A DNA stretch of 64,000 nt from Aeoliella mucimassa (GTDB taxonomy: Bacteria; Planctomycetota; Planctomycetia; Pirellulales; Lacipirellulaceae): positions 2,294,001 to 2,358,000 of the forward strand of contig NZ_CP036278.1 in the NCBI RefSeq assembly GCF_007748035.1. Reading direction: 5' to 3'. The position numbers and the translations under genes were made by a program. Position 1 is the stretch's first letter. The number at the start of each line of letters is the position of its first letter. Shown here one piece after another: positions 1-64,000 of this stretch. Under the pieces are notes generated by a model, which was not told where the DNA came from, ran no database searches, and saw only the letters and a list, made by a program, of their open reading frames with translations.

Positions 1-1
1 G

Positions 2-1825
2 CGATATCAAATCGACAGCCCGCTCTGGAATCATCGAGCGAAAGCACTGATTACCAAGTGGATTCCCCATTGCGTCGAAGAGATCAACCGCCCCGACCTG
101 AAAGAGGGTGGCATCAACAACTTTGTCGAAGCGGCCAAGAAACTCCGCGGCGAACCGAGCCAGCCGCATCGCGGGTACGTGTTCTCCAACGCGTGGGTGC
201 ATCAGACGGTCGAGTCGATTTGCATCGCGCTGATGGTCGATCCGCAAGGCGATCAAGAGATCATCGCCGCCCAGGCAATGTTGCGCGACACGCTCGAAGA
301 CTGGATTCCCAAGATTCTTGCTGCTCAGGAACCAGATGGTTACCTGCAAACCACCTTCACGCTGAACGATCGTATGAATCGCTGGCAGCCCGAAAGCCGT
401 TCGGGTCACGAAGGCTACGTGGCTGGTTACTTCATCGAGTCGGCGATTAACCACTACACGCTGACCAACGGCACCGACTTGCGGCTGTACAACGCTGCGA
501 AGAAGCTGGCCGACTGCTGGGTCGCCCACATCGGACCCGAGCCTGGCAAAATCGTATGGTACGACGAGCACCAAGAGATGGAACAAGCCCTGGTGCGATT
601 CGGGCGTTTTGTGAACGACATGGAAGGGGGCGGAGCCGGCGACAGCTACATCCGCCTGGCGAAGTTCCTGATCGATAGCCGCGCCGGCGGCAATGAGTAC
701 GACCAAAGCCACCTGCCGGTGCAGCAGCAGTACGAAGCGGTCGGTCACGCAGTGCGGGCGGTCTACCTGTACTCCGGCATGGCCGACGTAGCCACCGAGA
801 CCGGCGACCTCGACTACCGCTCGGCGGTCATGTCGCTGTGGGACAACCTGATTAACAAAAAGTACTACGTCACCGGCGGCGTCGGTAGCGGCGAAACCTC
901 CGAAGGGTTCGGCCCGAACTACTCGCTTCCGCAACACGCTTACTGCGAGTCGTGCAGCAGCTGCGGCAACATTTTCTTCCAGTACAAGATGCACCTGTCG
1001 TATCACGAAGCGAAGTACGTCGACCTGTACGAGGAGACCTTCTACAACGCGCTGCTCGGTTCGCTGAGCCTGGATGGAGGAACCTTTTATTACGACAACC
1101 CGCTAGTCGAACGCAAACCTCGCTATCCCTGGCATGGCTGCCCTTGCTGCGTTGGCAACATTCCGCGAACGCTGCTGATGCTACCGACCTGGACCTATAC
1201 GACCAGTAGCGATGGCATCTACGTCAACCTATTCATCGGTGGCACTACGCAACTTGCTGGTGTCGCAGGGACCGACGTCGAGCTGGTACAACAGACCGAC
1301 TACCCCTGGAACGGCAAGGTGCAGATCACGGTGAACCCGGCCGAGTCGAAAGAGTTCGCCCTGCGGATTCGCTCGCCGGAGCGGAGCGTGAGCGAACTCT
1401 ACACCAGCACGCCTGCTGCCGATGGCATGGAGCAGGTGCTGCTGAATGGCAAGCCAGTCGAGCAACGCACCGAAAACGGCTACGTAGTGATCGACCGCGA
1501 ATGGCAAGCCGGCGACACAGTTTCGTTCGAACTACCGATGACCGTGCAGCGCGTGACCTGCGACCCGCGGGTGGAAGCCAACCGCGGACGCGTGGCCCTG
1601 CGTTATGGCCCACTGGTCTACAGCATCGAATCGGTTGATGGTAACGACCTGAACGGAGTGCTGGCGAACGATGCGCCGCTCGCTACCCAGTGGCGGCCCG
1701 ATCTCTTAGGGGGCGTGGTCGTCATTAAAGGCAAGTTCGCCGATGGCTCGCCGCTGCTGGCGATTCCCAACTTCGCTCGCAACAACCGAGGAGGTGGCTC
1801 GGAGGTATGGATTCGGAGTGAGTAA
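2..1825 (+). CDS. GH127 (DUF1680) beta-L-arabinofuranosidase-like protein, 5' partial
   Basis: The reading frame is open from base 2, so the N-terminus lies outside the window and about 607 residues remain. It matches glycoside hydrolase family 127, whose members release beta-L-arabinofuranose from glycans. In the known structure the active site holds a zinc bound by one Glu and three Cys. Here the matching elements are ESC in the stretch YCESCSSCGN (near base 945) and the Cys pair in CPCCVGN (near base 1140). The helical-barrel motif NAWVHQTVES lies near base 190. The C-terminal half is the usual beta-sandwich region. The gene ends 31 bases from the convergent acyltransferase gene. The family call is firm; the exact sugar substrate is not shown. 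Confidence 0.9.
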   Translation, partial: RYQIDSPLWNHRAKALITKWIPHCVEEINRPDLKEGGINNFVEAAKKLRGEPSQPHRGYVFSNAWVHQTVESICIALMVDPQGDQEIIAAQAMLRDTLEDWIPKILAAQEPDGYLQTTFTLNDRMNRWQPESRSGHEGYVAGYFIESAINHYTLTNGTDLRLYNAAKKLADCWVAHIGPEPGKIVWYDEHQEMEQALVRFGRFVNDMEGGGAGDSYIRLAKFLIDSRAGGNEYDQSHLPVQQQYEAVGHAVRAVYLYSGMADVATETGDLDYRSAVMSLWDNLINKKYYVTGGVGSGETSEGFGPNYSLPQHAYCESCSSCGNIFFQYKMHLSYHEAKYVDLYEETFYNALLGSLSLDGGTFYYDNPLVERKPRYPWHGCPCCVGNIPRTLLMLPTWTYTTSSDGIYVNLFIGGTTQLAGVAGTDVELVQQTDYPWNGKVQITVNPAESKEFALRIRSPERSVSELYTSTPAADGMEQVLLNGKPVEQRTENGYVVIDREWQAGDTVSFELPMTVQRVTCDPRVEANRGRVALRYGPLVYSIESVDGNDLNGVLANDAPLATQWRPDLLGGVVVIKGKFADGSPLLAIPNFARNNRGGGSEVWIRSE

Positions 1826-1855
1826 ATCTCGATAGCGGGGCAGCGGCAAGCGATG

Positions 1856-2596
1856 TCAGTCTTGCTGCTGCTCTTGCTTGTCGTCCGATGGTTGCTCGGC
1901 TTCGCCCTTCTCCCAGGTCTTCCAGCCACGGCCGGCGATCTGGGGTTCGAAGTCGTCATGCCCAGCCAGCTTGGCAATCTCCTTTACACACATCAAAGCC
2001 AGCCGATTAACGACCTCGGAGTCCCGTTCCTGCCCATAGTATTCGCTCAAGTCGATCGGATCGCCGATGGTGAGCTTCACCCGCGACAACATGAACACCG
2101 GCATCCAAGGGATGCGATGGTAAGGAGATCCATCCAGATAACAAGGCAACACCGGCACCTTCGCTCGCAGGGCGACCACCACCGCTCCCGGGCGGATCGC
2201 CCGCATGAAGTCGTCGGTCGTGTTGATGGTTCCCTCGGGAAACATACCGACCAGCTCGCCAGCCGAAGCCCGGCGGATGGCCGTGCGGAGCGGCGAAACG
2301 TCGTTGCCTCCTTTGCGAACCGAGATCACCTCGAATACGTCGAGCATACGTGCGATGAACGTGCCAGGTTTGTAGAGCTGAGCCACGAGCCAGTGCACCA
2401 GGCGGCGTTTCGCGACTACCTGAATGACGCAGGGGTCGATACTACTGCGATGGTTGCAGATGAGCATGGCCCCCTGATCGTCGGGGATCGGCAGCTTGTC
2501 CGGCAGCTTCGCTCGCCACATCACCCGAACGAGGAACATGTTTACGAAGTAAAAAAACCACTGCAGCAAACTATAGGAACGCCGCTCGGCAGGCAT
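1856..2596 (-). CDS. plsC: 1-acyl-sn-glycerol-3-phosphate acyltransferase (PlsC-like)
   Basis: This 246-residue protein carries the acyltransferase signature NHRSSIDP at residues 48-55 (the HxxxxD catalytic motif) and FPEGT at 119-123, which binds the glycerol-phosphate. A hydrophobic segment at residues 10-27 probably anchors it to the inner membrane. Members transfer an acyl chain to lysophosphatidate in phospholipid synthesis. The C-terminal 20 residues are charged and Gln-rich. It starts with ATG and stands alone on the minus strand, convergent with the glycosidase gene. Other PlsC-fold acyltransferases, for example ones acting on other lysolipids, cannot be excluded. Confidence 0.88.
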   Translation of the reverse strand: MPAERRSYSLLQWFFYFVNMFLVRVMWRAKLPDKLPIPDDQGAMLICNHRSSIDPCVIQVVAKRRLVHWLVAQLYKPGTFIARMLDVFEVISVRKGGNDVSPLRTAIRRASAGELVGMFPEGTINTTDDFMRAIRPGAVVVALRAKVPVLPCYLDGSPYHRIPWMPVFMLSRVKLTIGDPIDLSEYYGQERDSEVVNRLALMCVKEIAKLAGHDDFEPQIAGRGWKTWEKGEAEQPSDDKQEQQQD

Positions 2597-2687
2597 GGCA
2601 GGAGCTCGTAGGTGAACAGAATAGGCAAGTTTGGTTGACTAGCTTAGCCAGAAACGCCTACCAACGCTACCTCAGCTGCGGTGTCCG

Positions 2688-3053
2688 CTAACCAAACAAT
2701 CCCCGCTTGAGAAAGGCCTTACGAGCCGCCGGTTCGTCTTTCTCGATGCTGAAGACTTTGTCGAGCCGCGAGATCTTGAACACCTCGCGAATGTCGGGCG
2801 ACAGCCCGCTGAGTTTGAGTTTTACCTTATATTCCTTGCACTTTTTGTTGATCATCACCAACTTGCCAAGCATCGAGGAAGGCATGAACTGCACCGGCGC
2901 AAAATCGAGAATCACCTTTTCGTCCGAGGTTTTCTCGATCACGGCCAGCATTTCCTGGGCAACTTTGTCCAGCTGCGTTTCGTCGAGCATCCGGGGAGCG
3001 AGAAAGCGAATGGTCAAAACGCCATCTTTGGCGAACGAATCAATGTGACTCAC
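2688..3053 (-). CDS. STAS-domain protein (anti-sigma-factor antagonist-like)
   Basis: A single STAS domain of about 121 residues, similar to SpoIIAA/RsbV-type antagonists that bind switch-kinase anti-sigma factors. The strand-loop-helix core reads VILDFAPVQFMPSSMLGKL. The serine pair at about residues 59-60 sits where the regulatory phospho-serine normally is, but the preceding Asp of the family is replaced by Pro. I chose the GTG at 3053 because GAGGGGG lies at ribosome-binding distance; a longer reading from TTG at 3098 has no such site. No anti-sigma kinase gene is adjacent, so the partner is unknown. Confidence 0.78.
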   Translation of the reverse strand: MSHIDSFAKDGVLTIRFLAPRMLDETQLDKVAQEMLAVIEKTSDEKVILDFAPVQFMPSSMLGKLVMINKKCKEYKVKLKLSGLSPDIREVFKISRLDKVFSIEKDEPAARKAFLKRGLFG

Positions 3054-3172
3054 GGCGGAAAGCCCCCTCGAAACAGGCAATGGAAGAAAGGAGCACAAGT
3101 TATAGCAATTTAACGCCCGCTAGCCAAATCGGGGCCGACCGCTACGCACCTGCCAGGGCAGGGGGGTGGAGG

Positions 3173-4630
3173 TCAGGCCATCACCTGCGAGACCGCTTGC
3201 CCTTTGCCATCCACGGTAACGTAGAACGGCCGCCGCTCGATTTCGAACTGCGTTTTCGGGCTGATTCCCATCAGTGTCATGATGGTCGCGTGCAAATCGG
3301 TGAGCGAAACGGGGGCTTTGGTCACCACGCAAGGCCGCTCGTCGGCGGTTTCGCCATGCACGTAGCCCCGTTTGACGCCGCCGCCGAACATGAGTACCGA
3401 ACTCGCCCCGGTAAAGTGCCGGTGCAGGCCGTAATGGATCGGCTGCTGCAACACGTCGGTCTTCGCCCGCGATTGATCCTTCGCCGTACTACCTGGAACC
3501 CCTTCGATAATCATGTCGCGACTAAACTCACTAGCCACAATCACGAGCGTACGATCCAACAAGCCTCGGTTCTCCAAATCGATCACGAGTTGGGCGAGCG
3601 GGCGGTCGATCTCCTGCTTCATCCGCTCGGCAGTTGCGTGGCCGTTTTCGTGGGTGTCCCAATGCAGGAACGGCACGTACTCCGTCGTGACTTCAATGAA
3701 CCGCGCGCCCGACTCCACCAACCGCCGGGCGAGCAAACAACCGCGGCCGAACCGGCTAGTGTTGTATACCTCGAAGTTGCGCCGATCTTCTTCGTCGAGA
3801 TCGAACGCCTGCTTCTGGTCGGAGTTCAACAAACGATAGGCCGACTCGTACGAGCGGAGCATCGACTCCTGCTGATAGTCGCTGGCGTACTCGGCTTGCG
3901 GACTCGCTTCGACCAACCGTTTGAATTGAGCATAGCGATTTTGGAACCGACCGGCCGTCATCCCCTTGGGTGGGCGGACCGCCACCGCGGCGTCCTCCGG
4001 ATAAGGCAGATTGAACGGACCATACTCGGTGCCAAAGAAACCAGCAGTGGTAAACGCCTTGAGCTCTTCCGACTCGCCGATGCCCTCGAGCCGCTGACCA
4101 ATATTTATGAAAGGAGGAATCACCGGATTGTTCGGCCCACGCATCCTGGCGATCCAAGCTCCCAGATGCGGAGCAGCCACCGTTTGTGGAGGTACGTATC
4201 CCGTATGCCAATGATACTGGTGACGAGAATGCAGAATGTCGCCAAGATCCGGCAGCACGACCGAACGCAGCAGGGTGCCTCGATCCATGATCTTGGCCGT
4301 GTGCTCCAGCCCCTTGCTGATGCGCAGCCCATCTACTGCAGTGGGAATCGACGGGAACGTGCTAATCACCTTCTCCACTGGCAAGCCAACTTCGAAAGGT
4401 TGATAGCGTTTCGGATCAAACGTTTCAGCGGCAGCCATGCCGCCGGCCATCCACAACAGAATACAACTGTCGGCCTTCGGTGCGATCTCCGAGTCGGCGT
4501 TCGCACTGGCCTGCACCAACCGTGGCTCGCCGGTCATCCATGCAGCAACGCTCGCCGCCGACAGGGCCTTGAGAAACTCCCGGCGACTGCGACCCTTCGT
4601 GGCTGCTTGGCTATCGTCATGCTCTGGCAT
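3173..4630 (-). CDS. DUF1501 domain protein, Tat-exported
   Basis: This 485-residue protein belongs to DUF1501, a planctomycete-rich family in the alkaline phosphatase/sulfatase superfamily that is usually encoded next to a DUF1549/DUF1553 cytochrome. The N-terminus has a twin-arginine signal, SRREFLKALSAASVAA, so export in folded form is expected. The start at ATG 4630 lies 20 bases after the cytochrome gene stop, with GGATGGGATGG just upstream, which supports an operon and rules out the longer overlapping start. The TFDPKRYQPF and ASEFSRD stretches are typical of the family. The biochemical role is not established; a link to extracellular polymer breakdown is inference from the family context. 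Confidence 0.9.
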   Translation of the reverse strand: MPEHDDSQAATKGRSRREFLKALSAASVAAWMTGEPRLVQASANADSEIAPKADSCILLWMAGGMAAAETFDPKRYQPFEVGLPVEKVISTFPSIPTAVDGLRISKGLEHTAKIMDRGTLLRSVVLPDLGDILHSRHQYHWHTGYVPPQTVAAPHLGAWIARMRGPNNPVIPPFINIGQRLEGIGESEELKAFTTAGFFGTEYGPFNLPYPEDAAVAVRPPKGMTAGRFQNRYAQFKRLVEASPQAEYASDYQQESMLRSYESAYRLLNSDQKQAFDLDEEDRRNFEVYNTSRFGRGCLLARRLVESGARFIEVTTEYVPFLHWDTHENGHATAERMKQEIDRPLAQLVIDLENRGLLDRTLVIVASEFSRDMIIEGVPGSTAKDQSRAKTDVLQQPIHYGLHRHFTGASSVLMFGGGVKRGYVHGETADERPCVVTKAPVSLTDLHATIMTLMGISPKTQFEIERRPFYVTVDGKGQAVSQVMA

Positions 4631-4650
4631 TTTTCCATCCCATCCAACAC

Positions 4651-6615
4651 TTAACGAACGATTTGAAATTCCGGCAACATCAGTACCGCCCACAACAGGT
4701 CCTCACACCCTTCCACCGACATCGGCGCGCCGACGATTTCCAGGGCGATATCGCGTTCGCTCTGGGTCGGCATTCGACTAAGGGCTTGCAGGTATAAGTC
4801 GTTTACAAATTGCTCACATTGCTCAGGAGGATACTTTTGCACTACGTTTTCGGCACCCTTCCGCAGCGTCGCGACCAGGATCGGACTATTCGAAAGGTCC
4901 AACGCCTGGAGCGTGGTGAGCAACTCGGGGCGCGAAGTGACTACCTGCTCACGATTTGGCCGACCGAGCGACCGCATCAACAGGTCGCTCTCGACCAGCG
5001 CCGCCCGATAGATTCCTGCCGCACCTGCTTGCGTATCCCCAGCCGCAGTCAGCATGGCGGCCGCCTGAGCGTGAGGTTGCTGGGGTCCGGTGCCGGTGAT
5101 CTGCCAAACCGCGTCGACAAACTGCTCGGCGGTCATACGCTTGGCGATTGGCCCGTGGTAATGATACTCCCCAGCCGCAGGTGGCTGACGCAACAAAGCC
5201 GTCTGCGACTGGTACGCCTGCGAGGTGACAATCAACTGCAAAACATGCTTCAGATCGTAACCGCTATCCACCAACTCCGTCGCCAGCTGGTCGAGCAAAT
5301 CCTCGTTCCAGGGCTTGGTTTGCATCGCATCCACGGGATGCACGATGCCGCGGCCCATCAAACGATACCACAGACGATTCACGATGGTTCTGGCAAACCG
5401 CCCGTTCTCGGGATCGGTCAACAACTGCGAAAGCTGCTGGAGTCGCTCCGGCTGCGGAGCCGACGCGTCGACCTGCCCAAGCTCCGGAAAGAGCCAGGCG
5501 CCGCTGGCAAACTTGCCGGTCGGTTTGTCGCAGCGATGGATCTCAAGCGGCCGCTCCGAGTAGAGCGCGGCCAGATCGTACGTTTCCTGCAATGTCCAAC
5601 GATCGATAAAACTATCATGGCAAGACGCGCACTTCAGATTGATGCCAAGGAACACCTGGGAGACGTTCTGCGAGAATTGAATCTCCTGGGTCTGACTCGA
5701 ATTCACCGCCCCGCGCCATTTGATGCCGCGGATGAAGCCGGCCGACTCGTCGGTCGGAGCAATCAACTCACGGACGAATTGATCGTACGGTTTGTTTTCG
5801 AGCAGCGAGCGATAGAGCCATTGATGAATCGGCTTCCGCCCGCCATCGATGTAGCCGGTGCCGACGTAATCGTTTCGCAACATGTCGTTCCAGAACGTCA
5901 GCCAGTGCTGGGCGTAGGCCGAGCGATTATCGAGCAACTGCTCGACGAGGTCTTCGCGTTTCGTTGGCGAGGAATCGGCGACAAACTTCTCAACCTCGGC
6001 GGCCACTGGAAGCAAACCAACCAGGTCGAGCGACACCCGCCGGTAGAACGTCGCATCGTCGATCAGCTCGGGGGACGTCGTTTGCTGCGATGCCAGTTGA
6101 GTGTCGATGATTCGATCGATCGGGTGTTCGCGGCCATCGCGCGAGGGGGGCAGTGTGGGACGACGCGGGGCGAGCGGCGGTTCGTAGGCATCGCCGGCAA
6201 ACGAAAACCCCGGCTCCCAAGGCAACCCCGAATCGACCCATTGCCGAATCGCGGCCACGGCCGTCGCTGGCACTCGTGGATTCCCCGCTGGGGGCATTTG
6301 CAAGTCGGAATCGTCGGTCGTGATGAGATCCAGCAGATACGAGTCGTCGCTCTTACCGGGCTCAACCACGCCTGCGTCGAGCACCAGCTCGCGAGTATTG
6401 ATCGAGAATCCCCCCTCGGCCTTCTTCCCAGCATGGCAGCTTGCGCAATGCTTCCGCAGCACCGGAACAATCTGATGGGCAAAATCAATCGCTGCGGGCT
6501 CAGCCGCCATTGCAGCGGAAGCCAGCAGCCCCCAGACGACTGCCAAACCGCCCAAACACCGCATCCATTCCTTCCACCCACTCCCAAGCAGGCCACACAT
6601 CTGATTCATATCCAT
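4651..6615 (-). CDS. Planctomycete cytochrome c / DUF1549 / DUF1553 protein
   Basis: The protein of about 654 residues has an N-terminal signal sequence, then a planctomycete cytochrome c domain with heme-binding CASCH near residue 60, then DUF1549 with a second CASCH, and DUF1553 at the C-terminus (NRLWYRLMGRGIVHPVDAM and RMTAEQFVDAVW stretches). These proteins are secreted or outer-face redox proteins almost always paired with DUF1501, as here. ATG at 6615 has AGG at ribosome-binding distance; a GTG three bases earlier is possible. It is divergent from the gene at 6815, with a 199-base shared promoter region. The family is certain, the function unknown. Confidence 0.9.
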   Translation of the reverse strand: MDMNQMCGLLGSGWKEWMRCLGGLAVVWGLLASAAMAAEPAAIDFAHQIVPVLRKHCASCHAGKKAEGGFSINTRELVLDAGVVEPGKSDDSYLLDLITTDDSDLQMPPAGNPRVPATAVAAIRQWVDSGLPWEPGFSFAGDAYEPPLAPRRPTLPPSRDGREHPIDRIIDTQLASQQTTSPELIDDATFYRRVSLDLVGLLPVAAEVEKFVADSSPTKREDLVEQLLDNRSAYAQHWLTFWNDMLRNDYVGTGYIDGGRKPIHQWLYRSLLENKPYDQFVRELIAPTDESAGFIRGIKWRGAVNSSQTQEIQFSQNVSQVFLGINLKCASCHDSFIDRWTLQETYDLAALYSERPLEIHRCDKPTGKFASGAWLFPELGQVDASAPQPERLQQLSQLLTDPENGRFARTIVNRLWYRLMGRGIVHPVDAMQTKPWNEDLLDQLATELVDSGYDLKHVLQLIVTSQAYQSQTALLRQPPAAGEYHYHGPIAKRMTAEQFVDAVWQITGTGPQQPHAQAAAMLTAAGDTQAGAAGIYRAALVESDLLMRSLGRPNREQVVTSRPELLTTLQALDLSNSPILVATLRKGAENVVQKYPPEQCEQFVNDLYLQALSRMPTQSERDIALEIVGAPMSVEGCEDLLWAVLMLPEFQIVR

Positions 6616-6814
6616 CACCTAAGTATGACTTAGCAAAACCAGTATCGGTGAATCCACAGAACACCTTCCCCTCAACACGGTTCAATATAGGGGCGGGTCG
6701 AATCCGAATCGAGTCATTCTGCCAATCAAATCTAAGTGTGCACCAGAACAACATTTGCAGGCGTTTCCTGCGTTTCTTTCGTTCAAACGTTCCGATCGTC
6801 GAAGGGGCAATGTC

Positions 6815-7411
6815 ATGAAACACTTTCTGCTGCTAGCCGTAATCTTTAGCACCTGCATGGGGGTGCTCGAAGGGCAACCTCCACAAACTCCGGACGAAGA
6901 TGCCCTTCGTAAGGAAGAGATCAGAAGCGTACTCGAGCTCGTGAAGCTTACCGCAACTCCGGAATGGAGTTATGCCAGGCTTGAAGCTGCGGCCGACTTG
7001 ATCGTGATTGCCAGCGTCGACTCAAGCACAGCGATGGCACCGCACCTAGAAATTGAGCACGCACTTGGAGCGGCCACATCCACCCAGTACGACCATCGCC
7101 TGCAAGTGCATTCGGTTCTCAAAGGTGCGTGCGGTCAGATCCTTCATGTCGCGACTAGTGAATGGAAGGACGATGTCATCGTGATGACTAACTCCGATAT
7201 CGCTCGACTCCGCCCCACGTTGCGACTCCCTTTGCTCGTTGGTACTGAAATCGACGGAGTAATCACCTCGTACGGAAGTTCGACGCCGATTGAGACTTAC
7301 GACATTCATCCAGAGTATCTGCTGTACCTGAAGAAGTACAAGGACGACCTCTATGTACCAGTTTCAGGCCAACGCTTCTCGGGCCTAAGTGTCCGGTTGT
7401 TGAACAACTAA
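6815..7411 (+). CDS. Secreted hypothetical protein
   Basis: The start at ATG 6815 is preceded by GAAGGGG and opens a clear signal peptide (MKHFLLLAVIFSTCMGVLEG); upstream in-frame starts would bury it. The mature part of about 180 residues contains an ADLIVIASVDSST stretch followed by HSVLKG, a pattern I associate with small secreted planctomycete proteins of unknown role. No catalytic motif is visible. It is transcribed away from the cytochrome/DUF1501 operon and is followed by the aldo/keto reductase gene after 146 bases. I do not assign a function. Confidence 0.72.
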   Translation: MKHFLLLAVIFSTCMGVLEGQPPQTPDEDALRKEEIRSVLELVKLTATPEWSYARLEAAADLIVIASVDSSTAMAPHLEIEHALGAATSTQYDHRLQVHSVLKGACGQILHVATSEWKDDVIVMTNSDIARLRPTLRLPLLVGTEIDGVITSYGSSTPIETYDIHPEYLLYLKKYKDDLYVPVSGQRFSGLSVRLLNN

Positions 7412-7557
7412 CCTTCGGCAGAACCAGCACACGGCTTGCGCTGGTAGCCTTTCACCTGGAAGCATACGAGAGTTCCGAAATCGACTCACAAACTGTGGAA
7501 CGCCCCTCGATTCGGCGGTATACTTGCGAAAGCCCCCAAACACTGAAGGAACTCAAC

Positions 7558-8490
7558 ATGTCCTCGTTTGATCGCCGAACTTTTCTAGGAACTTCTGCAG
7601 GCGTCGCTGCCGGCCTGGCAGCTCACTCGGTCGGCCGGGGCGAAGAACCCTCGCCGCCCGCCAAACTTGCGCCCGGCGAGATTCCTCCCCCTCCCAAGGT
7701 CACCCTCGGCGACACGGGAGTCACGCTTTCGCGATTAGGTCAAGGCACCGGCGTATTCGGCAGCAATCGGCAATCGAATCAAACCCGCATGGGTTTCGAG
7801 AAGCTTGTCTCGTTGTTCCACCACGCCTACGAGCGCGGGATTCGCTTTTACGACTTGGCCGACTTGTACGGTACCCACATCTACTTCCGCGAAGCCTTGC
7901 GTACGATTCCTCGTGACGAAGTCGGCATCCTTACTAAGATCTGGTGGCGGTACGATGGCCCGCAAAACAAAACACTTGCCGAGCATCGCGAACAGATTAC
8001 CAAAACGACGGTCGAACGATTCCGCCACGAACTGGCGACCGACTACCTCGATATCGTGCTGCTGCATTGCATGCAGAAAGCCAATTGGCCAGAAGAGATG
8101 GCCCGGTACATGGACGAGCTGAACGAAGAGAAGGCCAAGGGCCGCATCAAGGCGTTGGGAGTTTCGTGCCACGATTTTGGAGCCCTCAAGACTGCGGCCG
8201 CCGAGCCCTGGGTCGATGTGATCCTCGCCCGTATCAACCCCAAGGGCGTGAAGATGGATGCGACTCCCGAGGAGATAATCGAGGTGCTCCGCGGCGCGAA
8301 AGCAGCGGGAAAGTCGGTGATCGGCATGAAGATCTTTGGCGAAGGCCAACTGACCAATCAGCGTGAAGAGTGCATTCGCTACGCCCAGCAGCACGACTTC
8401 ATGGACGCGATGACCATTGGCTTCGAAGCCCCGCAACAGATCGACGAGGTGCTGCAACTGATGGCCCGCTATCCAATGAAACAAGCGTAG
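7558..8490 (+). CDS. Aldo/keto reductase, Tat-exported
   Basis: 310 residues from ATG 7558, preceded by AAGGA. A twin-arginine signal (FDRRTFLGTSAGVAAGLAA) precedes an aldo/keto reductase barrel. The catalytic set is visible: Asp and Tyr in FYDLADLYG, Lys in GILTKIWW and His in VLLHCMQ. The family reduces carbonyl groups with NAD(P)H. Tat export after cofactor loading is common for planctomycete members. The upstream gene lies 146 bases away and the GntR gene follows 66 bases later, so co-transcription with the regulator is possible. The substrate is unknown. Confidence 0.88.
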   Translation: MSSFDRRTFLGTSAGVAAGLAAHSVGRGEEPSPPAKLAPGEIPPPPKVTLGDTGVTLSRLGQGTGVFGSNRQSNQTRMGFEKLVSLFHHAYERGIRFYDLADLYGTHIYFREALRTIPRDEVGILTKIWWRYDGPQNKTLAEHREQITKTTVERFRHELATDYLDIVLLHCMQKANWPEEMARYMDELNEEKAKGRIKALGVSCHDFGALKTAAAEPWVDVILARINPKGVKMDATPEEIIEVLRGAKAAGKSVIGMKIFGEGQLTNQREECIRYAQQHDFMDAMTIGFEAPQQIDEVLQLMARYPMKQA

Positions 8491-8556
8491 AGAGCGAACG
8501 CACTCGCCAATTGAACTCGTCTGCTAGTCGGGCGTAAAATACGAATCATCCAGGCA

Positions 8557-9333
8557 TTGGTGCTCACCACGGGCGTCGCCGAGCGTATTTCCTTCAACTC
8601 ATTCACCAAGGCGAGCAACGATTTGGAAGCTGTCAGTCCGTTTCACCCGAAACGATATCCCACGCTTCGCGCCATTGTGGATGGCGACGACTCGACGTCG
8701 CAAACACTCACCGATAAGGTGAGCGACACGCTGCTCAAACAGATTATCCGCGGCGAATTGCCGGTGGGGTCGCAGCTCAAGAGCACACAGATCGCCCAGC
8801 AACTGGGAGTTAGCCGGACCCCTGTTACCCGAGCCTTGGCGAAACTTACCGTCGATGGCATTCTGACGCAGCCAAACAGTCATCAGGCAATCGTTGCCCA
8901 AGGAGCTGCCGATTGGCTGGTGCAGATTCACGAATTACGCGAACTCCTTGAGCCGGAAGCTGCGTACCGTGCGGCCGGACAGCTGCCAGCAGAGGTGATC
9001 GAAGACCTTCGTGCGCTGGCTCAGGACTCGCAGCCCACGCCGAAGTACGACTGGAGTCAGGCAGCGCAGTACCTCGACTTTGGACTGCACCTTGCCATCG
9101 CTGAGTATTGCGGAAACCTGCCGATGCGGGTTTCGATCCGCCGCTGCTGGTCGTACAAGCGAGTCTCCTACGATTTGTCGGAGGGATGTCGGTCGGAGCT
9201 CGAAACCGAATACCAACAACACATAGAGATCCTGCGAGCGATGGTCGAGGGAGATGCCGCCCGGGCGAGAGAGCTCGTCCGCTTGCATCTTACTGCGGCT
9301 TCCGAAGGACGTTTCACCAGCCAGGTGATTTAG
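8557..9333 (+). CDS. GntR-family transcriptional regulator (FCD-type)
   Basis: A winged helix lies at residues 49-110, with the recognition region LKSTQIAQQLGVSRTPVTRAL typical of GntR. An all-helical FadR-like (FCD) effector domain follows (HELRELLEPEAAYRAA, then EYQQHIEILRAMVEGDAARA). FCD regulators usually bind carboxylates or sugar acids. The given start is a TTG and may not be right; about 45 residues before the winged helix are unusual. The gene is convergent with nagA, so control of the adjacent amino-sugar genes is plausible but is inference from position only. Confidence 0.85.
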   Translation: MVLTTGVAERISFNSFTKASNDLEAVSPFHPKRYPTLRAIVDGDDSTSQTLTDKVSDTLLKQIIRGELPVGSQLKSTQIAQQLGVSRTPVTRALAKLTVDGILTQPNSHQAIVAQGAADWLVQIHELRELLEPEAAYRAAGQLPAEVIEDLRALAQDSQPTPKYDWSQAAQYLDFGLHLAIAEYCGNLPMRVSIRRCWSYKRVSYDLSEGCRSELETEYQQHIEILRAMVEGDAARARELVRLHLTAASEGRFTSQVI

Positions 9334-9360
9334 TCGTAACCGCTGGCAACTCAAGCAAGG

Positions 9361-10320
9361 CTACGACAGAATCGCCGGCACCGCTGCCAGAGCATTATCG
9401 CGAGTCAGCTGCCGAATGGTCGATTCGTCGTAACCGAGTGCGTCGCGTAAGTTGGCGCACGCTTGGCTCATGGTCATGGCCGAGCCGACTAGGTGGCTGC
9501 GATCTTCACACCAAGTAGCGCCATTCGCATCGACCACCACCGGCTGACCAGCCAGGCTGTAGCGCCCCGGCCCACATCCGGCGGCCGAAATGGCATCGCT
9601 CACGACGATCGATCGCTCTACGCCGGCGGCTCGCAGGTAGTTTTTGAGTGCGAAGAAAGGCACATGCACTCCATCGGCAATGAAGCACAGATACAACTGT
9701 TCGGCGCGGCTCAACGCCAGCTGAATCACATTTGCATGGCGAGACAACTCAAGCGGGCAGCCATTTCCGAGGTGGGTAAACATGCTCAACCCAGCATCGA
9801 TGGCCCTGTCGAGCTGATCGGCCGACGGGTTGCAATGCCCTGCGGACACTACCACCCCCGAGTCGACCAGCGCCTGCGTGGCGGCAGCTGCGGCATCTTG
9901 CTCCGGTGCCAAGGTCACCAGCCGCAAGTGCCCTTCGCAGCAATCGACAAGTTGCAGCGCTTTGTCGGCTGTTGCAGTAAGCACCGACTCGGCTGGATGC
10001 GCCCCCACGTAGCCAGGCACCGGACTGATGAAGGGTCCCTCGAAGTGAACACCAGCAAGCACCTGGGCGACTACCTCGCTGCGATGCATCGCTTGCACCA
10101 GCAAGCGTGCCCGGCTTTTCATACGTTCGAAACGATCGGTGATGATCGTCGCCAGGATCTTCGCTACTCCACAGGCCCGCAGCGATTCGAACGCCTGATG
10201 AATATCGTCGATGGTGATCGAGTCGCTATTGAAGTCGACTCCTGCAAAACCATTCACTTGCAAGTCGATGGCACCGTTATCGATGGTGTCTTGATTGCTG
10301 GTGGTTTGGTCGATCGCCAT
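9361..10320 (-). CDS. nagA: N-acetylglucosamine-6-phosphate deacetylase, short form
   Basis: The enzyme removes acetate from GlcNAc-6-P, feeding NagB. The metal and substrate residues of NagA are present: Glu in HFEGPF, His in SAGHCN, His in FTHLGNG, His in IADGVHV and the catalytic Asp in VVSDAIS. The chosen ATG 10320 has CGGAGGA upstream. At 319 residues it is about 60 shorter than Escherichia coli NagA. It begins right at the first barrel strand (IDLQVNGFAGVDFN) and ends at DNALAAVPAILS, so both parts of the usual small beta-sandwich domain are missing. It lies 78 bases downstream of the Nramp-like permease gene in the same direction. Confidence 0.9.
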   Translation of the reverse strand: MAIDQTTSNQDTIDNGAIDLQVNGFAGVDFNSDSITIDDIHQAFESLRACGVAKILATIITDRFERMKSRARLLVQAMHRSEVVAQVLAGVHFEGPFISPVPGYVGAHPAESVLTATADKALQLVDCCEGHLRLVTLAPEQDAAAAATQALVDSGVVVSAGHCNPSADQLDRAIDAGLSMFTHLGNGCPLELSRHANVIQLALSRAEQLYLCFIADGVHVPFFALKNYLRAAGVERSIVVSDAISAAGCGPGRYSLAGQPVVVDANGATWCEDRSHLVGSAMTMSQACANLRDALGYDESTIRQLTRDNALAAVPAILS

Positions 10321-10398
10321 CCTGAGTCCTCCGAATATCAAATCACTTCGCGTATTGCTTATCCAGCAGCGCGGGCAAAAGTGGCGATGCCGTCGCGG

Positions 10399-11697
10399 CT
10401 AGGTGTTGGCTTGAAGCCAGAGCTGATAGACGGTTCTTCCAGCGAGCAACAGCGTGACGATGCCCCCGAGCCAAGGGATTGTCATCACGCCCCACGATAG
10501 TCTTGCTCCGCTGGCAGCCTTCGCCTGCATACCGAGATAAATCAGCAAGAAAGCCAACGCTGGGGCACCGACGACCGTCAACGCCTGGGCGAACACGATG
10601 ACCCGCACCGGATTTGCATCGAGTAACACCGAGCCGATTGCGATCGCCATTCCGATGCCGAGAGCTATGGTTGTTAGTCGCTTCGGCCAAGGCTGTTCGA
10701 TCGACGCCCCCCAGCCAAGCCCATCGGAGAGCACGGTTCCACCAATCAAGGCGTTGCCGAGAAATGAACTGAACGCAGCGGCAAACACCCCGATGGAAAA
10801 TAGCAGCCCCGCAGCGGAACCAAAAAGCGGCTCCAGTTGCCGGGCGATGTCGCTGGTGTTCTTCAGGCTTTCGGGAGCGACGACTCCGTGCAACGCCGCG
10901 GCGCTGGTCGACATGATCAGGGCCGATACCACGCCTAGCACTCCAATTCCGACGACCGCATCGCGGAGCCCCTTTCGCGTGTCGTCGGCGTCCCAGCCCT
11001 TTTCTTTAACCAAGTACGACTGATAAAAGGCCCCCGCGACCGAGAACGTGGTCGCGACCAAACCAAGCAGGGCGAGCAGATTCTCGTGGCGGTTTTGACT
11101 AGTATCCGCTTGCGAGGGGAGGCTTGGCACAAGCCCTCCCGCAATTCCCTCCACCGATGGCCGAGCAGCGAGCAGGTTGATGGTAAACGCGATAAGCATC
11201 GAGAACACCAACACCATCATCAGCTTCTCCAGCGGACGATAGAGCTTCCGCAGACCGTACATGGCGCTGATCACCACCCCATTAAGCACGACGACAGCTG
11301 AGACCTTGGCAAGTTGCCCACTCATGGTGGGCGATGACGACTTCGACGGATCTTGCCAAAGGCCTTCTAAAGCGGCAACCACCGCGACATTGTTGACCGT
11401 CTGAAAGCAGGCGACGATCAAGAACACCACCAGCCCAATCGCAATCGCGACGGGGCGTCCCCACCGCGCAGCCGCCTCGTCACAAATGGTGCGTTCGTTG
11501 ATCACCCCGATATGGGCCGCCAGGGCGGTCATGCCCATCATCAACACAACGGCTGCCGCCAGCACCCACAGCAGCTCGTAACCATACTGGCATCCCACCT
11601 TCGAGCTGGTAAGAATGCTGCCCGGCCCCAACACGATCGAGGCCACGATGATCGCCGGCCCAAGTGAGCGGAAGAGGTTTCGCAAGAAGCTAATCAT
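10399..11697 (-). CDS. Nramp-related permease lacking the canonical metal site
   Basis: This 432-residue polytopic membrane protein has about 11 hydrophobic segments and aligns by eye with Nramp/MntH. The first helix reads GPAIIVASIVLGPGSILTSS, where true Nramp has a DPG(N) motif: the metal-binding Asp is Gly and the Asn is Ser. In the sixth helix the expected MPHN stretch is replaced (TFSVAGAFYQSYLV). The canonical manganese or iron ligands are therefore absent and the substrate is probably different. It sits between nagA and a Gfo/Idh gene on the same strand, so a substrate linked to that locus is possible. Confidence 0.82.
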   Translation of the reverse strand: MISFLRNLFRSLGPAIIVASIVLGPGSILTSSKVGCQYGYELLWVLAAAVVLMMGMTALAAHIGVINERTICDEAAARWGRPVAIAIGLVVFLIVACFQTVNNVAVVAALEGLWQDPSKSSSPTMSGQLAKVSAVVVLNGVVISAMYGLRKLYRPLEKLMMVLVFSMLIAFTINLLAARPSVEGIAGGLVPSLPSQADTSQNRHENLLALLGLVATTFSVAGAFYQSYLVKEKGWDADDTRKGLRDAVVGIGVLGVVSALIMSTSAAALHGVVAPESLKNTSDIARQLEPLFGSAAGLLFSIGVFAAAFSSFLGNALIGGTVLSDGLGWGASIEQPWPKRLTTIALGIGMAIAIGSVLLDANPVRVIVFAQALTVVGAPALAFLLIYLGMQAKAASGARLSWGVMTIPWLGGIVTLLLAGRTVYQLWLQANT

Positions 11698-11783
11698 ACC
11701 AAGTGCTGTTGGTTAGTCGCGATGTGGTAACGCCAGGGTGTTGCAGGCAGTGATGTTAATATATTCACATCTGCCGGTGCGCA

Positions 11784-13070
11784 TCATACGCTTGGCATCC
11801 ACTTCGATCGATAGTCGCGGCTCCACAATTGAGCCGCTTGCTCACTTGGTTTTACGAGGTGTCCGGTTCTAGCATCGACGTTCAGCGACTCGCCGCTGCG
11901 ATGGGCGATGTTCGCCAGATGGCAGAACATGGCGCTCCGATGTCCTTCCTGCAGAGTCGCCTGAGGGGTGCCACCATTGCGGATCCGGTCGACAAAGTCC
12001 TGACAGTGCTCCACGTCTCCTCGACTACCGGTTTCGTGCTCGGTCGCTGCGCGGCTGATATCGTAAATAGTGTAGCCGCTGTCGTTGGCGACCAGAGTCC
12101 CCTCGGTGCCGCGTAGCTCGATGCCAAAACCTTCGCCAGTTCGGTAGGGATCGGACCAGCTCACCCCCTCCCACACCATCAGTTTGTTCCCTTCGCGAAA
12201 GTGAGCGGTCATGGTGTCGGGCGTTTCGGCATCGTCGTCGTAGCGGAGCTTCATGGCTTGCACATCGACTTGGGTGGGAAAGTCCATGTCCATCGCCCAA
12301 CGACAGATGTCGATGGAGTGAACGCCGTTGTTGCCGATTTCGCCGTTGCCCCAGTGCCAAAAGTTATGCCAGTTGTAGTGCAGGATGTTCGACTGGTACT
12401 CACGCTCGGTCGCGGGACCTTGCCACACATCGAAGTCGAGCCAGGCGGGCGGCGGCTCGGGTTTGGCGTGGCCGATCGTTGGGCGGTTGCGGTAGTAATA
12501 CGACTTGGCATACAGCACCTCGCCGATGGCCCCCTCGCGCACCCGCTCGACTAGCCGCCGATAGAGCGCACCGCTGCGGCGTTGCATGCCGACTTGCACC
12601 ACACGATCATGCCGCTCGGCCGCGGCCATCATCAGCTCGCCTTCTTCAGCGGTTTGGCTACAGGGCTTCTCCACGTACACATGCTTTCCAGCCTGACAAC
12701 CGGCGATCGTCGCAGCGGCGTGCCAGTGATTCGGTACCGCTACTACCAGGGCATCGACCGCGGGATCGTCGAGGGCTTGGCGAGAATCGCTTACCCCTTG
12801 CGGGCGAGGGCGGGTTCCGCCTGCCGAAGCCACGTCGATACCTTTAGCTATTTGCCGCTCGTCGCAATCGCACACGTAGGCGATTTCGACATTCTCGATC
12901 TGATTGAATCGCTCGGCCAGCTGCACACCACGATTGCGCAAGCCCATGATGGCAAGCACCACCTTGTTGGCCGATTGGTTAGCTGCCGCCAGGTGTGACG
13001 TTGGCAAGGCCGACAAGGCAACCGCTCCAGCGGTACCAGCCAGGAAACGGCGTCGATCGATATCGCGCAT
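11784..13070 (-). CDS. Gfo/Idh/MocA-family oxidoreductase, Tat-exported
   Basis: About 428 residues from ATG 13070, with GAGGAGG upstream. The Tat signal is DIDRRRFLAGTAGAVALSA. A Rossmann domain follows (VVLAIMGLRNRGVQL), with the family motif VEKPCSQTAEEG and HWHAAATIAGCQAGKHVYV before it, then the C-terminal sheet domain (WHWGNGEIGNNGVHSIDICR). Members oxidise or epimerise sugars with NAD(P). The neighbouring gene at 13119 encodes a second member of the family only 48 bases upstream, so the two are probably co-transcribed. The substrate is unknown; the nag genes around it suggest an amino sugar or a related glycan. Confidence 0.9.
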   Translation of the reverse strand: MRDIDRRRFLAGTAGAVALSALPTSHLAAANQSANKVVLAIMGLRNRGVQLAERFNQIENVEIAYVCDCDERQIAKGIDVASAGGTRPRPQGVSDSRQALDDPAVDALVVAVPNHWHAAATIAGCQAGKHVYVEKPCSQTAEEGELMMAAAERHDRVVQVGMQRRSGALYRRLVERVREGAIGEVLYAKSYYYRNRPTIGHAKPEPPPAWLDFDVWQGPATEREYQSNILHYNWHNFWHWGNGEIGNNGVHSIDICRWAMDMDFPTQVDVQAMKLRYDDDAETPDTMTAHFREGNKLMVWEGVSWSDPYRTGEGFGIELRGTEGTLVANDSGYTIYDISRAATEHETGSRGDVEHCQDFVDRIRNGGTPQATLQEGHRSAMFCHLANIAHRSGESLNVDARTGHLVKPSEQAAQLWSRDYRSKWMPSV

Positions 13071-13118
13071 CTTGTATTCCTCCTCGATCCAAAACAAACG
13101 GAATGAATCTCGCTCGAC

Positions 13119-14177
13119 CTACTCGTCTTCGGTTGTCTCCAACTTGGCAACCTGATGGCGTGCTTGCTGCATTACCTCTTCCAGTTCGACAGCGCGACCC
13201 TCGCGGGCTTTACTCACGTCTGCCGCCTCCATGGCAGCAAACAGCTCCAACGACTCTTCTGGCGACACAGGTGGCTCGCCGGAACGGAAGAACTTGGCCA
13301 CTTCCAGCAAGAAAGGTTCGTAACCGCCGAAGCCATGCGTGTGTCCCACGCCTTTGGCGCCAACGACTTCGAACGTGTACGCATCGGAATAGCTCGGGCC
13401 CGACTTGTAACCTCGAAAGATGCCGATGCGGCCATCAGACCACTCACCAACCACCACTCCCATTGTCTCGGTTTCAACACGGCTTACCCGCTGACAGCCT
13501 TGGCCCATCAAGGTATGGAGCGCCTCCATGCCATGGATGCCGTACCAGAACAAATCGGGGTGATGCGGTTCAATCTTATAGGGGCTCGAAGCGGTTGCGC
13601 TCGTCAGTTCTCCAATCGCAGGATCACTAACAAGCGATTGCACCTGCTCACAAAACCGAAGCGACGAGCAAGTGAACACAGGCGTGTCAGTTCGCTCAGC
13701 AATCTCGAAGATCTGCAGCAACTCGGCCAGCGACCCGGCCGCGGGCTTGTCGATAAACACCGGCTTGCCATGAGCAATCTTTCGAAACTGTTCTAAGTGC
13801 ACCCGACCATCCACGCTCTCCAGCAAGTACGCATCGCAGTGCGGCGCCAGCGATTCGATGGAATCGACCACCACCACGCCAAGTCCTTTCAGTTCGTCGG
13901 TAAACTTGCCCACTCGATCCCGACTATCAGGTATATCGGGACTCCCCCCGGGAAACGCATGGGTGACGCGCACTCCAAGATAGGTATCGCCGGCATCTTC
14001 GGCGTTGAGTGCTTTGGTAAATGCAATCACATGCGAGGTGTCGCACCCAACGATTCCGGTGCGAATCACTGGAGGTTCCTCTGCGAGGGCCGATCGGCTT
14101 ACCATCTGCACCACGACCATGGCAATAGCCCAGCAGTGCCAGGCTCCCCAACCTTCGAAAGACTTGCCGAACATCAT
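13119..14177 (-). CDS. Gfo/Idh/MocA-family oxidoreductase, secreted
   Basis: About 352 residues. ATG 14177 (or the adjacent ATG 14174) follows GTGAGG at ribosome-binding distance and opens a hydrophobic Sec-like signal (GAWHCWAIAMVVVQMVSRSALA). The Rossmann part starts IRTGIVGCDTSHVIAF and carries FIDKPAAG, the family's EKP-equivalent. The C-terminal domain contains WYGIHGMEALHTLMG. It is less typical than its neighbour and may act on a different substrate. It is divergent from nagB across about 150 bases, which probably hold both promoters. Confidence 0.85.
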   Translation of the reverse strand: MMFGKSFEGWGAWHCWAIAMVVVQMVSRSALAEEPPVIRTGIVGCDTSHVIAFTKALNAEDAGDTYLGVRVTHAFPGGSPDIPDSRDRVGKFTDELKGLGVVVVDSIESLAPHCDAYLLESVDGRVHLEQFRKIAHGKPVFIDKPAAGSLAELLQIFEIAERTDTPVFTCSSLRFCEQVQSLVSDPAIGELTSATASSPYKIEPHHPDLFWYGIHGMEALHTLMGQGCQRVSRVETETMGVVVGEWSDGRIGIFRGYKSGPSYSDAYTFEVVGAKGVGHTHGFGGYEPFLLEVAKFFRSGEPPVSPEESLELFAAMEAADVSKAREGRAVELEEVMQQARHQVAKLETTEDE

Positions 14178-14330
14178 CGCTGGCCTCACGGATTCTCAGG
14201 AATGAAATTTGGTGGTTGCTTCCTGCAAAGTGAATTCACTATCATGGATGCATGCACTTGAGTCAACCACTGTTCGCACAATCCGCCAAAACCGCTTGCC
14301 GAGCCACTCATCTCGACCGAGGCCAGGAAC

Positions 14331-15098
14331 ATGGACATTCAGATCTTCTCCACCCCTGAGCAAATGGCTCGTGCGGCCGCCGAAACGGGGGCGAGTTACC
14401 TTCGCGAAACCATCGACCGCCGCGGCGAAGCGGTCATCATTCTGGCCACCGGTGCCTCGCAGCTCGGTATGCTCGCCGAATTAACGGCCGCTACCGACAT
14501 CGACTGGAGCAAGGTCACCGCATTCCATTTAGACGAGTACGAAGGGATTTCGGCCGATCATCCCGCTTCGTTCCGAAACTACCTACAGACCAGATTCGTC
14601 GAGCAATTGCCGCGACCATTGCGTGCGTTTCACTTTCTCAACGCCGAGGGCGACTGCCTGGCGGAGTGCCGGCGTGTGGGCGAACTGATCGCCGCGAAGC
14701 CGGTAGACATCGCTTTTGTCGGCATCGGCGAGAACGGGCATCTGGCGTTTAACGATCCACCGGCCGACTTCGAAACTGAAACACCATTTCTGAGCGTCGA
14801 ACTCGACGAGGCATGTCGCCGACAACAACTGGGCGAAGGATGGTTTGCCGACTTCGAGTCGGTTCCCCAACGGGCGATCACCATGAGCGTTCGGCAGATC
14901 ATGGCCAGCCAGCGTATCGTGTGCACGGTGCCGCACCAGCAGAAGGCCATCGCGGTGCGCAACGCCATCGAGGGCCGAGTAACCCCCGACGTCCCGGCTT
15001 CGATCTTGCAGCAACACCCGCACACGCAAGTGTTTTTGGACGATGCCTCGGCGGCGTTGCTCAACCGCTCCCCGTCCGCAGCGACCGAACGCGACTAG
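14331..15098 (+). CDS. nagB: Glucosamine-6-phosphate deaminase
   Basis: 255 residues. It converts glucosamine-6-phosphate to fructose-6-phosphate and ammonia, the step after NagA. Family motifs are in order: ILATGASQLGML (phosphate loop), FHLDEYEG with the catalytic Asp, and GIGENGHLAFNDPP with the catalytic His. The start ATG is preceded by GAGGCCAGGAAC. The gene stands alone on the plus strand, divergent from the oxidoreductases, and ends about 65 bases before the tRNA-Cys terminator. A close NagB-like amino-sugar isomerase cannot be excluded, but the motif match is strong. Confidence 0.93.
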   Translation: MDIQIFSTPEQMARAAAETGASYLRETIDRRGEAVIILATGASQLGMLAELTAATDIDWSKVTAFHLDEYEGISADHPASFRNYLQTRFVEQLPRPLRAFHFLNAEGDCLAECRRVGELIAAKPVDIAFVGIGENGHLAFNDPPADFETETPFLSVELDEACRRQQLGEGWFADFESVPQRAITMSVRQIMASQRIVCTVPHQQKAIAVRNAIEGRVTPDVPASILQQHPHTQVFLDDASAALLNRSPSAATERD

Positions 15099-15162
15099 CC
15101 GACATTTATATGTAGCAGCAGTCCTAAAACCCGGAATCTGCCATAAGCTCCCCCAGCGCAGC

Positions 15163-15197
15163 AAAAAACCCCGCAAAACAAGCTGTTTCGCAGGGTT
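15163..15197 (-). terminator. Rho-independent terminator after tRNA-Cys
   Basis: On the minus strand a 14-base stem (AACCCTGCGAAACA with TGTTTTGCGGGGTT) and a 3-base loop are followed directly by a run of T. It sits just downstream of tRNA-Cys on the same strand. Confidence 0.85.
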
Positions 15198-15205
15198 CTC
15201 TGGAG

Positions 15206-15277
15206 AGGCGTCGCCCGGATTCGAACCGGGGATGTCGGATTTGCAATCCGATGCCTTAGCCACTTGGCTACGACGCC
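15206..15277 (-). tRNA. tRNA-Cys (GCA)
   Basis: The minus strand folds into a cloverleaf of 72 bases. The acceptor stem is GGCGTCG with CGACGCC, the anticodon stem-loop carries GCA between GGATT and AATCC, and the T-arm is CCGGGTTCGAATCCGG-like. Position 73 is U, as expected for tRNA-Cys. The CCA end is not encoded. The promoter and terminator flank it closely, so it is a single-gene transcript. Confidence 0.95.
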
Positions 15278-15295
15278 ATCGTTGACGAAGGGTCA

Positions 15296-15323
15296 ATTAT
15301 GCCGATTGATCGGATAAGTTCAA
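15296..15323 (-). promoter_or_regulatory. Predicted sigma-70-type promoter of tRNA-Cys
   Basis: On the minus strand TTGAAC (-35) and CATAAT (-10) are separated by 16 bases and end 18 bases before the mature tRNA 5' end. Confidence 0.6.
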
Positions 15324-15659
15324 TCGCCCGGCGATAGTGTAGGTTATCGACCTACGTGGCCCGCGTCTTTGATAAAAATTACGTAATCCTCCAAGGCAAG
15401 TCAAGCCCTCGGTGCCTATGGCAAATAGCCGAAGTTGTTGACACGCAACAACTTAACCACGTTTCCGGCAGTCGTCGAGCCTCGTTACTGCCTGCTTTTT
15501 TCTCCAGCTCTGACATGGGGATTAGCCTGTTCGACGCGTCGGGATTGGGAAGATGCGACGCCTGGTAGCATGCAGATCAAGCCAAGGGGTATCGCCGCAC
15601 GATGATGGCAACAGCATCCGATGGATCGCCACTCCCCCCCGGTTACCAGGTTATGGATC
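15324..15659. other. Intergenic region with no recognised gene
   Basis: About 340 bases between the tRNA promoter and the small gene at 15660. I see no convincing coding frame or strong hairpin. Confidence 0.6.
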
Positions 15660-15995
15660 ATGACCCCCAACATCCTCCGCTGGTTCGCCCAGCCCTCCGA
15701 AGTAGAGCTGGAGCGAATTGCTCGCAAAGTTGCTCAAGCGTCCGTCGATCGGACGCAAACCCGCTTAAACCAACGCTGGAATAGCTGTTCGACGAGCGAA
15801 GCGGGTGGATATCTCCGAGCCCGAGCTCGGAGGGTAGTGACCGAGCAAACCCTGCAACTACTCGGCCCGCTGTCCGACTACACTCCGCACGAAGTCGATT
15901 CGATCATCGTGCGAGCGATGCAGATCACGGCGGATCGCTTGCTTCGTTTACGGCAAGTCGAACCGGCGGTGGCTACGGTACGCCGCTCGGCTTAA
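15660..15995 (+). CDS. Small hypothetical protein
   Basis: A 111-residue reading from ATG 15660; a longer one could begin at 15621. The sequence is helical and charged (SEVELERIARKVAQASVDRT, then HEVDSIIVRAMQITADRLL), with no membrane segment or known motif. It lies 93 bases upstream of the ChlI-like ATPase gene on the same strand, so it may be co-transcribed. I do not recognise a family. The start is uncertain because no strong ribosome-binding site is visible. Confidence 0.6.
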   Translation: MTPNILRWFAQPSEVELERIARKVAQASVDRTQTRLNQRWNSCSTSEAGGYLRARARRVVTEQTLQLLGPLSDYTPHEVDSIIVRAMQITADRLLRLRQVEPAVATVRRSA

Positions 15996-16088
15996 TGCCA
16001 GTTCGGCGGTATTCTTGGCGAGGGTAAGCAAAGCGCTATAATTCGGCCTGAAGCCATTCCATTGCTTGCCTACCGCTGAAAGCCCCTG

Positions 16089-17540
16089 ATGCCGAATACG
16101 CCTCAACTGCCTACCACGCTGGCCGAACTCCACGATTTCGGCTGGCGTTCGAAGACCGTTAAACAGGAAATCTGCGACAACTTTGCCACCCGCCTGGCAA
16201 CCGGTGAGGAACTGTACCCGGGCATCGTTGGTTACGACCACACCGTGTTGCCCGAGATCAATATCGCTTTGCTCGCCCAACACGACTTGCTGTTCCTCGG
16301 CGAGAAGGGTCAGGCCAAGAGTCGGCTAATGCGGTTGATTGCCACGTTTCTGGACGACCACATTCCGTACCTCGACGCCCCGCAGATTCCGCTGCACGAC
16401 GACCCGCTGCGACCGATCACTCGTCGCGGGCAAGAGATGGTTGCGACCATGGCTCCGGAGCAGGTTCCGATCGCCTGGTGGCCCCGCGAAGAGCGATACG
16501 CCGAGCGATTAGCGCCAGGCACGAAGTTTGCCGACATCATCGGCGAGATCGACCCCTCGAAGCTGGTTGGCGGGGTCAGCATGAGCTCCGAAGAAGCCTT
16601 GCACTTCGGGCTCATCCCACGCATGCACCGTGGCATCTTCGCCATGAACGAACTTCCCGAGCTCGACGAGCTGGTTCAGGTGGGACTGTTCAACATTCTC
16701 GAAGAGCGCGACGTGCAGATTCGCGGTTACCCCGTGAAATTCGACATCGACGTGATGATCCTATTCTCGGCGAACCCAGCCACGTATAACCGCAGCGGCA
16801 AAGTGATTCCGCAGCTGAAGGACCGAATCGGCTCGGTGATCCACACTCACTATCCGCTGGAGCGAGATCTCGGCATCGAGATCATGGAGCAAGAGGTAGC
16901 CGAGCTATCGCCCACGACCGCTTCGGAGGATTCCACTGAGGGATCCGCCCAACCGCTGGTGGTGGTTCCGTACTTCATGAAAGAGCTGATCGAAGAGATC
17001 AGTCGCGCGGCGCGCAACTCAAAGTTCATCGACCACGACTCTGGCGTGAGCGCACGACTTTCGATCGCCAATTATCGCACGATGCTGGCCAGCGCCCGTC
17101 ATCGAGCGGCGGTGCTCGGCGAATCGCCCGCGGTGCCAAGGATTAGCGATCTGGGTCATTTGTACGCCAGTTCGCTCGGCAAGCTGGAACTTGACTTGAT
17201 GGGCACGCATCAGATGAGCGAGCGGCAAGTGCTCGACTCGGTGATTGCCGAAGCAATTGCTTCGGTGTTCAACGAGTACGTCGAAGAGCATGGCTTGGCC
17301 GAGATCGCTCAGATATTCGCCGAAGGAATCCGTATCGAAGTCGGCGATATGCTTTCTTCAAGCCACTATGCGGAGCTCGTTCAGCGCGTACCGGCAATTT
17401 GGGATAAAGCGTTCGAAGTGAACGCCGCCGACAATGATGCGGTGCGGGCGAGCTGCGTGGAGTTTGTGTTAGCTGGTTTGTACGCGACCGACCGGATCAG
17501 CCGCAGCCAATCGCACGGTCGCATCGTGTACGAAACCTAA
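16089..17540 (+). CDS. AAA+ ATPase of the magnesium chelatase subunit I / MoxR type
   Basis: 483 residues. The Walker A motif is LGEKGQAKS at about residue 75. The Walker B-like stretch is [14 protein letters not shown], with Asn in place of the usual Asp, and a sensor region follows ([18 protein letters not shown]). The overall layout matches ChlI-like AAA ATPases found widely outside chlorophyll producers, where they work with a VWA-domain partner to remodel other proteins. No VWA gene is adjacent here. The cognate substrate is unknown. ATG 16089 gives the full family N-terminus. The gene is convergent with the dioxygenase gene 25 bases away. Confidence 0.87.
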
Positions 17541-17564
17541 CCAATCGCCAGGCGTCTTCTGCGA

Positions 17565-18221
17565 TTAGTTTTCGTTGGGAGTGACACCCAGCACCAGGTC
17601 GAGGCTTGCTTCGAGTTCGCCGGTCTTGGAATCGGCAATCGGCTTAAAGGCACTCGTTACAAGTTTCTGGCGATCTTTCAGGCTGCGATAGATGCCATCG
17701 CGTTCGTTTTGAGTTTCGCCTTCGACAAACAGCTGAGTCGTTAGTTTGCGGTGGCCGTTTTGGTTGACCGCCATGTGGATGTGAGGAGTTCGGCCAGGGT
17801 AAGCGACCGGTTTCACCGTGCGGAAGTAATACTCTCCCTTGCGATTGGTGAGAAACCGACCAAAGCCTTGAAAATTGGTATCGCGGGTACCAGTGCCGCC
17901 GCTCTGACTGTGGAGATAAATGCCATTGCCATCGACTTGCCAGATCTCGACCACCGCATTGCGAACCGGGTTGCCGGAAGTATCGAGCACACGCCCGGTG
18001 AGGTGGGTGATCTCGCCAACGGCCGGGGTTAGCTGGTCGTTCAGAATGAGCAGGTCGTTGTCGGTGTCGAGCGGAAGTTTATCCGGGTAAAACGGCCCCT
18101 CGGTAAGGGCCGGCGTTTTCGAAAGTTCTTCGGCCAAAAGTCCGGGGGTCGCAAAAGCGGCAGCCATGAACGCCGAACGCTCCAGGAAACGACGACGATT
18201 CACCAGATTCGAACGAACCAT
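17565..18221 (-). CDS. Intradiol ring-cleavage dioxygenase-like protein, Tat-exported
   Basis: 218 residues with a Tat signal (NRRRFLERSAFMAAAFA). The core matches the protocatechuate/catechol dioxygenase fold. The EGPFYP motif lies at residue 41, GRVLDTSGNPVRNAVVEIWQ follows, and the expected Fe(III) ligands are present as Tyr102, Tyr141, His147 and His149 (AYPGRTPHIHM). Members split aromatic diols between the hydroxyl groups. Export suggests action on extracellular aromatics or cross-links rather than central aromatic catabolism, and no beta-ketoadipate genes are nearby. It is divergent from the nitroreductase gene. Confidence 0.88.
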   Translation of the reverse strand: MVRSNLVNRRRFLERSAFMAAAFATPGLLAEELSKTPALTEGPFYPDKLPLDTDNDLLILNDQLTPAVGEITHLTGRVLDTSGNPVRNAVVEIWQVDGNGIYLHSQSGGTGTRDTNFQGFGRFLTNRKGEYYFRTVKPVAYPGRTPHIHMAVNQNGHRKLTTQLFVEGETQNERDGIYRSLKDRQKLVTSAFKPIADSKTGELEASLDLVLGVTPNEN

Positions 18222-18336
18222 AACTATTTGCTCCAGTACGGTGATACCCCACGATCAATTGCTCCGGGATTCTAATGGAACCCCGAACGTATTGCAAAGT
18301 TTTCTTGTGAGTTCTCTGAGTTAAGGAATTGCCCTG

Positions 18337-18942
18337 ATGGATACTCTGACCGCGATTGAAGAACGCCGCAGTGTAAAGCACTACGACACTTCGTATGAAA
18401 TGCCGGATGAACACGTTCAGCGACTGCTCGATCTGGCACTGCTATCGCCTACCTCGTTCAACATTCAGAACTGGCGGATTGTGTTGGTGCGTGATCCTGA
18501 GTTCAAAAAGAAGCTACGTGCAGCCGCCTGGGATCAAGCCCAGGTGGAAGAGGCCCAGCTTACCTTCGTGTTGTGCGGCGACGTGAAAGCCTGGGACAAG
18601 TCGCCAGAACGTTACTGGGTGAACTCTCCTGCTGAGATTCAACAGAATCTGGTAGCGATGCTTCGCAACTTCTACGAGACAGGAGGAGAGCAGGTGCAGC
18701 AGGACGAAGTGCTGCGAAGCTGTGGTATCGCCGCGCAAACCTTGATGCTCGCAGCCAAGTCGATGGGATACGACTCGAATCCGATGATCGGCTTCGATGC
18801 CGAGCAGGTCGCGGAAGTGATTAAGCTACCAGCCGATCACAAGATTGCCATGATGCTAGTCATTGGCAAAGCCGCCCAACCGGCCCGCCCACGAGGAGGT
18901 CAGCTCGACAAGAGCGAAGTGATAGTGATCGACACGTTCTAA
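18337..18942 (+). CDS. Nitroreductase-family FMN oxidoreductase
   Basis: 201 residues of the nitroreductase fold. The FMN-binding start is IEERRSVKHYD, then LSPTSFNIQNWRIVLV, with the typical C-terminal stretch NPMIGFDAEQVAEVIKLP. These enzymes use FMN and NAD(P)H to reduce nitro, quinone or enone groups. ATG 18337 is preceded by AAGGAATTG. The gene is followed after 22 bases by the convergent GspF-like gene. The substrate cannot be read from sequence. Confidence 0.88.
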   Translation: MDTLTAIEERRSVKHYDTSYEMPDEHVQRLLDLALLSPTSFNIQNWRIVLVRDPEFKKKLRAAAWDQAQVEEAQLTFVLCGDVKAWDKSPERYWVNSPAEIQQNLVAMLRNFYETGGEQVQQDEVLRSCGIAAQTLMLAAKSMGYDSNPMIGFDAEQVAEVIKLPADHKIAMMLVIGKAAQPARPRGGQLDKSEVIVIDTF

Positions 18943-18964
18943 CTCTCTGGCTGCGACCGATGTA

Positions 18965-20011
18965 TCAGGCGTTCAGCATCTCCTGGATCGGTCCCAGGTA
19001 GAGCACAAAGAACAGTCGGAAGATCATGTAGACTAGCAATGCACCAATGCAGATCCAGATGGCCACGCCGGAGATCACGGCAATGATTTTCATCGCCGAT
19101 TCGGCTTCGGCTTCGTACTGCGAAGCGAGTCGCTCCATGGATCGCGAAATCTGACCGCTTTCTTCGGCGACCGCCAAGGCGTCGAGGAAAGAAGGAGGAA
19201 AGGCCAGCGAATTGGCGAATGCCAGGTACAACGGGTTGCCGGCGGCAACGTCGGCAACCATTTGATCGGTATGGCAAATGTAAAAGTCGTTGCCGGTCGA
19301 TCGCAACACCAACGGCACAAGCTTTCGCATGTCCATCTCTACGTTCAATAGCAGGTGTAGGGTCCACGAAATACGAGCCAAGCCCAAGGTTTGAATTGCT
19401 TTACCGATGCCGGGCAAGCGCGTGACAAATCGCTGCAACGGCGGCCCCCAGAAGACTCCCCGCCGGGTCGCTTGCACCAGCACCAACACTCCGACTGCAA
19501 ACAGGGCAACGATGCTGAAAAAAGTGATCATGCCCCAGAACCCGGTCAGCCCGAGACCGAGCACGTCCATCGGTTCGCCGCTCATCTTCTTAGCACCTAT
19601 GGCTCCTAAGATCCAAATGAGGAGCCCTATGATCATTACGCCGGCACCCAACTGCAGCAACGGCCAGAACAGCATGACGAGAAAACCTCGTGTGAGTTCG
19701 TGCCGCTGCTTGTAATGGTGCGAAAGTTTATCAAGCACTTCGGCGATCTGCCCAGTTCGCTCGCCGACGTCGACCATTTCGATAAAGAGCGAAGGAAACA
19801 ACCCACCGGTCTGGCGGATCGCCTCGGCAAAGGAGTCGCCCGCTTTGATCCGGCGGAGGACCCGTTCGTAGTCATGGCGGACGCGTCGCGACGCGGTTTC
19901 CGTTTCGCGTTGCCAGACCTTGCGAATATCAACCCCCGCCGACAATCCGACTGCCATGTGATGACAAAGTTCGGAGAGACGCTTGCCGGAGATGTGAGGG
20001 GAGAACAGCAT
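18965..20011 (-). CDS. Type II secretion / type IV pilus inner-membrane protein, GspF-like
   Basis: 348 residues from ATG 20011. Two T2SSF repeats are visible, each a cytoplasmic helical part ending in a membrane segment: first GLFPSLFIEMVDVGERTGQI, then SFLDALAVAEESGQISRSME. Membrane segments lie after residue ~125, ~180 and at the C-terminus. GspF/PilC form the platform of pilus-like secretion machines. No other secretion gene is next to it, so it works with parts encoded elsewhere. It follows the nuclease gene by 37 bases in the same direction. The start is not supported by a clear ribosome-binding site; an upstream TTG is possible. Confidence 0.85.
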   Translation of the reverse strand: MLFSPHISGKRLSELCHHMAVGLSAGVDIRKVWQRETETASRRVRHDYERVLRRIKAGDSFAEAIRQTGGLFPSLFIEMVDVGERTGQIAEVLDKLSHHYKQRHELTRGFLVMLFWPLLQLGAGVMIIGLLIWILGAIGAKKMSGEPMDVLGLGLTGFWGMITFFSIVALFAVGVLVLVQATRRGVFWGPPLQRFVTRLPGIGKAIQTLGLARISWTLHLLLNVEMDMRKLVPLVLRSTGNDFYICHTDQMVADVAAGNPLYLAFANSLAFPPSFLDALAVAEESGQISRSMERLASQYEAEAESAMKIIAVISGVAIWICIGALLVYMIFRLFFVLYLGPIQEMLNA

Positions 20012-20048
20012 GGAATCGATGGCCAACAAGAATCGGATGTGCTTACAG

Positions 20049-20594
20049 TTATTCGGCGAACTGCCCGGCAGGTATTTCACTCGACCACAGCCCCACTTGC
20101 TGGGAGCGGGCCGCTTGCTCGGCATCGGACAGTCGTCGCTTCATTGTACCGCTATACCGGTAGCCAAGCCGAGCCCGGGCGAGCCCCGCGCGCACCAGCT
20201 CCTCGTTTAGTAGGCGGTCGCCGTTCCAGACGAACGCCAATTGCCGGCCATAGCGGTCGAGCCGCTCATTACCAAAAGTGAGCTGCACCCGCTGGTCGGC
20301 CTCACGGACGAACTGCTTGGTGAATTCCGAAGCCTCAGGCCCCCAACGCTCGACAGGTGTATTGGGCTTTACGGTCTCTGGAGTATCTATACCCTGCAAA
20401 CGCACTCGGGTTCCGTTTGCGAGCAGCAGCGTATCGCCATCCACCACCCGCTCCACGGTGTACTCTCCCTCGCCGAGCACCTCGGCAGGTGACGGCTGCT
20501 GAGCTTGGTAGACCAGGCGCAGCACTACAAGCAGCGCGATCACCAGCATCGGCCAGTAACCGCGCAACAAACCGCGTGATACTGGGCGAGACAT
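20049..20594 (-). CDS. Thermonuclease (SNase)-family protein, membrane-anchored
   Basis: 181 residues. An N-terminal transmembrane or uncleaved signal segment (PMLVIALLVVLRLVYQA) is followed by an SNase domain with VVDGDTLLL, the Arg/Asp core VRLQGIDTPET, and DRYGRQLAFVW. The family cuts DNA and RNA using calcium and an Arg-Glu-Arg set. The protein probably acts outside the cytoplasm. The gene is the likely first gene of a two-gene unit with the GspF-like gene. ATG 20594 is the only good start. Confidence 0.88.
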   Translation of the reverse strand: MSRPVSRGLLRGYWPMLVIALLVVLRLVYQAQQPSPAEVLGEGEYTVERVVDGDTLLLANGTRVRLQGIDTPETVKPNTPVERWGPEASEFTKQFVREADQRVQLTFGNERLDRYGRQLAFVWNGDRLLNEELVRAGLARARLGYRYSGTMKRRLSDAEQAARSQQVGLWSSEIPAGQFAE

Positions 20595-20648
20595 CGGATG
20601 GCTTACACTTGCGTGGGGTCGATACGAGTCGAGGCCATGGGCCTCGCG

Positions 20649-20945
20649 TTAGTTGTCACTAAAGCCCAATTCAACCGGGGCAGGGCGACCGAGTGGATTG
20701 CGAATGAATCGCTCGCGACATTCGCTACAAAGATCAAAGCGAGCTTGTTGATACACCTCTTCGTCGAGTTCTTCAGAACCGTCGCGATTCAAGATATCTT
20801 CAATTTCTTGAAGGTAATCGCGGTCGTCATCCATGGCCGATTCCACGCCATCGACCGCAGCGAACACTTCCATGCGCACGATGTAACGCACCTCGTGTTC
20901 CAGATCGATGATCCGCTTGCAGCAATCGCAAGTGAAGTGAATCAT
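20649..20945 (-). CDS. Small zinc-ribbon-like hypothetical protein
   Basis: 98 residues from ATG 20945, which has AAGGAG at ideal distance; an upstream reading to 21053 lacks one. The protein begins MIHFTCDCCKRIID and contains a second Cys pair (DLCSECRERF) near the C-terminus, so a Cys4 metal site is likely. The middle is acidic and helical. I recognise the pattern as a small conserved planctomycete protein without known function. It stands alone upstream of the nuclease gene on the same strand. Confidence 0.72.
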   Translation of the reverse strand: MIHFTCDCCKRIIDLEHEVRYIVRMEVFAAVDGVESAMDDDRDYLQEIEDILNRDGSEELDEEVYQQARFDLCSECRERFIRNPLGRPAPVELGFSDN

Positions 20946-21580
20946 ACTTGTCGCTCCTTGGTTCCAGTTTTGAAGAGACATGCCCGTAGAACATCCCTGA
21001 ACCACCTGCACACGATTCATGGTAATGACAAACCGCTCCGGGAAGCAAGGCAAACGTTACAAGGTCACAAAAAAGTCATCTTTCCGCAGCAAGCAGTAGG
21101 GCACTCTCCTTGCGACGGCAATCCGCCAGCAGTCGCAACTTGAACAAGTTGCTTAAGTTGGCAATCCGCTCACCGTTTGGCGAACCTTGATCGACGACGA
21201 ATTGTCTGAAGATTCGATGAAGTCGGAAACAATTGGTCAGATTTGGGTGGTTTCGCTATCACGGTTCGTCTAAAATTAAGGCGACATCGGCATAGGCGAA
21301 TCGCCTGCTAGACAGTTCGATTCGCTGCACGTTTCGTTCTCTACGAATCGATTGGCGAGAACATGTTGACTGCGGCCTCCGAGACTAATCCCTCCCACTG
21401 GCCAGGGTGGCAGTACGCCGCCCTGCACTGGTTTGGCCGTTTCTTGCTTCTAGCTTTACCGTGGTTACGACAGCCACTTTGCACTGCTGCTTCCGCAGTG
21501 GTGTTCCACTGGATGGCCCGAACGGATCGGGCCAGCGGTCCAAGTAATCCCCAAGGATTTACGACACCCGTAATTGCCCC
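20946..21580. other. Intergenic region, no convincing gene
   Basis: 635 bases between divergent genes. A frame at 21363-21599 overlaps the HNH start and has no ribosome-binding site, so I leave it out. Promoters for both neighbours must lie here, but I cannot place them with confidence. Confidence 0.55.
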
Positions 21581-22204
21581 ATGTCTGATACAGCCCTGAG
21601 TTCGAGTGTTTTGGTATTGAACCGTCAGTACATGGCGGTTCACGTGATCGATGTGCGCCGTGCTTTCGCTTTGTTGATTCGCAACCTGGCAGAAGTCATC
21701 CATATCGAAGATGGCCAGTACGGCAACTACGACTTCGATTCGTGGCGCGAGATCAGCGAACTGAAAGCGGAATTCAAAGAGCCGCATCAAGACTGGATTC
21801 AAAGCGTGAACTTCGAAGTCCAGGTACCTCGGGTGCTGCGTCTGCTGAACTTCGACCGCGTTCCCAAACAACGCGTACGGCTCAACCGTCGCAACTTGTT
21901 TGCCCGCGATGGAAACCGCTGCCAGTACTGTGGACAACACTTTCCTACCAGCGAGCTAAGCATCGACCACGTGGTGCCGAGCTGCCGCGGGGGAGAAACC
22001 ACCTGGGAAAATGTGGTGTGCGCCTGCGTGAAGTGCAACGTCCGTAAGGGAGGTCGCACGCCGCAGCAGGCCGGCATGAAGCTCTACCGCCGCCCGGTCC
22101 GCCCCCGGCGGAGCCCGCTGCTGGCCATCAAACTTGGCAATCCCAAGTACGCCAGCTGGAAGACCTTCCTCGACGCGGCTTACTGGTCGGTCGACCTTAA
22201 GTAA
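21581..22204 (+). CDS. HNH endonuclease family protein
   Basis: 207 residues. The N-terminal half begins SSSVLVLNRQYMAVHVIDVR and is typical of stand-alone HNH proteins found across bacteria. The HNH/zinc core follows as CQYCGQHFP, then LSIDHVVPSCRGG with the catalytic His, then WENVVCACVKCNVRKGGR with the second Cys pair. Such proteins are housekeeping-like and of unclear role rather than typical homing enzymes. The gene ends in a strong shared terminator with the ferredoxin gene. Confidence 0.88.
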   Translation: MSDTALSSSVLVLNRQYMAVHVIDVRRAFALLIRNLAEVIHIEDGQYGNYDFDSWREISELKAEFKEPHQDWIQSVNFEVQVPRVLRLLNFDRVPKQRVRLNRRNLFARDGNRCQYCGQHFPTSELSIDHVVPSCRGGETTWENVVCACVKCNVRKGGRTPQQAGMKLYRRPVRPRRSPLLAIKLGNPKYASWKTFLDAAYWSVDLK

Positions 22205-22245
22205 TCCGTGCGATAGCCCGTTTTCGGAGTACCACATCCAATAAA

Positions 22246-22285
22246 AAAAGGCCCGCGACGAGTCGTAACTCGTCGCGGGCCTTTT
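22246..22285. terminator. Bidirectional Rho-independent terminator
   Basis: A perfect 18-base inverted repeat (AAAAGGCCCGCGACGAGT and its complement) with loop CGTA lies between the convergent HNH and ferredoxin genes. A-rich and T-rich flanks allow termination in both directions. Confidence 0.92.
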
Positions 22286-22319
22286 CGTTACTTTGGCTTT
22301 ATCTGCCGAAGACAGCATC

Positions 22320-22598
22320 CTAGCTATCGGCCAGGGGCTCCTTCTTTTCGGTAATTACTTCGCACTGCGGAGCCATGTCGGCGTTGAGCTGGATGTAATC
22401 CTTCCACTCGTCCGGCACGTTATCTTCGTGGAAAATCGCCTCGACGGGGCACTCGGGCACGCAGGCTTCGCAGTCGATGCACTCGTCGGGATGAATGTAG
22501 AGAATCTGCTCGGCTTCATAGAAGCACTCCACCGGGCACACAACTACGCAATCGGTGTACTTGCAGTTAAAGCACGGTTCGCAAACAACGTGCGTCAT
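22320..22598 (-). CDS. fdxA: Ferredoxin, 7Fe/8Fe type
   Basis: 92 residues from ATG 22598 with GAGGAGA upstream. It starts MTHVVCEPCFNCKYTDCVVV and has two Fe-S binding clusters of Cys; the second, CIDCEACVPECP, is a standard 4Fe-4S motif, and the first resembles FdxA-type 3Fe-4S/4Fe-4S spacing. The C-terminal acidic extension (VPDEWKDYIQLN) is common in FdxA. It carries electrons in the cytoplasm; the partner is unknown. A 427-base upstream region separates it from the divergent sigma factor gene. Confidence 0.9.
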   Translation of the reverse strand: MTHVVCEPCFNCKYTDCVVVCPVECFYEAEQILYIHPDECIDCEACVPECPVEAIFHEDNVPDEWKDYIQLNADMAPQCEVITEKKEPLADS

Positions 22599-23025
22599 GG
22601 TTCTTCCATTCTCCTCTAGTGGGGCGGCCCGCATGGACGAACCGCAAGATTAGGATGCCCGAAAACCGGAATTTCCAGGCACAACAGGCCTCAAAACCTC
22701 TTACATGGCAATCACTTAAGTAACTTGAGCGTTGCCTTGGCTTTTCTCGAATACTAGTACTGTCGCTCGCGAGATGTCAAGCGGAAGGTCTGGCAAAATC
22801 GCCCAGTTTTGCGGGTTCTGCCGCTTGCCGCACATTCGCCTTGCCTTGGCCCATCCTCCTACCTAGAATCGAATATAGGGGCTGAGGGAATCGGCACTCA
22901 TCGTGTGCATCGGCATGTAGTCGCCTTGAAGCTTAGCGACTGCGGCAGGAACTGAGAAATTGGCAGGCGTACTGCACCAACACCGTGCCATTCCGACAAC
23001 TTCACCCAAACTGGAGTGACCTTCC
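22599..23025. other. Divergent upstream region
   Basis: 427 bases between fdxA and the sigma factor gene. No gene or strong structure is visible. Confidence 0.55.
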
Positions 23026-23595
23026 GTGGCGCTCTCCGATATTGATCGAAACTTGATTGAACGCTGTTTGGCTCACAAGCCGCATGCCTGGGAGGATTTC
23101 GTCGATCGCTTCATGGGTTTGGTGGTGCACGTGGTAAACCACACCGCTGCGAATCGCTCGATGCGACTCAGCCAAAGTGATCGCGAAGATCTCGTCTCTG
23201 AAGTGTTCCTTACGCTCGTCGACAACGACTTGGCCGTGCTGCGACATTTCCGAGGCAACAGCTCTCTGGCCACCTACCTGACGGTGGTCGCCCGACGCAT
23301 TGTGGTCCGCACACTGGTAGCCGCCCCCTCGCACGTGGCCCCGCTCGCCGATGGTGAAATCCCTTCGGCCGCTGTTTCAGTGGAGTCGCGTATTGAGGAT
23401 CGCGAAGAAGTAGCTCAAATGCTGCAATCGCTGGCCGGTACCGAAGCCGACGTGGTGCGGATGTATCACATGGAAGGCAAGAGCTATGGCGAAATCAGCC
23501 AGGCCGCCGGCGTGCCCGAAAACAGCATTGGCCCGATGCTCACCCGAGCTCGTACCAAGCTGCGTCAGCGGGCTGCTGCCGACCCAAGCAACTAG
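23026..23595 (+). CDS. RNA polymerase sigma factor, ECF type
   Basis: 189 residues from GTG 23026. Region 2 covers about residues 20-95 (AWEDFVDRFMGLVV, SDREDLVSEVFLTLV, SSLATYLTVVARR) and region 4 lies at about 130-180 (LQSLAGTEADVVRMYHMEGK, then SYGEISQAAGVPENSIGPML). This layout is that of planctomycete ECF sigma factors. No anti-sigma factor gene is adjacent, so how it is controlled is unknown. The gene is monocistronic, followed by the convergent tag gene. Confidence 0.87.
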   Translation: MALSDIDRNLIERCLAHKPHAWEDFVDRFMGLVVHVVNHTAANRSMRLSQSDREDLVSEVFLTLVDNDLAVLRHFRGNSSLATYLTVVARRIVVRTLVAAPSHVAPLADGEIPSAAVSVESRIEDREEVAQMLQSLAGTEADVVRMYHMEGKSYGEISQAAGVPENSIGPMLTRARTKLRQRAAADPSN

Positions 23596-23622
23596 CGCTT
23601 CCGTCATTCGTACCGCAACGTA

Positions 23623-24189
23623 CTAATCGTCTTGCACCTGCTTGTGGCGAAAACAGCCAACGAGGTGATCGTTCACCATGCCGACCGCCTGCATAAAGGC
23701 GTAGCAAGTCGTGGGGCCAACGAATCGGAAGCCCCGTTTCTTTAGATCGCGGCTCATCGCCTTCGAGATCTCGGTTTCAGCCGGCACGTCGGACAACCGA
23801 CGCCAACGATTCTGCACCGGCTCGTGCTCCACGAATTGCCACAGGTAATCGGACAGCGATCCCAGCTCCTGCTGCACCTTGAGCACCGCCTGGGCGTTGT
23901 TGATGGTCGACTCGATCTTGCCCCGATGCCGAACGATCGTGGCATCTCCCACGAGCTTCTCCACTCGCTTTGCCGTGTAGCGAGCCACCTTTGCCGGATC
24001 GAACTCGCTGAACGCTCGGCGGTAGCCCTCGCGTTTGGAAAGAATCGTACTCCAGCTGAGCCCCGCCTGGGCCCCTTCGAGCGTCAGCATTTCGAACAGG
24101 TGACGGTCGTCGTACGAAGGAACTCCCCACTCTTCGTCGTGGTACAGCGTCTCTGCCTGGCTCGCCAGCGCCCAATCGCATCGTTTCAT
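23623..24189 (-). CDS. tag: DNA-3-methyladenine glycosylase I
   Basis: 188 residues from ATG 24189; the frame extends upstream but MKRCDWA is the family start. It has the [13 protein letters not shown] stretch, [14 protein letters not shown] and the C-terminal [20 protein letters not shown] typical of Tag. The zinc-site Cys and His residues are kept (Cys4, His17 and the C-terminal His/Cys pair). It removes 3-methyladenine from DNA. It is divergent from mnmG across about 100 bases. Confidence 0.92.
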
Positions 24190-24292
24190 AGTCGGTTTCC
24201 ATCCTCGGGGAATACAACAAAACAACCTTCGAGGGTATCTTTGTAAGAACCAACTGAGAAGTCTCCCTTTGCCCCCCAAGCTAGTGGTTCGC

Positions 24293-26128
24293 ATGCCAAC
24301 TTCTATCTACGAATACGATGTGGTCGTCGTCGGAGCCGGCCACGCAGGCACCGAAGCGGCCCTAGCAGCGGCCAGGTTGGGAGCCCGCACGGCGCTGCTC
24401 ACTACCAACTGCGACACCGTGGGACAAATGAGCTGCAACCCGGCCATCGGCGGGGTCGGCAAAGGGCAGATCGTCCGCGAAATCGACGCCCTCGGCGGGG
24501 CGATGGGCCAGGCGATTGATGCCACTGGCATCCAGTTTCGCTTGCTGAATCGCCGCAAAGGTCCGGCGATGCACAGCCCTCGCGCCCAGGCCGATAAGAA
24601 AGCCTACCAGGCCGAGATCAAGCGCATCGTTGAGTCGCAGCCCAACCTGTCGCTCCGTCAGGAAGTGGTCGAAGGCTTGGAGATCGACCCGCAAACTTCC
24701 GAGATTCGCGGAGTGACCGTTCGCGGCGGCGCGGTCTATCGTACCCCCGCGGTGGTCCTCACCACCGGCACCTTCCTGCAGGCCTTGATGCACACCGGCG
24801 AATCCCAAACCGAAGGGGGTAGGGCAGGGGAGGGCACCACCGCCGGCCTGAGCGGCGCCCTCGCTTCGCTCGGCATTCGGCTCGAGCGATTCAAAACCGG
24901 CACTCCCCCGCGACTCAACGGGCGGACCATCGACTACGATCGCACCGAACTGCAGCCTGGCGACGACCGCCCGCAGCCGTTCTCGTTCCTCAACCGCTCG
25001 CTCGATCTCGAGCAGATGCCTTGCTACATCACTTACACCAATCCCGAAGTCCACGCGCTAATCACGGCCAACCTCAACCGGGCGCCGATGTACAGCGGGC
25101 AGATCAACACCAGCGGTCCGCGGTACTGTCCAAGTATCGAAGATAAAATCGTTCGATTTGCCGAAAAAGAACAGCACCAGCTTTTTCTGGAACCGGAAGG
25201 GCGCAACACGCTCGAAGTCTACGTCAACGGTGTGTCGACCAGCCTGCCCCGCGACGTGCAGGATCAGATGTTCAAATTGATTCCCGGACTCGAGCGGGCG
25301 GAGATCATGCGTTACGGCTACGCGGTGGAATACGACTACGCACCGCCCGATCAGTTAACCCCTTGGCTCGAAACCAAAGCGTGTTGCGGGCTGTATCTGG
25401 CCGGTCAGATTAATGGCACCACCGGGTACGAAGAGGCCGGCGCGCAAGGCTTGCTGGCCGGGGCGAACGCCGCGCTGCGACAGTCGGGACGCGAGCCGCT
25501 GATTCTCACTCGCGATCAAGCCTATATGGGCGTATTGATCGACGATCTGGTGACTTGTGGTGTCGACGAACCGTATCGCATGTTTACCAGTCGGGCCGAG
25601 TACCGTTTGTTGCTGCGGCAAGACAACGCCGACCGACGACTCACTCCCCTCGCGCACGAACTCGGCCTGGCCGACGATCAACGTCTCGAGCGTTTGAACG
25701 CCAAGCTGGCCGACATCGACCAGGCGAAGCAGATACTCACGACCACTTCCCACGAAGGGGGCCCGCTGGCCAAGTACCTGCGTCGCCCGGAAGTCACTTG
25801 GGACGACGTCGTCGCAGTGGCCCCAGCGCTCGCAACGATCGACAGCGAAGCGGCCGAGCAAACCTTGTGGGACATCAAGTACGAAGGCTACATCGCAAGA
25901 CAACAAACCGAAGTCGAGCGACACCAACGACTGGCCGCTAAACGCATCCCCGATAGCTTCGACTACCACCGCCTGGGACAACTCCGCATGGAAGCCCGGC
26001 AACAACTCACGAAAGTCCGCCCGGTCGACCTGGCCCAAGCCAGCCGCATCAGCGGCATCACCCCGGCCGATATCGCACTGCTGATGGCCCACATGGAAGG
26101 TAAGACGGGGCCGCTGAAGAAGGACTAA
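24293..26128 (+). CDS. mnmG: tRNA uridine-5-carboxymethylaminomethyl modification enzyme MnmG
   Basis: 611 residues. MnmG works with MnmE to build the cmnm5 group on the wobble uridine, using FAD and methylene-tetrahydrofolate. The FAD-binding start [20 protein letters not shown], the [20 protein letters not shown] signature, the TGTPPRL motif and the C-terminal helical domain that binds MnmE are all present. ATG 24293 puts the Rossmann motif at the normal distance from the N-terminus; the upstream frame to 24269 is less likely. It is about the usual length. Confidence 0.96.
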
Positions 26129-26159
26129 CAGTTCAACTCGGTCTCGTCAGGCTACCCTA

Positions 26160-26342
26160 ATGGCATCCATCGCCCCAGTAAGCTTCACCGTAGTGATACC
26201 ATGTATCCGCGGGTTACGCGTCACCGTCAGCGCGATCTTGGGACTACTCGCCACAGGTAACACGCGAGGGGAGATCCTTGCCGCTTACCCCTACTTGGAA
26301 GCAGAAGATATCGACCAGTGTTTAGCTTACGCAGGACTCTGA
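26160..26342 (+). pseudogene. Truncated DUF433 antitoxin-like copy
   Basis: A 60-residue frame whose last 46 residues (from PCIRGLRVTV to the end) are nearly the same as the DUF433 protein encoded at 27338-27568. The DNA match covers 26199-26334 at about 93% identity with no gaps. The first 13 residues do not match the intact N-terminus, and the C-terminal tail is cut by a stop just after the repeat. No DUF5615 partner follows. I read it as a decayed duplicate rather than a working gene. Confidence 0.7.
26199..26334 (+). repeat. 136-base direct repeat, copy 1 (DUF433 gene fragment)
   Basis: It matches 27389-27524 with nine mismatches and no gaps, in the same orientation, about 1.19 kb apart. 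Most mismatches are at third codon positions or in one short block. Confidence 0.9.
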
Positions 26343-26465
26343 CTCGCTTTCATAATGCCAATTCACTATCGCTCACACTAAATGATGGCAAAGTTTTCGG
26401 GTCTGCAAACGCATTAACTGCCCGACTGAATCCTCCAATAGAGTTTTTCATAGTCAGTTAGACAA

Positions 26466-27155
26466 CTACAACAAGTCAAGATGCACGACATAAGAAGGAA
26501 ACTCTCTCTCACATTCAACCATCGAGTCTCTTGTTGCTTTGATACCCTTTGTAGTTGAAATCAGCATAGCCGCTGCAGTGAACACCACGGCTGCAGCAAA
26601 TGCAATCCATATTAGTTGATGAATCACAAACAAAGTCACAATCAATAGCAAAACTGAAAATGCCGAGAGTACAACCAACCACTGCAACAGGTTTGACAAT
26701 CTTAGTGCCTTGCGGCCAACTCTGCGTAGCAACCACTCGCGGCGGAAAGAATCGGCAACTGTGGTGGAATAGACGATGGCACGATATTTACCTTCGGGAA
26801 TATCAACTTTCTCAAGCATATGTGGGTTTCGTTCATAGGCAGTGTGATCCTGCTTAAACATGTACTCCATGCCGCCGAAGTACCCATCGCCATTGACAGT
26901 TAGCTCCGAGTATTGCTCGTCTTCTGCACAGAAACGGAAAAGGTCGATAGGAATTGATGTCCCGATAAAGAACGTCGCGGAATAGTCGCCATCTCCTTCA
27001 CAGTAAAACCAGATCATACGACCTTCACTGCGTAGCTGCTCGACCAAGGCAATGGGGTCGTCACGCAATTGCGCATCTGCGTCGTCCGGCAGATTATTGG
27101 GCCAGAAGAGAACGATGTTCGCACCGTCGGTACCGCCGCTCGCTGTGATTACCAT
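26466..27155 (-). CDS. Hypothetical membrane protein
   Basis: 229 residues. The N-terminal soluble part of about 150 residues is acidic; two adjacent membrane segments follow (LLQWLVVLSAFSVLLLIVTL and WIAFAAAVVFTAAAMLI), then a short charged tail. I do not recognise a family. Base composition is lower in GC than the neighbours, and the gene lies between the two direct DUF433 copies on the opposite strand, so it may have arrived with the duplication. Its start is not strongly supported. Confidence 0.65.
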   Translation of the reverse strand: MVITASGGTDGANIVLFWPNNLPDDADAQLRDDPIALVEQLRSEGRMIWFYCEGDGDYSATFFIGTSIPIDLFRFCAEDEQYSELTVNGDGYFGGMEYMFKQDHTAYERNPHMLEKVDIPEGKYRAIVYSTTVADSFRREWLLRRVGRKALRLSNLLQWLVVLSAFSVLLLIVTLFVIHQLIWIAFAAAVVFTAAAMLISTTKGIKATRDSMVECEREFPSYVVHLDLL

Positions 27156-27337
27156 CGTGACAACATAAGCAGCAACACACCACTCGTCAACTTTCGTGAC
27201 AGGCCTCCGGCAGAATGATTCTCCCTGCTACCGCTAGCTGCTGGTATGCTCGTCGCAAAGTCTTTTGTTGTTTTACCGATTTGTGGATGCTAGAATAAAG
27301 GTACCATTCCATCATATTCTTCTGAACTTATTTCTAA

Positions 27338-27568
27338 ATGCCATCCACCGACAGAATCACTTTCGACCCTGCAGTAATGGGCGGCAAGCCATGTATCCGC
27401 GGGTTACGCGTCACCGTTGGGACGATCTTGGGACTACTCGCCACGGGTAGCACGCGAGAGGAGATCCTTGCCGCTTACCCCTACCTGGAAGCAGAAGATA
27501 TCGACCAGTGTTTGGCTTACGCAGCGTGGCGTGTTGAAGAGCGCGAGCAACCACTGCCCACAGCATGA
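27338..27568 (+). CDS. DUF433 antitoxin-like protein
   Basis: 76 residues. DUF433 proteins are short helix-turn-helix-like proteins often encoded directly before a PIN-like DUF5615 gene. Family motifs are ITFDPAVMGGKPCIRGLRVT and TREEILAAYPYLEAEDI. The stop overlaps the start of the next gene by 4 bases (ATGA), so the two are translationally coupled. Residues 18-62 are duplicated at 26199-26334. A toxin-antitoxin role is the usual proposal for the pair but rests on context only. Confidence 0.85.
   Translation: MPSTDRITFDPAVMGGKPCIRGLRVTVGTILGLLATGSTREEILAAYPYLEAEDIDQCLAYAAWRVEEREQPLPTA
27389..27524 (+). repeat. 136-base direct repeat, copy 2 (inside the intact DUF433 gene)
   Basis: This is the partner of 26199-26334; see that entry for identity. 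Confidence 0.9.
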
Positions 27569-27933
27569 GCGTTCGCCTTGTCATCGATATGAACCTGTCG
27601 CCTGCATGGGTGGAAGTGTTAAAGAACCATGGCTGGGATAGCATCCACTGGTCTGATATTGGGAGTCCCAAGGCTCCTGATATCGATATCATGACATGGG
27701 CTTCGGCTAATAACTGCGTTGTCTTCACACACGACCTTGATTTTGGAACGGCCTTGGCCTTAACAAGAGCAACTGGGCCGAGTGTTATCCAAGTACGAAC
27801 GCAGAAGATCATGCCAGTGGATTTAGAGTCAACGATCGTAACCGTCCTCAAACAATACGAAAGCGATCTCACAGAGGGCGCACTAATTGTTGTCGATCAA
27901 AACCGGCTTCGAGTTCGAATCCTCCCACTTTAA
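27565..27933 (+). CDS. DUF5615 PIN-like protein (putative toxin)
   Basis: 122 residues. The protein opens VRLVIDMNLSPAWVEVLKNH, with the first conserved PIN-type acid, and has VFTHDLDFGT in the middle, which carries the second Asp pair. The C-terminus reads ALIVVDQNRLRVRILPL, typical of DUF5615. PIN-fold proteins are metal-dependent RNases; for DUF5615 the activity is predicted, not established. Coupled to the DUF433 gene by an ATGA overlap. No terminator is obvious before the repeat region that follows. Confidence 0.87.
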   Translation: MSVRLVIDMNLSPAWVEVLKNHGWDSIHWSDIGSPKAPDIDIMTWASANNCVVFTHDLDFGTALALTRATGPSVIQVRTQKIMPVDLESTIVTVLKQYESDLTEGALIVVDQNRLRVRILPL

Positions 27934-28532
27934 GCAACTAGCATTTTCCTCAGCCCTCCAATCACTGAGCACTCTGTCTCTCTGTCGCGATTGACTAGAC
28001 AAGCACTAAAGCCATCCCGCTAGCTACATCTTTAGCTTGATCATTCCACGATTCTTGCAACTTCATTGTTGAATGTGGACACTACACATGCTCTAATGAA
28101 CAGTACCCCACTGCGTAGCAGTCGGCTGTTGTTTGACATCGTACAAAAATACCGGGCTACTAGCTGGCAACACGAAGCTTCCGGCTATTGGTGGGTGTTT
28201 ACTGCTGCGCGGTTAGAAAGGATGACAAGCTCTCGACATCGCCTTCCCAGTCCCCACGCTTAGATTCCCATCCCCGATAATTGTTTCCCACCTATGGGAA
28301 TCTATTTTTGAGAAAGACCTTCGACTCCTCATTGCAACACCTTACCCCACAACCACTTACGCGAACCGGTGCGACGAAAAATAGATTCCCATAGAATGCG
28401 TTATTGGGAATGGGAAAATTCCCATCGCCCGAAATGCTTGGTATTACTCTATTTACGGCTTTTCGTTGTTTCCCACGTGGGAAACAAAAACGAGGGCCAG
28501 ATCTCAGCGATTCGCCCAATCCGGAACGTTCC
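27934..28532. other. Gene-free stretch with a palindromic repeat cluster
   Basis: Roughly 600 bases without a supported gene. The first 320 bases show nothing clear; the rest holds TAGATTCCCA palindromes described separately. A small frame at 28066-28263 was not accepted. Confidence 0.6.
28261..28485. repeat. Cluster of TAGATTCCCA / TGGGAATCTA palindromic repeats
   Basis: TAGATTCCCAT at 28261 faces ATGGGAATCTA at 28294; another direct copy lies at 28380 (AATAGATTCCCAT). Related palindromes follow: ATGGGAAAATTCCCAT near 28420 and a perfect 18-base GTTTCCCACGTGGGAAAC at 28468-28485. The same element recurs near 52.4 kb. Confidence 0.8.
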
Positions 28533-29018
28533 GTGAAACCAATCCTGCATTTCGCTCTGCTGCTAGTACTCTCCTGGTGTGTGATGACTACGACCCATGA
28601 GGTGGGGCACTTGGTCGGGGGATACCTGAGCGGGGGCACCCTGCGCCAGGCGGAGCTGCGGCCATGGCATTTGCCACATAGTCGGTTCTCGCCCGATCCC
28701 CGCCCGCTGATCACGCTGTGGAGCGGGCCGGTGCTTGGGGTGCTGGTGCCGATTGCCCTGGCAGCGATCATTCGCCGGCGCTGGGGTTGGTTCGTTGCGA
28801 ACTTTTGCCTGCTTGCGAATGGAGTTTACCTGGCACTCGCCTGGACCACCGGCGATCAACTGCTCGACACGGCGCGGCTGTTTTCGGCCGGGGCGAGTCG
28901 CTGGTCGGTTGCGGTGTTCTGCCTGGGGACGATCGGCCTTGGATATCCTCGCTTCCGGCAGTCGCTGATGGAGGTCTTTAAACCCCGAACTCGCGAGGCA
29001 AGCGATGCTGAGAGTTAG
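28533..29018 (+). CDS. M50-like membrane metalloprotease domain protein
   Basis: 161 residues from GTG 28533. A membrane segment (LHFALLLVLSWCVMTT) runs straight into HEVGHLVGGY, an HExxH zinc motif like that of intramembrane M50 peptidases. Two or three more hydrophobic segments follow (LITLWSGPVLGVLVPIALAA; FVANFCLLANGVYLALAW). The LDG-type second motif of site-2 proteases is not clear; TTGDQLLDTARL may stand in for it. It is shorter than S2P and has no PDZ domain. The frame extends upstream but through the repeat cluster, so the GTG is preferred. It is convergent with ccoS. Confidence 0.72.
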   Translation: MKPILHFALLLVLSWCVMTTTHEVGHLVGGYLSGGTLRQAELRPWHLPHSRFSPDPRPLITLWSGPVLGVLVPIALAAIIRRRWGWFVANFCLLANGVYLALAWTTGDQLLDTARLFSAGASRWSVAVFCLGTIGLGYPRFRQSLMEVFKPRTREASDAES

Positions 29019-29269
29019 TCGCCGAGACGGTCTTCGCGCAACGGAGAGGATTCCGAGGAATCGGCTTCGGTCGATGCGGCTGTCGGATCTGCTTCGATGT
29101 CCGCGGTATTCGATTTCTTGGTGGTCACCGGTTCGTCTTCAAACAACATGCGATAGGCATGGCTATGTGGATCGTCGAACTGCCCCGACTTGACCGCCCA
29201 GATGAACGCCACGAGCGCTGTGACCGCCAGGGCGAGTGCAGCAGGCACCATGACATACAACATCGACAT
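29015..29269 (-). CDS. ccoS: cbb3 oxidase assembly protein CcoS
   Basis: 84 residues. It starts MSMLYVMVPAALALAVTALV and continues AFIWAVKSGQFDDPHS, the CcoS family signature of one membrane helix followed by the GQFDD motif. The C-terminal tail is acidic and Ser/Thr-rich. CcoS is needed to insert cofactors into cbb3 oxidase. The ATG shares a base with the stop of ccoI (TAATG), so it is translationally coupled as the last gene of the cco operon. It overlaps the end of the convergent M50-like gene by 4 bases. Confidence 0.92.
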   Translation of the reverse strand: MSMLYVMVPAALALAVTALVAFIWAVKSGQFDDPHSHAYRMLFEDEPVTTKKSNTADIEADPTAASTEADSSESSPLREDRLGD

Positions 29270-31704
29270 TATCGCTCTCCACCCAAGGTAATACTCATGG
29301 CACTGGCAAGCACGGTTGCCGAACTGATCGGCATGAGGATAGCCGCGACGAGCGGAGTTATCCACCCGGCGGCCGCCAGCGATACAGCCAAAGTATTATA
29401 CGCCAAGGCGAGCACCAGGTTTTGCCGCACAGTTCGGCGGGTACGCCGAGCCAAACGCACGAGGTCAACCACAGGACTTAATCCAGGAGCAGCAATGTAC
29501 ACATCGGCCGCGGCCAACGAAGCCTCGGCTCCCCCTTCGACAGCGATGCCGACGTCGGCTGCTGCGAGCGCGGCCGAGTCGTTCACGCCGTCGCCGATCA
29601 TGACGGTCGGCTCTGAGCGTTCGGCGGTCACCAGAGCGAGCTTTTGCTCGGGGGTCACTCCTCCGAGTGCTTTATCGGATGGAATCGAAAGTTGCTCGGC
29701 AACGCTGGCGACCACGCCGGTTGCGTCGCCCGAGAGTATGGAAGGGTGCCAACCGAGTGACTCGAGTTGCTGGAAAGCTTCGACGGAGTCGTCGTGCAGA
29801 CGATCGCCGAGCGCGGCGGTCGCGAGCAACTCGCCTGCCACAGCTACGCCGATCATCGTGCGACCGGCCTGCTCCTGACTGGCGATGCGATCCGCCTGCG
29901 CAGCGTCGATCGTCACACCTTCGGCAGCCAGGAACCTCGGTGAACCGACGAGCAAACGATCGCCGCCAGTCATGCCGCGGAGTCCTCCGCCATGTTGTTC
30001 CTCGATGTCACGGGGCACGAGCTGACGATCCTCGATCGGCTGCGAACCGAACGCTTCGACAAACGCGGTGGCAATCGGGTGGGTCGAATGCGATTCGGCG
30101 TGAGCGACGATGGGGGCTAACCACTCGGCGCCGGACCACTCGATAAGCGTCGGCCGGCCCCGCGTCACGGTGCCGGTTTTGTCGAGCAGCATCCGCCCGC
30201 CACCGGCCAGGATTTCGAACACACCCGCATTTTTAATAAGGATATGCCGCTTAGCTGCCAGCCCGATCGCCACGGCCAAAGTAAGCGGAGTCGCGAGTCC
30301 CAGTGCACAGGGGCAGGCGACGATGAGTAGCGCGATCGTGTGCTCGACCGCCTCGGCCAACGTAGCGGTCGCCGCCCATACGATGAACGTGAGCGTAGCG
30401 ACCGACACCACAATCGTCACAAACCAACCGGCTGCCCGATCGGTGAACTGAATGATCGGCGGCTTTTCCCGTACCCCTTCGGCCACCATGTCCATCAACT
30501 GCCCAACCCGAGTTGCCTCGCCGATGGATTCGACCCGCAACCGAATCGGCGAGCCAATGTTCTGCGTACCAGCGAAAACGTCGTCGCCAACCACCACCGG
30601 TTCGGGGCGTGACTCACCAGTCAGCAGACTGCGGTTGAGCGACGATTGCCCCTCGACCAACACTCCATCGGCTGGCAACACTCCGCCGGAGAGCACCTCG
30701 ACGATGTCGCCTGTCACCAGTGAGTCAGTGGTGATTTCGATGACCAGATCCTCCCGAACCACCCGACAGGTGCTCGGGGTAAACGAGTTGAGCAGCCCCA
30801 CGGCCTCGTCGGCCCAGCGTTGCTGCCGAGCCTGAAACCAACGTCCCACGAGCAAGAGAAAGACGAGCACACTCAGCGAATCGAAGTAGATCTCGCCCGT
30901 TCCGCGGATGGCATTTACCACGCCGGCCAGTCCGCCGGCAGCCAAGGCCAGGGCGATCGGCACGTCGAGCGTTGCCGAACGAGCCCGCAACGACGAGATG
31001 GCTCCCCGAAAAAACACGCTGCCCGGCCACACCAAAGCCAAGGCACCAATCAATGCCGAGACATAACGAAAGAGGTTTTTGAATTCGTCTTCGATCCCCG
31101 CGAACTGCCCAGCGTATAAGGCAATCGCCAGCAACATGGTGTTGCCAGCGCACGCGCCCGCGACTCCCAGGCGGATGAGCTGCGCGTGCTCGCTCCGGCG
31201 ATGGATATCGCTCGCAGTGGTATCGCGGGCGGGATGGGCTGGGTAGCCCAGGCGGTCGAGCGCGGTCGCAATGGTCGACAGCTTGGTTTCCGCAGGATCC
31301 CAGGTGAGTCGCACTACCGCATCGCGCATCTGCAGCTTGGCCGATGCCAGTCCGGCAATCAGTTTCGGCAAACGTTCCACCAACCACATGCAGGCCGCAC
31401 AGTGCACGCCTTCCAATCGCAAATCGATCGACAGGTACCCGCCGGCCAGCGGGCGGCCGTTCTTGGCCAGAAACGCGGGATCGTCGTACGCTTCGTACTT
31501 CTGAGTGGTGCTTCGCACCGCCTGCTTCGGGGCGTCGACCACCGAGCGGACGTGATAGAACTCGTCGAGCCCATGTTCGTGCAACATGCCATACACGGTG
31601 CGGCAACCGTTGCAACAGAACTGCAACTCGGCATCAGGATCGACCAAACCACGCGGCACAGGCAATCCGCAATGGTCGCAAACAACCTCGGGCACAGCGG
31701 TCAT
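29269..31704 (-). CDS. ccoI: Copper-transporting P1B-ATPase for cbb3 oxidase
   Basis: 811 residues from ATG 31704, which overlaps the preceding stop (ATGA). In order: a Cys-rich N-terminal metal-binding domain (CDHCGLPV and CCNGCR), a heavy-metal-associated domain with GVHCAACMWL, the CPC channel motif VACPCALGLATP, the phosphorylation site DKTGT, and the hinge motif GDGVND. This is the FixI/CcoI type, which supplies copper to the cbb3 active site. Membrane helices flank the actuator domain as in P1B pumps. Position between the SafE-like gene and ccoS is the usual one. Confidence 0.95.
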   Translation of the reverse strand: MTAVPEVVCDHCGLPVPRGLVDPDAELQFCCNGCRTVYGMLHEHGLDEFYHVRSVVDAPKQAVRSTTQKYEAYDDPAFLAKNGRPLAGGYLSIDLRLEGVHCAACMWLVERLPKLIAGLASAKLQMRDAVVRLTWDPAETKLSTIATALDRLGYPAHPARDTTASDIHRRSEHAQLIRLGVAGACAGNTMLLAIALYAGQFAGIEDEFKNLFRYVSALIGALALVWPGSVFFRGAISSLRARSATLDVPIALALAAGGLAGVVNAIRGTGEIYFDSLSVLVFLLLVGRWFQARQQRWADEAVGLLNSFTPSTCRVVREDLVIEITTDSLVTGDIVEVLSGGVLPADGVLVEGQSSLNRSLLTGESRPEPVVVGDDVFAGTQNIGSPIRLRVESIGEATRVGQLMDMVAEGVREKPPIIQFTDRAAGWFVTIVVSVATLTFIVWAATATLAEAVEHTIALLIVACPCALGLATPLTLAVAIGLAAKRHILIKNAGVFEILAGGGRMLLDKTGTVTRGRPTLIEWSGAEWLAPIVAHAESHSTHPIATAFVEAFGSQPIEDRQLVPRDIEEQHGGGLRGMTGGDRLLVGSPRFLAAEGVTIDAAQADRIASQEQAGRTMIGVAVAGELLATAALGDRLHDDSVEAFQQLESLGWHPSILSGDATGVVASVAEQLSIPSDKALGGVTPEQKLALVTAERSEPTVMIGDGVNDSAALAAADVGIAVEGGAEASLAAADVYIAAPGLSPVVDLVRLARRTRRTVRQNLVLALAYNTLAVSLAAAGWITPLVAAILMPISSATVLASAMSITLGGER

Positions 31705-32480
31705 GGAGCAGACTTTTTGGCGTCCGGGCGGCAACACGGAGGAAGCTCATTAGGATCGGGCGCGTCCTGGCCTGCCGGTTGTCGCTGTTCGACACTATGG
31801 GCCAACGCTTCGGGCTCGAGTCCTAAGCGTCCCACGAGCGTCATCAATCCAACCGCGATTAAAGCAGTCGCACACACCAGCGGCAATCGCTTGCCAAGAA
31901 TACCGACGGCCGCCTGCACGCCGGCACCTAGCGAAACCAGAATCGGCAGCGTACCTGCCCAGAACACGGCCATCACCACCGCACCCGCGACGGGATTGCC
32001 GGTGCCTGCAGCGGTAAGTGCGAACATGTACAACCAGCCACATGGAAGAAGCGTAGTGAGCAACCCAATGGCCAAGGCACGCTTAAAGGGGGTGAGTTTC
32101 ATGGCCAGTCGCTGGCCGCGCTGCACGGCTTTCACCAACACCGCTGGAGGATGTAACTTACCGATGCGGTGCCCGAAATGCCGGAGCAACTCGGTGACTC
32201 CCATCGCAATCATCAATCCACCTGCCAGGGCGGTGGCCACCGGCTGCAGTCCCGCGAGCGTAGAGGTGAGATCGATCAAGGCTCCCAAAGACCCGGCAAC
32301 CGCTCCCAGCAAGGCGTACGTCACCAGTCGCCCCCCGTGATAGGCGAACTGCAGATGCCAGCGCGAAGTGCCATCGCTCGACTGCCCAACCGCAAACGCG
32401 ACAAACGGACCGCACATGCCTGCGCAGTGAGGCGAGCCCAACAGGCTAGCAACAAAAACGGTAACAACCTGGGCGATCAT
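31701..32480 (-). CDS. TauE/SafE (DsbD_2-like) membrane protein of the cco operon
   Basis: 259 residues with about six membrane helices. The N-terminal motif GSPHCAGMCGPF is the signature of the cytochrome-biogenesis branch of SafE-like proteins usually encoded with ccoI/ccoG, and a second Cys occurs in TTLLPCGWLYMF. The C-terminal tail has PPCCRPD, a possible metal site. A role in copper or thiol handling for oxidase assembly is inferred from these Cys and the operon. It overlaps its neighbours on both sides by 4 bases. Confidence 0.87.
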   Translation of the reverse strand: MIAQVVTVFVASLLGSPHCAGMCGPFVAFAVGQSSDGTSRWHLQFAYHGGRLVTYALLGAVAGSLGALIDLTSTLAGLQPVATALAGGLMIAMGVTELLRHFGHRIGKLHPPAVLVKAVQRGQRLAMKLTPFKRALAIGLLTTLLPCGWLYMFALTAAGTGNPVAGAVVMAVFWAGTLPILVSLGAGVQAAVGILGKRLPLVCATALIAVGLMTLVGRLGLEPEALAHSVEQRQPAGQDAPDPNELPPCCRPDAKKSAP

Positions 32481-32677
32481 GGTTGCTCGGCCGATGCGGT
32501 TTTGGCTTGGGGAGCATTGGAGTAGGGACTACCTTCCACCAACTCCGGCGGATCGGCGTTGGCCAGGGTCATGGCAACTAGCATGAGCGACATATGCCCA
32601 AGCAACAGCACCACCACAAATGCTGGCCAAAAAAAAGTGTTCATGAAAGTCGGCTTGGCAGGGGACTCTTCAGCCAT
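32477..32677 (-). CDS. Small membrane protein, FixH/CcoH-like
   Basis: 66 residues with one membrane helix (FFWPAFVVVLLLGHMSLMLV) followed by TLANADPPELVEGSPYSN. The helix plus an A-x-x-DP motif resembles the first part of FixH, but the periplasmic domain is missing, so this is a reduced form at most. Its stop overlaps the SafE-like start (ATGA). Position between ccoG and ccoI is where fixH normally sits. The gene is very likely real because of the coupling; the name is tentative. Confidence 0.7.
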   Translation of the reverse strand: MAEESPAKPTFMNTFFWPAFVVVLLLGHMSLMLVAMTLANADPPELVEGSPYSNAPQAKTASAEQP

Positions 32678-32798
32678 GAAAGTTTCCTAGTGGTTAAGTC
32701 GAAATGGCAATCGATCTTGCGATTCGCTGCGACTCTACTCGCTGGATAGCAAACCATGAGTCACAACCCCTTCGCCGTTGGCTAGCTGACTGATTTGA

Positions 32799-34181
32799 TT
32801 ATAGCGGACCGAGCATAAAAAACCGTTCCTCAACGACGCGATCTTGATCGTCGATGATTCGCAATTTGAGGTCGACTTTACCTGCCCGAAAGATGTATCG
32901 CGGAGCATGAATATGAACAGGCTGGGTTTCTTCGAGTCCGGGGTCGATCACCTCGACAGTGCTGCCGCTGGAAATCTTGGCCTCGGCGGGCTCGATCACT
33001 TCGATGCGATAACCACTGGACTCTTCCGCCCGATTCACAATCTTCACACGGAGAATATTTTCGACGTCGCCCGATTCCGAAAGCAAAAAAGGCTTTCCAA
33101 GCCCGCGAAGCACGGTGACGTCAAACGCCGACTTGTTGACCAGCACGGTAAAGAAACCGGTGACCAGCAACGTGATGACGGTCAAATAGATCAGCGTACG
33201 CGGGCGAATGATGCGGGTTGGCTTGCCTTCGAGACCTTGTTGCGAACTGTAACGAATCAGGCCAATCGGCTGATCGGTCTTACGCATCACGTCGTCGCAC
33301 ACATCGATGCACTGGGCACAGCCAATGCACTCGAGCTGCAGCCCCTGGCGAATGTCGATCCCCGTGGGACACACATCGACGCACAGCCCGCAATCTACGC
33401 AACTACCGAGATTAAGCTCGTCGCGATCGCGGCCTTTGCCACGCGGTTCGCCACGCTCCTCATCGTATCCGATGATGCAGCTCGACCGATCGAGCATCAC
33501 CGACTGAAAACGTCCGTAAGGACAACCAATAATGCAGAGTTGCTCGCGCCAGTAGCAGAAGTCGAACATCATCAGCCCTGTCACTACCGCGACCACGGCA
33601 AACGCACCAGGGTGAGCGCCGGGGTGACTGGTCCAGATCCAGGCGTGCAGCTTATCGACCCCCACGAAGTAAGCGAGGAACATATTCGACAGGTGCAAGC
33701 AGATCACGAAGTACGCGAGGTACATCGCGGCCAGACGCCAGGCTGGCACCGACTTCTTGGCCTTTCCCCCGCGTCCGCTCGTTCCCGTGAAGAAGCGTTC
33801 GAGCGGCCGGAACACGAATTCCATGTACACGGTTTGCGGACAGGCCCAACCGCACCAGACCCGCCCCGCAATCGCAGTAATAAAAAAGATAAACAAGAAC
33901 AACGCAACGACAAACAAGGCAAGCAGCACCGTGTCGGTCGGCAAGAATGTGAATCCGAAGAACGTAAACTCGCGATTACCCAAGTCGAGCAGAATCGCAG
34001 GCTTGCCATCGATTTTAAGAAATGGAAGCAATGCGTAGATCGTGATCAGGGCGTAGGCCACCACACGGCGCCAGCGCCAGAACCGACCGGTCGCCAGCTT
34101 GGGGTAAATCCAATGCCGACTACCATCGCTTTCGAGCGTGGTAAGCACACGCTCTTCGGGTTGGAGAACAGGGAGTTCCAC
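32799..34181 (-). CDS. ccoG: cbb3 oxidase accessory protein CcoG (FixG/RdxA)
   Basis: 460 residues from GTG 34181, which has GTGAGGT upstream; a TTG at 34205 directly after the ccoP stop is the alternative. Five membrane helices, then two 4Fe-4S ferredoxin motifs, CVDCGLCVDVCPTGID and CIGCAQCIDVCD, and a C-terminal immunoglobulin-like domain (FixG_C). An extra GRVWCGWACPQTVYME stretch between helices is typical of the NapH-like core. CcoG reduces copper(II) for oxidase assembly in studied bacteria. Confidence 0.94.
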   Translation of the reverse strand: MELPVLQPEERVLTTLESDGSRHWIYPKLATGRFWRWRRVVAYALITIYALLPFLKIDGKPAILLDLGNREFTFFGFTFLPTDTVLLALFVVALFLFIFFITAIAGRVWCGWACPQTVYMEFVFRPLERFFTGTSGRGGKAKKSVPAWRLAAMYLAYFVICLHLSNMFLAYFVGVDKLHAWIWTSHPGAHPGAFAVVAVVTGLMMFDFCYWREQLCIIGCPYGRFQSVMLDRSSCIIGYDEERGEPRGKGRDRDELNLGSCVDCGLCVDVCPTGIDIRQGLQLECIGCAQCIDVCDDVMRKTDQPIGLIRYSSQQGLEGKPTRIIRPRTLIYLTVITLLVTGFFTVLVNKSAFDVTVLRGLGKPFLLSESGDVENILRVKIVNRAEESSGYRIEVIEPAEAKISSGSTVEVIDPGLEETQPVHIHAPRYIFRAGKVDLKLRIIDDQDRVVEERFFMLGPL

Positions 34182-34205
34182 GTGACTAACCTCACTTGCC
34201 GCCAA

Positions 34206-34916
34206 TTACTCGGCGGCAGCCTCCTTGGCCTCACCACCGTCGGTAGTCGATTGCTCAGCGTTTGCTTCGGATTCCGTGTCGTCGGCTTTTTCTTCGCTAC
34301 TGGATTCTACGTCGCTTACCGAATCGGGCCACGGTGGAATGATATTTCCCTCGGCACCCCGCGCCGAAGGCAAATTCTCACCTCGCAACGAGGCAATATA
34401 CGAAGAGACCAACACGACCTCGTTCGGATGCAGGCGGTTTCCCCAAGCTGGCATTGCACCGTTCTTGGCGCCGTTTTTAACGACTTTGGCGATATCTTCG
34501 ATGTTCTTGACGTTGATGTAGTAATCGTCGGTCATATTCGGAGCCGAAATACCTTCGCCATCCGCACCGTGACACGACTTGCAATTGGTAGCGAACGTCG
34601 CCGATCCGACGGCGAGCCATTTGTCATCATCCATGAACTTGATGATGTTTTCGCGTGTTGGCTCCAAGTCGCCGATTTCGCCAAACTGCAGCTTCAAATT
34701 GGCCGCCTTGGCATCTTCGTATTGCGCAGCCAAGGTGCGGCTGGTCGAAGGAGAGTGAAACCACAACACGTAAATGGGAGTGAAGACAATCGAACCGATG
34801 AACAACCAATTCCACCAACCGGGGGTCGGGTTATCGTATTCCTGAATGCCATCGTAATTGTGGCTAGAGAGTAGTTCTTCCTGAACTTCAGGCTCGTTTT
34901 GTGGAGTATCGGACAT
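34206..34916 (-). CDS. ccoP: cbb3 oxidase subunit III, single-heme form
   Basis: 236 residues. The N-terminal CcoP part has YDGIQEYDNPTPGWWNWLF and one membrane helix. One cytochrome c domain follows with CKSCH at residues 112-116 and a likely Met ligand in GAMPAWG. Textbook CcoP has two heme c groups; I see only one CxxCH. The C-terminal 45 residues are acidic, low-complexity and may be disordered. The gene follows ccoQ by 115 bases and precedes ccoG. Confidence 0.92.
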   Translation of the reverse strand: MSDTPQNEPEVQEELLSSHNYDGIQEYDNPTPGWWNWLFIGSIVFTPIYVLWFHSPSTSRTLAAQYEDAKAANLKLQFGEIGDLEPTRENIIKFMDDDKWLAVGSATFATNCKSCHGADGEGISAPNMTDDYYINVKNIEDIAKVVKNGAKNGAMPAWGNRLHPNEVVLVSSYIASLRGENLPSARGAEGNIIPPWPDSVSDVESSSEEKADDTESEANAEQSTTDGGEAKEAAAE

Positions 34917-35031
34917 AGGAAATGGGTATCACGTTTAGGGTGAAGGGAAACTCGTTTTCCAACTCGGCAGACACGCTGGCATTCGCCGCCTGGACTGATA
35001 GTGACCAATGCTACGTGCCAAGCGTCACCTG

Positions 35032-35223
35032 TTAGGAAAGCGAATCATGGTTCTCATTGTTCTTGGGCGGATCATCTTCGAGCGGCAACTCCGACCAACG
35101 TGTTATTTCGCTCTTCTTACGCAACAGCAACCACAACACGACTCCAGCAAAGATGGCAACAAATAAAACCAGTCCTGCCTTCTTCAATAGGTCCACGGCT
35201 TGCTCGGTTTGCAGCCAGTCCAT
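35032..35223 (-). CDS. ccoQ: cbb3 oxidase subunit IV (CcoQ-like)
   Basis: 63 residues with one membrane helix (AGLVLFVAIFAGVVLWLLL) followed by a charged tail, the usual CcoQ form. The start codon shares a base with the ccoNO stop (TAATG). CcoQ stabilises the core complex. The family is short and weakly conserved, so the name rests partly on position. Confidence 0.85.
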   Translation of the reverse strand: MDWLQTEQAVDLLKKAGLVLFVAIFAGVVLWLLLRKKSEITRWSELPLEDDPPKNNENHDSLS

Positions 35224-37643
35224 TACGAAGCGCCTTTCTCTCCAACGGTACTTGCCAAACCACCCGCAGTGGGTTGATCGTCCGCCGGTTCGACAGCCAC
35301 TGGAGTCTCTTCGCTATCGGGAGTCGCGGGGGCAGGTTCGGCTGCGGGTTCGGCATCCAACCCAACGCCGAGACGTTGCAGGTACGCGATCAAGGCAATC
35401 ACCTTCTTGTCGGCCAAGTCGATCACCTCGCCGTCATCGTCACGGTAAGGACCTTGGTTTTGCTGAACAAACTCAGCAGCAATGGCCGCGGCCTGAGCCT
35501 TGGCATCGTCGGCCGCCTTGCTGCGATTGTCGCCTTCGTACTCAGGGTAGGGCACCCCGAGTGCTTGTTGCGCTGCGACCCGAAGCGGAATCGACTTGAA
35601 GTCGATCTGCTTCTTCATCAGGAACGAGTACTCAGGCATGATCGAGCCCTGAGTCATGTACGAAGGATTATTGAAATGCAACACGTGCCATTGATGGCTT
35701 TGCTTGCCACCTTCACGAGCCAGGTCGGGACCGATGCGTCGCGACCCCCACTGGAAGGGATGATCGTAGACAAACTCGCCCTCTTTGCTGTAGTCGCCAT
35801 ATCGCTTGGTCTCGGCCACCATCGGGCGAATCTGCTGCGAATGGCAGTTGTAGCACCCTTCGGAAACATAGACGTCGCGGCCGGTCAGTTCGAGCGGCGA
35901 GTATGGTTTCACCGTGGCGATCTCCTGAATATTCGATCGCACGACGAAGGCGGGAACCAACTCCATGACCGAAGCCAACACCACCGCGAACGTGGTCATC
36001 ACGGTAAACTTGATCGGCATCCGTTCCCAAACGCGATGCCACCACAAGGTGCTCCAGACATCGATCTTCTTGCCGATTTCCAACACGCCATCGAGTTCCG
36101 ACTCGGGACGCTCTTCCGGAGTGAACGGAGAATCGGCCAAGGCAGGGGCCTCGAACACAGGTACTTCGTACTCCGAGGGACGGCTCGCCCAAGTGATGTA
36201 GATGTTCCAGCAGCCGATCAACGTCCCACCGAAGTACAGCAGACCGCCCGCAATGCGAATCCAGTACATCGGCATAATCGCCTGAGTGGTTTCGACAAAG
36301 TCGGGATAAGCCAACTGGCCAGTTTCGGTGATGCCACGCCACATCAGGCCTTGGGTCAACCCAGCCACGTACATCGAAATGACGTAAGCCAGAATACCAG
36401 CGGTCGCAAGCCAGAAGTGCAAGTTTGCCAACTGCTGGCTGTAGAGCCGAGTCTGATAGATCCGTGGCGCGAGCCAGTAGATCATGCCAAAGGCCATGAA
36501 ACCGTTCCAACCAAGAGCACCTGCGTGCACGTGGCCGATCGTCCAGTCGGTGTAATGGCTCAAGGCATTCACGCTCTTGACCGACAGCAGCGGCCCCTCG
36601 AAGGTGCTCATGCCGTAGAAGGTGATACCCACGAGGAAAAACTTCAGCACTGGGTCCGCGGTCACTTTGTGCCAGGCTCCACGCAATGTGAGCAAGCCGT
36701 TGATCATGCCACCCCAGCTCGGCATCCACAGCATGATGGAGAACACCATGCCCAGCGTTTGCACCCACTCGTCGGTAGCCGAGAAATGCAAATGGTGAGG
36801 ACCGGCCCAAATGTAAATGAACACCAAGGACCAGAAGTGAAGAATCGACAAGCGATAGGAAAACACCGGGCGATTGGCCGCTTTGGGCAAGTAGTAATAC
36901 ATGAGCCCCAAGAACGGAGTGGTCAGGAAGAACGCCACCGCGTTATGCCCGTACCACCATTGCATCATGGCATCTTGTGCCCCCGCGTAAATCGGGTAGC
37001 TCTTGAACCATGCAAGCAACGAACCGGGTTCGCCCATTGCCACGAGCGGTACCCACAGATTATTGAAAATATGCAGGACCGCAACGGTGACGATCGTTGC
37101 AATGTAAAACCAGATGGCCACGTACATGTGACGTTCGCGGCGTTTGACGAGTGTCATAAAGAAGTTCACGCCAAAGAATCCGGCCCACACCACGGCAATA
37201 GCGATGTCGATAGGCCACTCAAGTTCGGCGTATTCTTTGCTCTGCGTAATCCCAAAAGGCAACGTCAGAGCCGCACTCACGATAATAAGTTGCCACCCCC
37301 AGAAGTGCAGGTTGCTGAGCATGTCGCTCCACATCCGAGCCTTGCACAACCGCTGGGTTGAATAATAGATCGCCGCAAAAATCGCATTACCAGCAAAGGC
37401 AAAAATCACGGCATTCGTATGTAACGGCCGCAAACGCCCAAAGGTAATCCATTCGAGACCGCCGTTTACCTGCGGAAAGGGCAATTCCACCGCCAGTATC
37501 AACCCGACGAGGAAGCCGACCACGGCCCACACCAGCGTCGCGGTGACAAACTTACGCGTGATCGCATCGTCGTAGGTGAAGGACTCAAGCGGTCCGGTAG
37601 CTTTTCCGTGCCCAGTGTGTGGCGTGGATTTCGATTCTTGCAT
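35223..37643 (-). CDS. ccoNO: cbb3 oxidase subunits I and II fused (CcoN-CcoO)
   Basis: 806 residues. The first ~500 are CcoN: the heme-b His in RPLHTNAVIF, the copper-site region WWYGHNAVAFFLTTPFLG, the His pair in GPHHLHF, and TIGHVHAGALG with further heme ligands. The last ~300 are CcoO, a membrane anchor then one heme c motif CYNCH (SEGCYNCHSQQIRPM). The C-terminal 55 residues are Pro/Glu-rich. Separate genes in most proteobacteria, the two subunits are one chain here. I chose ATG 37643 over a TTG at 37661. It reduces oxygen to water at high affinity. Confidence 0.95.
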   Translation of the reverse strand: MQESKSTPHTGHGKATGPLESFTYDDAITRKFVTATLVWAVVGFLVGLILAVELPFPQVNGGLEWITFGRLRPLHTNAVIFAFAGNAIFAAIYYSTQRLCKARMWSDMLSNLHFWGWQLIIVSAALTLPFGITQSKEYAELEWPIDIAIAVVWAGFFGVNFFMTLVKRRERHMYVAIWFYIATIVTVAVLHIFNNLWVPLVAMGEPGSLLAWFKSYPIYAGAQDAMMQWWYGHNAVAFFLTTPFLGLMYYYLPKAANRPVFSYRLSILHFWSLVFIYIWAGPHHLHFSATDEWVQTLGMVFSIMLWMPSWGGMINGLLTLRGAWHKVTADPVLKFFLVGITFYGMSTFEGPLLSVKSVNALSHYTDWTIGHVHAGALGWNGFMAFGMIYWLAPRIYQTRLYSQQLANLHFWLATAGILAYVISMYVAGLTQGLMWRGITETGQLAYPDFVETTQAIMPMYWIRIAGGLLYFGGTLIGCWNIYITWASRPSEYEVPVFEAPALADSPFTPEERPESELDGVLEIGKKIDVWSTLWWHRVWERMPIKFTVMTTFAVVLASVMELVPAFVVRSNIQEIATVKPYSPLELTGRDVYVSEGCYNCHSQQIRPMVAETKRYGDYSKEGEFVYDHPFQWGSRRIGPDLAREGGKQSHQWHVLHFNNPSYMTQGSIMPEYSFLMKKQIDFKSIPLRVAAQQALGVPYPEYEGDNRSKAADDAKAQAAAIAAEFVQQNQGPYRDDDGEVIDLADKKVIALIAYLQRLGVGLDAEPAAEPAPATPDSEETPVAVEPADDQPTAGGLASTVGEKGAS

Positions 37644-37694
37644 AGGTAATCCGTTATCCAAACGAACGTAGGTTTTACTGAAAAGGTCAATGAT

Positions 37695-38138
37695 TTAGGT
37701 GGCAATCTGCTGCAGTTCGTCAAGATGCAGATTGCACAGTGGTTCGGAACCACACCCCGATTGCACCAAGTCGCCGATGCTCGTTGCTGCGTAACGATCT
37801 TCCGTTACGGATTGAACATCGGTCAGCAGTTGATGCAGTCGGCACATTTGATGTCCTTCGCCACGACACGCCTCGCGGTGATACGGAGGATCGACACAAT
37901 GCACCACTTCTTGCACAGAAAGCGACTGTGCTTCCCGACTGAGGGAGTATCCCCCATGGGAACCACGCTGAGCTTTGACGATGCCAGCGCGTGCCAGCGG
38001 CTGCAGTACCTTCGGTAGGTAGCTTTGTGGCACTCTGGTGGATTCCGCCAGTTGTTGGGTTGTCTGTGCTTGTTCGGGCATTTGTGCGAGTCGAATCACG
38101 GCTCGAAGTGCATACTCAGCAGTTTGGGAAATAGCCAC
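37695..38138 (-). CDS. Rrf2-family transcriptional regulator with likely Fe-S cluster
   Basis: 147 residues from GTG 38138 with AGAGG upstream. The winged helix (AEYALRAVIRLAQM; TQQLAESTRVPQSYLPKVLQ) is the Rrf2 type. Cys81, Cys91 and Cys99 (CRGEGHQMC) sit in the loop where IscR, NsrR and RirA bind a 2Fe-2S or 4Fe-4S cluster. The gene lies 51 bases before the chosen ccoNO start on the same strand, so it is probably the first gene of the cco operon and may adjust oxidase synthesis to oxygen, NO or iron. Two inverted repeats upstream are candidate operators. Confidence 0.9.
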   Translation of the reverse strand: MAISQTAEYALRAVIRLAQMPEQAQTTQQLAESTRVPQSYLPKVLQPLARAGIVKAQRGSHGGYSLSREAQSLSVQEVVHCVDPPYHREACRGEGHQMCRLHQLLTDVQSVTEDRYAATSIGDLVQSGCGSEPLCNLHLDELQQIAT

Positions 38139-38178
38139 AGCAAAAGCCTCTTTGAGGATGAGGAAGGAAAAATACGAC

Positions 38179-38194
38179 AGGGTATTAGTACCCT
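38179..38194. promoter_or_regulatory. Candidate Rrf2 operator 1
   Basis: AGGGTATTAGTACCCT, with 6-base arms around TTAG, lies 41-56 bases upstream of the rrf2 GTG. The 10-mer ACAGGGTATT that starts here recurs on the other strand in site 2. Confidence 0.6.
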
Positions 38195-38256
38195 CAAGTC
38201 CTCAATCGCTATGGCAACTAATATACCGCAAGCTGCTGGCAACAGTTCTAACCCAA

Positions 38257-38279
38257 AATACCCTGTTAAATAAAGGGTA
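38257..38279. promoter_or_regulatory. Candidate Rrf2 operator 2
   Basis: TACCCT and AGGGTA arms are separated by 9 bases. On the minus strand it contains the same ACAGGGTATT 10-mer as site 1. It lies about 120-140 bases upstream of rrf2 and 244 bases upstream of the divergent gene. Confidence 0.5.
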
Positions 38280-38522
38280 AATCGAGACGCGGCAAAATGT
38301 CGCACTTATGCCATAAACCGAATCCGCTCGTCGCACTGAGCGATAATGCACAGTGCACACCTGATTTCTCGGCTAAAATATAACGATTTTTCAGTCTGAC
38401 GTATGCAACACGCGTTCTCTGAAGCTATTGCAACAACCGGTCGACAACCTTGTTAGGCGACAATTATTGCTTGGATGCTGCCGCCTTAGTCCCCCGTTCA
38501 TGTTGTTGTAAGGATTCAGATC

Positions 38523-39641
38523 ATGACACGTCTCCGCCTGGTGGGTAACGCCACCCTGGCTGTGATGTTTGCAGCCGCATCGTTTGCCACGGCCGACGGG
38601 CGCGAGAACATCGCCAGCTACTTCGATCTCAGCGATGCCGAGAGCGTCCAAGTTGCCCAGAACACCACCGCTTCGCCGGCTCGGCTCGTGGGCCAAACCT
38701 CGTTGGTGGAAGAGTTCAACCAGCAAGTTTGCTTCAATACTCCAGGCTGCTGTGACGACGCTTGCGGCACCGGGTGCTGCGATGACATCGCTTGTGGCAA
38801 TGCTTGCTGCGACGCCCCGGGCTGCGTGATTCCTGAGTTGCTGCTGGGCTGCTTCTGTCCCACGCCTCACTGCTTCGACGACTGGATTAGCCCCATGACT
38901 AATCCTGTGTTCTTCGAAGACCCCCGCACGCTGACCGAACTGCGTGCCATCTTCCTGCAACACAAGGTACCTTTGGCCGCTGGCGGTGGCGACGTGCAAC
39001 TGTACGCCCTGCAGATTCGTGCTGCTCTCACCGACCGGTTGTCGTTGATCGCCACGAAAGATGGCTACGCGGTATCGAGCAATCCGCTCATTCGCGACGG
39101 CTGGGCCGACGTTTCGTTGGGTCTGAAGTACAACCTGATTCGCGACTACAAAACCGAATCGCTGCTGACCACTGGTTTCACGTACGAGATGCCGGTTGGT
39201 AGCCCCCGCACACTGCAGGGCAACGGCGACGGCGAATTCCACCTGTTCGTCACCGGTGGTACCGAACTCTGCTGCGATTGGCACTACCTGAGTGCGTTCG
39301 GCCTACGTCTTCCTGTGGATGACGATGCCGAGGAGTCGAGCCTGTACTGGTCGAACCACATCGACTATCACTTCGGGCACGGCTTCTATGCCCTTACCGA
39401 GTTCAACTGGTTCCATTGGACCGAGAGTGGCTCGGCCACCAACCTTGGCGTATCCGGTGGCGACCTGTTCAATCTCGGTGCTCAAGGCGTAGCTGGTAAC
39501 GACATCGTTACCGGTGCTTTCGGTGTGAAGTACAAGCCGAACCGCCTGACCGAAATTGGTGTTGCTTGGGAAAACCCACTCACCGAACGTCGCGACGTGC
39601 TTGAAAACCGTCTGACGGTTGATTTGATTCTGCGTTACTAA
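38523..39641 (+). CDS. Secreted Cys-rich protein with outer-membrane barrel-like domain
   Basis: 372 residues. A signal peptide (NATLAVMFAAASFATADG) is followed at about residues 70-120 by a Cys cluster with 13 Cys in roughly 50 residues (CCDDACGTGCCDDIACGN and more). The remaining 250 residues alternate short polar and aromatic strands (VSLGLKYNLIRDY; GFTYEMPVG; GAFGVKYKPNR) and end in a terminal aromatic (LILRY), the pattern of an outer-membrane barrel. The Cys region could bind metal or cross-link outside the cell. Function unknown. A 15-base hairpin and a terminator follow. Confidence 0.78.
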   Translation: MTRLRLVGNATLAVMFAAASFATADGRENIASYFDLSDAESVQVAQNTTASPARLVGQTSLVEEFNQQVCFNTPGCCDDACGTGCCDDIACGNACCDAPGCVIPELLLGCFCPTPHCFDDWISPMTNPVFFEDPRTLTELRAIFLQHKVPLAAGGGDVQLYALQIRAALTDRLSLIATKDGYAVSSNPLIRDGWADVSLGLKYNLIRDYKTESLLTTGFTYEMPVGSPRTLQGNGDGEFHLFVTGGTELCCDWHYLSAFGLRLPVDDDAEESSLYWSNHIDYHFGHGFYALTEFNWFHWTESGSATNLGVSGGDLFNLGAQGVAGNDIVTGAFGVKYKPNRLTEIGVAWENPLTERRDVLENRLTVDLILRY

Positions 39642-39652
39642 CAGCTTGGCAG

Positions 39653-39698
39653 CTCGCAGATTGGTTGTAAGATCCCCCTTCAGCAACCAATCTGCGAG
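39653..39698 (+). repeat. 15-base perfect inverted repeat in the 3' region
   Basis: CTCGCAGATTGGTTG and its exact complement with a 16-base loop, starting 12 bases after the stop codon. It is separate from the T-tract terminator that follows and may protect the mRNA 3' end. Confidence 0.7.
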
Positions 39699-39716
39699 CA
39701 ACTTCTTCGGGACTTT

Positions 39717-39757
39717 AACTCCCTCCAAACACGATGGGTTTGGAGGGAGTTTTTTTG
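39717..39757 (+). terminator. Rho-independent terminator
   Basis: AACTCCCTCCAAAC pairs with GTTTGGAGGGAGTT around a short loop and is followed by a run of T. It ends the barrel-protein transcript. Confidence 0.92.
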
Positions 39758-39985
39758 TTTCTGGGACGTTACGATGTACGAGCTATTTCAATCCACCCAC
39801 AAAGTGGCAATTCACCTAACGCCGATGGCTAAGCGCACTAATCCAGCCAATTCGCCGGCCCTATGGCAGTGAAGCCGTCAAAATAGCGCATGGGTTCGAC
39901 TACCAGCTTGCCACCCCATGTCGGCAAGCTAGGGTTTTCGAAACTGAGGTTTACCGAACACTGCCTTCCGCTCCCTCCATCGGCA

Positions 39986-40435
39986 ATGCTTATGCAGACT
40001 CAACAGCTTCCTCTTTCGGCTAGCGATTCGGCGCAGCAATGCGTTCAAGGAGCGAAGCGCGTCGTCTACGTGACGATTGGCAGCTTGTTCCTGGCGCTCG
40101 GCCTGGTGGGAGTCGTTTTACCTGGCTTGCCAACCACCCCATTTCTATTGTTGACTAGCTACTTCTACGCCCGATCGTCGCCGGCCTTGAATCAACGGTT
40201 GCTCGAGAACCCACTTGTGGGCCCCATCCTGCAAAACTGGTACGAGCATCGCGGTGTGACGCTTCGCGTAAAGCGCATCGCCATCGCAATGGTCTTGGCT
40301 GCCATGGCCATGTTGGTTGCGCTTAGTTCGCTTGCCTGGCCAGCACTGGCATCGATACTCGCGATTGCCATGTTCGGGTTACTGGTGGTTTACCGCTTGC
40401 CAGTCGTGCCGAACAATGAAACGTCCGGTTGCTAG
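39986..40435 (+). CDS. DUF454 (YbaN-like) membrane protein
   Basis: 149 residues if started at ATG 39986; starts at 39890 or 39992 are possible and none has a clear ribosome-binding site. Family motifs: FLALGLVGVVLPGLPTTPFL and ARSSPALNQRLLENPLVGP, then IQNWYEHRG-like and two C-terminal membrane helices. DUF454/YbaN inner-membrane proteins have no settled function. The gene stands between the barrel protein and the YeiH-type transporter genes on the same strand. Confidence 0.82.
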   Translation: MLMQTQQLPLSASDSAQQCVQGAKRVVYVTIGSLFLALGLVGVVLPGLPTTPFLLLTSYFYARSSPALNQRLLENPLVGPILQNWYEHRGVTLRVKRIAIAMVLAAMAMLVALSSLAWPALASILAIAMFGLLVVYRLPVVPNNETSGC

Positions 40436-40569
40436 GCATCTCCTCGGCATTCCGCGAAATAAACCCTTTCCTCGCAGGTAGACTTTCGACATACTCGGAA
40501 GTCCTCCCTTTTGCACTCGGGTGATTAAGCCCGCTATTAGATGTGCTCCTGCCAGGTAAAGGTCGTGCG

Positions 40570-41946
40570 ATGCCTTATACGCCCCCCAAATCTCCCACGG
40601 AATCTCCCGAGCCGCAACGCTCCGCGTTGATCACCCACGACGACTGGCTCGCCATCTGGTGCGGCGGTCTCATTCTGGCGGTCGCGGTGGTACTCGTCAG
40701 CATGTGTGGCAAGAGCGCCGGCGAATACCTGGGCAAACCAGGCTCGTGGCGAACTTCTCCCGCCGAGGGTCTATACACAGCAGGCAGCGAGTTTCTTAGT
40801 ACACCTTTGTCGGGTTCGCTCGTCGCTGGGGGAGTAATCGCGGCTCTCTTTTCCATCGCCCAAGCGGTGCGAGGGAGAAACCCCATTCAGTTTCTCGCGG
40901 GGTATTTGATCGTCTTCCTCCTTGCACTCGCGGCCTATGTGCTAGCCGGACAAGAAATTATCAAAGCCTACAATTTGGAGTACGCTCTCTGGGCGCTGCT
41001 GGTTGGTTTGATCATCAGCAACACAATAGGTACGCCAAAGTTTGTGAAGCCAGCCGTGCTAACCGAGTTTTACATCAAGACGGGACTCGTGTTACTCGGA
41101 GCCGAAGTGTTGATGAGCAAACTGCTTGAGCTTGGTCTTCCAGGCATTGGAGTTGCTTGGGTGGTAACGCCGATCGTGTTGATCACCACCTTCTGGTTCG
41201 GGCAGAGGGTGCTCAAGATGTCGTCGCCGACGCTGAACATAGTGATCTCGGCCGACATGTCGGTGTGCGGCGTATCGGCGGCCATCGCCACGGCGGCCGC
41301 TTGCCGCGCGAAGAAGGAAGAGCTGTCGCTGGCCATTAGTTTGTCGCTGACCTTCACCGTGGTGATGATGGCCGTGATGCCGGTGATCATCAAACTCATC
41401 GGCCTCGAACCCTACATTGCCGGCGCCTGGCTGGGGGGAACGATCGACGCTACGGGTGCGGTGGCCGCTGCGGGTGCCACGTTGGGCGAAACCGCCGCCC
41501 AGGTGGCGGTCACAGTCAAGATGATTCAGAACATTCTGATCGGCGTCACCTCGTTCGCAGTGGCCGTGTACTGGACCGTGTTTGTCGATCCCGACCGCAC
41601 CGGCGAGCGCGTCGGCGTCGGCGAAATCTGGCGGCGGTTTCCGAAGTTCGTACTCGGCTTCTTGGCTGCTTCGATCGTCTTCTCATTCATCTACGCCCAA
41701 GTGCCGGGCGGAGAAGAGTTAACCAGCGGAGTCATCAAAGGGCTTACCAAAACAATCCGCGGGTGGCTGTTCTGCCTGGCCTTTGTGTGCATCGGTCTCG
41801 AAACCAATTTCCGCGAACTCTTGCCGCAACTAAAAGGCGGCAAGCCGTTGGTGCTTTATGTCTGTGGCCAATCGCTGAATCTCTGCCTCACGTTGCTCAT
41901 GGCCTGGCTCATGTACGGCGTACTGTTCCCTCCAGGAACCAACTAA
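40570..41946 (+). CDS. YeiH-family putative exporter
   Basis: 458 residues with about ten membrane helices. The motifs match the YeiH/UPF0324 putative sulfate exporter family: [50 protein letters not shown], and [19 protein letters not shown]. The N-terminal 80 residues form an added helix and loop beyond the usual core. ATG 40570 has AGGTAAAGG upstream. The substrate is not established for most members. Confidence 0.87.
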
Positions 41947-41960
41947 GCGGGACCCAATCG

Positions 41961-42212
41961 ATGCGAACTCCCCGACAATCTGTTTTGAACCTGGCTGGCT
42001 GCCTGGTGGCGTTACTGCTGGTGTGGGGCGTGGTACTCCCCGCACTCACTACGCAACCACAGGTGGAGGAGCAACTCGATTGGCTCGACGAGCGAGGCAT
42101 CGATCCCAGTGCAATGTTCTACACCGAACTCGACCTCAAGTGGTCGCCTTCCGCAGAAAACGTTACTGCCATAGCGGATCGGGATACACCCCGGCCGCCA
42201 CTAACTCCTTGA
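41961..42212 (+). CDS. Small membrane-anchored hypothetical protein
   Basis: 83 residues starting 15 bases after the YeiH-family gene. One N-terminal helix (NLAGCLVALLLVWGVVLPAL) and a soluble tail with DWLDERGIDPSAMFYTELDL. Coupling to the exporter gene and a plausible signal-anchor support it. The last 50 bases run antisense over the end of the convergent nucleotidyltransferase gene, so the true C-terminus is firm only if that overlap is real. Confidence 0.55.
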   Translation: MRTPRQSVLNLAGCLVALLLVWGVVLPALTTQPQVEEQLDWLDERGIDPSAMFYTELDLKWSPSAENVTAIADRDTPRPPLTP

Positions 42213-43071
42213 GCCGCGCCTGAGCGATCGGCAGATCTTCCTGATAAGTCATCCCGCACCATTGCTCGGTGGTAGGGAGCACATTCACCGACAACTTGCC
42301 TTCGCCCATCAGCAACTTCGTGAAGGTCGGCAGCTCAAACTCGACGGTTGGCTCCGGCTTGCTGGCAACAAACTGATGGAAGCCTGCTTGCAGGTAGTCC
42401 ATCATCACCGCGGGGTAGCCCCACAGGTTCATCGACACGATGGTGTCGTACCCAAGTGCCAGCTTTCCACCATTCGCTAGCTCACTTTCCGCAGCATCGC
42501 CAGCCCGGGCGATGTTGAAGCGTTCGACGATATCTACCAGCTTACCATTCTCGGCTTCGCATACCCCGCGATTGACCGTGCCGTGATCCGATAGCGTTTT
42601 CTCCAGTTGATAGCCCACCATGGCTGCGGTCGATCCAGTGTTGGCCTCCGGCGACGCCAGAAACTCGCCCATCGCCTGAAACGCTCCAGGGCCATAAAAG
42701 TCGTCCGCGTTGATCACCGCGAAGGCTCCCTCGACCCCTGGCTTCGCACACAACACCGCGTGCGCTGTACCCCAGGGCTTTGGTCGTTCTGGCACTTCTG
42801 TGTCAGCAGGCATGAAGGCATCAGGTTCCTGAAACGCAAAAGCCACTTCGGCCTTGCCGGCGACACGATCGACCCACTTGTCGCGAAACGCCTGCTCGAA
42901 CTCCCGACGAACCACCAGCACTACCTTGTCGAATCCCGCTTGCAGCGCATCGTACACCGAGTACTCCATGATCGCTTCGCCTGTAGGACCAACCGGCGCG
43001 AGTTGCTTCAATCCACCGTAACGCCGCGCAGCTCCGGCGGCCATGATAATCAGGGTAGGGGAGGTGCTCAT
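42163..43071 (-). CDS. Sugar-phosphate nucleotidyltransferase-like protein
   Basis: 302 residues with an NTP-transferase fold. It opens TLIIMAAGAARRYGGLKQL, a variant of the GxGxR nucleotide loop, and has GTAHAVLCAKPGVEGAFAVI followed by the metal-site NADDFYGP. The C-terminal half lacks the left-handed helix repeats of bifunctional enzymes. Such proteins attach a nucleotide to a sugar-phosphate. It is the third gene of a probable operon with the lipoprotein and FucP-type transporter, which suggests a salvage route for the imported sugar. Confidence 0.85.
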   Translation of the reverse strand: MSTSPTLIIMAAGAARRYGGLKQLAPVGPTGEAIMEYSVYDALQAGFDKVVLVVRREFEQAFRDKWVDRVAGKAEVAFAFQEPDAFMPADTEVPERPKPWGTAHAVLCAKPGVEGAFAVINADDFYGPGAFQAMGEFLASPEANTGSTAAMVGYQLEKTLSDHGTVNRGVCEAENGKLVDIVERFNIARAGDAAESELANGGKLALGYDTIVSMNLWGYPAVMMDYLQAGFHQFVASKPEPTVEFELPTFTKLLMGEGKLSVNVLPTTEQWCGMTYQEDLPIAQARLKELVAAGVYPDPLWQ

Positions 43072-43168
43072 GTGGGATACGTTCGCTTGCTAGTGATCAC
43101 GTTGGCGAGAAAGTGTCCCTATCATAGCGACGTTCGCAAAGCGGTTAAAGCGTGCCGCGAGGCGAACC

Positions 43169-44557
43169 TCAGGCTGGTTGTCGGCGGGATGTCGCGATGC
43201 CGTAGGCCGCAATGACTACGAAGCAAATGAGCGGCAATACAAACGACAATCGCGTAGCGGTAAGCGACAACGAGCCGATGCTGATTCCAGTTCCGTCCAT
43301 AATCAGCGCTTGCAGCGGTGGCATGAAGCACCCACCGCCGATCGCACAGATCAGTCCGGCCGACCCCAATTTTGCATCTTCGCCCAAGCCTTGCAAAGCG
43401 ATGCCATAGATGGTGGGAAACATCAACGACATGCAGGCCGACACACCTACCAGACAATAGATGCCACTATATCCAGGGAGCAGCATGGCACCGACGACGA
43501 GCGAACCGCCACCCACGGCCAGCCCACCAAGCAGGACGCCTGGGTTCATATACTTCAGCAAGAACGTACAAATAAAGCGACTGCACACAAAGATAAACAT
43601 GGCAACAATGTTCAACCCTTGCGCTTCCGTTTTGGCTATGCCGACTTCATTCTCACCATACTGAATGATGAAGGTCCAACACATGATCTGCACTCCAACG
43701 TAAAACGCTTGGGCGACAACGCCTCCTAAGTAGCGTGGGTTCGAGAACAGTCGATCTAGGGTCGCCCCGATGGTGCCTTCACCCTTTTCATAGACTTCTC
43801 CTTCTGGAAGCCGGCTGAAGTAGAACATTGCAAATGCCGCACTCACCACCACCCCAAGGATGACATATGGGAGGATAATCACTCCAAGATCACTCTGCTG
43901 AATGGCTTGTAGCGCCGCGGGATCGCTTTGCTGCAAGCTGAGGCGAGTAGCTTCGTCTGCTTCGTTCAACCGCGCCAGAATCATATCCTTGGCGATAAAC
44001 ATGCCCATGATCGATCCCATAGGATTGAACGCTTGGGCGAAGTTCAAACGCCGCGGGGCGTTGTACTCCGGCCCCATGGCGAGAATATAGGGATTGGCCG
44101 TGGTCTCCAGAAAAGCTAGACCGCTCGTCATGATGAAGTAGGCCACCAAAAATGCCCCGAACTGCATCGACCACCCAGCGGGCACAAACAGAAAACAGCC
44201 GATCGCATATAAGGCCAGGCCCATCAACACGCCAAACTTATAGTTGAAGCGATGTATAAACAGCGCTGCCGGGATCGCCATAACACAGTAGCCGCCATAG
44301 AAAGCTCCCTGCACCAACGAACTCTGAAAGTTGCTCAGCAGCAGCACGTTTTTAAACGCGGCCACCATTGGGTTCGTGATATCGTTGGCGAATCCCCACA
44401 TGGCGAATAGCGAGGTCACCAGCATAAAGGGCCCCACGTACTCTCTCGGAATCACCCGCCCGCCGGCCGGAGCCTCTGACTTTGAGTCGTCGCGAGCCGT
44501 TGGGCTGACGAACGGATTGCCTTGATCGCTAGCTGTGTTGATCGTATCGTTCGCCAT
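43169..44557 (-). CDS. FucP-type sugar:proton symporter (MFS)
   Basis: 462 residues with about 12 membrane helices. The start SLFAMWGFANDITNPMVAAF is the FucP signature, carrying the conserved Asn/Asp pair. MTSGLAFLETTANPYILAMG and QAFNPMGSIMGMF follow. The family imports L-fucose and also other hexoses such as glucose, galactose or GlcNAc. It lies between the lipoprotein gene (71 bases) and the nucleotidyltransferase gene (97 bases) on one strand. The exact sugar cannot be read from the sequence. Confidence 0.9.
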   Translation of the reverse strand: MANDTINTASDQGNPFVSPTARDDSKSEAPAGGRVIPREYVGPFMLVTSLFAMWGFANDITNPMVAAFKNVLLLSNFQSSLVQGAFYGGYCVMAIPAALFIHRFNYKFGVLMGLALYAIGCFLFVPAGWSMQFGAFLVAYFIMTSGLAFLETTANPYILAMGPEYNAPRRLNFAQAFNPMGSIMGMFIAKDMILARLNEADEATRLSLQQSDPAALQAIQQSDLGVIILPYVILGVVVSAAFAMFYFSRLPEGEVYEKGEGTIGATLDRLFSNPRYLGGVVAQAFYVGVQIMCWTFIIQYGENEVGIAKTEAQGLNIVAMFIFVCSRFICTFLLKYMNPGVLLGGLAVGGGSLVVGAMLLPGYSGIYCLVGVSACMSLMFPTIYGIALQGLGEDAKLGSAGLICAIGGGCFMPPLQALIMDGTGISIGSLSLTATRLSFVLPLICFVVIAAYGIATSRRQPA

Positions 44558-44628
44558 CGCCCGCCGCCTGTTTGAAGGTTATGAAACGTTGAATGGAATG
44601 ATGCTCGCTACACTTGAAAACCACGGAC

Positions 44629-45957
44629 CTATTGCAGCGCCGAGCGAATGGATTGCAGCCCGACTCCAAACACCTGCTGAGCAACGCGATCGAGACTCGC
44701 AGCATCTCCTTGCAAGTGATAAGTCTCCGAGATGTGCGTGCCGGTTTCACTTGGCGAGAGTGCTAGTGCGGGGCTCGAAGTCTCCAGCTCGTAGAATGGG
44801 CCGAGTGGCTCGGCTCCAGGCTCCGGAGGACCATCGTTGTACGCGTTTACCGTATCACCAGCGAAGGGACTCTCCTGCAGTTCCCACATGGAGTTCACGT
44901 AGTCGGCGACACCTGCCGGCATATTGTACTTCACGATGGTAAGCACTTGACGCTTAGCGTCGTAGCTGCCGCACACCTGCTTGGCTCGCTGGGGAGAGAG
45001 TCCGATCTTCGAGCGGTATTTGCCATCGCCTGACATGAAGATCACGCCGTCAGTCGCCTCGAGACGCTCGGCAGGCACCTTGCCAAAGTAAGCATCGTTC
45101 ACGATCGGGCCGAGTTGCTCATCGCTGCCTTGCTCGTAAGGCACCACGATCGTGGTCTCGAGCCCCGGCTTGTACATCCCTAACAACCAAATCGACAGCA
45201 TGCCCGACTCTTTTGTCCATGGATTGTCGCCAGTGTTGGTCACGGAATTTGTGGTTCGATACCCAACTAACTGTAGCCCTTCGGCATCGATCTCTAGCGA
45301 CTCTTGGGCAGCGCTGGGCGCGACGAGTTCCACCTGGCGATCAATCCGCAACTTGAATTGGCTACCCGAGTAGTTCTGGAGAGTCGCTTCGCGGGTAAAA
45401 CTTGCTTGCGAGTCGTCCTGCGAAACTACTTCGAACGGTTCGGTATCTATCGAAGCGGGGGTCTGCCAGTCGCTTAGATCGAACTTCGCCCCGGGCGCGA
45501 AGAAGATGCTGAACTGCCCTCCTTCGGGTCCGAGCCAGAAACGTTCTTCTCCACCATACACGTTGATGTGCTTAGCGACTTCCCTCGACTCAATATGCTT
45601 GTAGTTGATCCAGCCGAAACTGGTGCCCTCCGCACCGGTGGCCGACGAGGTCATGACCCGCCCTTGATAATCGGGGACCACGGCCACGAGCGATTGACCA
45701 TCGTCGCTACGTAGCACGATCGTCTTCACGTACTCGTTAAGAAATTCCACGTCTCGACCAAAATTCTTGTCTTGCTGCATCTCGTCGCTCTCCTCGATAG
45801 CTGCCGAAGATTCGGCGGGACCGTCAGTGGACTCTACCGACTCGTTGCATCCAGCCATGGTCATGACAAACAGCGCTGCCAGCCATAGGTGCAAACAGTT
45901 TTGCAGGGCGCGCTGGTCCTTGCGACTCGCCTGCAAGCGAAGCTTTGAACGACGCAT
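44629..45957 (-). CDS. Lipoprotein, DUF6786-like
   Basis: 442 residues from ATG 45957. The N-terminal helix (LWLAALFVMTMAGC) ends in a lipobox, M-A-G-C, so it is probably a lipid-anchored periplasmic or outer-face protein. After an acidic linker comes a large all-beta domain (VAVVPDYQGRVMTSSATG, then FWLGPEGGQFSIFFAPG) that looks like a galactose-mutarotase-type sandwich. I match it to DUF6786 by memory, with moderate certainty. A carbohydrate-binding role fits the FucP-type gene that follows by 71 bases. Confidence 0.75.
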   Translation of the reverse strand: MRRSKLRLQASRKDQRALQNCLHLWLAALFVMTMAGCNESVESTDGPAESSAAIEESDEMQQDKNFGRDVEFLNEYVKTIVLRSDDGQSLVAVVPDYQGRVMTSSATGAEGTSFGWINYKHIESREVAKHINVYGGEERFWLGPEGGQFSIFFAPGAKFDLSDWQTPASIDTEPFEVVSQDDSQASFTREATLQNYSGSQFKLRIDRQVELVAPSAAQESLEIDAEGLQLVGYRTTNSVTNTGDNPWTKESGMLSIWLLGMYKPGLETTIVVPYEQGSDEQLGPIVNDAYFGKVPAERLEATDGVIFMSGDGKYRSKIGLSPQRAKQVCGSYDAKRQVLTIVKYNMPAGVADYVNSMWELQESPFAGDTVNAYNDGPPEPGAEPLGPFYELETSSPALALSPSETGTHISETYHLQGDAASLDRVAQQVFGVGLQSIRSALQ

Positions 45958-46220
45958 GGAAGTTGCTCGAGTACGGGAATAGTTGAGAAGATGTGTGGGT
46001 ACTTCGCTGCAGCGAAGACTCACGCGCCTTGGTTGATTAGTAGCAGTGCACCATACGGCACTCCACAAGCTAACCGACAGTGTAAACCCGGCACGCTCCG
46101 CCTGGCTACTAGAGTCAGGCTCAACATATCCGAAAAAGAGTCCCTCAACTCAGCTGTTTTGGCAAACTGTGAGGGAAGTCGGAGACAGCAAACGAATCGA
46201 CGCAGCTGGAGGGGAAAAGC

Positions 46221-46263
46221 AAAAACCGGCTAAGCCGTACGCGGGAGCGTGCGACTTAGCCGG
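46221..46263 (-). terminator. Rho-independent terminator of rho
   Basis: On the minus strand CCGGCTAAG pairs with CTTAGCCGG, with an inner hairpin, followed by TTTTTG. It is just downstream of the rho stop. Confidence 0.85.
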
Positions 46264-46274
46264 AGTTTTGTTAG

Positions 46275-47576
46275 TTAATCGACTGCTGCGCCTTTGATAA
46301 GGCTGACAAACTCTTCGTTGGATTTATACTTACCCAACTTCGAGGTGAGCTGCTCCATCGCATCGATGTGATGCATGCTCGACAGGGTTCGTCGTAACAT
46401 GGTAGCCGCGTGTAGAGTCTCAGGCGGCAAAAGCTTCTCTTCGCGACGCGTGCCCGATTGATCGAGGTCGATCGAAGGCCAGACTCGTCGATCTGCAAGC
46501 TTGCGGTCGAGAACCAGCTCCATGTTGCCGGTGCCTTTGAACTCCTGGAAGATCAGGTCGTCCATGCGGCTGCCGGTGTCGATCAGCGCCGTACCGACGA
46601 TGGTCAGCGAACCACCTTCTTCGAACGCACGGGCGGTTGCGAACAGCTTTTTGGGGATGTCCATCGCTTTGATGTCGACACCACCACTCATAGTACGGCC
46701 AGTGTTGCCAACCCACTTGTTGAACGCGCGAGCCAACCGCGTGATGCTGTCCATCAGCAAGAACACGTCTTTGCCCATTTCGGCCAGTCGCTTGCAACGC
46801 TCGATCGTGAGCTGCGACAAACGCACATGGCTTTCGACATCCTGGTCGAGGCTACTGGCGAACACTTCGCCATTCACGCTGCGACGCATATCGGTGACTT
46901 CTTCCGGCCGCTCGTCGACGAGCAGCATCATCATCGACACTTCAGGATAGTTGGTCGACACAGCTTGGCTAAGCTGTTGCATCAACACGGTCTTACCGGT
47001 CCGCGGGGGAGCAACGATCAACGCACGCTGTCCTTTACCTAGCGGGGCCAGCAAGTCAATCACTCGAGTGCTCAGCGGCTCGGGACCGGTTTCCAAGCGA
47101 AACCATTCCTCGGGCGTGATCGGGGTAAGTTCGTCGAAGTTTTTCATGCCGACGTAGTCTTCGGGAGCAAGCCCGTCGACATCCAGCAATTCCTTCAATC
47201 GAGGCCCTTGGCCCTTGCGATGACGCTGGACCATGCCTTGCAGCAACAGACCCTCGCGAAGGCCATACTTCTCGATCATCGTGCCAGGCACGAATGGATC
47301 GCTGCGTTCGCGGGTGAAGTTGGTGCCAGGATCGCGGAGGAATCCGTATCCGTTCGGATGCATCTCCAATACACCAGAGCCAGGTGTCAACGGCAACGGA
47401 GTGCCATCATCGGGGAAGCTCTGATCGAGATTCTCGACCACCGCGGTCCCCCGGCGCCCTCCACCACGGTTGCGATTGCGATTATAACGTCGCCCACCGC
47501 TTCCGTTGTTGTTATTGTTGTTGCTGTTATTGTTGTTCCGTCCGCGGTAGCGGTTGCTCTTATTCCGTTTACTCAT
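46275..47576 (-). CDS. rho: Transcription termination factor Rho
   Basis: 433 residues from ATG 47576. The N-terminal 45 residues are Asn-, Arg- and Gly-rich low complexity (runs of Asn), a planctomycete-style extension. The OB-type RNA-binding domain (GVLEMHPNGYGFLRDP) and the hexameric ATPase follow, with Walker A IVAPPRTGKT, Walker B VFLLMDSITR and the Q/R-loops. ATG 47576 avoids a longer frame to 47585. It ends RNA synthesis at unstructured C-rich sites. A leader of unknown length lies upstream. Confidence 0.96.
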   Translation of the reverse strand: MSKRNKSNRYRGRNNNNSNNNNNNGSGGRRYNRNRNRGGGRRGTAVVENLDQSFPDDGTPLPLTPGSGVLEMHPNGYGFLRDPGTNFTRERSDPFVPGTMIEKYGLREGLLLQGMVQRHRKGQGPRLKELLDVDGLAPEDYVGMKNFDELTPITPEEWFRLETGPEPLSTRVIDLLAPLGKGQRALIVAPPRTGKTVLMQQLSQAVSTNYPEVSMMMLLVDERPEEVTDMRRSVNGEVFASSLDQDVESHVRLSQLTIERCKRLAEMGKDVFLLMDSITRLARAFNKWVGNTGRTMSGGVDIKAMDIPKKLFATARAFEEGGSLTIVGTALIDTGSRMDDLIFQEFKGTGNMELVLDRKLADRRVWPSIDLDQSGTRREEKLLPPETLHAATMLRRTLSSMHHIDAMEQLTSKLGKYKSNEEFVSLIKGAAVD

Positions 47577-48672
47577 ATCTCTCAAAATCCTCTAAACAAG
47601 ATTGCGAGCCGTTGTGGATCGCGAGGGCACTCTCCTTAAAAAGCCCAGGCGTGGTGCACTCAAGTAGCACACCAACCGACTCTACGAGCAGTGCTAAGGT
47701 TAGCGGCACCTGCTCGCTCAACGTGTTGCTTCCAGTCCTAGCTCTCTGTACTTCGAGTACCCCAGAGCGGTGGTTTGGAAAGATTCAAATAACTCACCGG
47801 CCATCCCCCGGATGGCCCTCTGCACGGCATTTGTATTCCGCGTAGGTGATTCCCTTGATAGCCGTCGTTACCAAATTGGCTTACGTCGCAGACCTCAAAG
47901 GCTTAATCGAACCAAAGTCGCTGCCTTAGTAGCGAATGGGCCCCTTGCCTCCAAGCCTTGGGCGACGTTCATCGGTGGTGAATGGTAGCGCGTAAGAAAG
48001 CGCCGGCACCTTCACCTACCAATAGTTGTTTGTAGTTTCCTTCTATAGAGTGAAGTTCCGCCAAGCCTCGTCTGAGCGAAAGCTGGTAGTCCATCTAGCG
48101 AATCTTTCCCTCTGAGTCACAGCCGAAAGACTCTTGGGCAATCAAACTCAACATGCATTCCGAGCAGGTTGCCTCGCTTGAAAACAAATACCACCCTCGA
48201 TCGACGACCATTTGCCTATTTAGCAATAGGGCAGGCTTGCCAAGTGCTCTGGGCAAAGGCCTCGCAGTGTCTGCGTGTCGGACGCCTCTGGACGCTGGGA
48301 AGATTCCGCGAAAAGGCGATTCCCTGGCGAAAAAGGCCGACCGACGAACGAAATGGCCTACAGAACCCACCCAACTCGGTGGGCAGGACGCTTAACTCAC
48401 AAGCAGTATTCGTTATTGCTGGCACCCTGTCAAGCGCGAATTCCACGACTTAGCCACCATTTTCCGCCCTTTACCTACCGGTTTTCCCCAGGTTCTCGTC
48501 CAAAACTCCGACGTCGCACACCGCTGCAACCAGCAAAACCCGCAGATTTAACCAAAGCCGCTGCCGTTGCCAGGCCGATATCAACGACGGACTAGCCGAT
48601 GGAACGCATACGGGGCGACGTGCACCCGTGGCTGCTCTCACGACTCCTCCCCGCAAGCCAAGGTGATTTTCC
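47577..48672. other. About 1.1 kb without a recognised gene
   Basis: The interval between divergent rho and the thioredoxin-like gene. Only one notable hairpin was seen: an 8-base GGCCATCC/GGATGGCC stem at 47799-47817. I found no tmRNA, RNase P RNA or SRP RNA core motif on either strand. Small frames here have no supporting signals. It is a candidate for a long rho leader or an unannotated RNA. Confidence 0.6.
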
Positions 48673-49899
48673 ATGCTGTACAAATACCTTCCGATCATTG
48701 CCCTGCTCATGGCACCGTCGGCCCTCGTGGTTGCCCAGTCGACCAGTGCTATCACTTGGCAGAAGGACCTGGACGCCGCCCGGGCGATGGCCGAGCGTGA
48801 CCAGAAGCTTCTGCTGGTTCACTTCTACAACGATAACTGCAGTCCGTGCCGGATGCTCGACGCAACGGTGTTCAACCAACCGACCGTCGCCGGAGCGGTT
48901 CATTCGCATTACGTGCCTGTGAAGCTCAACACCAACGACTTCCCAGCTACTGCTGAGCGGTTTGGCATCACTCGCGTGCCGACGGATGTGGTCATCACTC
49001 CACAAGGTCAAGTGATCAAGCGAATGATCTCGCCTGCGACACCGATGGATTACATCACGCAGACATCGAGTCTGGCTCAGGAGCATCATCGTCAGATGGC
49101 TCGCAACCTGGTTAACAAAGCCCAAGTAGCAGGAACCTCGCAGCCCGCCAGTGCGGCGATTGCTGCATTCCCAGTGCAGGGCGACAACAACTCGTTCACC
49201 AACCAACCGGTTGCTGGTGCTCCCAGCGTTACCAGCAATCCTCACGCTCTGATGGCCATGCCTGCCGCCAATCAGGTTGCTCAGCAAACTCAGCAAACTG
49301 CTGCGGCTCCTCGGATCGAGGTTACCCCGATCGACGTGCCAAACCCTTATACCACACCAGCCCAACCAGCCGCTCCGCCCCAGCCACCTGTTAGCCAGGT
49401 TGCGATGGCCGAGCCTGCTCAGGTGCCGGCCGTTCCTTCGGCTACTCCTCCAGCTGCTCCTGCACAAACTCCGGCTGCTGCACAGCCAGCTGTCGCGAGT
49501 GCTGCACCGCAGTTGCCCGCGGGTTCGCCTCCGGTTGGTTTCTTCGGCTACTGCCCTGTGACCATGAAGAACGAAGGCCGCTGGCAGAAGGGCGACGTCC
49601 AATGGGGTTGCTACCACCGCGGACGGACCTACCTGTTTGCTTCGCAAGCAGCTCGTGACCAGTTCTTCGCCAACGGAGATGCCTACGCCCCAGCACTCTC
49701 GGGCATCGACCCAGTCGCTGCGATCGACTCGGGTCGCGTCGTAGAAGGCAAGTCGTCCTACCTGCTCGAGTGCGGCGGACAACTCTACCTGTTCGAGAGC
49801 GAAGAGAACCTGGCCAAGTTCAGCTCGCAAGCCGATCGCTACGTGGCAGGCATTCGCCAGGCCATGGCTCAGGCTCCTACCGGACAAACCTTGCGGTAA
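48673..49899 (+). CDS. Secreted thioredoxin-like protein with C-terminal YHS-like region
   Basis: 408 residues. A signal peptide (LPIIALLMAPSALVVAQ) is followed by a thioredoxin-fold domain of about 110 residues with active-site-like CSPC at 56-59 and the cis-Pro in GITRVPTDVV. A Pro/Ala/Gln-rich linker of about 130 residues follows. The C-terminal part has GYCPVTMKNEGRW and GRTYLFASQAARDQFFANGD, then a second similar stretch (GGQLYLFESEENLAKFSSQA), resembling two YHS-like metal-binding units. Redox and metal handling in the periplasm is plausible; the role is unknown. Confidence 0.82.
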   Translation: MLYKYLPIIALLMAPSALVVAQSTSAITWQKDLDAARAMAERDQKLLLVHFYNDNCSPCRMLDATVFNQPTVAGAVHSHYVPVKLNTNDFPATAERFGITRVPTDVVITPQGQVIKRMISPATPMDYITQTSSLAQEHHRQMARNLVNKAQVAGTSQPASAAIAAFPVQGDNNSFTNQPVAGAPSVTSNPHALMAMPAANQVAQQTQQTAAAPRIEVTPIDVPNPYTTPAQPAAPPQPPVSQVAMAEPAQVPAVPSATPPAAPAQTPAAAQPAVASAAPQLPAGSPPVGFFGYCPVTMKNEGRWQKGDVQWGCYHRGRTYLFASQAARDQFFANGDAYAPALSGIDPVAAIDSGRVVEGKSSYLLECGGQLYLFESEENLAKFSSQADRYVAGIRQAMAQAPTGQTLR

Positions 49900-49945
49900 C
49901 GCCTGATTCGCGTTCGCGCGACAAACTCAATACCTGAAATCACCA

Positions 49946-49976
49946 CATGGCGAGAGCAGCTGCTGCTCTCGCCATG
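49946..49976. terminator. Hairpin between convergent genes
   Basis: A perfect 15-base inverted repeat (CATGGCGAGAGCAGC) around a single T lies between the convergent thioredoxin-like and TPR genes. It lacks a T-run, so termination is likely but not certain. Confidence 0.65.
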
Positions 49977-50004
49977 TTGCGTTCTAGCTTGGTTCGGTTC
50001 GCGT

Positions 50005-50670
50005 TTAACCTTCGCCTTTAATCGTCTTCTGCAGCTGAATGACCTGGGCCCGCACTTCTTCCATACTGGGGTTCAGTCGCAGAGCTCGGCGGAATGCTTC
50101 GAGAGCCGACACCGGATTGTCGAGCAGCATGTAGCACTGCCCCATGCCAGCGGCGGAGGTAAAGTGGTAAGGGTTGATCTCGAGCGCCTGATGCGAGTCG
50201 CGAATCGCTGCGTCGTATTGTCCCAGGTGATAGTAAGCAGTACCGCGTTGGCACCATGCTTCAGCAATCCAAGGCGACTCGTGAATCAACTCAGTCGACA
50301 GGTCGATCGCCCGCTCGTAGTTCTTGGTTTGATTCAGTCGAATGATTGTCCGCAACGTGAGTCGTTGTTCGCGACTCCCCACTCGGCACCAAATGTCGCG
50401 GATGCCATTCTCGGCAATCGTACGCACACCGCGGTCGCGGTCGATCAGCGCCCGCCCCATGATGGCGTTCGAGCTGTAGTCGCCCATAAAGCCGATGGCC
50501 AAAATGGCTCCCCGGCGAGCGATGCGGTCCCCCATGGCCGAAATACGTTCTAGCGTTGCACAAGTATACCGACGAGCAACACGGTGAATGAACGTTGCAG
50601 AGTCCTGCTGGTCGAGGTACTCGTGATAATACTTGACCAGAATGGGAGCGCGTGACGACTGTGATTCCAC
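50005..50670 (-). CDS. HEAT/TPR repeat protein
   Basis: 221 residues. The N-terminal half has HEAT-like pairs (RRGAILAIGFMGDYSSNAIM, DRGVRTIAENGIRDIW). The C-terminal half has three TPR units (AWCQRGTAYYHLGQYDAAIR; SAAGMGQCYMLLDNPVSALE; ALRLNP). No signal peptide or catalytic motif. Such proteins make scaffolds. It starts at ATG 50670, divergent from the gene at 51206 across 535 bases. Confidence 0.82.
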   Translation of the reverse strand: MESQSSRAPILVKYYHEYLDQQDSATFIHRVARRYTCATLERISAMGDRIARRGAILAIGFMGDYSSNAIMGRALIDRDRGVRTIAENGIRDIWCRVGSREQRLTLRTIIRLNQTKNYERAIDLSTELIHESPWIAEAWCQRGTAYYHLGQYDAAIRDSHQALEINPYHFTSAAGMGQCYMLLDNPVSALEAFRRALRLNPSMEEVRAQVIQLQKTIKGEG

Positions 50671-51064
50671 GTTAGTTTACTCCTGCATAACCTCTTGAGT
50701 CTGTCTATCTCAATGACGCTGTCGCGGCGAATGCTTGCCAACTTGCTGGATATAATTCGCCGGTTCGCGTTGCACTGTCCGGCTTTCTGCCGACGTTGCT
50801 TCGCACTTCGACTCGCTCAGGCCGCCCGGTTGCCAGGGGGCGGTGAATCCTGTGCTGTGTCCACCGAGTTCCTGGTGGTCACTCCAAGCTGGGTGTTCCG
50901 TTCGAGTGATGAGTCATTTCCGTTACCGATAGAGGCGGAGGGAACAACTCTCTCTTGTCATCCCTACGTCCTTGGCCTCTGTTTCCGAGTGTAATCACGG
51001 TTGCAAACTGCACAAGCAAAAGTTTGCCTGCAACGAACCGATTCTGGCAAACGACTGGTTTTGC
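50671..51064. other. Divergent intergenic region, part without promoter
   Basis: No gene recognised; TATAAT-like words occur near 50750 but without a convincing -35 box. Confidence 0.5.
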
Positions 51065-51094
51065 TTGCCAGTGCCGCGAGCGACAAGTTACAAT
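51065..51094 (+). promoter_or_regulatory. Predicted promoter of the STN-like gene
   Basis: TTGCCA and TACAAT are separated by 18 bases and lie 112 bases upstream of the chosen start at 51206. Confidence 0.5.
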
Positions 51095-51205
51095 TAAGTG
51101 CTACGAAAAACCGGTTTCCGTCGCTAGCGGGGGGAACCATTGTTCTCGCCTAACGCTTGGTGCCTTGCGGGGCCTTCAACCATTGCAACCGGAGCAATCC
51201 CTGCG

Positions 51206-52345
51206 ATGCTTCAGACAACCACAAACGCACGCCTTGCTGGTATGCTTTTGGTGTTGCTCTCTGCGATGCTCGCGAGTTCTTCGCTCGCGCGAGAACCACT
51301 CGACGAAACAAGGCTCTTGGGAGCACCCGGCCCGGCCACGCAGTCGCGCAACTCGCCGATCACCGTGCAATGGCAAGACGTTCCGGTTCGCGAAGCGTTG
51401 GAGCGATTAGCACAGTCGCAACGGTTATCCGTGTGGGTCGATCGACGCATCGATCCCACGCAACGCATCACGCTGAGTGCCCGTCGCACCCCGCTCGGCG
51501 AGTTCTTTAATCTCGCTACCGAGCAGGCCGAAGCCAAGGCCATCGCGGTTGGCGGTTTCTACTACGTGGGACCTCCTTCCAGTGTTGAAGAAATTCGAAC
51601 TTTGCTAGCACGCGGGTACGAACAAACCAACCAGCTGGCTTACGCGCCGCGCAATGCGATGCTTCGCCGACGATCGTTCGAGATCGCGCGACTTGCGACC
51701 CCTCGCGACCGGATCGAACAAATTGGCTCGCAAGCCAACGTGTCGATCACCGGCACCACGCAGGTGCCACACGACCTGTGGCAAGCCAACAAAATGCCAT
51801 CGCTTCCGCTGGCCGAACAACTCACGTTGCTGCTCGTTGGTTTCGATCTCACCTGGCAAGCTGCCGACAATGGAAGCTCCATCGAGATCGTCCCCATCGA
51901 ACTCCCAGTCACGGTGCATCATCCGTACGACAACCAACACATCGAGCAACTTGCATCGGAAGTTCGCGAGCAGCTCACCATCACTCCAGGCGACGACCGC
52001 CAACACGTGTGGGTAGCCGCCTCCGTGGAGTTGCACGAACAGCTCCTCGGCAAAGCGAACCAACCCCGCGAGCAGGCACCTCAGCAGCCGCGCGGGAGCA
52101 AGCAGGTTTACACGCTCCGTGTCGCCCAGCAGCCGGTCGGCAAAATCGTCCAGGCGCTCGCTCGGCAACTCGGCAAACAGCTCGAAGTCGACCCAGCGGT
52201 GACCGACGACATGCTCGCCAAGCGGGTGTCGTTTGAAGTCGACCAGGCCGACCTCGACGAACTGCTGACCGCCGCCTGCCAACCAGCAGGCCTGCAAGCA
52301 GAACTCGCCGGCGACACCATCCGACTCTCGGCTGCGGCTAACTGA
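51206..52345 (+). CDS. Secreted STN-domain-like protein
   Basis: 379 residues from ATG 51206, with GGAGCAA upstream; the frame extends to 51140 but without a signal. The signal peptide is LAGMLLVLLSAMLASSSLA. Two or three short secretin/TonB N-terminal-like units can be seen: ITVQWQDVPVREALERLA with RITLSARRTPLGEFFNLAT; LPLAEQLTLLLVGFDLTW; and VSFEVDQADLDELLTAACQP. These units bind partner proteins or the envelope in secretins and receptors, but no channel domain is present. A planctomycete family without assigned function. Confidence 0.75.
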   Translation: MLQTTTNARLAGMLLVLLSAMLASSSLAREPLDETRLLGAPGPATQSRNSPITVQWQDVPVREALERLAQSQRLSVWVDRRIDPTQRITLSARRTPLGEFFNLATEQAEAKAIAVGGFYYVGPPSSVEEIRTLLARGYEQTNQLAYAPRNAMLRRRSFEIARLATPRDRIEQIGSQANVSITGTTQVPHDLWQANKMPSLPLAEQLTLLLVGFDLTWQAADNGSSIEIVPIELPVTVHHPYDNQHIEQLASEVREQLTITPGDDRQHVWVAASVELHEQLLGKANQPREQAPQQPRGSKQVYTLRVAQQPVGKIVQALARQLGKQLEVDPAVTDDMLAKRVSFEVDQADLDELLTAACQPAGLQAELAGDTIRLSAAAN

Positions 52346-52363
52346 CGATTCGGCCGCTGGGAT

Positions 52364-52589
52364 AATAGATTCCCAATTTACTCATCGATGGGAAAATTGA
52401 ATCTTCGCCCAAGCTACAAAACCAGTGGTTTTCGCGCTGGAATAGATTCCCATTTCCAAAAACGCATCGAGTGGGAATCTATTTCTTGGGTGGGAATAAA
52501 ACGCAAGTCGTTGATAGGTAACAGGTTGCATTAACACCTCCGCGATAGTTGCCCAAAATAGATTCCCATGCGTGGGAAAGTATTTTGGG
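52364..52589. repeat. Second cluster of TAGATTCCCA palindromic repeats
   Basis: AATAGATTCCCA at 52364, then a perfect 12-base inverted pair (52441-52452 with 52472-52483), then AATAGATTCCCAT at 52557 inside a longer hairpin with CCCAAAATA/TATTTTGGG arms (52552-52589). The same element occurs at 28.3 kb. Confidence 0.82.
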
Positions 52590-53012
52590 AGGGGACGGAT
52601 TGGAGATCTGGGATTGCGGATTGCGGAATGGGAATAAGCGGATGTCATCTTGAAGGAGCTTCCGGCGACCGAAAGATCTCAGCCAGCCATTTCGAACGCG
52701 CTATCAACGAGCGCCGCGTAGGGTGGGTCCAGGAGCTTCCAGCGACGCAGCCCCACCAATCGCATTACCCACACGCGCAGCAGTGAACGCCAGCGCAAGG
52801 GCCATCGCGGTCAGAGACCGCTCCTACAGCGCTTGCCTGGTGAATGGCCTAGCTAGTTTTCATGTTCACTCGGTTACATCTTTCCATCCTCCAACAACGG
52901 ACTACTGACCACTAACAACGTACCAACTACACATGTCCATTAGAACACCATAGGTGGCCAATTCCCAGCGAAAACTGGAGCATTAAGAAAAATCGTTTAG
53001 CCCTCGACTTTA

Positions 53013-53030
53013 CCCTCCGCTGGCGGAGGG
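53013..53030. repeat. Short GC-rich palindrome
   Basis: CCCTCCG and CGGAGGG arms around CTGG. Confidence 0.7.
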
Positions 53031-53542
53031 TCGGGCTATCAGGCCCGGGGAGGTGGGAAGCGGAAAACGCCCCTCACTGTTTCAAATCCGACTTCGGGTA
53101 GCACCGATAGCTGCGCGCACTACGCATTGCCACTCCGCAAAAACGCACCCCGCCCAGTTGTCGGTGGGCGAAGCCCAAGAGGTCGAGAGGCGACCCCATC
53201 CGCGTTCATCCGTGGCGAGAACGAAACCTTTCCTAACGTCCTAGACCACGCACTACCGCAGATCTGTAGCCGGGGTACGTTGGCTTGCTTGGTTCTTCGA
53301 GGTCGTGACTCCCCCACCAAGCATCCAGAACACTGCTGGTGATGGATAACATGGCGGATCATCAACAAGCCGTTGCTACTGCCATGCGATCTGGAAAGGC
53401 TGTCGGTGGCACGCTAGTAGCGGCACCGGAAAAGTGGAAGTCTTGCAGTGCCACTCCGCTGTAACTTCTTGGCACTAGTGACAATTATTAGTTTGCCTCT
53501 GTGCCCGACTAGAGAGATCGAATGTCTAGGCTACGGAAGCAA

Positions 53543-53908
53543 CTAACGGAAATTCTTAAAAATATGAGGAAATACGAAACCACATGCGCTAAGCAAGAAG
53601 GCACAAACAAGCACCACATACCACACATTGATGAGCCCTCCCAAGCAACATGACGACAGCGCAATATACACAACGACCCCGATTACGGCACCATGGAAGG
53701 CTCCTGCCAGTGCAGACAAGCACCGTGCCAACACTGTCGGACCATTGCGGTCTTTGCTCGTTGCCCACGAGTACTCCCACAAAAGGCTAGTTACGAGGAT
53801 TGCAAATGGACCCCAAAAGTTCTGATATACATTTACGGCCAATCCAAAAACACAGACAACGGTTGTCAAAATTAGCAGGAACCGCACATTATATCGTAGT
53901 TTGCTCAA
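53543..53908 (-). CDS. Small hypothetical membrane protein
   Basis: 121 residues with four membrane helices: RFLLILTTVVCVFGLAVNVY, FGPFAILVTSLLWEYSW-like, FHGAVIGVVVYIALSSCCLG and VWYVVLVCAFLLSACGFVF. The N-terminus (MSKLRYNVRFLLILTTVV) resembles a common planctomycete type of small membrane protein. No motif gives a function. Composition is less GC-rich than the core genes and it sits inside the repeat-rich spacer. Start ATG 53908. Confidence 0.65.
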   Translation of the reverse strand: MSKLRYNVRFLLILTTVVCVFGLAVNVYQNFWGPFAILVTSLLWEYSWATSKDRNGPTVLARCLSALAGAFHGAVIGVVVYIALSSCCLGGLINVWYVVLVCAFLLSACGFVFPHIFKNFR

Positions 53909-54259
53909 AACACTCTCATTCAGAGATTGGGAGCTACATGCTCAATCACCTTCCAGGTCTGGCAGTCCGATTACCCATGGGTGATTCCATTTACCGTCCT
54001 TCCAAAGATCAGACTTAGCGCCGCGTGCCACGGGCTTCGCCCGTGAGAACAACTCCGTTGGATCACCACCATTGGCAAAGTGTTCCCCGGAGCAGTACAG
54101 GCTCCCCTTACTTCAGCAGTTTACACAACAAACCATCCCGCCAGCAAACACTGGCGCAGCCCATTGGCACCCAGGACAAAACACTACTCTGGAATACCTA
54201 AAGTGCATGCAGTTCACCGACTGGCCCGTGCGTCGTCTATTCGCAAACGTTCCACGCAC
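53909..54259. other. Intergenic region with one palindrome
   Basis: Contains CACGGGC/GCCCGTG at 54029-54045. No gene accepted. Confidence 0.55.
54029..54045. repeat. Short palindrome CACGGGC-TTC-GCCCGTG
   Basis: A perfect 7-base stem with a 3-base loop, close to the permease stop. It may help end transcription but has no T-run. Confidence 0.65.
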
Positions 54260-56035
54260 TCAGAAATGCCAAGCCCAGGGAATCAGCAAAGCGGCGACGC
54301 CGGCTAGTAGCAGGTTGAGCGGGGCACCCACGCGCAGGTAGTCGCCGAAGCGATAACCGCCCGGCCCGTAGACCATGAGATTGGTCTGGTAGCCAATCGG
54401 AGTCATAAAACTGGCCGAGGCGGCCAACGCAAGGGCCATGAGGAATGGCCGCGAATCGACTTCGAGCAGCGCGGCAGTTTCAAGACAGATGGGAAACAGC
54501 AAAATGGCAATCGCGTTGTTGGTAATCAGTTCGGTGAGAATCGACGCGAGCAAGTAGATGCACAACAAGGCCGCGATCGGCCCGAAGCCCCGGGTCGCCT
54601 CGACGAGACCGCTCGCCACCTGTCCGGCGACCCCCGAGTTCTCCAGCGCGATACCCACGGCAAACGCCGAGGCAATGGTAACGAGCACCTGCCATTCAAT
54701 GCTGCTGCGAGCTTCGCTGGCCGAGATGCATCCGGTGAGCACCATCGCCACGGCAACCAACGCGGCCGCAATCAGGGTGTCGACGATGCCGGTGGCCATC
54801 AGCACGATCAGCAGGCAGAGTAGGATGCCGGCTATCCACGCGCGATGGCTGCGGAACGGGCGGTAATCGTCGACATCGCTTACCAGATAAAACGCTGGAT
54901 CGTTGCGGTACGCCCGCGCAAAGTGGGGAGGAGTTTGTAGCAGCAGCGTATCGCCCGCCTGCAAACGAATATCGCCCAGCTTGCTTTCGATGCGGCTCCC
55001 TCCGCGATGCGCGGCCACCACCACCGCTCCGTAGGCAGCGCGAAAATCGGCCTCGCGAATCGTCCGCCCTACGAGCCGCGAACTATCAGACACTACAACT
55101 TCGGCCAGGCGTCGGTGCGACTGCTCGCGAGCGGTATCGCCCGAGAGTCCATCGGCCATCGGCACCAGCCCGGGAATCTTCTGCAGTTCCACGACGCTCG
55201 AGATGATGCCTGCAAACACCAAGCGGTCGCTCGCCTGCAACACCTCGTCGGGGCTGGCCGGCGAGAGCAAATCGCCGGTGCGTTCGATTTCGATCAAGTA
55301 CAGCCCATGCAGATTACGCAGCCCTGCCGACTCGACGGTCTTGCCCAACAACTTGCTGCCAGGTTGCACGAGCATCTCGACAACATACTCGCGGCGGGAG
55401 TTGCCAAGCTGCTCGAGCAGTTCGGTGCGTTCGGGCAGCAGTCGCCGCCCGATGGTGAGCATATAGATGACTCCGACCACCGCGTACGGTAGCCCCACCG
55501 CTCCCAGTTCGAACAGCCCCATGCCTGGCAACCCATGCTGGAGCATCAAACCATGCACCACCAAGTTGGTCGAGGTACCGATGAGCGTGCAGGTGCCACC
55601 GAGGATGGCGAGGTACGAGAGCGGAATGAGCAGCTTCGAGGGACTCACCCGACGTTGGCGACACCAGTCGACCACCACCGGCATGAGCATGGCCACGATC
55701 GGCGTGTTGTTCAGAAATGCCGACGAAGGAATCACGACCGCTGCGAGTCGCTTGAGCACGCTCCGATCGTCGGACGACGACCCCAACAACCGCATGCCGA
55801 CATGGTTGAGCACCCCGGTTTCACGCAGCCCCGCGGCAACAACAAACAGGAAGCCCACGGTCAGCATGCCGGTGTTCGAGAAGCCGGCGACCGCCTCTTT
55901 GGTAGTGATCACCCCCGTGAGCGCCAGGATGGCCGCGCCCATGACGAACAGCAAATCGGGCGGGGCGAGGTTACGTAGCAACGCCACGAACATCGCCAGC
56001 ACAACGGCAACCGTGATCCAAGCATCCAACCCCAT
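54260..56035 (-). CDS. SLC13-family permease with two TrkA-C domains
   Basis: 591 residues. N-terminal membrane helices carry AFLNNTPIVAMLMPVVVDW, the repeated family motif with NNTP, and the second copy is SILTELITNNAIAILLFPI. Between them lie two soluble TrkA-C (RCK_C) domains (VQPGSKLLGKTVESAGLRN; DSSRLVGRTIREADFRA). The family moves sulfate, di-carboxylates or citrate with sodium; in TrkA-C-containing members the substrate is usually an inorganic anion. The gene stands alone between repeats and the PHA-system gene. Confidence 0.9.
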   Translation of the reverse strand: MGLDAWITVAVVLAMFVALLRNLAPPDLLFVMGAAILALTGVITTKEAVAGFSNTGMLTVGFLFVVAAGLRETGVLNHVGMRLLGSSSDDRSVLKRLAAVVIPSSAFLNNTPIVAMLMPVVVDWCRQRRVSPSKLLIPLSYLAILGGTCTLIGTSTNLVVHGLMLQHGLPGMGLFELGAVGLPYAVVGVIYMLTIGRRLLPERTELLEQLGNSRREYVVEMLVQPGSKLLGKTVESAGLRNLHGLYLIEIERTGDLLSPASPDEVLQASDRLVFAGIISSVVELQKIPGLVPMADGLSGDTAREQSHRRLAEVVVSDSSRLVGRTIREADFRAAYGAVVVAAHRGGSRIESKLGDIRLQAGDTLLLQTPPHFARAYRNDPAFYLVSDVDDYRPFRSHRAWIAGILLCLLIVLMATGIVDTLIAAALVAVAMVLTGCISASEARSSIEWQVLVTIASAFAVGIALENSGVAGQVASGLVEATRGFGPIAALLCIYLLASILTELITNNAIAILLFPICLETAALLEVDSRPFLMALALAASASFMTPIGYQTNLMVYGPGGYRFGDYLRVGAPLNLLLAGVAALLIPWAWHF

Positions 56036-56274
56036 CGCGTCATGCCTACGAACGTGGTCCTCTAAAATCCGATAGCACGGGCAAATCGCCCCGCGCAGCC
56101 CGGTGATACCCTATGACCCAAGTCATGACGGAAACACCGAGCTAACGACTATTTTGGCAATCGGCGCGCAGGCTGACTATCCGGGATCGGCCGAAGTTAG
56201 AAGGACCCTTCGCAGCGGAGCAGGTTCGCGACTGCGGTCGCTTTCCCCCGAGGAGGGGACTGCTGGCAGGCAAA

Positions 56275-56589
56275 CTACGCCTTGGGGGGCTTTAGAAGTC
56301 TGACCAGCGAGTCTTTGATAGTCGATTCAATTTGCCCCTTAAACATCATCGCGGCGATCGGAATGTTGCCTTTTACCGTCACATATTCGTCGTCCACGAG
56401 CCCCTCGCCGGTCACGTTCATGCCGAGGGTCTTGAACGAAAACTGCATGCGATCGCCGTCGAAGGTTTGTTCGAGGTTCTTGATCTTGTCGGAGTACTTC
56501 GCACTGATCCCCTCGAGCAGATAGCGGATCTTAGTCGAGGCTTCCTCTTTGGTCGTGTAGTGAGGCACCGAAACGTTAAACTGGGGCAT
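56275..56589 (-). CDS. PHA-system family protein (PHA_gran_rgn)
   Basis: 104 residues from ATG 56589. MPQFNVSVPHYTTKEEASTK is the family start, and FDGDRMQFSFKTLGMNVTGE with the conserved DDEYVTVKGNIPIAAM stretch follow. The family is small beta-rich proteins named from polyhydroxyalkanoate loci but widespread and without a proven role. No PHA genes are adjacent. Confidence 0.8.
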   Translation of the reverse strand: MPQFNVSVPHYTTKEEASTKIRYLLEGISAKYSDKIKNLEQTFDGDRMQFSFKTLGMNVTGEGLVDDEYVTVKGNIPIAAMMFKGQIESTIKDSLVRLLKPPKA

Positions 56590-56734
56590 TACGAAGCGTC
56601 TCCAAGCGGTCGGGCGGATGCGTCGGGGCAAAGGCCCCGCACGTCAGGGTAGGGGGGAGGCCCAAACCATTTAACATAATGGATCGGTGCGAAACCGCCC
56701 AGGCAGTTCGAGCCGCGGCGGGAAAATAGACCCC

Positions 56735-56762
56735 TTGAAGAGATGGCCCAAGCGCAGATAAT
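56735..56762 (+). promoter_or_regulatory. Predicted promoter of tRNA-Glu
   Basis: TTGAAG and GATAAT are separated by 16 bases and end 56 bases before the mature tRNA. Confidence 0.5.
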
Positions 56763-56818
56763 GGGAACTTCCTGTGGCGGGCCGAAATCGCACGCGATTC
56801 GCCCACCAGCAGTGTCCC

Positions 56819-56891
56819 GCCCCGTTCGTCTAGTGGCCTAGGACACCGCCCTCTCACGGCGGCGACAGGGGTTCGACTCCCCTACGGGGTA
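56819..56891 (+). tRNA. tRNA-Glu (CTC)
   Basis: A 73-base cloverleaf. Acceptor GCCCCGT pairs with ACGGGGT (one G-U), the D-arm is CTAGTGGCCTAG, the anticodon CTC is flanked by CCGCC/GGCGG, and the T-arm is AGGGGTTCGACTCCCCT. CCA is not encoded. It is the likely integration site of the element to its right. Confidence 0.95.
56854..56891. other. Probable attachment-site segment of the integrated element
   Basis: The 3' half of tRNA-Glu is also the C-terminal coding end of the neighbouring integrase frame (stop at 56854-56856). Tyrosine integrases commonly use tRNA 3' ends. The other attachment site would lie beyond base 64000 and was not seen. Confidence 0.6.
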
Positions 56892-58199
56892 CTCTGTAAG
56901 CTTGTACACCTCGGGATTCACGCGATTCCCGGGGTTTTTTTATGCTTTGGCTGTCGTTGCTTCCGGTCACTTCCGCTATCTCCGGTGTGTTCCGCAACGA
57001 TTCTGCAACGTTTTCCGGCTCACTGCTGGTGGCTCGCTTGAAGTCCTCATCGGTCACCTGCCAATAGTGTGCTTGTCGGCGACCTTGGTGCTGTGCCCCA
57101 GCCAGGTAGCGGCCACGTGCCCGGGATGCTCTTTGGCAAGTTCGGTGGCTCTGGTTGCCCGCATGTTCTGAAAAAGCTTCGGCCAAGCTACTAGCCCGGC
57201 TCTCTTGATGATTCGTAGCAACTGAGTTCGCAGGTTGGAATTGGAATCTCGGTAGCGGGTAATTACCGGCAGCTCGCTGGTTGGCTGAGCTTCGGGGGTA
57301 AAGTCCTCGGAATCGATCAACTCTTGCCAAGCTGCCTCAAGGTAAGGCTGCAGCTGCGGAAACAGTGGCATAATCCGCTCTTCGTGGCCATCGTGGTGGG
57401 CGGTCTTGGGGCTCCTGACGCGGATTCTCTTGCGTTTCCAATCCACATCGCCCCAAGTTAGGGCCAGATGCTCCGACGGGCAGCGCAGCCCGCCGTACCG
57501 GCTCAGGGCGATGATGAGCTTCCACTGCGTGTCGGGGCATGCTTCGAGCATGGCGTCCGCCTCTTCGCTCGTGACGAAGTAATCACGCTTGCGATTGGCG
57601 GTTACGCTTGTTGCCTTCATGTCGGCAAATGGGCTTTCGTCAATCACTCGTCGCCGAACCGCGTCGCGAAAGAATTGCTTCGCTCGTCCGCACGTTCTGC
57701 GTACCGTGTTTTCCTCCAAGCCTTTCGCGATCAAGCTTCGCCGGAAGTCGTCCGCATCGCCCGGCGTGATGCTATCTAGGTCGCGGTCAACGGAAAAGAA
57801 CTCGACCAGATGCCCGCGAGCCACTTTCAAGTTGATGATTGTCCGCGGTTTCAGTTCTTCCGATCGCTTCGAAATGTAGCCATCAATGAAGGCCCCCAGT
57901 TTGGGCACCGCGGTCTGGGGCTTGGTGGCAACCCTGGGCGCACAGAGTTCGTACTTGGCCAACCGGTCCCGCAGCGAGTTATCGATTCGAGCAAGCCAGT
58001 CGGCAGTAGGTCCGTCGAGGATGCTCCCCGATCGCTTGGTAGATAGCAGGTTTTCGATGTGCCCCTTGGCGGCCTCGGCTTGCTTCTTGGTCAGTTGTCC
58101 AAGTGGAAACGTCGGCCGGTTCCGCTCCCCGATGTTCACTTGAACCGAGTAGCGGGGTTTGCCGGTCCTCTTCGACGTGGTCTTAATCAAACTAGCCAT
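56854..58199 (-). pseudogene. Tyrosine integrase, frameshifted before the catalytic Tyr
   Basis: The main frame runs from 58199 to a stop at 57054: an N-terminal Arm/SAM-like part, then the catalytic domain with RYGGLRCPSEHL (first Arg), HHDGHEERIMPL, MRATRATE (second Arg) and WLGHST (His). At about 57067-57071 an extra GT (AC on the coding strand) shifts the frame, so it ends ADKHTIGR. In the other frame the family C-terminus follows directly (HYWQVTDEDFKRA), with the catalytic Tyr, and continues into tRNA-Glu (YRVPRRGVEPLSPP, stop at 56854). As written the recombinase should be inactive unless a programmed frameshift or sequencing error is involved. Confidence 0.85.
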
Positions 58200-58355
58200 A
58201 GTGGTGCCTTTCGATTGTGCGGCATTCTCAGGCCGCGATATTCAACAGGTCTCAGGGGTCGGGTCAACCGCTTCCGTGCGATCCTGGGGCATCCTGTGGC
58301 TGCCTTTTTGGCAAAGAGCCCCGCCGCGGACGGAACCGCGACGAGGCGGAACTAC

Positions 58356-59654
58356 TCACTTTCCGAACCACGCCAGCACACCAGCCAGTCCCGCTGCAAT
58401 GCTGGTACGCTCCGGCTTAAATAGCAATTGGTCGGCTCGTTTCTCTTGAGAGTACCGAGGATCGATGTAGCTTGCTCTTGTTACTTCGTCGGACGAATGC
58501 CCCAAGCTTTCGGTCGCGTCGCCACCAGCACGATGCAACCAAGTGGCGTGAGTCTTCCGCAGCCGGTGGAACTTGGAGTCGCGGCCTGACGGTAGCCCGG
58601 CGTCCTCCAGGATTCTCCCGTATGCTTTCCATAGCGTGCTGGGGTCGCCATACATGAAAACCTTGTCGCTGCCAGGCATGGTGCGGAACAGGAGCCCCAA
58701 CGCCTTACACGACTCCGGTGAGAGCTTCTTTACTAACTCCCTGCCGCCTCCCTTCCGGTGGCTTATGCGGACAAATCTTTCGTGCAGGTCGATGTCGTCG
58801 CGTGTCAGCTGGAGCAAGGCTCCGATTCGTTCCGCCGTGTCCCACGATGTGTGCAGCAACGCCGGCCAGAACACCGAGCCGGGCATTCCGTAGACTTTGC
58901 GATTCGTGCGGCGTGCTTCGTCGAACAGCTTCCGCACCTCCTGCTTGCTCCAAGCCTTCGGTGCCTTTCGTGTCCTCGATGGCGATTTACATTCAGGCTC
59001 GGGCAGGGTGGTCCTCACAACACACCAGCGAGCGAACGCAAGTATCTTGTTTAACTCGCCGCGGATGGTATCGGCAACAGCCTTTTCGTTCTGACGAGCC
59101 TCGACGTACTTGGCGAAATTGGCGTCTGTCAGACTGCCGACCATTTCGCCACCTATCAGCCGAGCCCAATGATTGAACGCCCCATTGTAGCGGCTTCGGG
59201 TGTTCGTGCGGTGTTGCTTCACCGCATGGTATAGGCATCTCGCATCGGCAATCGGCGTCAAAAGGGTGATACCAGCTTGTTGCACTTCACCTGCGCGAGC
59301 GTCGTTTTCCTGCTCTTTCTTATCGAGTAGATCGACCGCTCTGCGAGTGTTGAACAGCAAAGCGAACTCGGTCGGATTCACCTCCCTTGCGATGGCTCGC
59401 ACCCGCTTGCAGTATGAGTGAGCGGTCTCGGCAGAGGAACCATTGTCGATAAGCCACTCGCCGAACTCGGCCAGGATTGCTTCGGTAACCTCGCCCATGG
59501 TAACGCTGTGCCCCGCGAACCTGTCGAGCGATGAAACCGCGACGCGATATTCCTTGGAGGTGCTGACAGCGTTACCCCAATCATCCTCCCGGGAAGGGAT
59601 AAACGATTCGTTTAGGTATCGCTCGATGGTCCAGTTTGCTAGCTCCTGATTCAT
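58356..59654 (-). CDS. Tyrosine recombinase/integrase, intact
   Basis: 432 residues. The catalytic set is visible in order: Arg in TAERIGALL, Lys in SHRKGGGR, His/Arg in HRLRKTHATWLH, His in SLGHSSDE and Tyr in ASYIDPRYS. The N-terminal half has SAM-like DNA-binding helices. It is more divergent than the tRNA-proximal integrase and not an obvious duplicate. ATG 59654 overlaps the upstream gene stop (ATGA). It could move the element or resolve dimers. Confidence 0.9.
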   Translation of the reverse strand: MNQELANWTIERYLNESFIPSREDDWGNAVSTSKEYRVAVSSLDRFAGHSVTMGEVTEAILAEFGEWLIDNGSSAETAHSYCKRVRAIAREVNPTEFALLFNTRRAVDLLDKKEQENDARAGEVQQAGITLLTPIADARCLYHAVKQHRTNTRSRYNGAFNHWARLIGGEMVGSLTDANFAKYVEARQNEKAVADTIRGELNKILAFARWCVVRTTLPEPECKSPSRTRKAPKAWSKQEVRKLFDEARRTNRKVYGMPGSVFWPALLHTSWDTAERIGALLQLTRDDIDLHERFVRISHRKGGGRELVKKLSPESCKALGLLFRTMPGSDKVFMYGDPSTLWKAYGRILEDAGLPSGRDSKFHRLRKTHATWLHRAGGDATESLGHSSDEVTRASYIDPRYSQEKRADQLLFKPERTSIAAGLAGVLAWFGK

Positions 59655-60220
59655 ACCGCACCCCCTTGCTTTTCGACAGATGCAAAGTCGGAGACCATGA
59701 AGTGAAAACGGTCCCTCTCTTTCTCCAGCTTCACCGCAGCCGCCATCGCATCACCGAGCGTCACATAGTGCGGTCGGTCCTCAACCGTCATCGGAACCAA
59801 GTCGGCACCGAGTAGGTAATAGCGGTCCTCGCCGCGGTAGTCTTTGTCGTCAATCGTTTCCTCGGCGATGAACATCCCGCAGTAAAGCGCTGCTACGATC
59901 AACGCACCGCTCGGGAACCGCTCATCCATGGGGTTTACGAAATCGCCTGCCATCGGAGGCGTGAAGTCGGTCGCCAGCTCGACGGGTCTTCCCAGCATGA
60001 TTGCATCACGCCAATGCAAGTCGTGAGTGTCGAAGCCTGGTTCGAGCTTGTAAACGATCGCGTTGTAGCGGTCGAAAACGTGATAGCTCCGGTGCGGCAA
60101 TAGCACATCGTGAATAGTAGAGGTCCATTCGCGACAACGCCCGTGGGTGTTCTGCCACTCAGCAACGAGTAGATGCTGCTCGCCACTCTTGCCCAGCAAC
60201 GCCTTGGTGATCGGGTACAT
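59651..60220 (-). CDS. Hypothetical protein upstream of the second recombinase
   Basis: 189 residues, no membrane segment. Stretches such as RSYHVFDRYNAIVYKLEPGF and DDKDYRGEDRYYLLGADLVP look globular. I do not recognise a family. Its ATG follows AAAGGG, which falls in the loop of a 6-base AGAAAG/CTTTCT hairpin (60221-60234), so initiation may be controlled. A large structured element lies 48 bases upstream. Coupled by a 4-base overlap to the recombinase gene; a partner or regulator of it is possible. Confidence 0.75.
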   Translation of the reverse strand: MYPITKALLGKSGEQHLLVAEWQNTHGRCREWTSTIHDVLLPHRSYHVFDRYNAIVYKLEPGFDTHDLHWRDAIMLGRPVELATDFTPPMAGDFVNPMDERFPSGALIVAALYCGMFIAEETIDDKDYRGEDRYYLLGADLVPMTVEDRPHYVTLGDAMAAAVKLEKERDRFHFMVSDFASVEKQGGAV

Positions 60221-60267
60221 AGAAAGCCCTTTCTTGGACTACCGAGAATCGGCAGGTCCAAAAAGAA

Positions 60268-60353
60268 AGAGCATGCGCGTACTGGCGTTGCTAGGCGGAT
60301 TGGAAGCCGCCCGGGGTCCTTACGGAGTCCCCACACCAATACGCGCATGCTCT
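60268..60353 (-). ncRNA. Candidate structured RNA / leader element
   Basis: On the minus strand an 18-base stem (AGAGCATGCGCGTATTGG with its partner, one G-U pair) encloses two hairpins, one with GGGG/CCCC and TCC/GGA stems capped by GTAA (a GNRA loop), the other GGCGG/CCGCC. The outer stem is followed by TTCTTTTT. The three-way-junction shape, the G-U pair and the GNRA loop all fit RNA made from the minus strand. It lies in the leader of the gene at 60220, so it may be an attenuator or a separate small RNA. No known RNA family recognised. Confidence 0.55.
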
Positions 60354-61027
60354 CTGATTTTCCAATAGAGTTTAGCATTCCAATTCCTCTTGTGTTGGGT
60401 GGTATCAGATGCCACCTAACGGGTTTAGCGTCCGTATGGTACGCCTTTTCGCTGAATCGTGTCAACCTGTGTTCGTGCTTTGCTCAGCGCGTACCACGGC
60501 CATCTTTGGGGCACTAGGGTCTAGCTCCCGCTCGGCGTCGCGAAAAATCTCATCAACTCCCGAGAGTTAAAAAGATTTCCTGCAAAATTGGTCGAAAAAA
60601 TCCGACTCGAACCAGATAAAGAGCCGTGAAGTCGATCCGATGTGCCCCGACCGGGTTGCAGGCTGGCAGTGCCCGGTACTTTTGCTGGTTACGAATCTCT
60701 TCGCGTTCGGGGGTGTGAGTCCCGCTTTGGTCGGCTTCCATGCCACTACTCGCCGCGCTGTATCGGGCGCGTTCTGGTGAGCAACGCCTGCCCCGAGATA
60801 ATGCAACCACGACCGCTTACGCAACTGCCCGGTGGGGTGTTGCTTCTCGCCTCGATTTGTTACACTAGTGGGTACTGACATTGTCTTTGTCGGCAATTTC
60901 GATTTGCCCTGTTGGGGATGCCACCCCCAGCAGGGTTTTTTTGTGCATCAGTGCGTTATTGTCCATCAAACGCATGATGCCTTCAAGACGGCATTCAACG
61001 CTCGAATAACCGTTAGCAGGTTCGAAC
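60354..61027. other. Gene-poor stretch of the element
   Basis: An imperfect 25-base palindrome (TTGGGTGGTATC A GATGCCACCTAA) lies at 60395-60419. A minus frame at 60553-60810 could be a small phage protein but has no support. A plus-strand terminator at 60907-60942 shows that something is transcribed rightward here. Confidence 0.5.
60907..60942 (+). terminator. Rho-independent terminator, plus strand
   Basis: CCCTGTTGGGG pairs with CCCCAGCAGGG (one mismatch), followed by seven T. A smaller GGCAA/TTGCC hairpin precedes it. A TACACT box near 60862 is a possible start of a short RNA. Confidence 0.85.
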
Positions 61028-61471
61028 TCACCTTTGATTCACCGGTGTTTTCCATCTAGGGTCGCGAAAGCTTGCAGTATCGCGTGCAGAGTTGGCGAAG
61101 TCGGGCGAGCGACCGCCTACGCCGAATTGACATGCGGCTTCAACATCAGAACGCTTGCTTTGTTCGCGCACCGTTGCACGCACAGATTTTGGCTTGCGTT
61201 TCTTCCGCTGTTTGGCTTTCTTGTCCAAGCCATGCGACTTGCCGCGTACGCCAACTGACTTTCCGGCGGCATCGCGGGCAGTCGACTTCATAGAAAGTTT
61301 TCCATCATGTTTATCGGTGCGTTACCCCTGCCGTTCCTTCGCCGCCTTGTCGTACATGTCACGGGCGCGAGCCGCGACCATCGCACGTTGGGATGGTGTT
61401 AGCTGCCCTTGGCAAATCTGGTACTCCGCAATGGGAGATACCGCAAAAAGCACAGCGGTATATTTCTCCAC
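61028..61471 (-). pseudogene. Mobile-element protein gene with an in-frame stop
   Basis: From GTG 61471 the frame reads through LTPSQRAMVAARARDMYDKA to a TAA at 61322-61324, then continues in the same frame with KSTARDAAGKSVGVRGKS and ends at 61028. Both halves resemble one planctomycete/phage protein type with a SQRAMVAA helix and an ARDxAGKxVGVSGKSVD helix-turn-helix region. The simplest reading is one ancestral gene with a nonsense mutation. The downstream part could still be translated from ATG 61291 as an 87-residue basic protein. Confidence 0.5.
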
Positions 61472-61547
61472 CCGGCGGCCGCTTACGCACTGTCCCGAGT
61501 GGTCGGGCTCTCGCCCTAGATTGAATTGTCAAAGATCAGGCCACCCG

Positions 61548-61709
61548 CTAGGCGGTAGCTGCCTCCTCAAGCTCTCCAGCGGTCGGAACGTGCCACGGGG
61601 TAGGCTTCACGACCAACCGCCGATAGGTTTCCGCTTCCGACCAGGTGGCGCGAATCTCTTCGCACAACTGGGCGATTTCCTCGGGGCTTGGGTCGGGTGT
61701 CGATTTCAC
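61548..61709 (-). CDS. Small phage/element protein (53 residues)
   Basis: It starts at GTG 61709 with GGAG ten bases upstream. The sequence is regular and charged (SPEEIAQLCEEIRATWSEAE, then ETYRRLVVKPTPWHVPTAGE), unlike a random frame. It lies between the terminase small subunit and the decayed gene on the same strand. Function unknown. Confidence 0.6.
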   Translation of the reverse strand: MKSTPDPSPEEIAQLCEEIRATWSEAETYRRLVVKPTPWHVPTAGELEEAATA

Positions 61710-61812
61710 TTCGAATAGTCTCCATAGGGTTCGAACAGGCCACGGGATCGACGGGGTTTCCTTACCACTGCAGTAGGCTGGCTAGCATTCGTTGCAGAAT
61801 GCGTGGCACTCG

Positions 61813-62250
61813 CTACCCCTCGACCAGGTTGGCGCGACCTCTCCCGTTGTCGGGCAGGTAGACGTGCACCGGTGCTTTCTGGTCGCCCTTGTGCGTTTGT
61901 TCGATCTTGTCGCCGAACTTCGTGGGGTTGTTCGCCTTCAGCAGGACAATCAGTAGGGAATCGGAGTAGGCGTGTTCGTAGTAGGGCTCGCCGGTCTCGG
62001 GGTGCAGGATCGGAGCGCCATTGCGGTTGAACTTGTACCGCCGCACACCCTCCACAGCTCGCCGGCGGGCTTCCTCTTCGAGCACGTTGGCCGCTTCGGC
62101 CTGGGCCTGTTGGAATTGCTGGGCATAGTCTTCGTCATTCGAGAGCCAGCGGTAGTGCGTCGACACGTGCACGTCGGCGATCTTTGCCGCTTCACTGACG
62201 ATCCCGCACTCCCGGTAGGCGGCTAGGAACTTGATTTGATTTTCGTTCAT
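61813..62250 (-). CDS. Phage terminase small subunit-like protein
   Basis: 145 residues. An N-terminal helix-turn-helix (FLAAYRECGIVSEAAKIADV, then HVSTHYRWLSND) and a helical part follow with EEEARRRAVEGVRRYKFNR and SDSLLIVLLKANNPTKFGD, the pattern of small terminase subunits that bind phage DNA for packaging. The large subunit gene is not in the window. Oriented with the tape-measure-like gene. ATG 62250. Confidence 0.82.
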   Translation of the reverse strand: MNENQIKFLAAYRECGIVSEAAKIADVHVSTHYRWLSNDEDYAQQFQQAQAEAANVLEEEARRRAVEGVRRYKFNRNGAPILHPETGEPYYEHAYSDSLLIVLLKANNPTKFGDKIEQTHKGDQKAPVHVYLPDNGRGRANLVEG

Positions 62251-62286
62251 GGTACTTCACTCCTGTCGTGTCGCGTTGGTGTCGGC

Positions 62287-63510
62287 TTAGAAGATGCTGC
62301 CGCCCCGTGTGAATTGATTGCTCAGTGCAGCGTTTTCAACGTCTTCCGATTTGCCTTCGAGCTTCAGAATCCGCTGCTGTTGCGTTACGATTCTGCTGTT
62401 CACGGTCTCCAGTCGGTCTAGCAGAAGGTCGAGAGTTCTGTTTTGCGAGTCTTGCAGTTCGGCTTCTCTTTGTCGCAGCTCCTCGAGCTTTTGGCGTGTC
62501 CCTTCCGGGTCGAGTTCTTGAATGCGAGTTTCGAGCGATTTGACGATGTCGACCTGTGTGTTGTAGTCGGTGTCTGAGCCATACAGCAGATTGGCCTTCT
62601 CTTTCTTCAGCCGTTCTTGCAGGCCGACAATCTGGGCTTGCTGCGCTTCGACCACCGCCTGTTGCTCGTCGATCGCCTTTTGGTCGACACGAAACTCGTC
62701 GCGACGAATGCCGATTTGCTCTTGTAGGATGTCCTTCCGCCTTTGGAAGTTCTCAAGGTATCGCTCGGCACCTGTCAGCTCGCCAATGTCTCCGCGGTCT
62801 CTCGCTGCACCGATAGTCTTTTGGGTGCTGACCGTCTTCTGGATTTCGGCTTCCAACTCCGAAAGCAGTTCAGCGCGAATCTTGCTCACCTCGCCGCTGT
62901 CACCTCGCTCCTGAGCCAGGCTAAGACGTTCGCGGGTAATGCCTCGATTCGCGTTTCGCTCACTCTGCAGGATCTCGCGGTACTCAAAGAACTTATCTAG
63001 CTCGTCGTTCTGGAGTCGCAGGTCTTTGGTAGCGTCTGTGATTTCTTGCTGCCACGAATGCCAGGTGGTAGCGGCAATGCTTACTGCCGTTGTGGCACCA
63101 GCGATTGCGATTCCCCACGGTCCCGCCAGCACACCACCCGCTTGTTGAAATAGGGTCGTCATGCCGCTGATTTGCTCAACACCGCCCCGCAGCGTGGAGA
63201 ACAGCCGGATCGACGGCGGAAGTGCATCGTCCATCGCCACGGCATAGAGACCGCCGGCCGATGCGAGCTTGGAGAGCCCTTCACCAAGACGGTTGGATTC
63301 TTCGCGAAGCGTCAGCAAGGAACCTTGCGACTCCGAGCTTGCGGAAGAGATTTCCTTGCTAAGCGCTTTTGTCGATTCGGTGGCTTGCTTCACTTCGTTC
63401 TTGACCGATTCAATCTCACGCTTCACAGGTCCCATGTCGGGAGCCTGCAGGTCAGCTTTGATCTGCTCCAGCTTTACTTTGACAATTACGTTGCGAATTA
63501 CGTCGGCCAT
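62287..63510 (-). CDS. Phage tail tape-measure-like coiled-coil protein
   Basis: 407 residues. A short N-terminal domain, a coiled coil at about residues 20-75, a Gly/Ala-rich hydrophobic stretch (GGVLAGPWGIAIAGATTAVS), then about 230 residues of heptad-rich coiled coil (QQAVVEAQQAQIVGLQERLK). This is the layout of tail tape-measure proteins, although shorter than most. It overlaps the preceding small gene by 13 bases. Another structural coiled-coil protein remains possible. Confidence 0.7.
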   Translation of the reverse strand: MADVIRNVIVKVKLEQIKADLQAPDMGPVKREIESVKNEVKQATESTKALSKEISSASSESQGSLLTLREESNRLGEGLSKLASAGGLYAVAMDDALPPSIRLFSTLRGGVEQISGMTTLFQQAGGVLAGPWGIAIAGATTAVSIAATTWHSWQQEITDATKDLRLQNDELDKFFEYREILQSERNANRGITRERLSLAQERGDSGEVSKIRAELLSELEAEIQKTVSTQKTIGAARDRGDIGELTGAERYLENFQRRKDILQEQIGIRRDEFRVDQKAIDEQQAVVEAQQAQIVGLQERLKKEKANLLYGSDTDYNTQVDIVKSLETRIQELDPEGTRQKLEELRQREAELQDSQNRTLDLLLDRLETVNSRIVTQQQRILKLEGKSEDVENAALSNQFTRGGSIF

Positions 63511-63734
63511 GATTTCGCGATCTCCTCGAATAGGTCAGCCAGAGAGTCATAGACCTCGGCGTCTTGCTGGTGGAGGCTGAGCAGCGATGAACGCATGAGC
63601 ATCAAGGTCGAACGATCCAGAGCTTCGGGGTGCGGAGTTCGCAATAGTCGCTCTCGGCACTCTCGATGCACCTGGGCTCCGTTTCGCATCACGCTGGCTT
63701 GCTTCAGCAAAATTTTAATTGGATGGTCTGCCAC
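63498..63734 (-). CDS. Small phage protein upstream of the tape-measure gene
   Basis: 78 residues, no recognised motif, mostly helical (ERLLRTPHPEALDRSTLMLM). In tailed phages the gene before the tape measure is usually a tail assembly chaperone, which fits its place and overlap, but that is inference. The start at 63734 is the only upstream ATG-type start in frame. Confidence 0.6.
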   Translation of the reverse strand: MADHPIKILLKQASVMRNGAQVHRECRERLLRTPHPEALDRSTLMLMRSSLLSLHQQDAEVYDSLADLFEEIAKSWPT

Positions 63735-63821
63735 GGGGTTTCTCGGTTGTTGCGAATCCGGGTGGCCGGGCGACTACTTGACCTAGTTTTAAGCAGCCGC
63801 CCGACCGTCCCGGAGTCTGAT

Positions 63822-64000
63822 CTAGCTGTAAGTGAGCTTTCGGGGCATCTTCGTTTTTTCACCGGTCTCGGCTTCGCCGATCTTCGTGATCGTCAGGTCT
63901 CGCATGCCATGTTTTCTGGAAGGCCATACCCCCCAAACATCGCAACTTTGTGCCCACGCCTGGTCTTCATTTTCGGCGACGACCACTGTTACCTTTTCTT
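63822..64000 (-). CDS. Hypothetical protein, 5' partial
   Basis: A minus-strand frame open from the window edge to a stop at 63822-63824, 59 residues visible (MRDLTITKIGEAETGEKTKM near the end). It probably belongs to the same phage region; the upstream part lies outside the window. No family recognised. Confidence 0.6.
   Translation of the reverse strand, partial: EKVTVVVAENEDQAWAQSCDVWGVWPSRKHGMRDLTITKIGEAETGEKTKMPRKLTYS

Follow-up and report, generated by a model that had tools for sequence, protein, structure and literature searches.

What is the 86-base structured element in the leader that precedes a recombinase operon of the planctomycete Aeoliella mucimassa, and what does it act upon? 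A first-pass annotation of the 64,000-nucleotide stretch analysed here (NZ_CP036278.1, positions 2,294,001 to 2,358,000; hereafter the window) described it as a three-way junction of no class that it recognised, and proposed either an attenuator sensing a signal for excision or a small RNA with its own terminator. We argue that it is probably a trans-acting c4-type antisense RNA of the c4-2 group, placed in the recombinase-operon leader of a tRNA island of ~13 kb, where it would repress the integrase operon. The case is built from sequence: the fold of the RNA, its family, the complementarity of its two segments a' and b' to the leader, the integrase context, and the ends of the island.

Structure and setting of the element

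The element and the genes that follow it are laid out on the minus strand as follows:

60268..60353, minus: predicted c4-2 type antisense RNA, a three-way junction (fold, Rfam, covariation)
60320..60323, minus: GNRA-type loop GTAA of hairpin 1 (fold)
60299..60306, minus: predicted antisense segment b', the hairpin-2 loop CTTCCAAT (pairing with the leader)
60289..60293, minus: predicted antisense segment a', TAGCA, in the 3' junction, J3 (covariation of J3 with the leader)
60260..60267, minus: T-run TTCTTTTT, immediately 3' of the stem, terminator-like
60234..60261, minus: hairpin directly 5' of the Shine-Dalgarno of the first gene (folds)
59651..60220, minus: first operon gene, 189 aa, no family above curated cut-off
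58356..59654, minus: tyrosine recombinase 1, 432 aa (PF00589, E 1.2e-13)
57054..58199, minus: tyrosine recombinase 2, 381 aa (PF00589, E 2.2e-9)

Read from 60353 to 60268, the minus strand folds at -57.7 kcal/mol (z -8.41 against shuffles with a mean of -30.45, none of the 200 as good) into an outer stem of 18 bp, a hairpin 1 with a GTAA loop, and a hairpin 2 with an 8-nt loop, which is the architecture given in the first-pass annotation. The plus strand of 60268-60353 folds more weakly (-48.3 kcal/mol, z -5.71), so that the G-U pairs favour the minus strand, as had also been noted. The T-rich tract described right after the stem is there too, and together with the stem this U-run plausibly makes the element a small RNA with its own terminator, one of the two functions first proposed. 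Such a tract is common to the family: the first 8 nt past the element hold a mean of 5.5 T against 1.6 expected (39 loci). In the window, CTTTCTT of the T-run region is complementary to the downstream Shine-Dalgarno stretch AGAAAGGG.

The first operon gene starts 47 bases past the element and overlaps recombinase 1, a PF00589 protein, by 4 bases, in agreement with the earlier description of a leader preceding a gene coupled to a tyrosine recombinase. The ribosome-binding site of this gene had been placed in a hairpin, which holds for one part of it: the hairpin has 15 pairs, 12 of which form the helix at 60234-60261, and takes in AGAA of the Shine-Dalgarno stretch, whereas the GGG is free, so that the site lies merely partly in the hairpin. 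Similar hairpins, with a similar loop (ACTCT, ATTCT, AATCT etc., by eye), are seen in many of the loci L020-L044.

Assignment to the c4-2 family

At its curated thresholds, Rfam reported only two tRNAs in the window. A permissive scan matched the window copy to c4-2 (RF02944, clan CL00128) with 37.8 bits and an E-value of 2.6e-6, about 3 bits short of the gathering cut-off of 41, in a minus-strand match that spans model positions 1-79 of 79. A relative of the same architecture in another genome (G032) scores 41.2 bits and thus passes the cut-off. Altogether, c4-2 matches occur in eight of 59 related genomes, that of the window included, with one match above the cut-off; one c4-2 match (L014) was left out of the later locus sets. 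Where the first-pass annotation saw no known class, the sequence matches therefore make membership in a known antisense class, Rfam c4-2 / phage c4, well supported.

A first model, built from 5 copies, retrieved 25 matches, spread over 18 of 396 genomes of the order; the window's own genome accounts for four of these matches. These matches and L010 constitute the set of 26 loci used below, in which the window copy is L038. The covariance search that had been suggested as a check on the element bears the structure out: compensatory changes affect 30 of the 33 base pairs of the 26-locus alignment, 93.9% of its cells are paired, and changes on both sides of a pair amount to 192 cells against 55.5 in shuffles, a value reached in none of 500. 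Little besides the stems and the GNRA-type loop is invariant across copies (hairpin 1 of the relatives ends in GTAA, GCAA, GTGA or GCGA, by eye), while the hairpin-2 loop and the junction vary freely.

A second model, R2, built from the 26 loci, was run on 392 genomes across the phylum, where it gave 14 matches in 8 genomes (4 of the matches are those of the window's genome), and on 43 genomes across the family, where it gave 24 matches in 14 genomes. It matched none of five P1-like c4 loci, so that kinship to the c4 RNA of phage P1 rests on the Rfam clan and on shared wiring. Two early database scans with DNA patterns returned zero matches and are uninformative, as they use a junction spacing that only some members of the family have (one of the patterns matches just 1 of 38 known elements). 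A corrected scan of genomes found at least 80 loci, and R2 recognised two among the matches listed (L178 and L165), both planctomycete records. The corrected viral scan found 37 loci, of which R2 recognised none, with a pattern that finds just 10 of the 38 known elements, so that absence from viral contigs is not established. A tblastn search of the integrase against phages gave no match.

Loop and junction are matched to sites in the leader

Upstream of the element, the leader contains four candidate target sites, two for each variable segment of the RNA:

60426..60429, minus: candidate a1 site GCTA, able to pair with TAGC of a' (covariation of the a1 window with J3)
60378..60384, minus: candidate b1 site ATTGGAA, 7 nt, fully complementary to the hairpin-2 loop
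60373..60377, minus: candidate a2 site TGCTA, overlapping the leader ATG and complementary to a' (TAGCA)
60360..60366, minus: candidate b2 site ATTGGAA, likewise fully complementary to the hairpin-2 loop

All of them are at most about 110 bases away from the element; a2 directly precedes b2, and a1 is located at the putative transcript start. The direct repeats ATTGGAA at 60360-60366 and 60378-60384, and their complementarity to the hairpin-2 loop, do not figure in the first-pass annotation.

This complementarity is specific to each locus. In the 26 loci, a loop and its own leader share a longest Watson-Crick match of 6.7 nt on average, against 4.4 nt for a loop and the leader of another locus (0 of 20000 permutations). 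The b' signal is concentrated at -45 to -1 (on average 6.6 nt when matched and 3.9 when mismatched; 0 of 20000) and is absent at -110 to -46 (4324 of 20000), in the control stretch at -300 to -150 (4877 of 20000), and at +110 to +300 (13996 of 20000). J3, which carries a', covaries both with the a2 window and with the a1 window in the same loci (0 of 20000 permutations each). Since loop and junction are thus antisense to leader sites, the partner of the RNA would be its own transcript. The operon start downstream was also considered as the main target and was rejected, the b' excess at +1 to +110 being weak (239 of 20000 permutations).

The same relation holds in 13 later loci, which came from searches blind to the leaders (L109-L118, L119 and L120 through R2, and L165 as a DNA-pattern match recognised by R2), and whose loop and junction strings were parsed automatically, or by eye for L165. 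A b match of 6-8 nt is present in 11 of the 13, and permutations reach the observed agreement 0 times in 20000 for b and once in 20000 for a. The two loci counted as misses, L114 and L115, have b matches of merely 3 and 4 nt and are probably false matches.

Closely related copies show where the differences accumulate. For L109 and L116, two elements of one genome, the only differences, at 4 of 86 places, fall in the loop, and the leader boxes have changed to match. The window copy and L043 agree at 89% over the aligned stretch, and 8 of their 11 differences (over 86 places) fall in loop and junction. Such natural allele swaps, in which the RNA is identical save for the loop and the boxes match, open both pairing and specificity to direct tests. 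No two of the four copies in the window's genome have the same loop, and three of the loops pair best with their own leader by duplex energy (-9.7, -9.7 and -11.4); the fourth, that of L043, gives -7.0 with its own leader versus -8.8 with the leader of L044, and the L043 junction fits its own leader best (-6.3 vs -3.0).

There are exceptions: L030 and L041 match their leaders poorly, and L010, L031, L034 and L042 have one b site at most, with a b match of only 4 nt in L010. At L040, the a and b sites of the leader agree with each other yet mismatch their own RNA, and the downstream start looks eroded; we propose that it is a recombinant or decayed copy, and it was left out of the tally of G-U pairs over loci.

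Comparison with known c4 systems

The c4-type antisense immunity of phages P1 and P7 is the textbook case of this kind of control. A c4 antisense RNA is characterised by co-transcription with its target operon from a single upstream promoter, by a 5' end that RNase P produces, and by action in trans. In the annotation of P1, a1/b1 lie upstream of c4 and a2/b2 downstream, and in our reading of the P1 sequence a would pair with J3 of c4 and b with the hairpin-2 loop. The planctomycete element resembles P1 c4 (RF01695) in having a' in J3 and b' in the hairpin-2 loop, in the a-b order, and in the upstream position of a1/b1. It departs from P1 in three respects: a2/b2 lie downstream at the icd ribosome-binding site in P1, whereas both units are upstream here; icd/ant are controlled there, whereas the operon here encodes an integrase; and the stem is followed by a T-run in the window element and by none in P1. 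We would thus have the P1/P7 wiring in a distant phylum, applied to the integrases of tRNA-integrated islands and with both target units upstream.

Among P1-like prophage leaders (L048-L108), a, in the form TTGACAG or TTAGCAG, is combined with several b sequences, and these mixed alleles suggest modular immunity types among P1-like phages. In P1 itself (L046/L047), an ATG at 48267 overlaps b1 and opens a frame of 66 codons that runs through c4 to a stop at 48465, 2 nt before the ATG of icd (48470).

With c4-2 (RF02944) the element shares the three-way junction, the GNRA-type hairpin 1, the U residues after the stem, and a match over the full length of the model. That model covers the RNA alone, and the leader sites are candidates from the present analysis, by which the c4-2 family gains candidate targets and an operon to control. 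The planctomycete copies are also similar to the C4-like Group 1 sRNAs of Acinetobacter baumannii, which the passages of PMC5320573 available to us portray as multi-copy, chromosomal, variable in a', highly expressed and processed. Compared with what those passages report, the planctomycete copies are known from sequence, and candidate targets have been found in their leader. Among the papers listed from a limited literature collection, none deals with c4 RNA in connection with planctomycete integrases.

Promoter and leader reading frame

Two further pairs of signals can be recognised upstream of the element:

60460..60465, minus: putative promoter -35 hexamer TTGACA, 18-nt spacer to the -10 (sequence)
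60436..60441, minus: putative promoter -10 hexamer TACCAT (consensus only)
60385..60389, minus: possible Shine-Dalgarno GAGGA of a leader frame (sequence)
60376..60378, minus: ATG of the leader frame, open through the element, stop at 59935

The putative promoter is sigma70-like by consensus, and transcription from it would start at about the a1 site. TTGAC occurs at -170 to -55 in 24 of 36 loci, against 2 in a control stretch at -500 to -385; this count was used in place of a stricter promoter pattern, which 4 of 39 loci contain.

The leader frame of the window (60378 to 59935) overlaps the first operon gene. Its start has counterparts in the family, as 17 of the 26 loci have an NTG at -23 to -26 that overlaps a2 or lies just 5' of it. 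From this NTG the frame is open through the element in all 17, against 2 of 34 for the other two frames, a count among related loci that excludes the 9 of 26 lacking the conserved NTG. A wider test finds 20 of 20 loci open (product of chances 3.6e-12), again among related loci and including L025, L036 and L037, which were added as known open, so that 17 of 17 is the fair count. In 9 of 19 loci the start of this frame is preceded by an SD-like stretch, and L010 and L042 have no leader frame. The frame has different offsets in different loci, and between offsets the peptide shows no conservation, which is to be expected if translation itself, rather than its product, is what matters. The openness may be partly a by-product, as, by eye, the conserved stop codons of hairpin 1 (TAA) and of J3 (TGA/TAG) can fall into a single frame.

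We also considered, and rejected, the leader frame as a general feature of c4 systems. Only two of the 23 distinct leaders in the P1-like set of 61 loci (L048 and L082) have an ATG near b1 that begins an open frame, and in family f21 the frame is open throughout in four of seven loci. Because it is missing in most P1-like leaders and partial in f21, we claim it for the window's family at most.

Integrases, tRNA genes and the island

The recombinase context recurs across the family. The context set comprises 32 stretches that contain the element, of which two (L151 and L152) have no same-strand candidate ORF downstream; in the others, 30 downstream ORFs were chosen by size or position as recombinase candidates, and 26 of these match Phage_integrase (PF00589). 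Other chosen ORFs are the serine recombinase of L147 described below, a fragment with the integrase SAM-like domain only (L154) and a histidine kinase (L140); in the latter stretch, which contains element L109, no integrase-like frame of 100 codons was found within about 4.5 kb downstream. A tRNA gene overlaps the chosen ORF or lies at most 110 bases from it in 19 of 30 cases (ARAGORN), and in the window a tRNA lies 162 bases from the second recombinase. The 19 proteins encoded between element and recombinase gave one DUF5677 match and a sub-threshold Pfam match for the window's own protein, and none matched a PHROG.

One stretch (L147) has a serine recombinase at 6663-7271, minus strand (Resolvase, E 2e-45), with a c4-2-like RNA 29 bases 5' of it. 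This RNA, L113, is a more distant member with a leader b match of 8 nt, and the serine recombinase behind it indicates that the association may extend beyond tyrosine integrases.

In the window, one end of the island can be placed:

56871..56895, strand not assigned: 25-bp attachment repeat over the 3' end of tRNA-Glu, partner at window-coordinate 69894-69918

The second copy lies 5.9 kb beyond the window, and the two repeats delimit an island of about 13.0 kb; the island region at tRNA-Glu covers window position 56819 to window-coordinate 69918 (C1:2350819-2363918). Its genes include the two tandem tyrosine recombinases, the small terminase TerS, a DnaB-like/AAA protein, and head-protease-like and tape-measure-like proteins. 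PICI-like satellites are integrated at tRNA genes, measure 10-20 kb, and possess an integrase, a replication gene and a small terminase without a full virion set. The island is satellite-like and possibly a planctomycete phage satellite, but it may also be a prophage in decay.

Alternative explanations

The repeats and stems might act as DNA rather than as RNA. If the loop and the two leader boxes were operators, that is, sites for a repressor protein, the RNA stem would be just a terminator, and two direct repeats just 3' of a promoter-like sequence, varying between islands as operators may, would fit. Against this, two separate segments, J3 and the loop, each vary in step with sites of their own, which follow the antiparallel order that antisense pairing needs, the third copy of the box sits in the loop of a conserved and compensated hairpin, P1 c4 carries an antisense-RNA annotation, and no repressor family was found among the 19 proteins of the genes adjoining the element, all of which makes operators quite improbable. 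Even less can be said for a palindrome bound by the recombinase or marking a transposon end: long palindromic ends and adjoining recombinase genes would suit it, but the G-U pairs favour one strand, the stems are compensated, and the attachment repeat of the island is at the tRNA, about 3.4 kb away, so we give this reading hardly any credence.

Among RNA-based alternatives, a riboswitch or attenuator that senses a ligand and belongs to a new class would agree with the leader position, the three-way junction, the T-run and the ribosome-binding-site hairpin downstream. Yet loop and junction vary freely with no conserved ligand-like core to be seen, the element falls in a known antisense family, and its loop covaries with leader sites, so that such a switch is scarcely plausible; nor did the signal-sensing attenuator of the first-pass annotation find support, as no finding points to a ligand or signal and the variable segments are antisense to leader sites. 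A different proposal is an attenuator confined to cis, with the a-b units pairing within the same transcript and setting the terminator, and no small RNA set free. Its pairing partners would be at hand within about 110 bases, and the T-run directly after the stem is what it calls for. In the fold, however, a' and b' are unpaired, so that a partner can bind them and leave the stem intact; b2 is 6 nt from the 18-bp stem, at whose far end the loop sits, a geometry in which intramolecular pairing looks strained; and P1 c4 is listed as trans-acting in passages of PMC12197685 and PMC5320573. We therefore regard a purely cis-acting device as unlikely and retain the trans-acting antisense RNA.

Proposed mechanism

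For this antisense RNA, one promoter would give a transcript in the order a1, b1, a2, b2, c4-2, T-run and operon, from which the folded RNA would be freed by termination at the stem and U-run, or by processing or cleavage. Its a' and b' segments would then act in trans on any leader that has this specificity, pair with the a-b units there and shut the operon, so that integrase would stay low as long as an island of that specificity is resident, and an incoming island of the same specificity would be shut off too. Because RNA segments and leader sites change together, the integrase is probably kept off in an island-specific manner, and the four different loops in the window's genome are consistent with a shut-off based on specificity. 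We infer that the RNA is expressed, acts in trans, blocks translation, and confers island-specific immunity.

In the window's family only, antisense binding may block translation of the leader. The b1 and a2 sites cover the start of the leader frame, not that of the first operon gene, and since this frame extends from there through the RNA and the Shine-Dalgarno, binding would stop leader translation. With the ribosomes gone, the RNA and terminator would fold, and the downstream hairpin and Shine-Dalgarno would stay closed. A more speculative extension, which we regard as possible though doubtful, is a bistable integrase switch made of RNA only, in which ribosome transit and antisense binding are mutually exclusive: transit would melt the RNA and open the operon start, binding would block the ribosome and let more RNA form, and loop and junction would serve as interchangeable specificity codes. 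If so, several islands could reside in one genome without cross-talk.

Finally, a hairpin at 60538-60583 on the minus strand, 5' of the promoter, gave a weak mir-255 match, presumably spurious, and possibly insulates the operon as a terminator.
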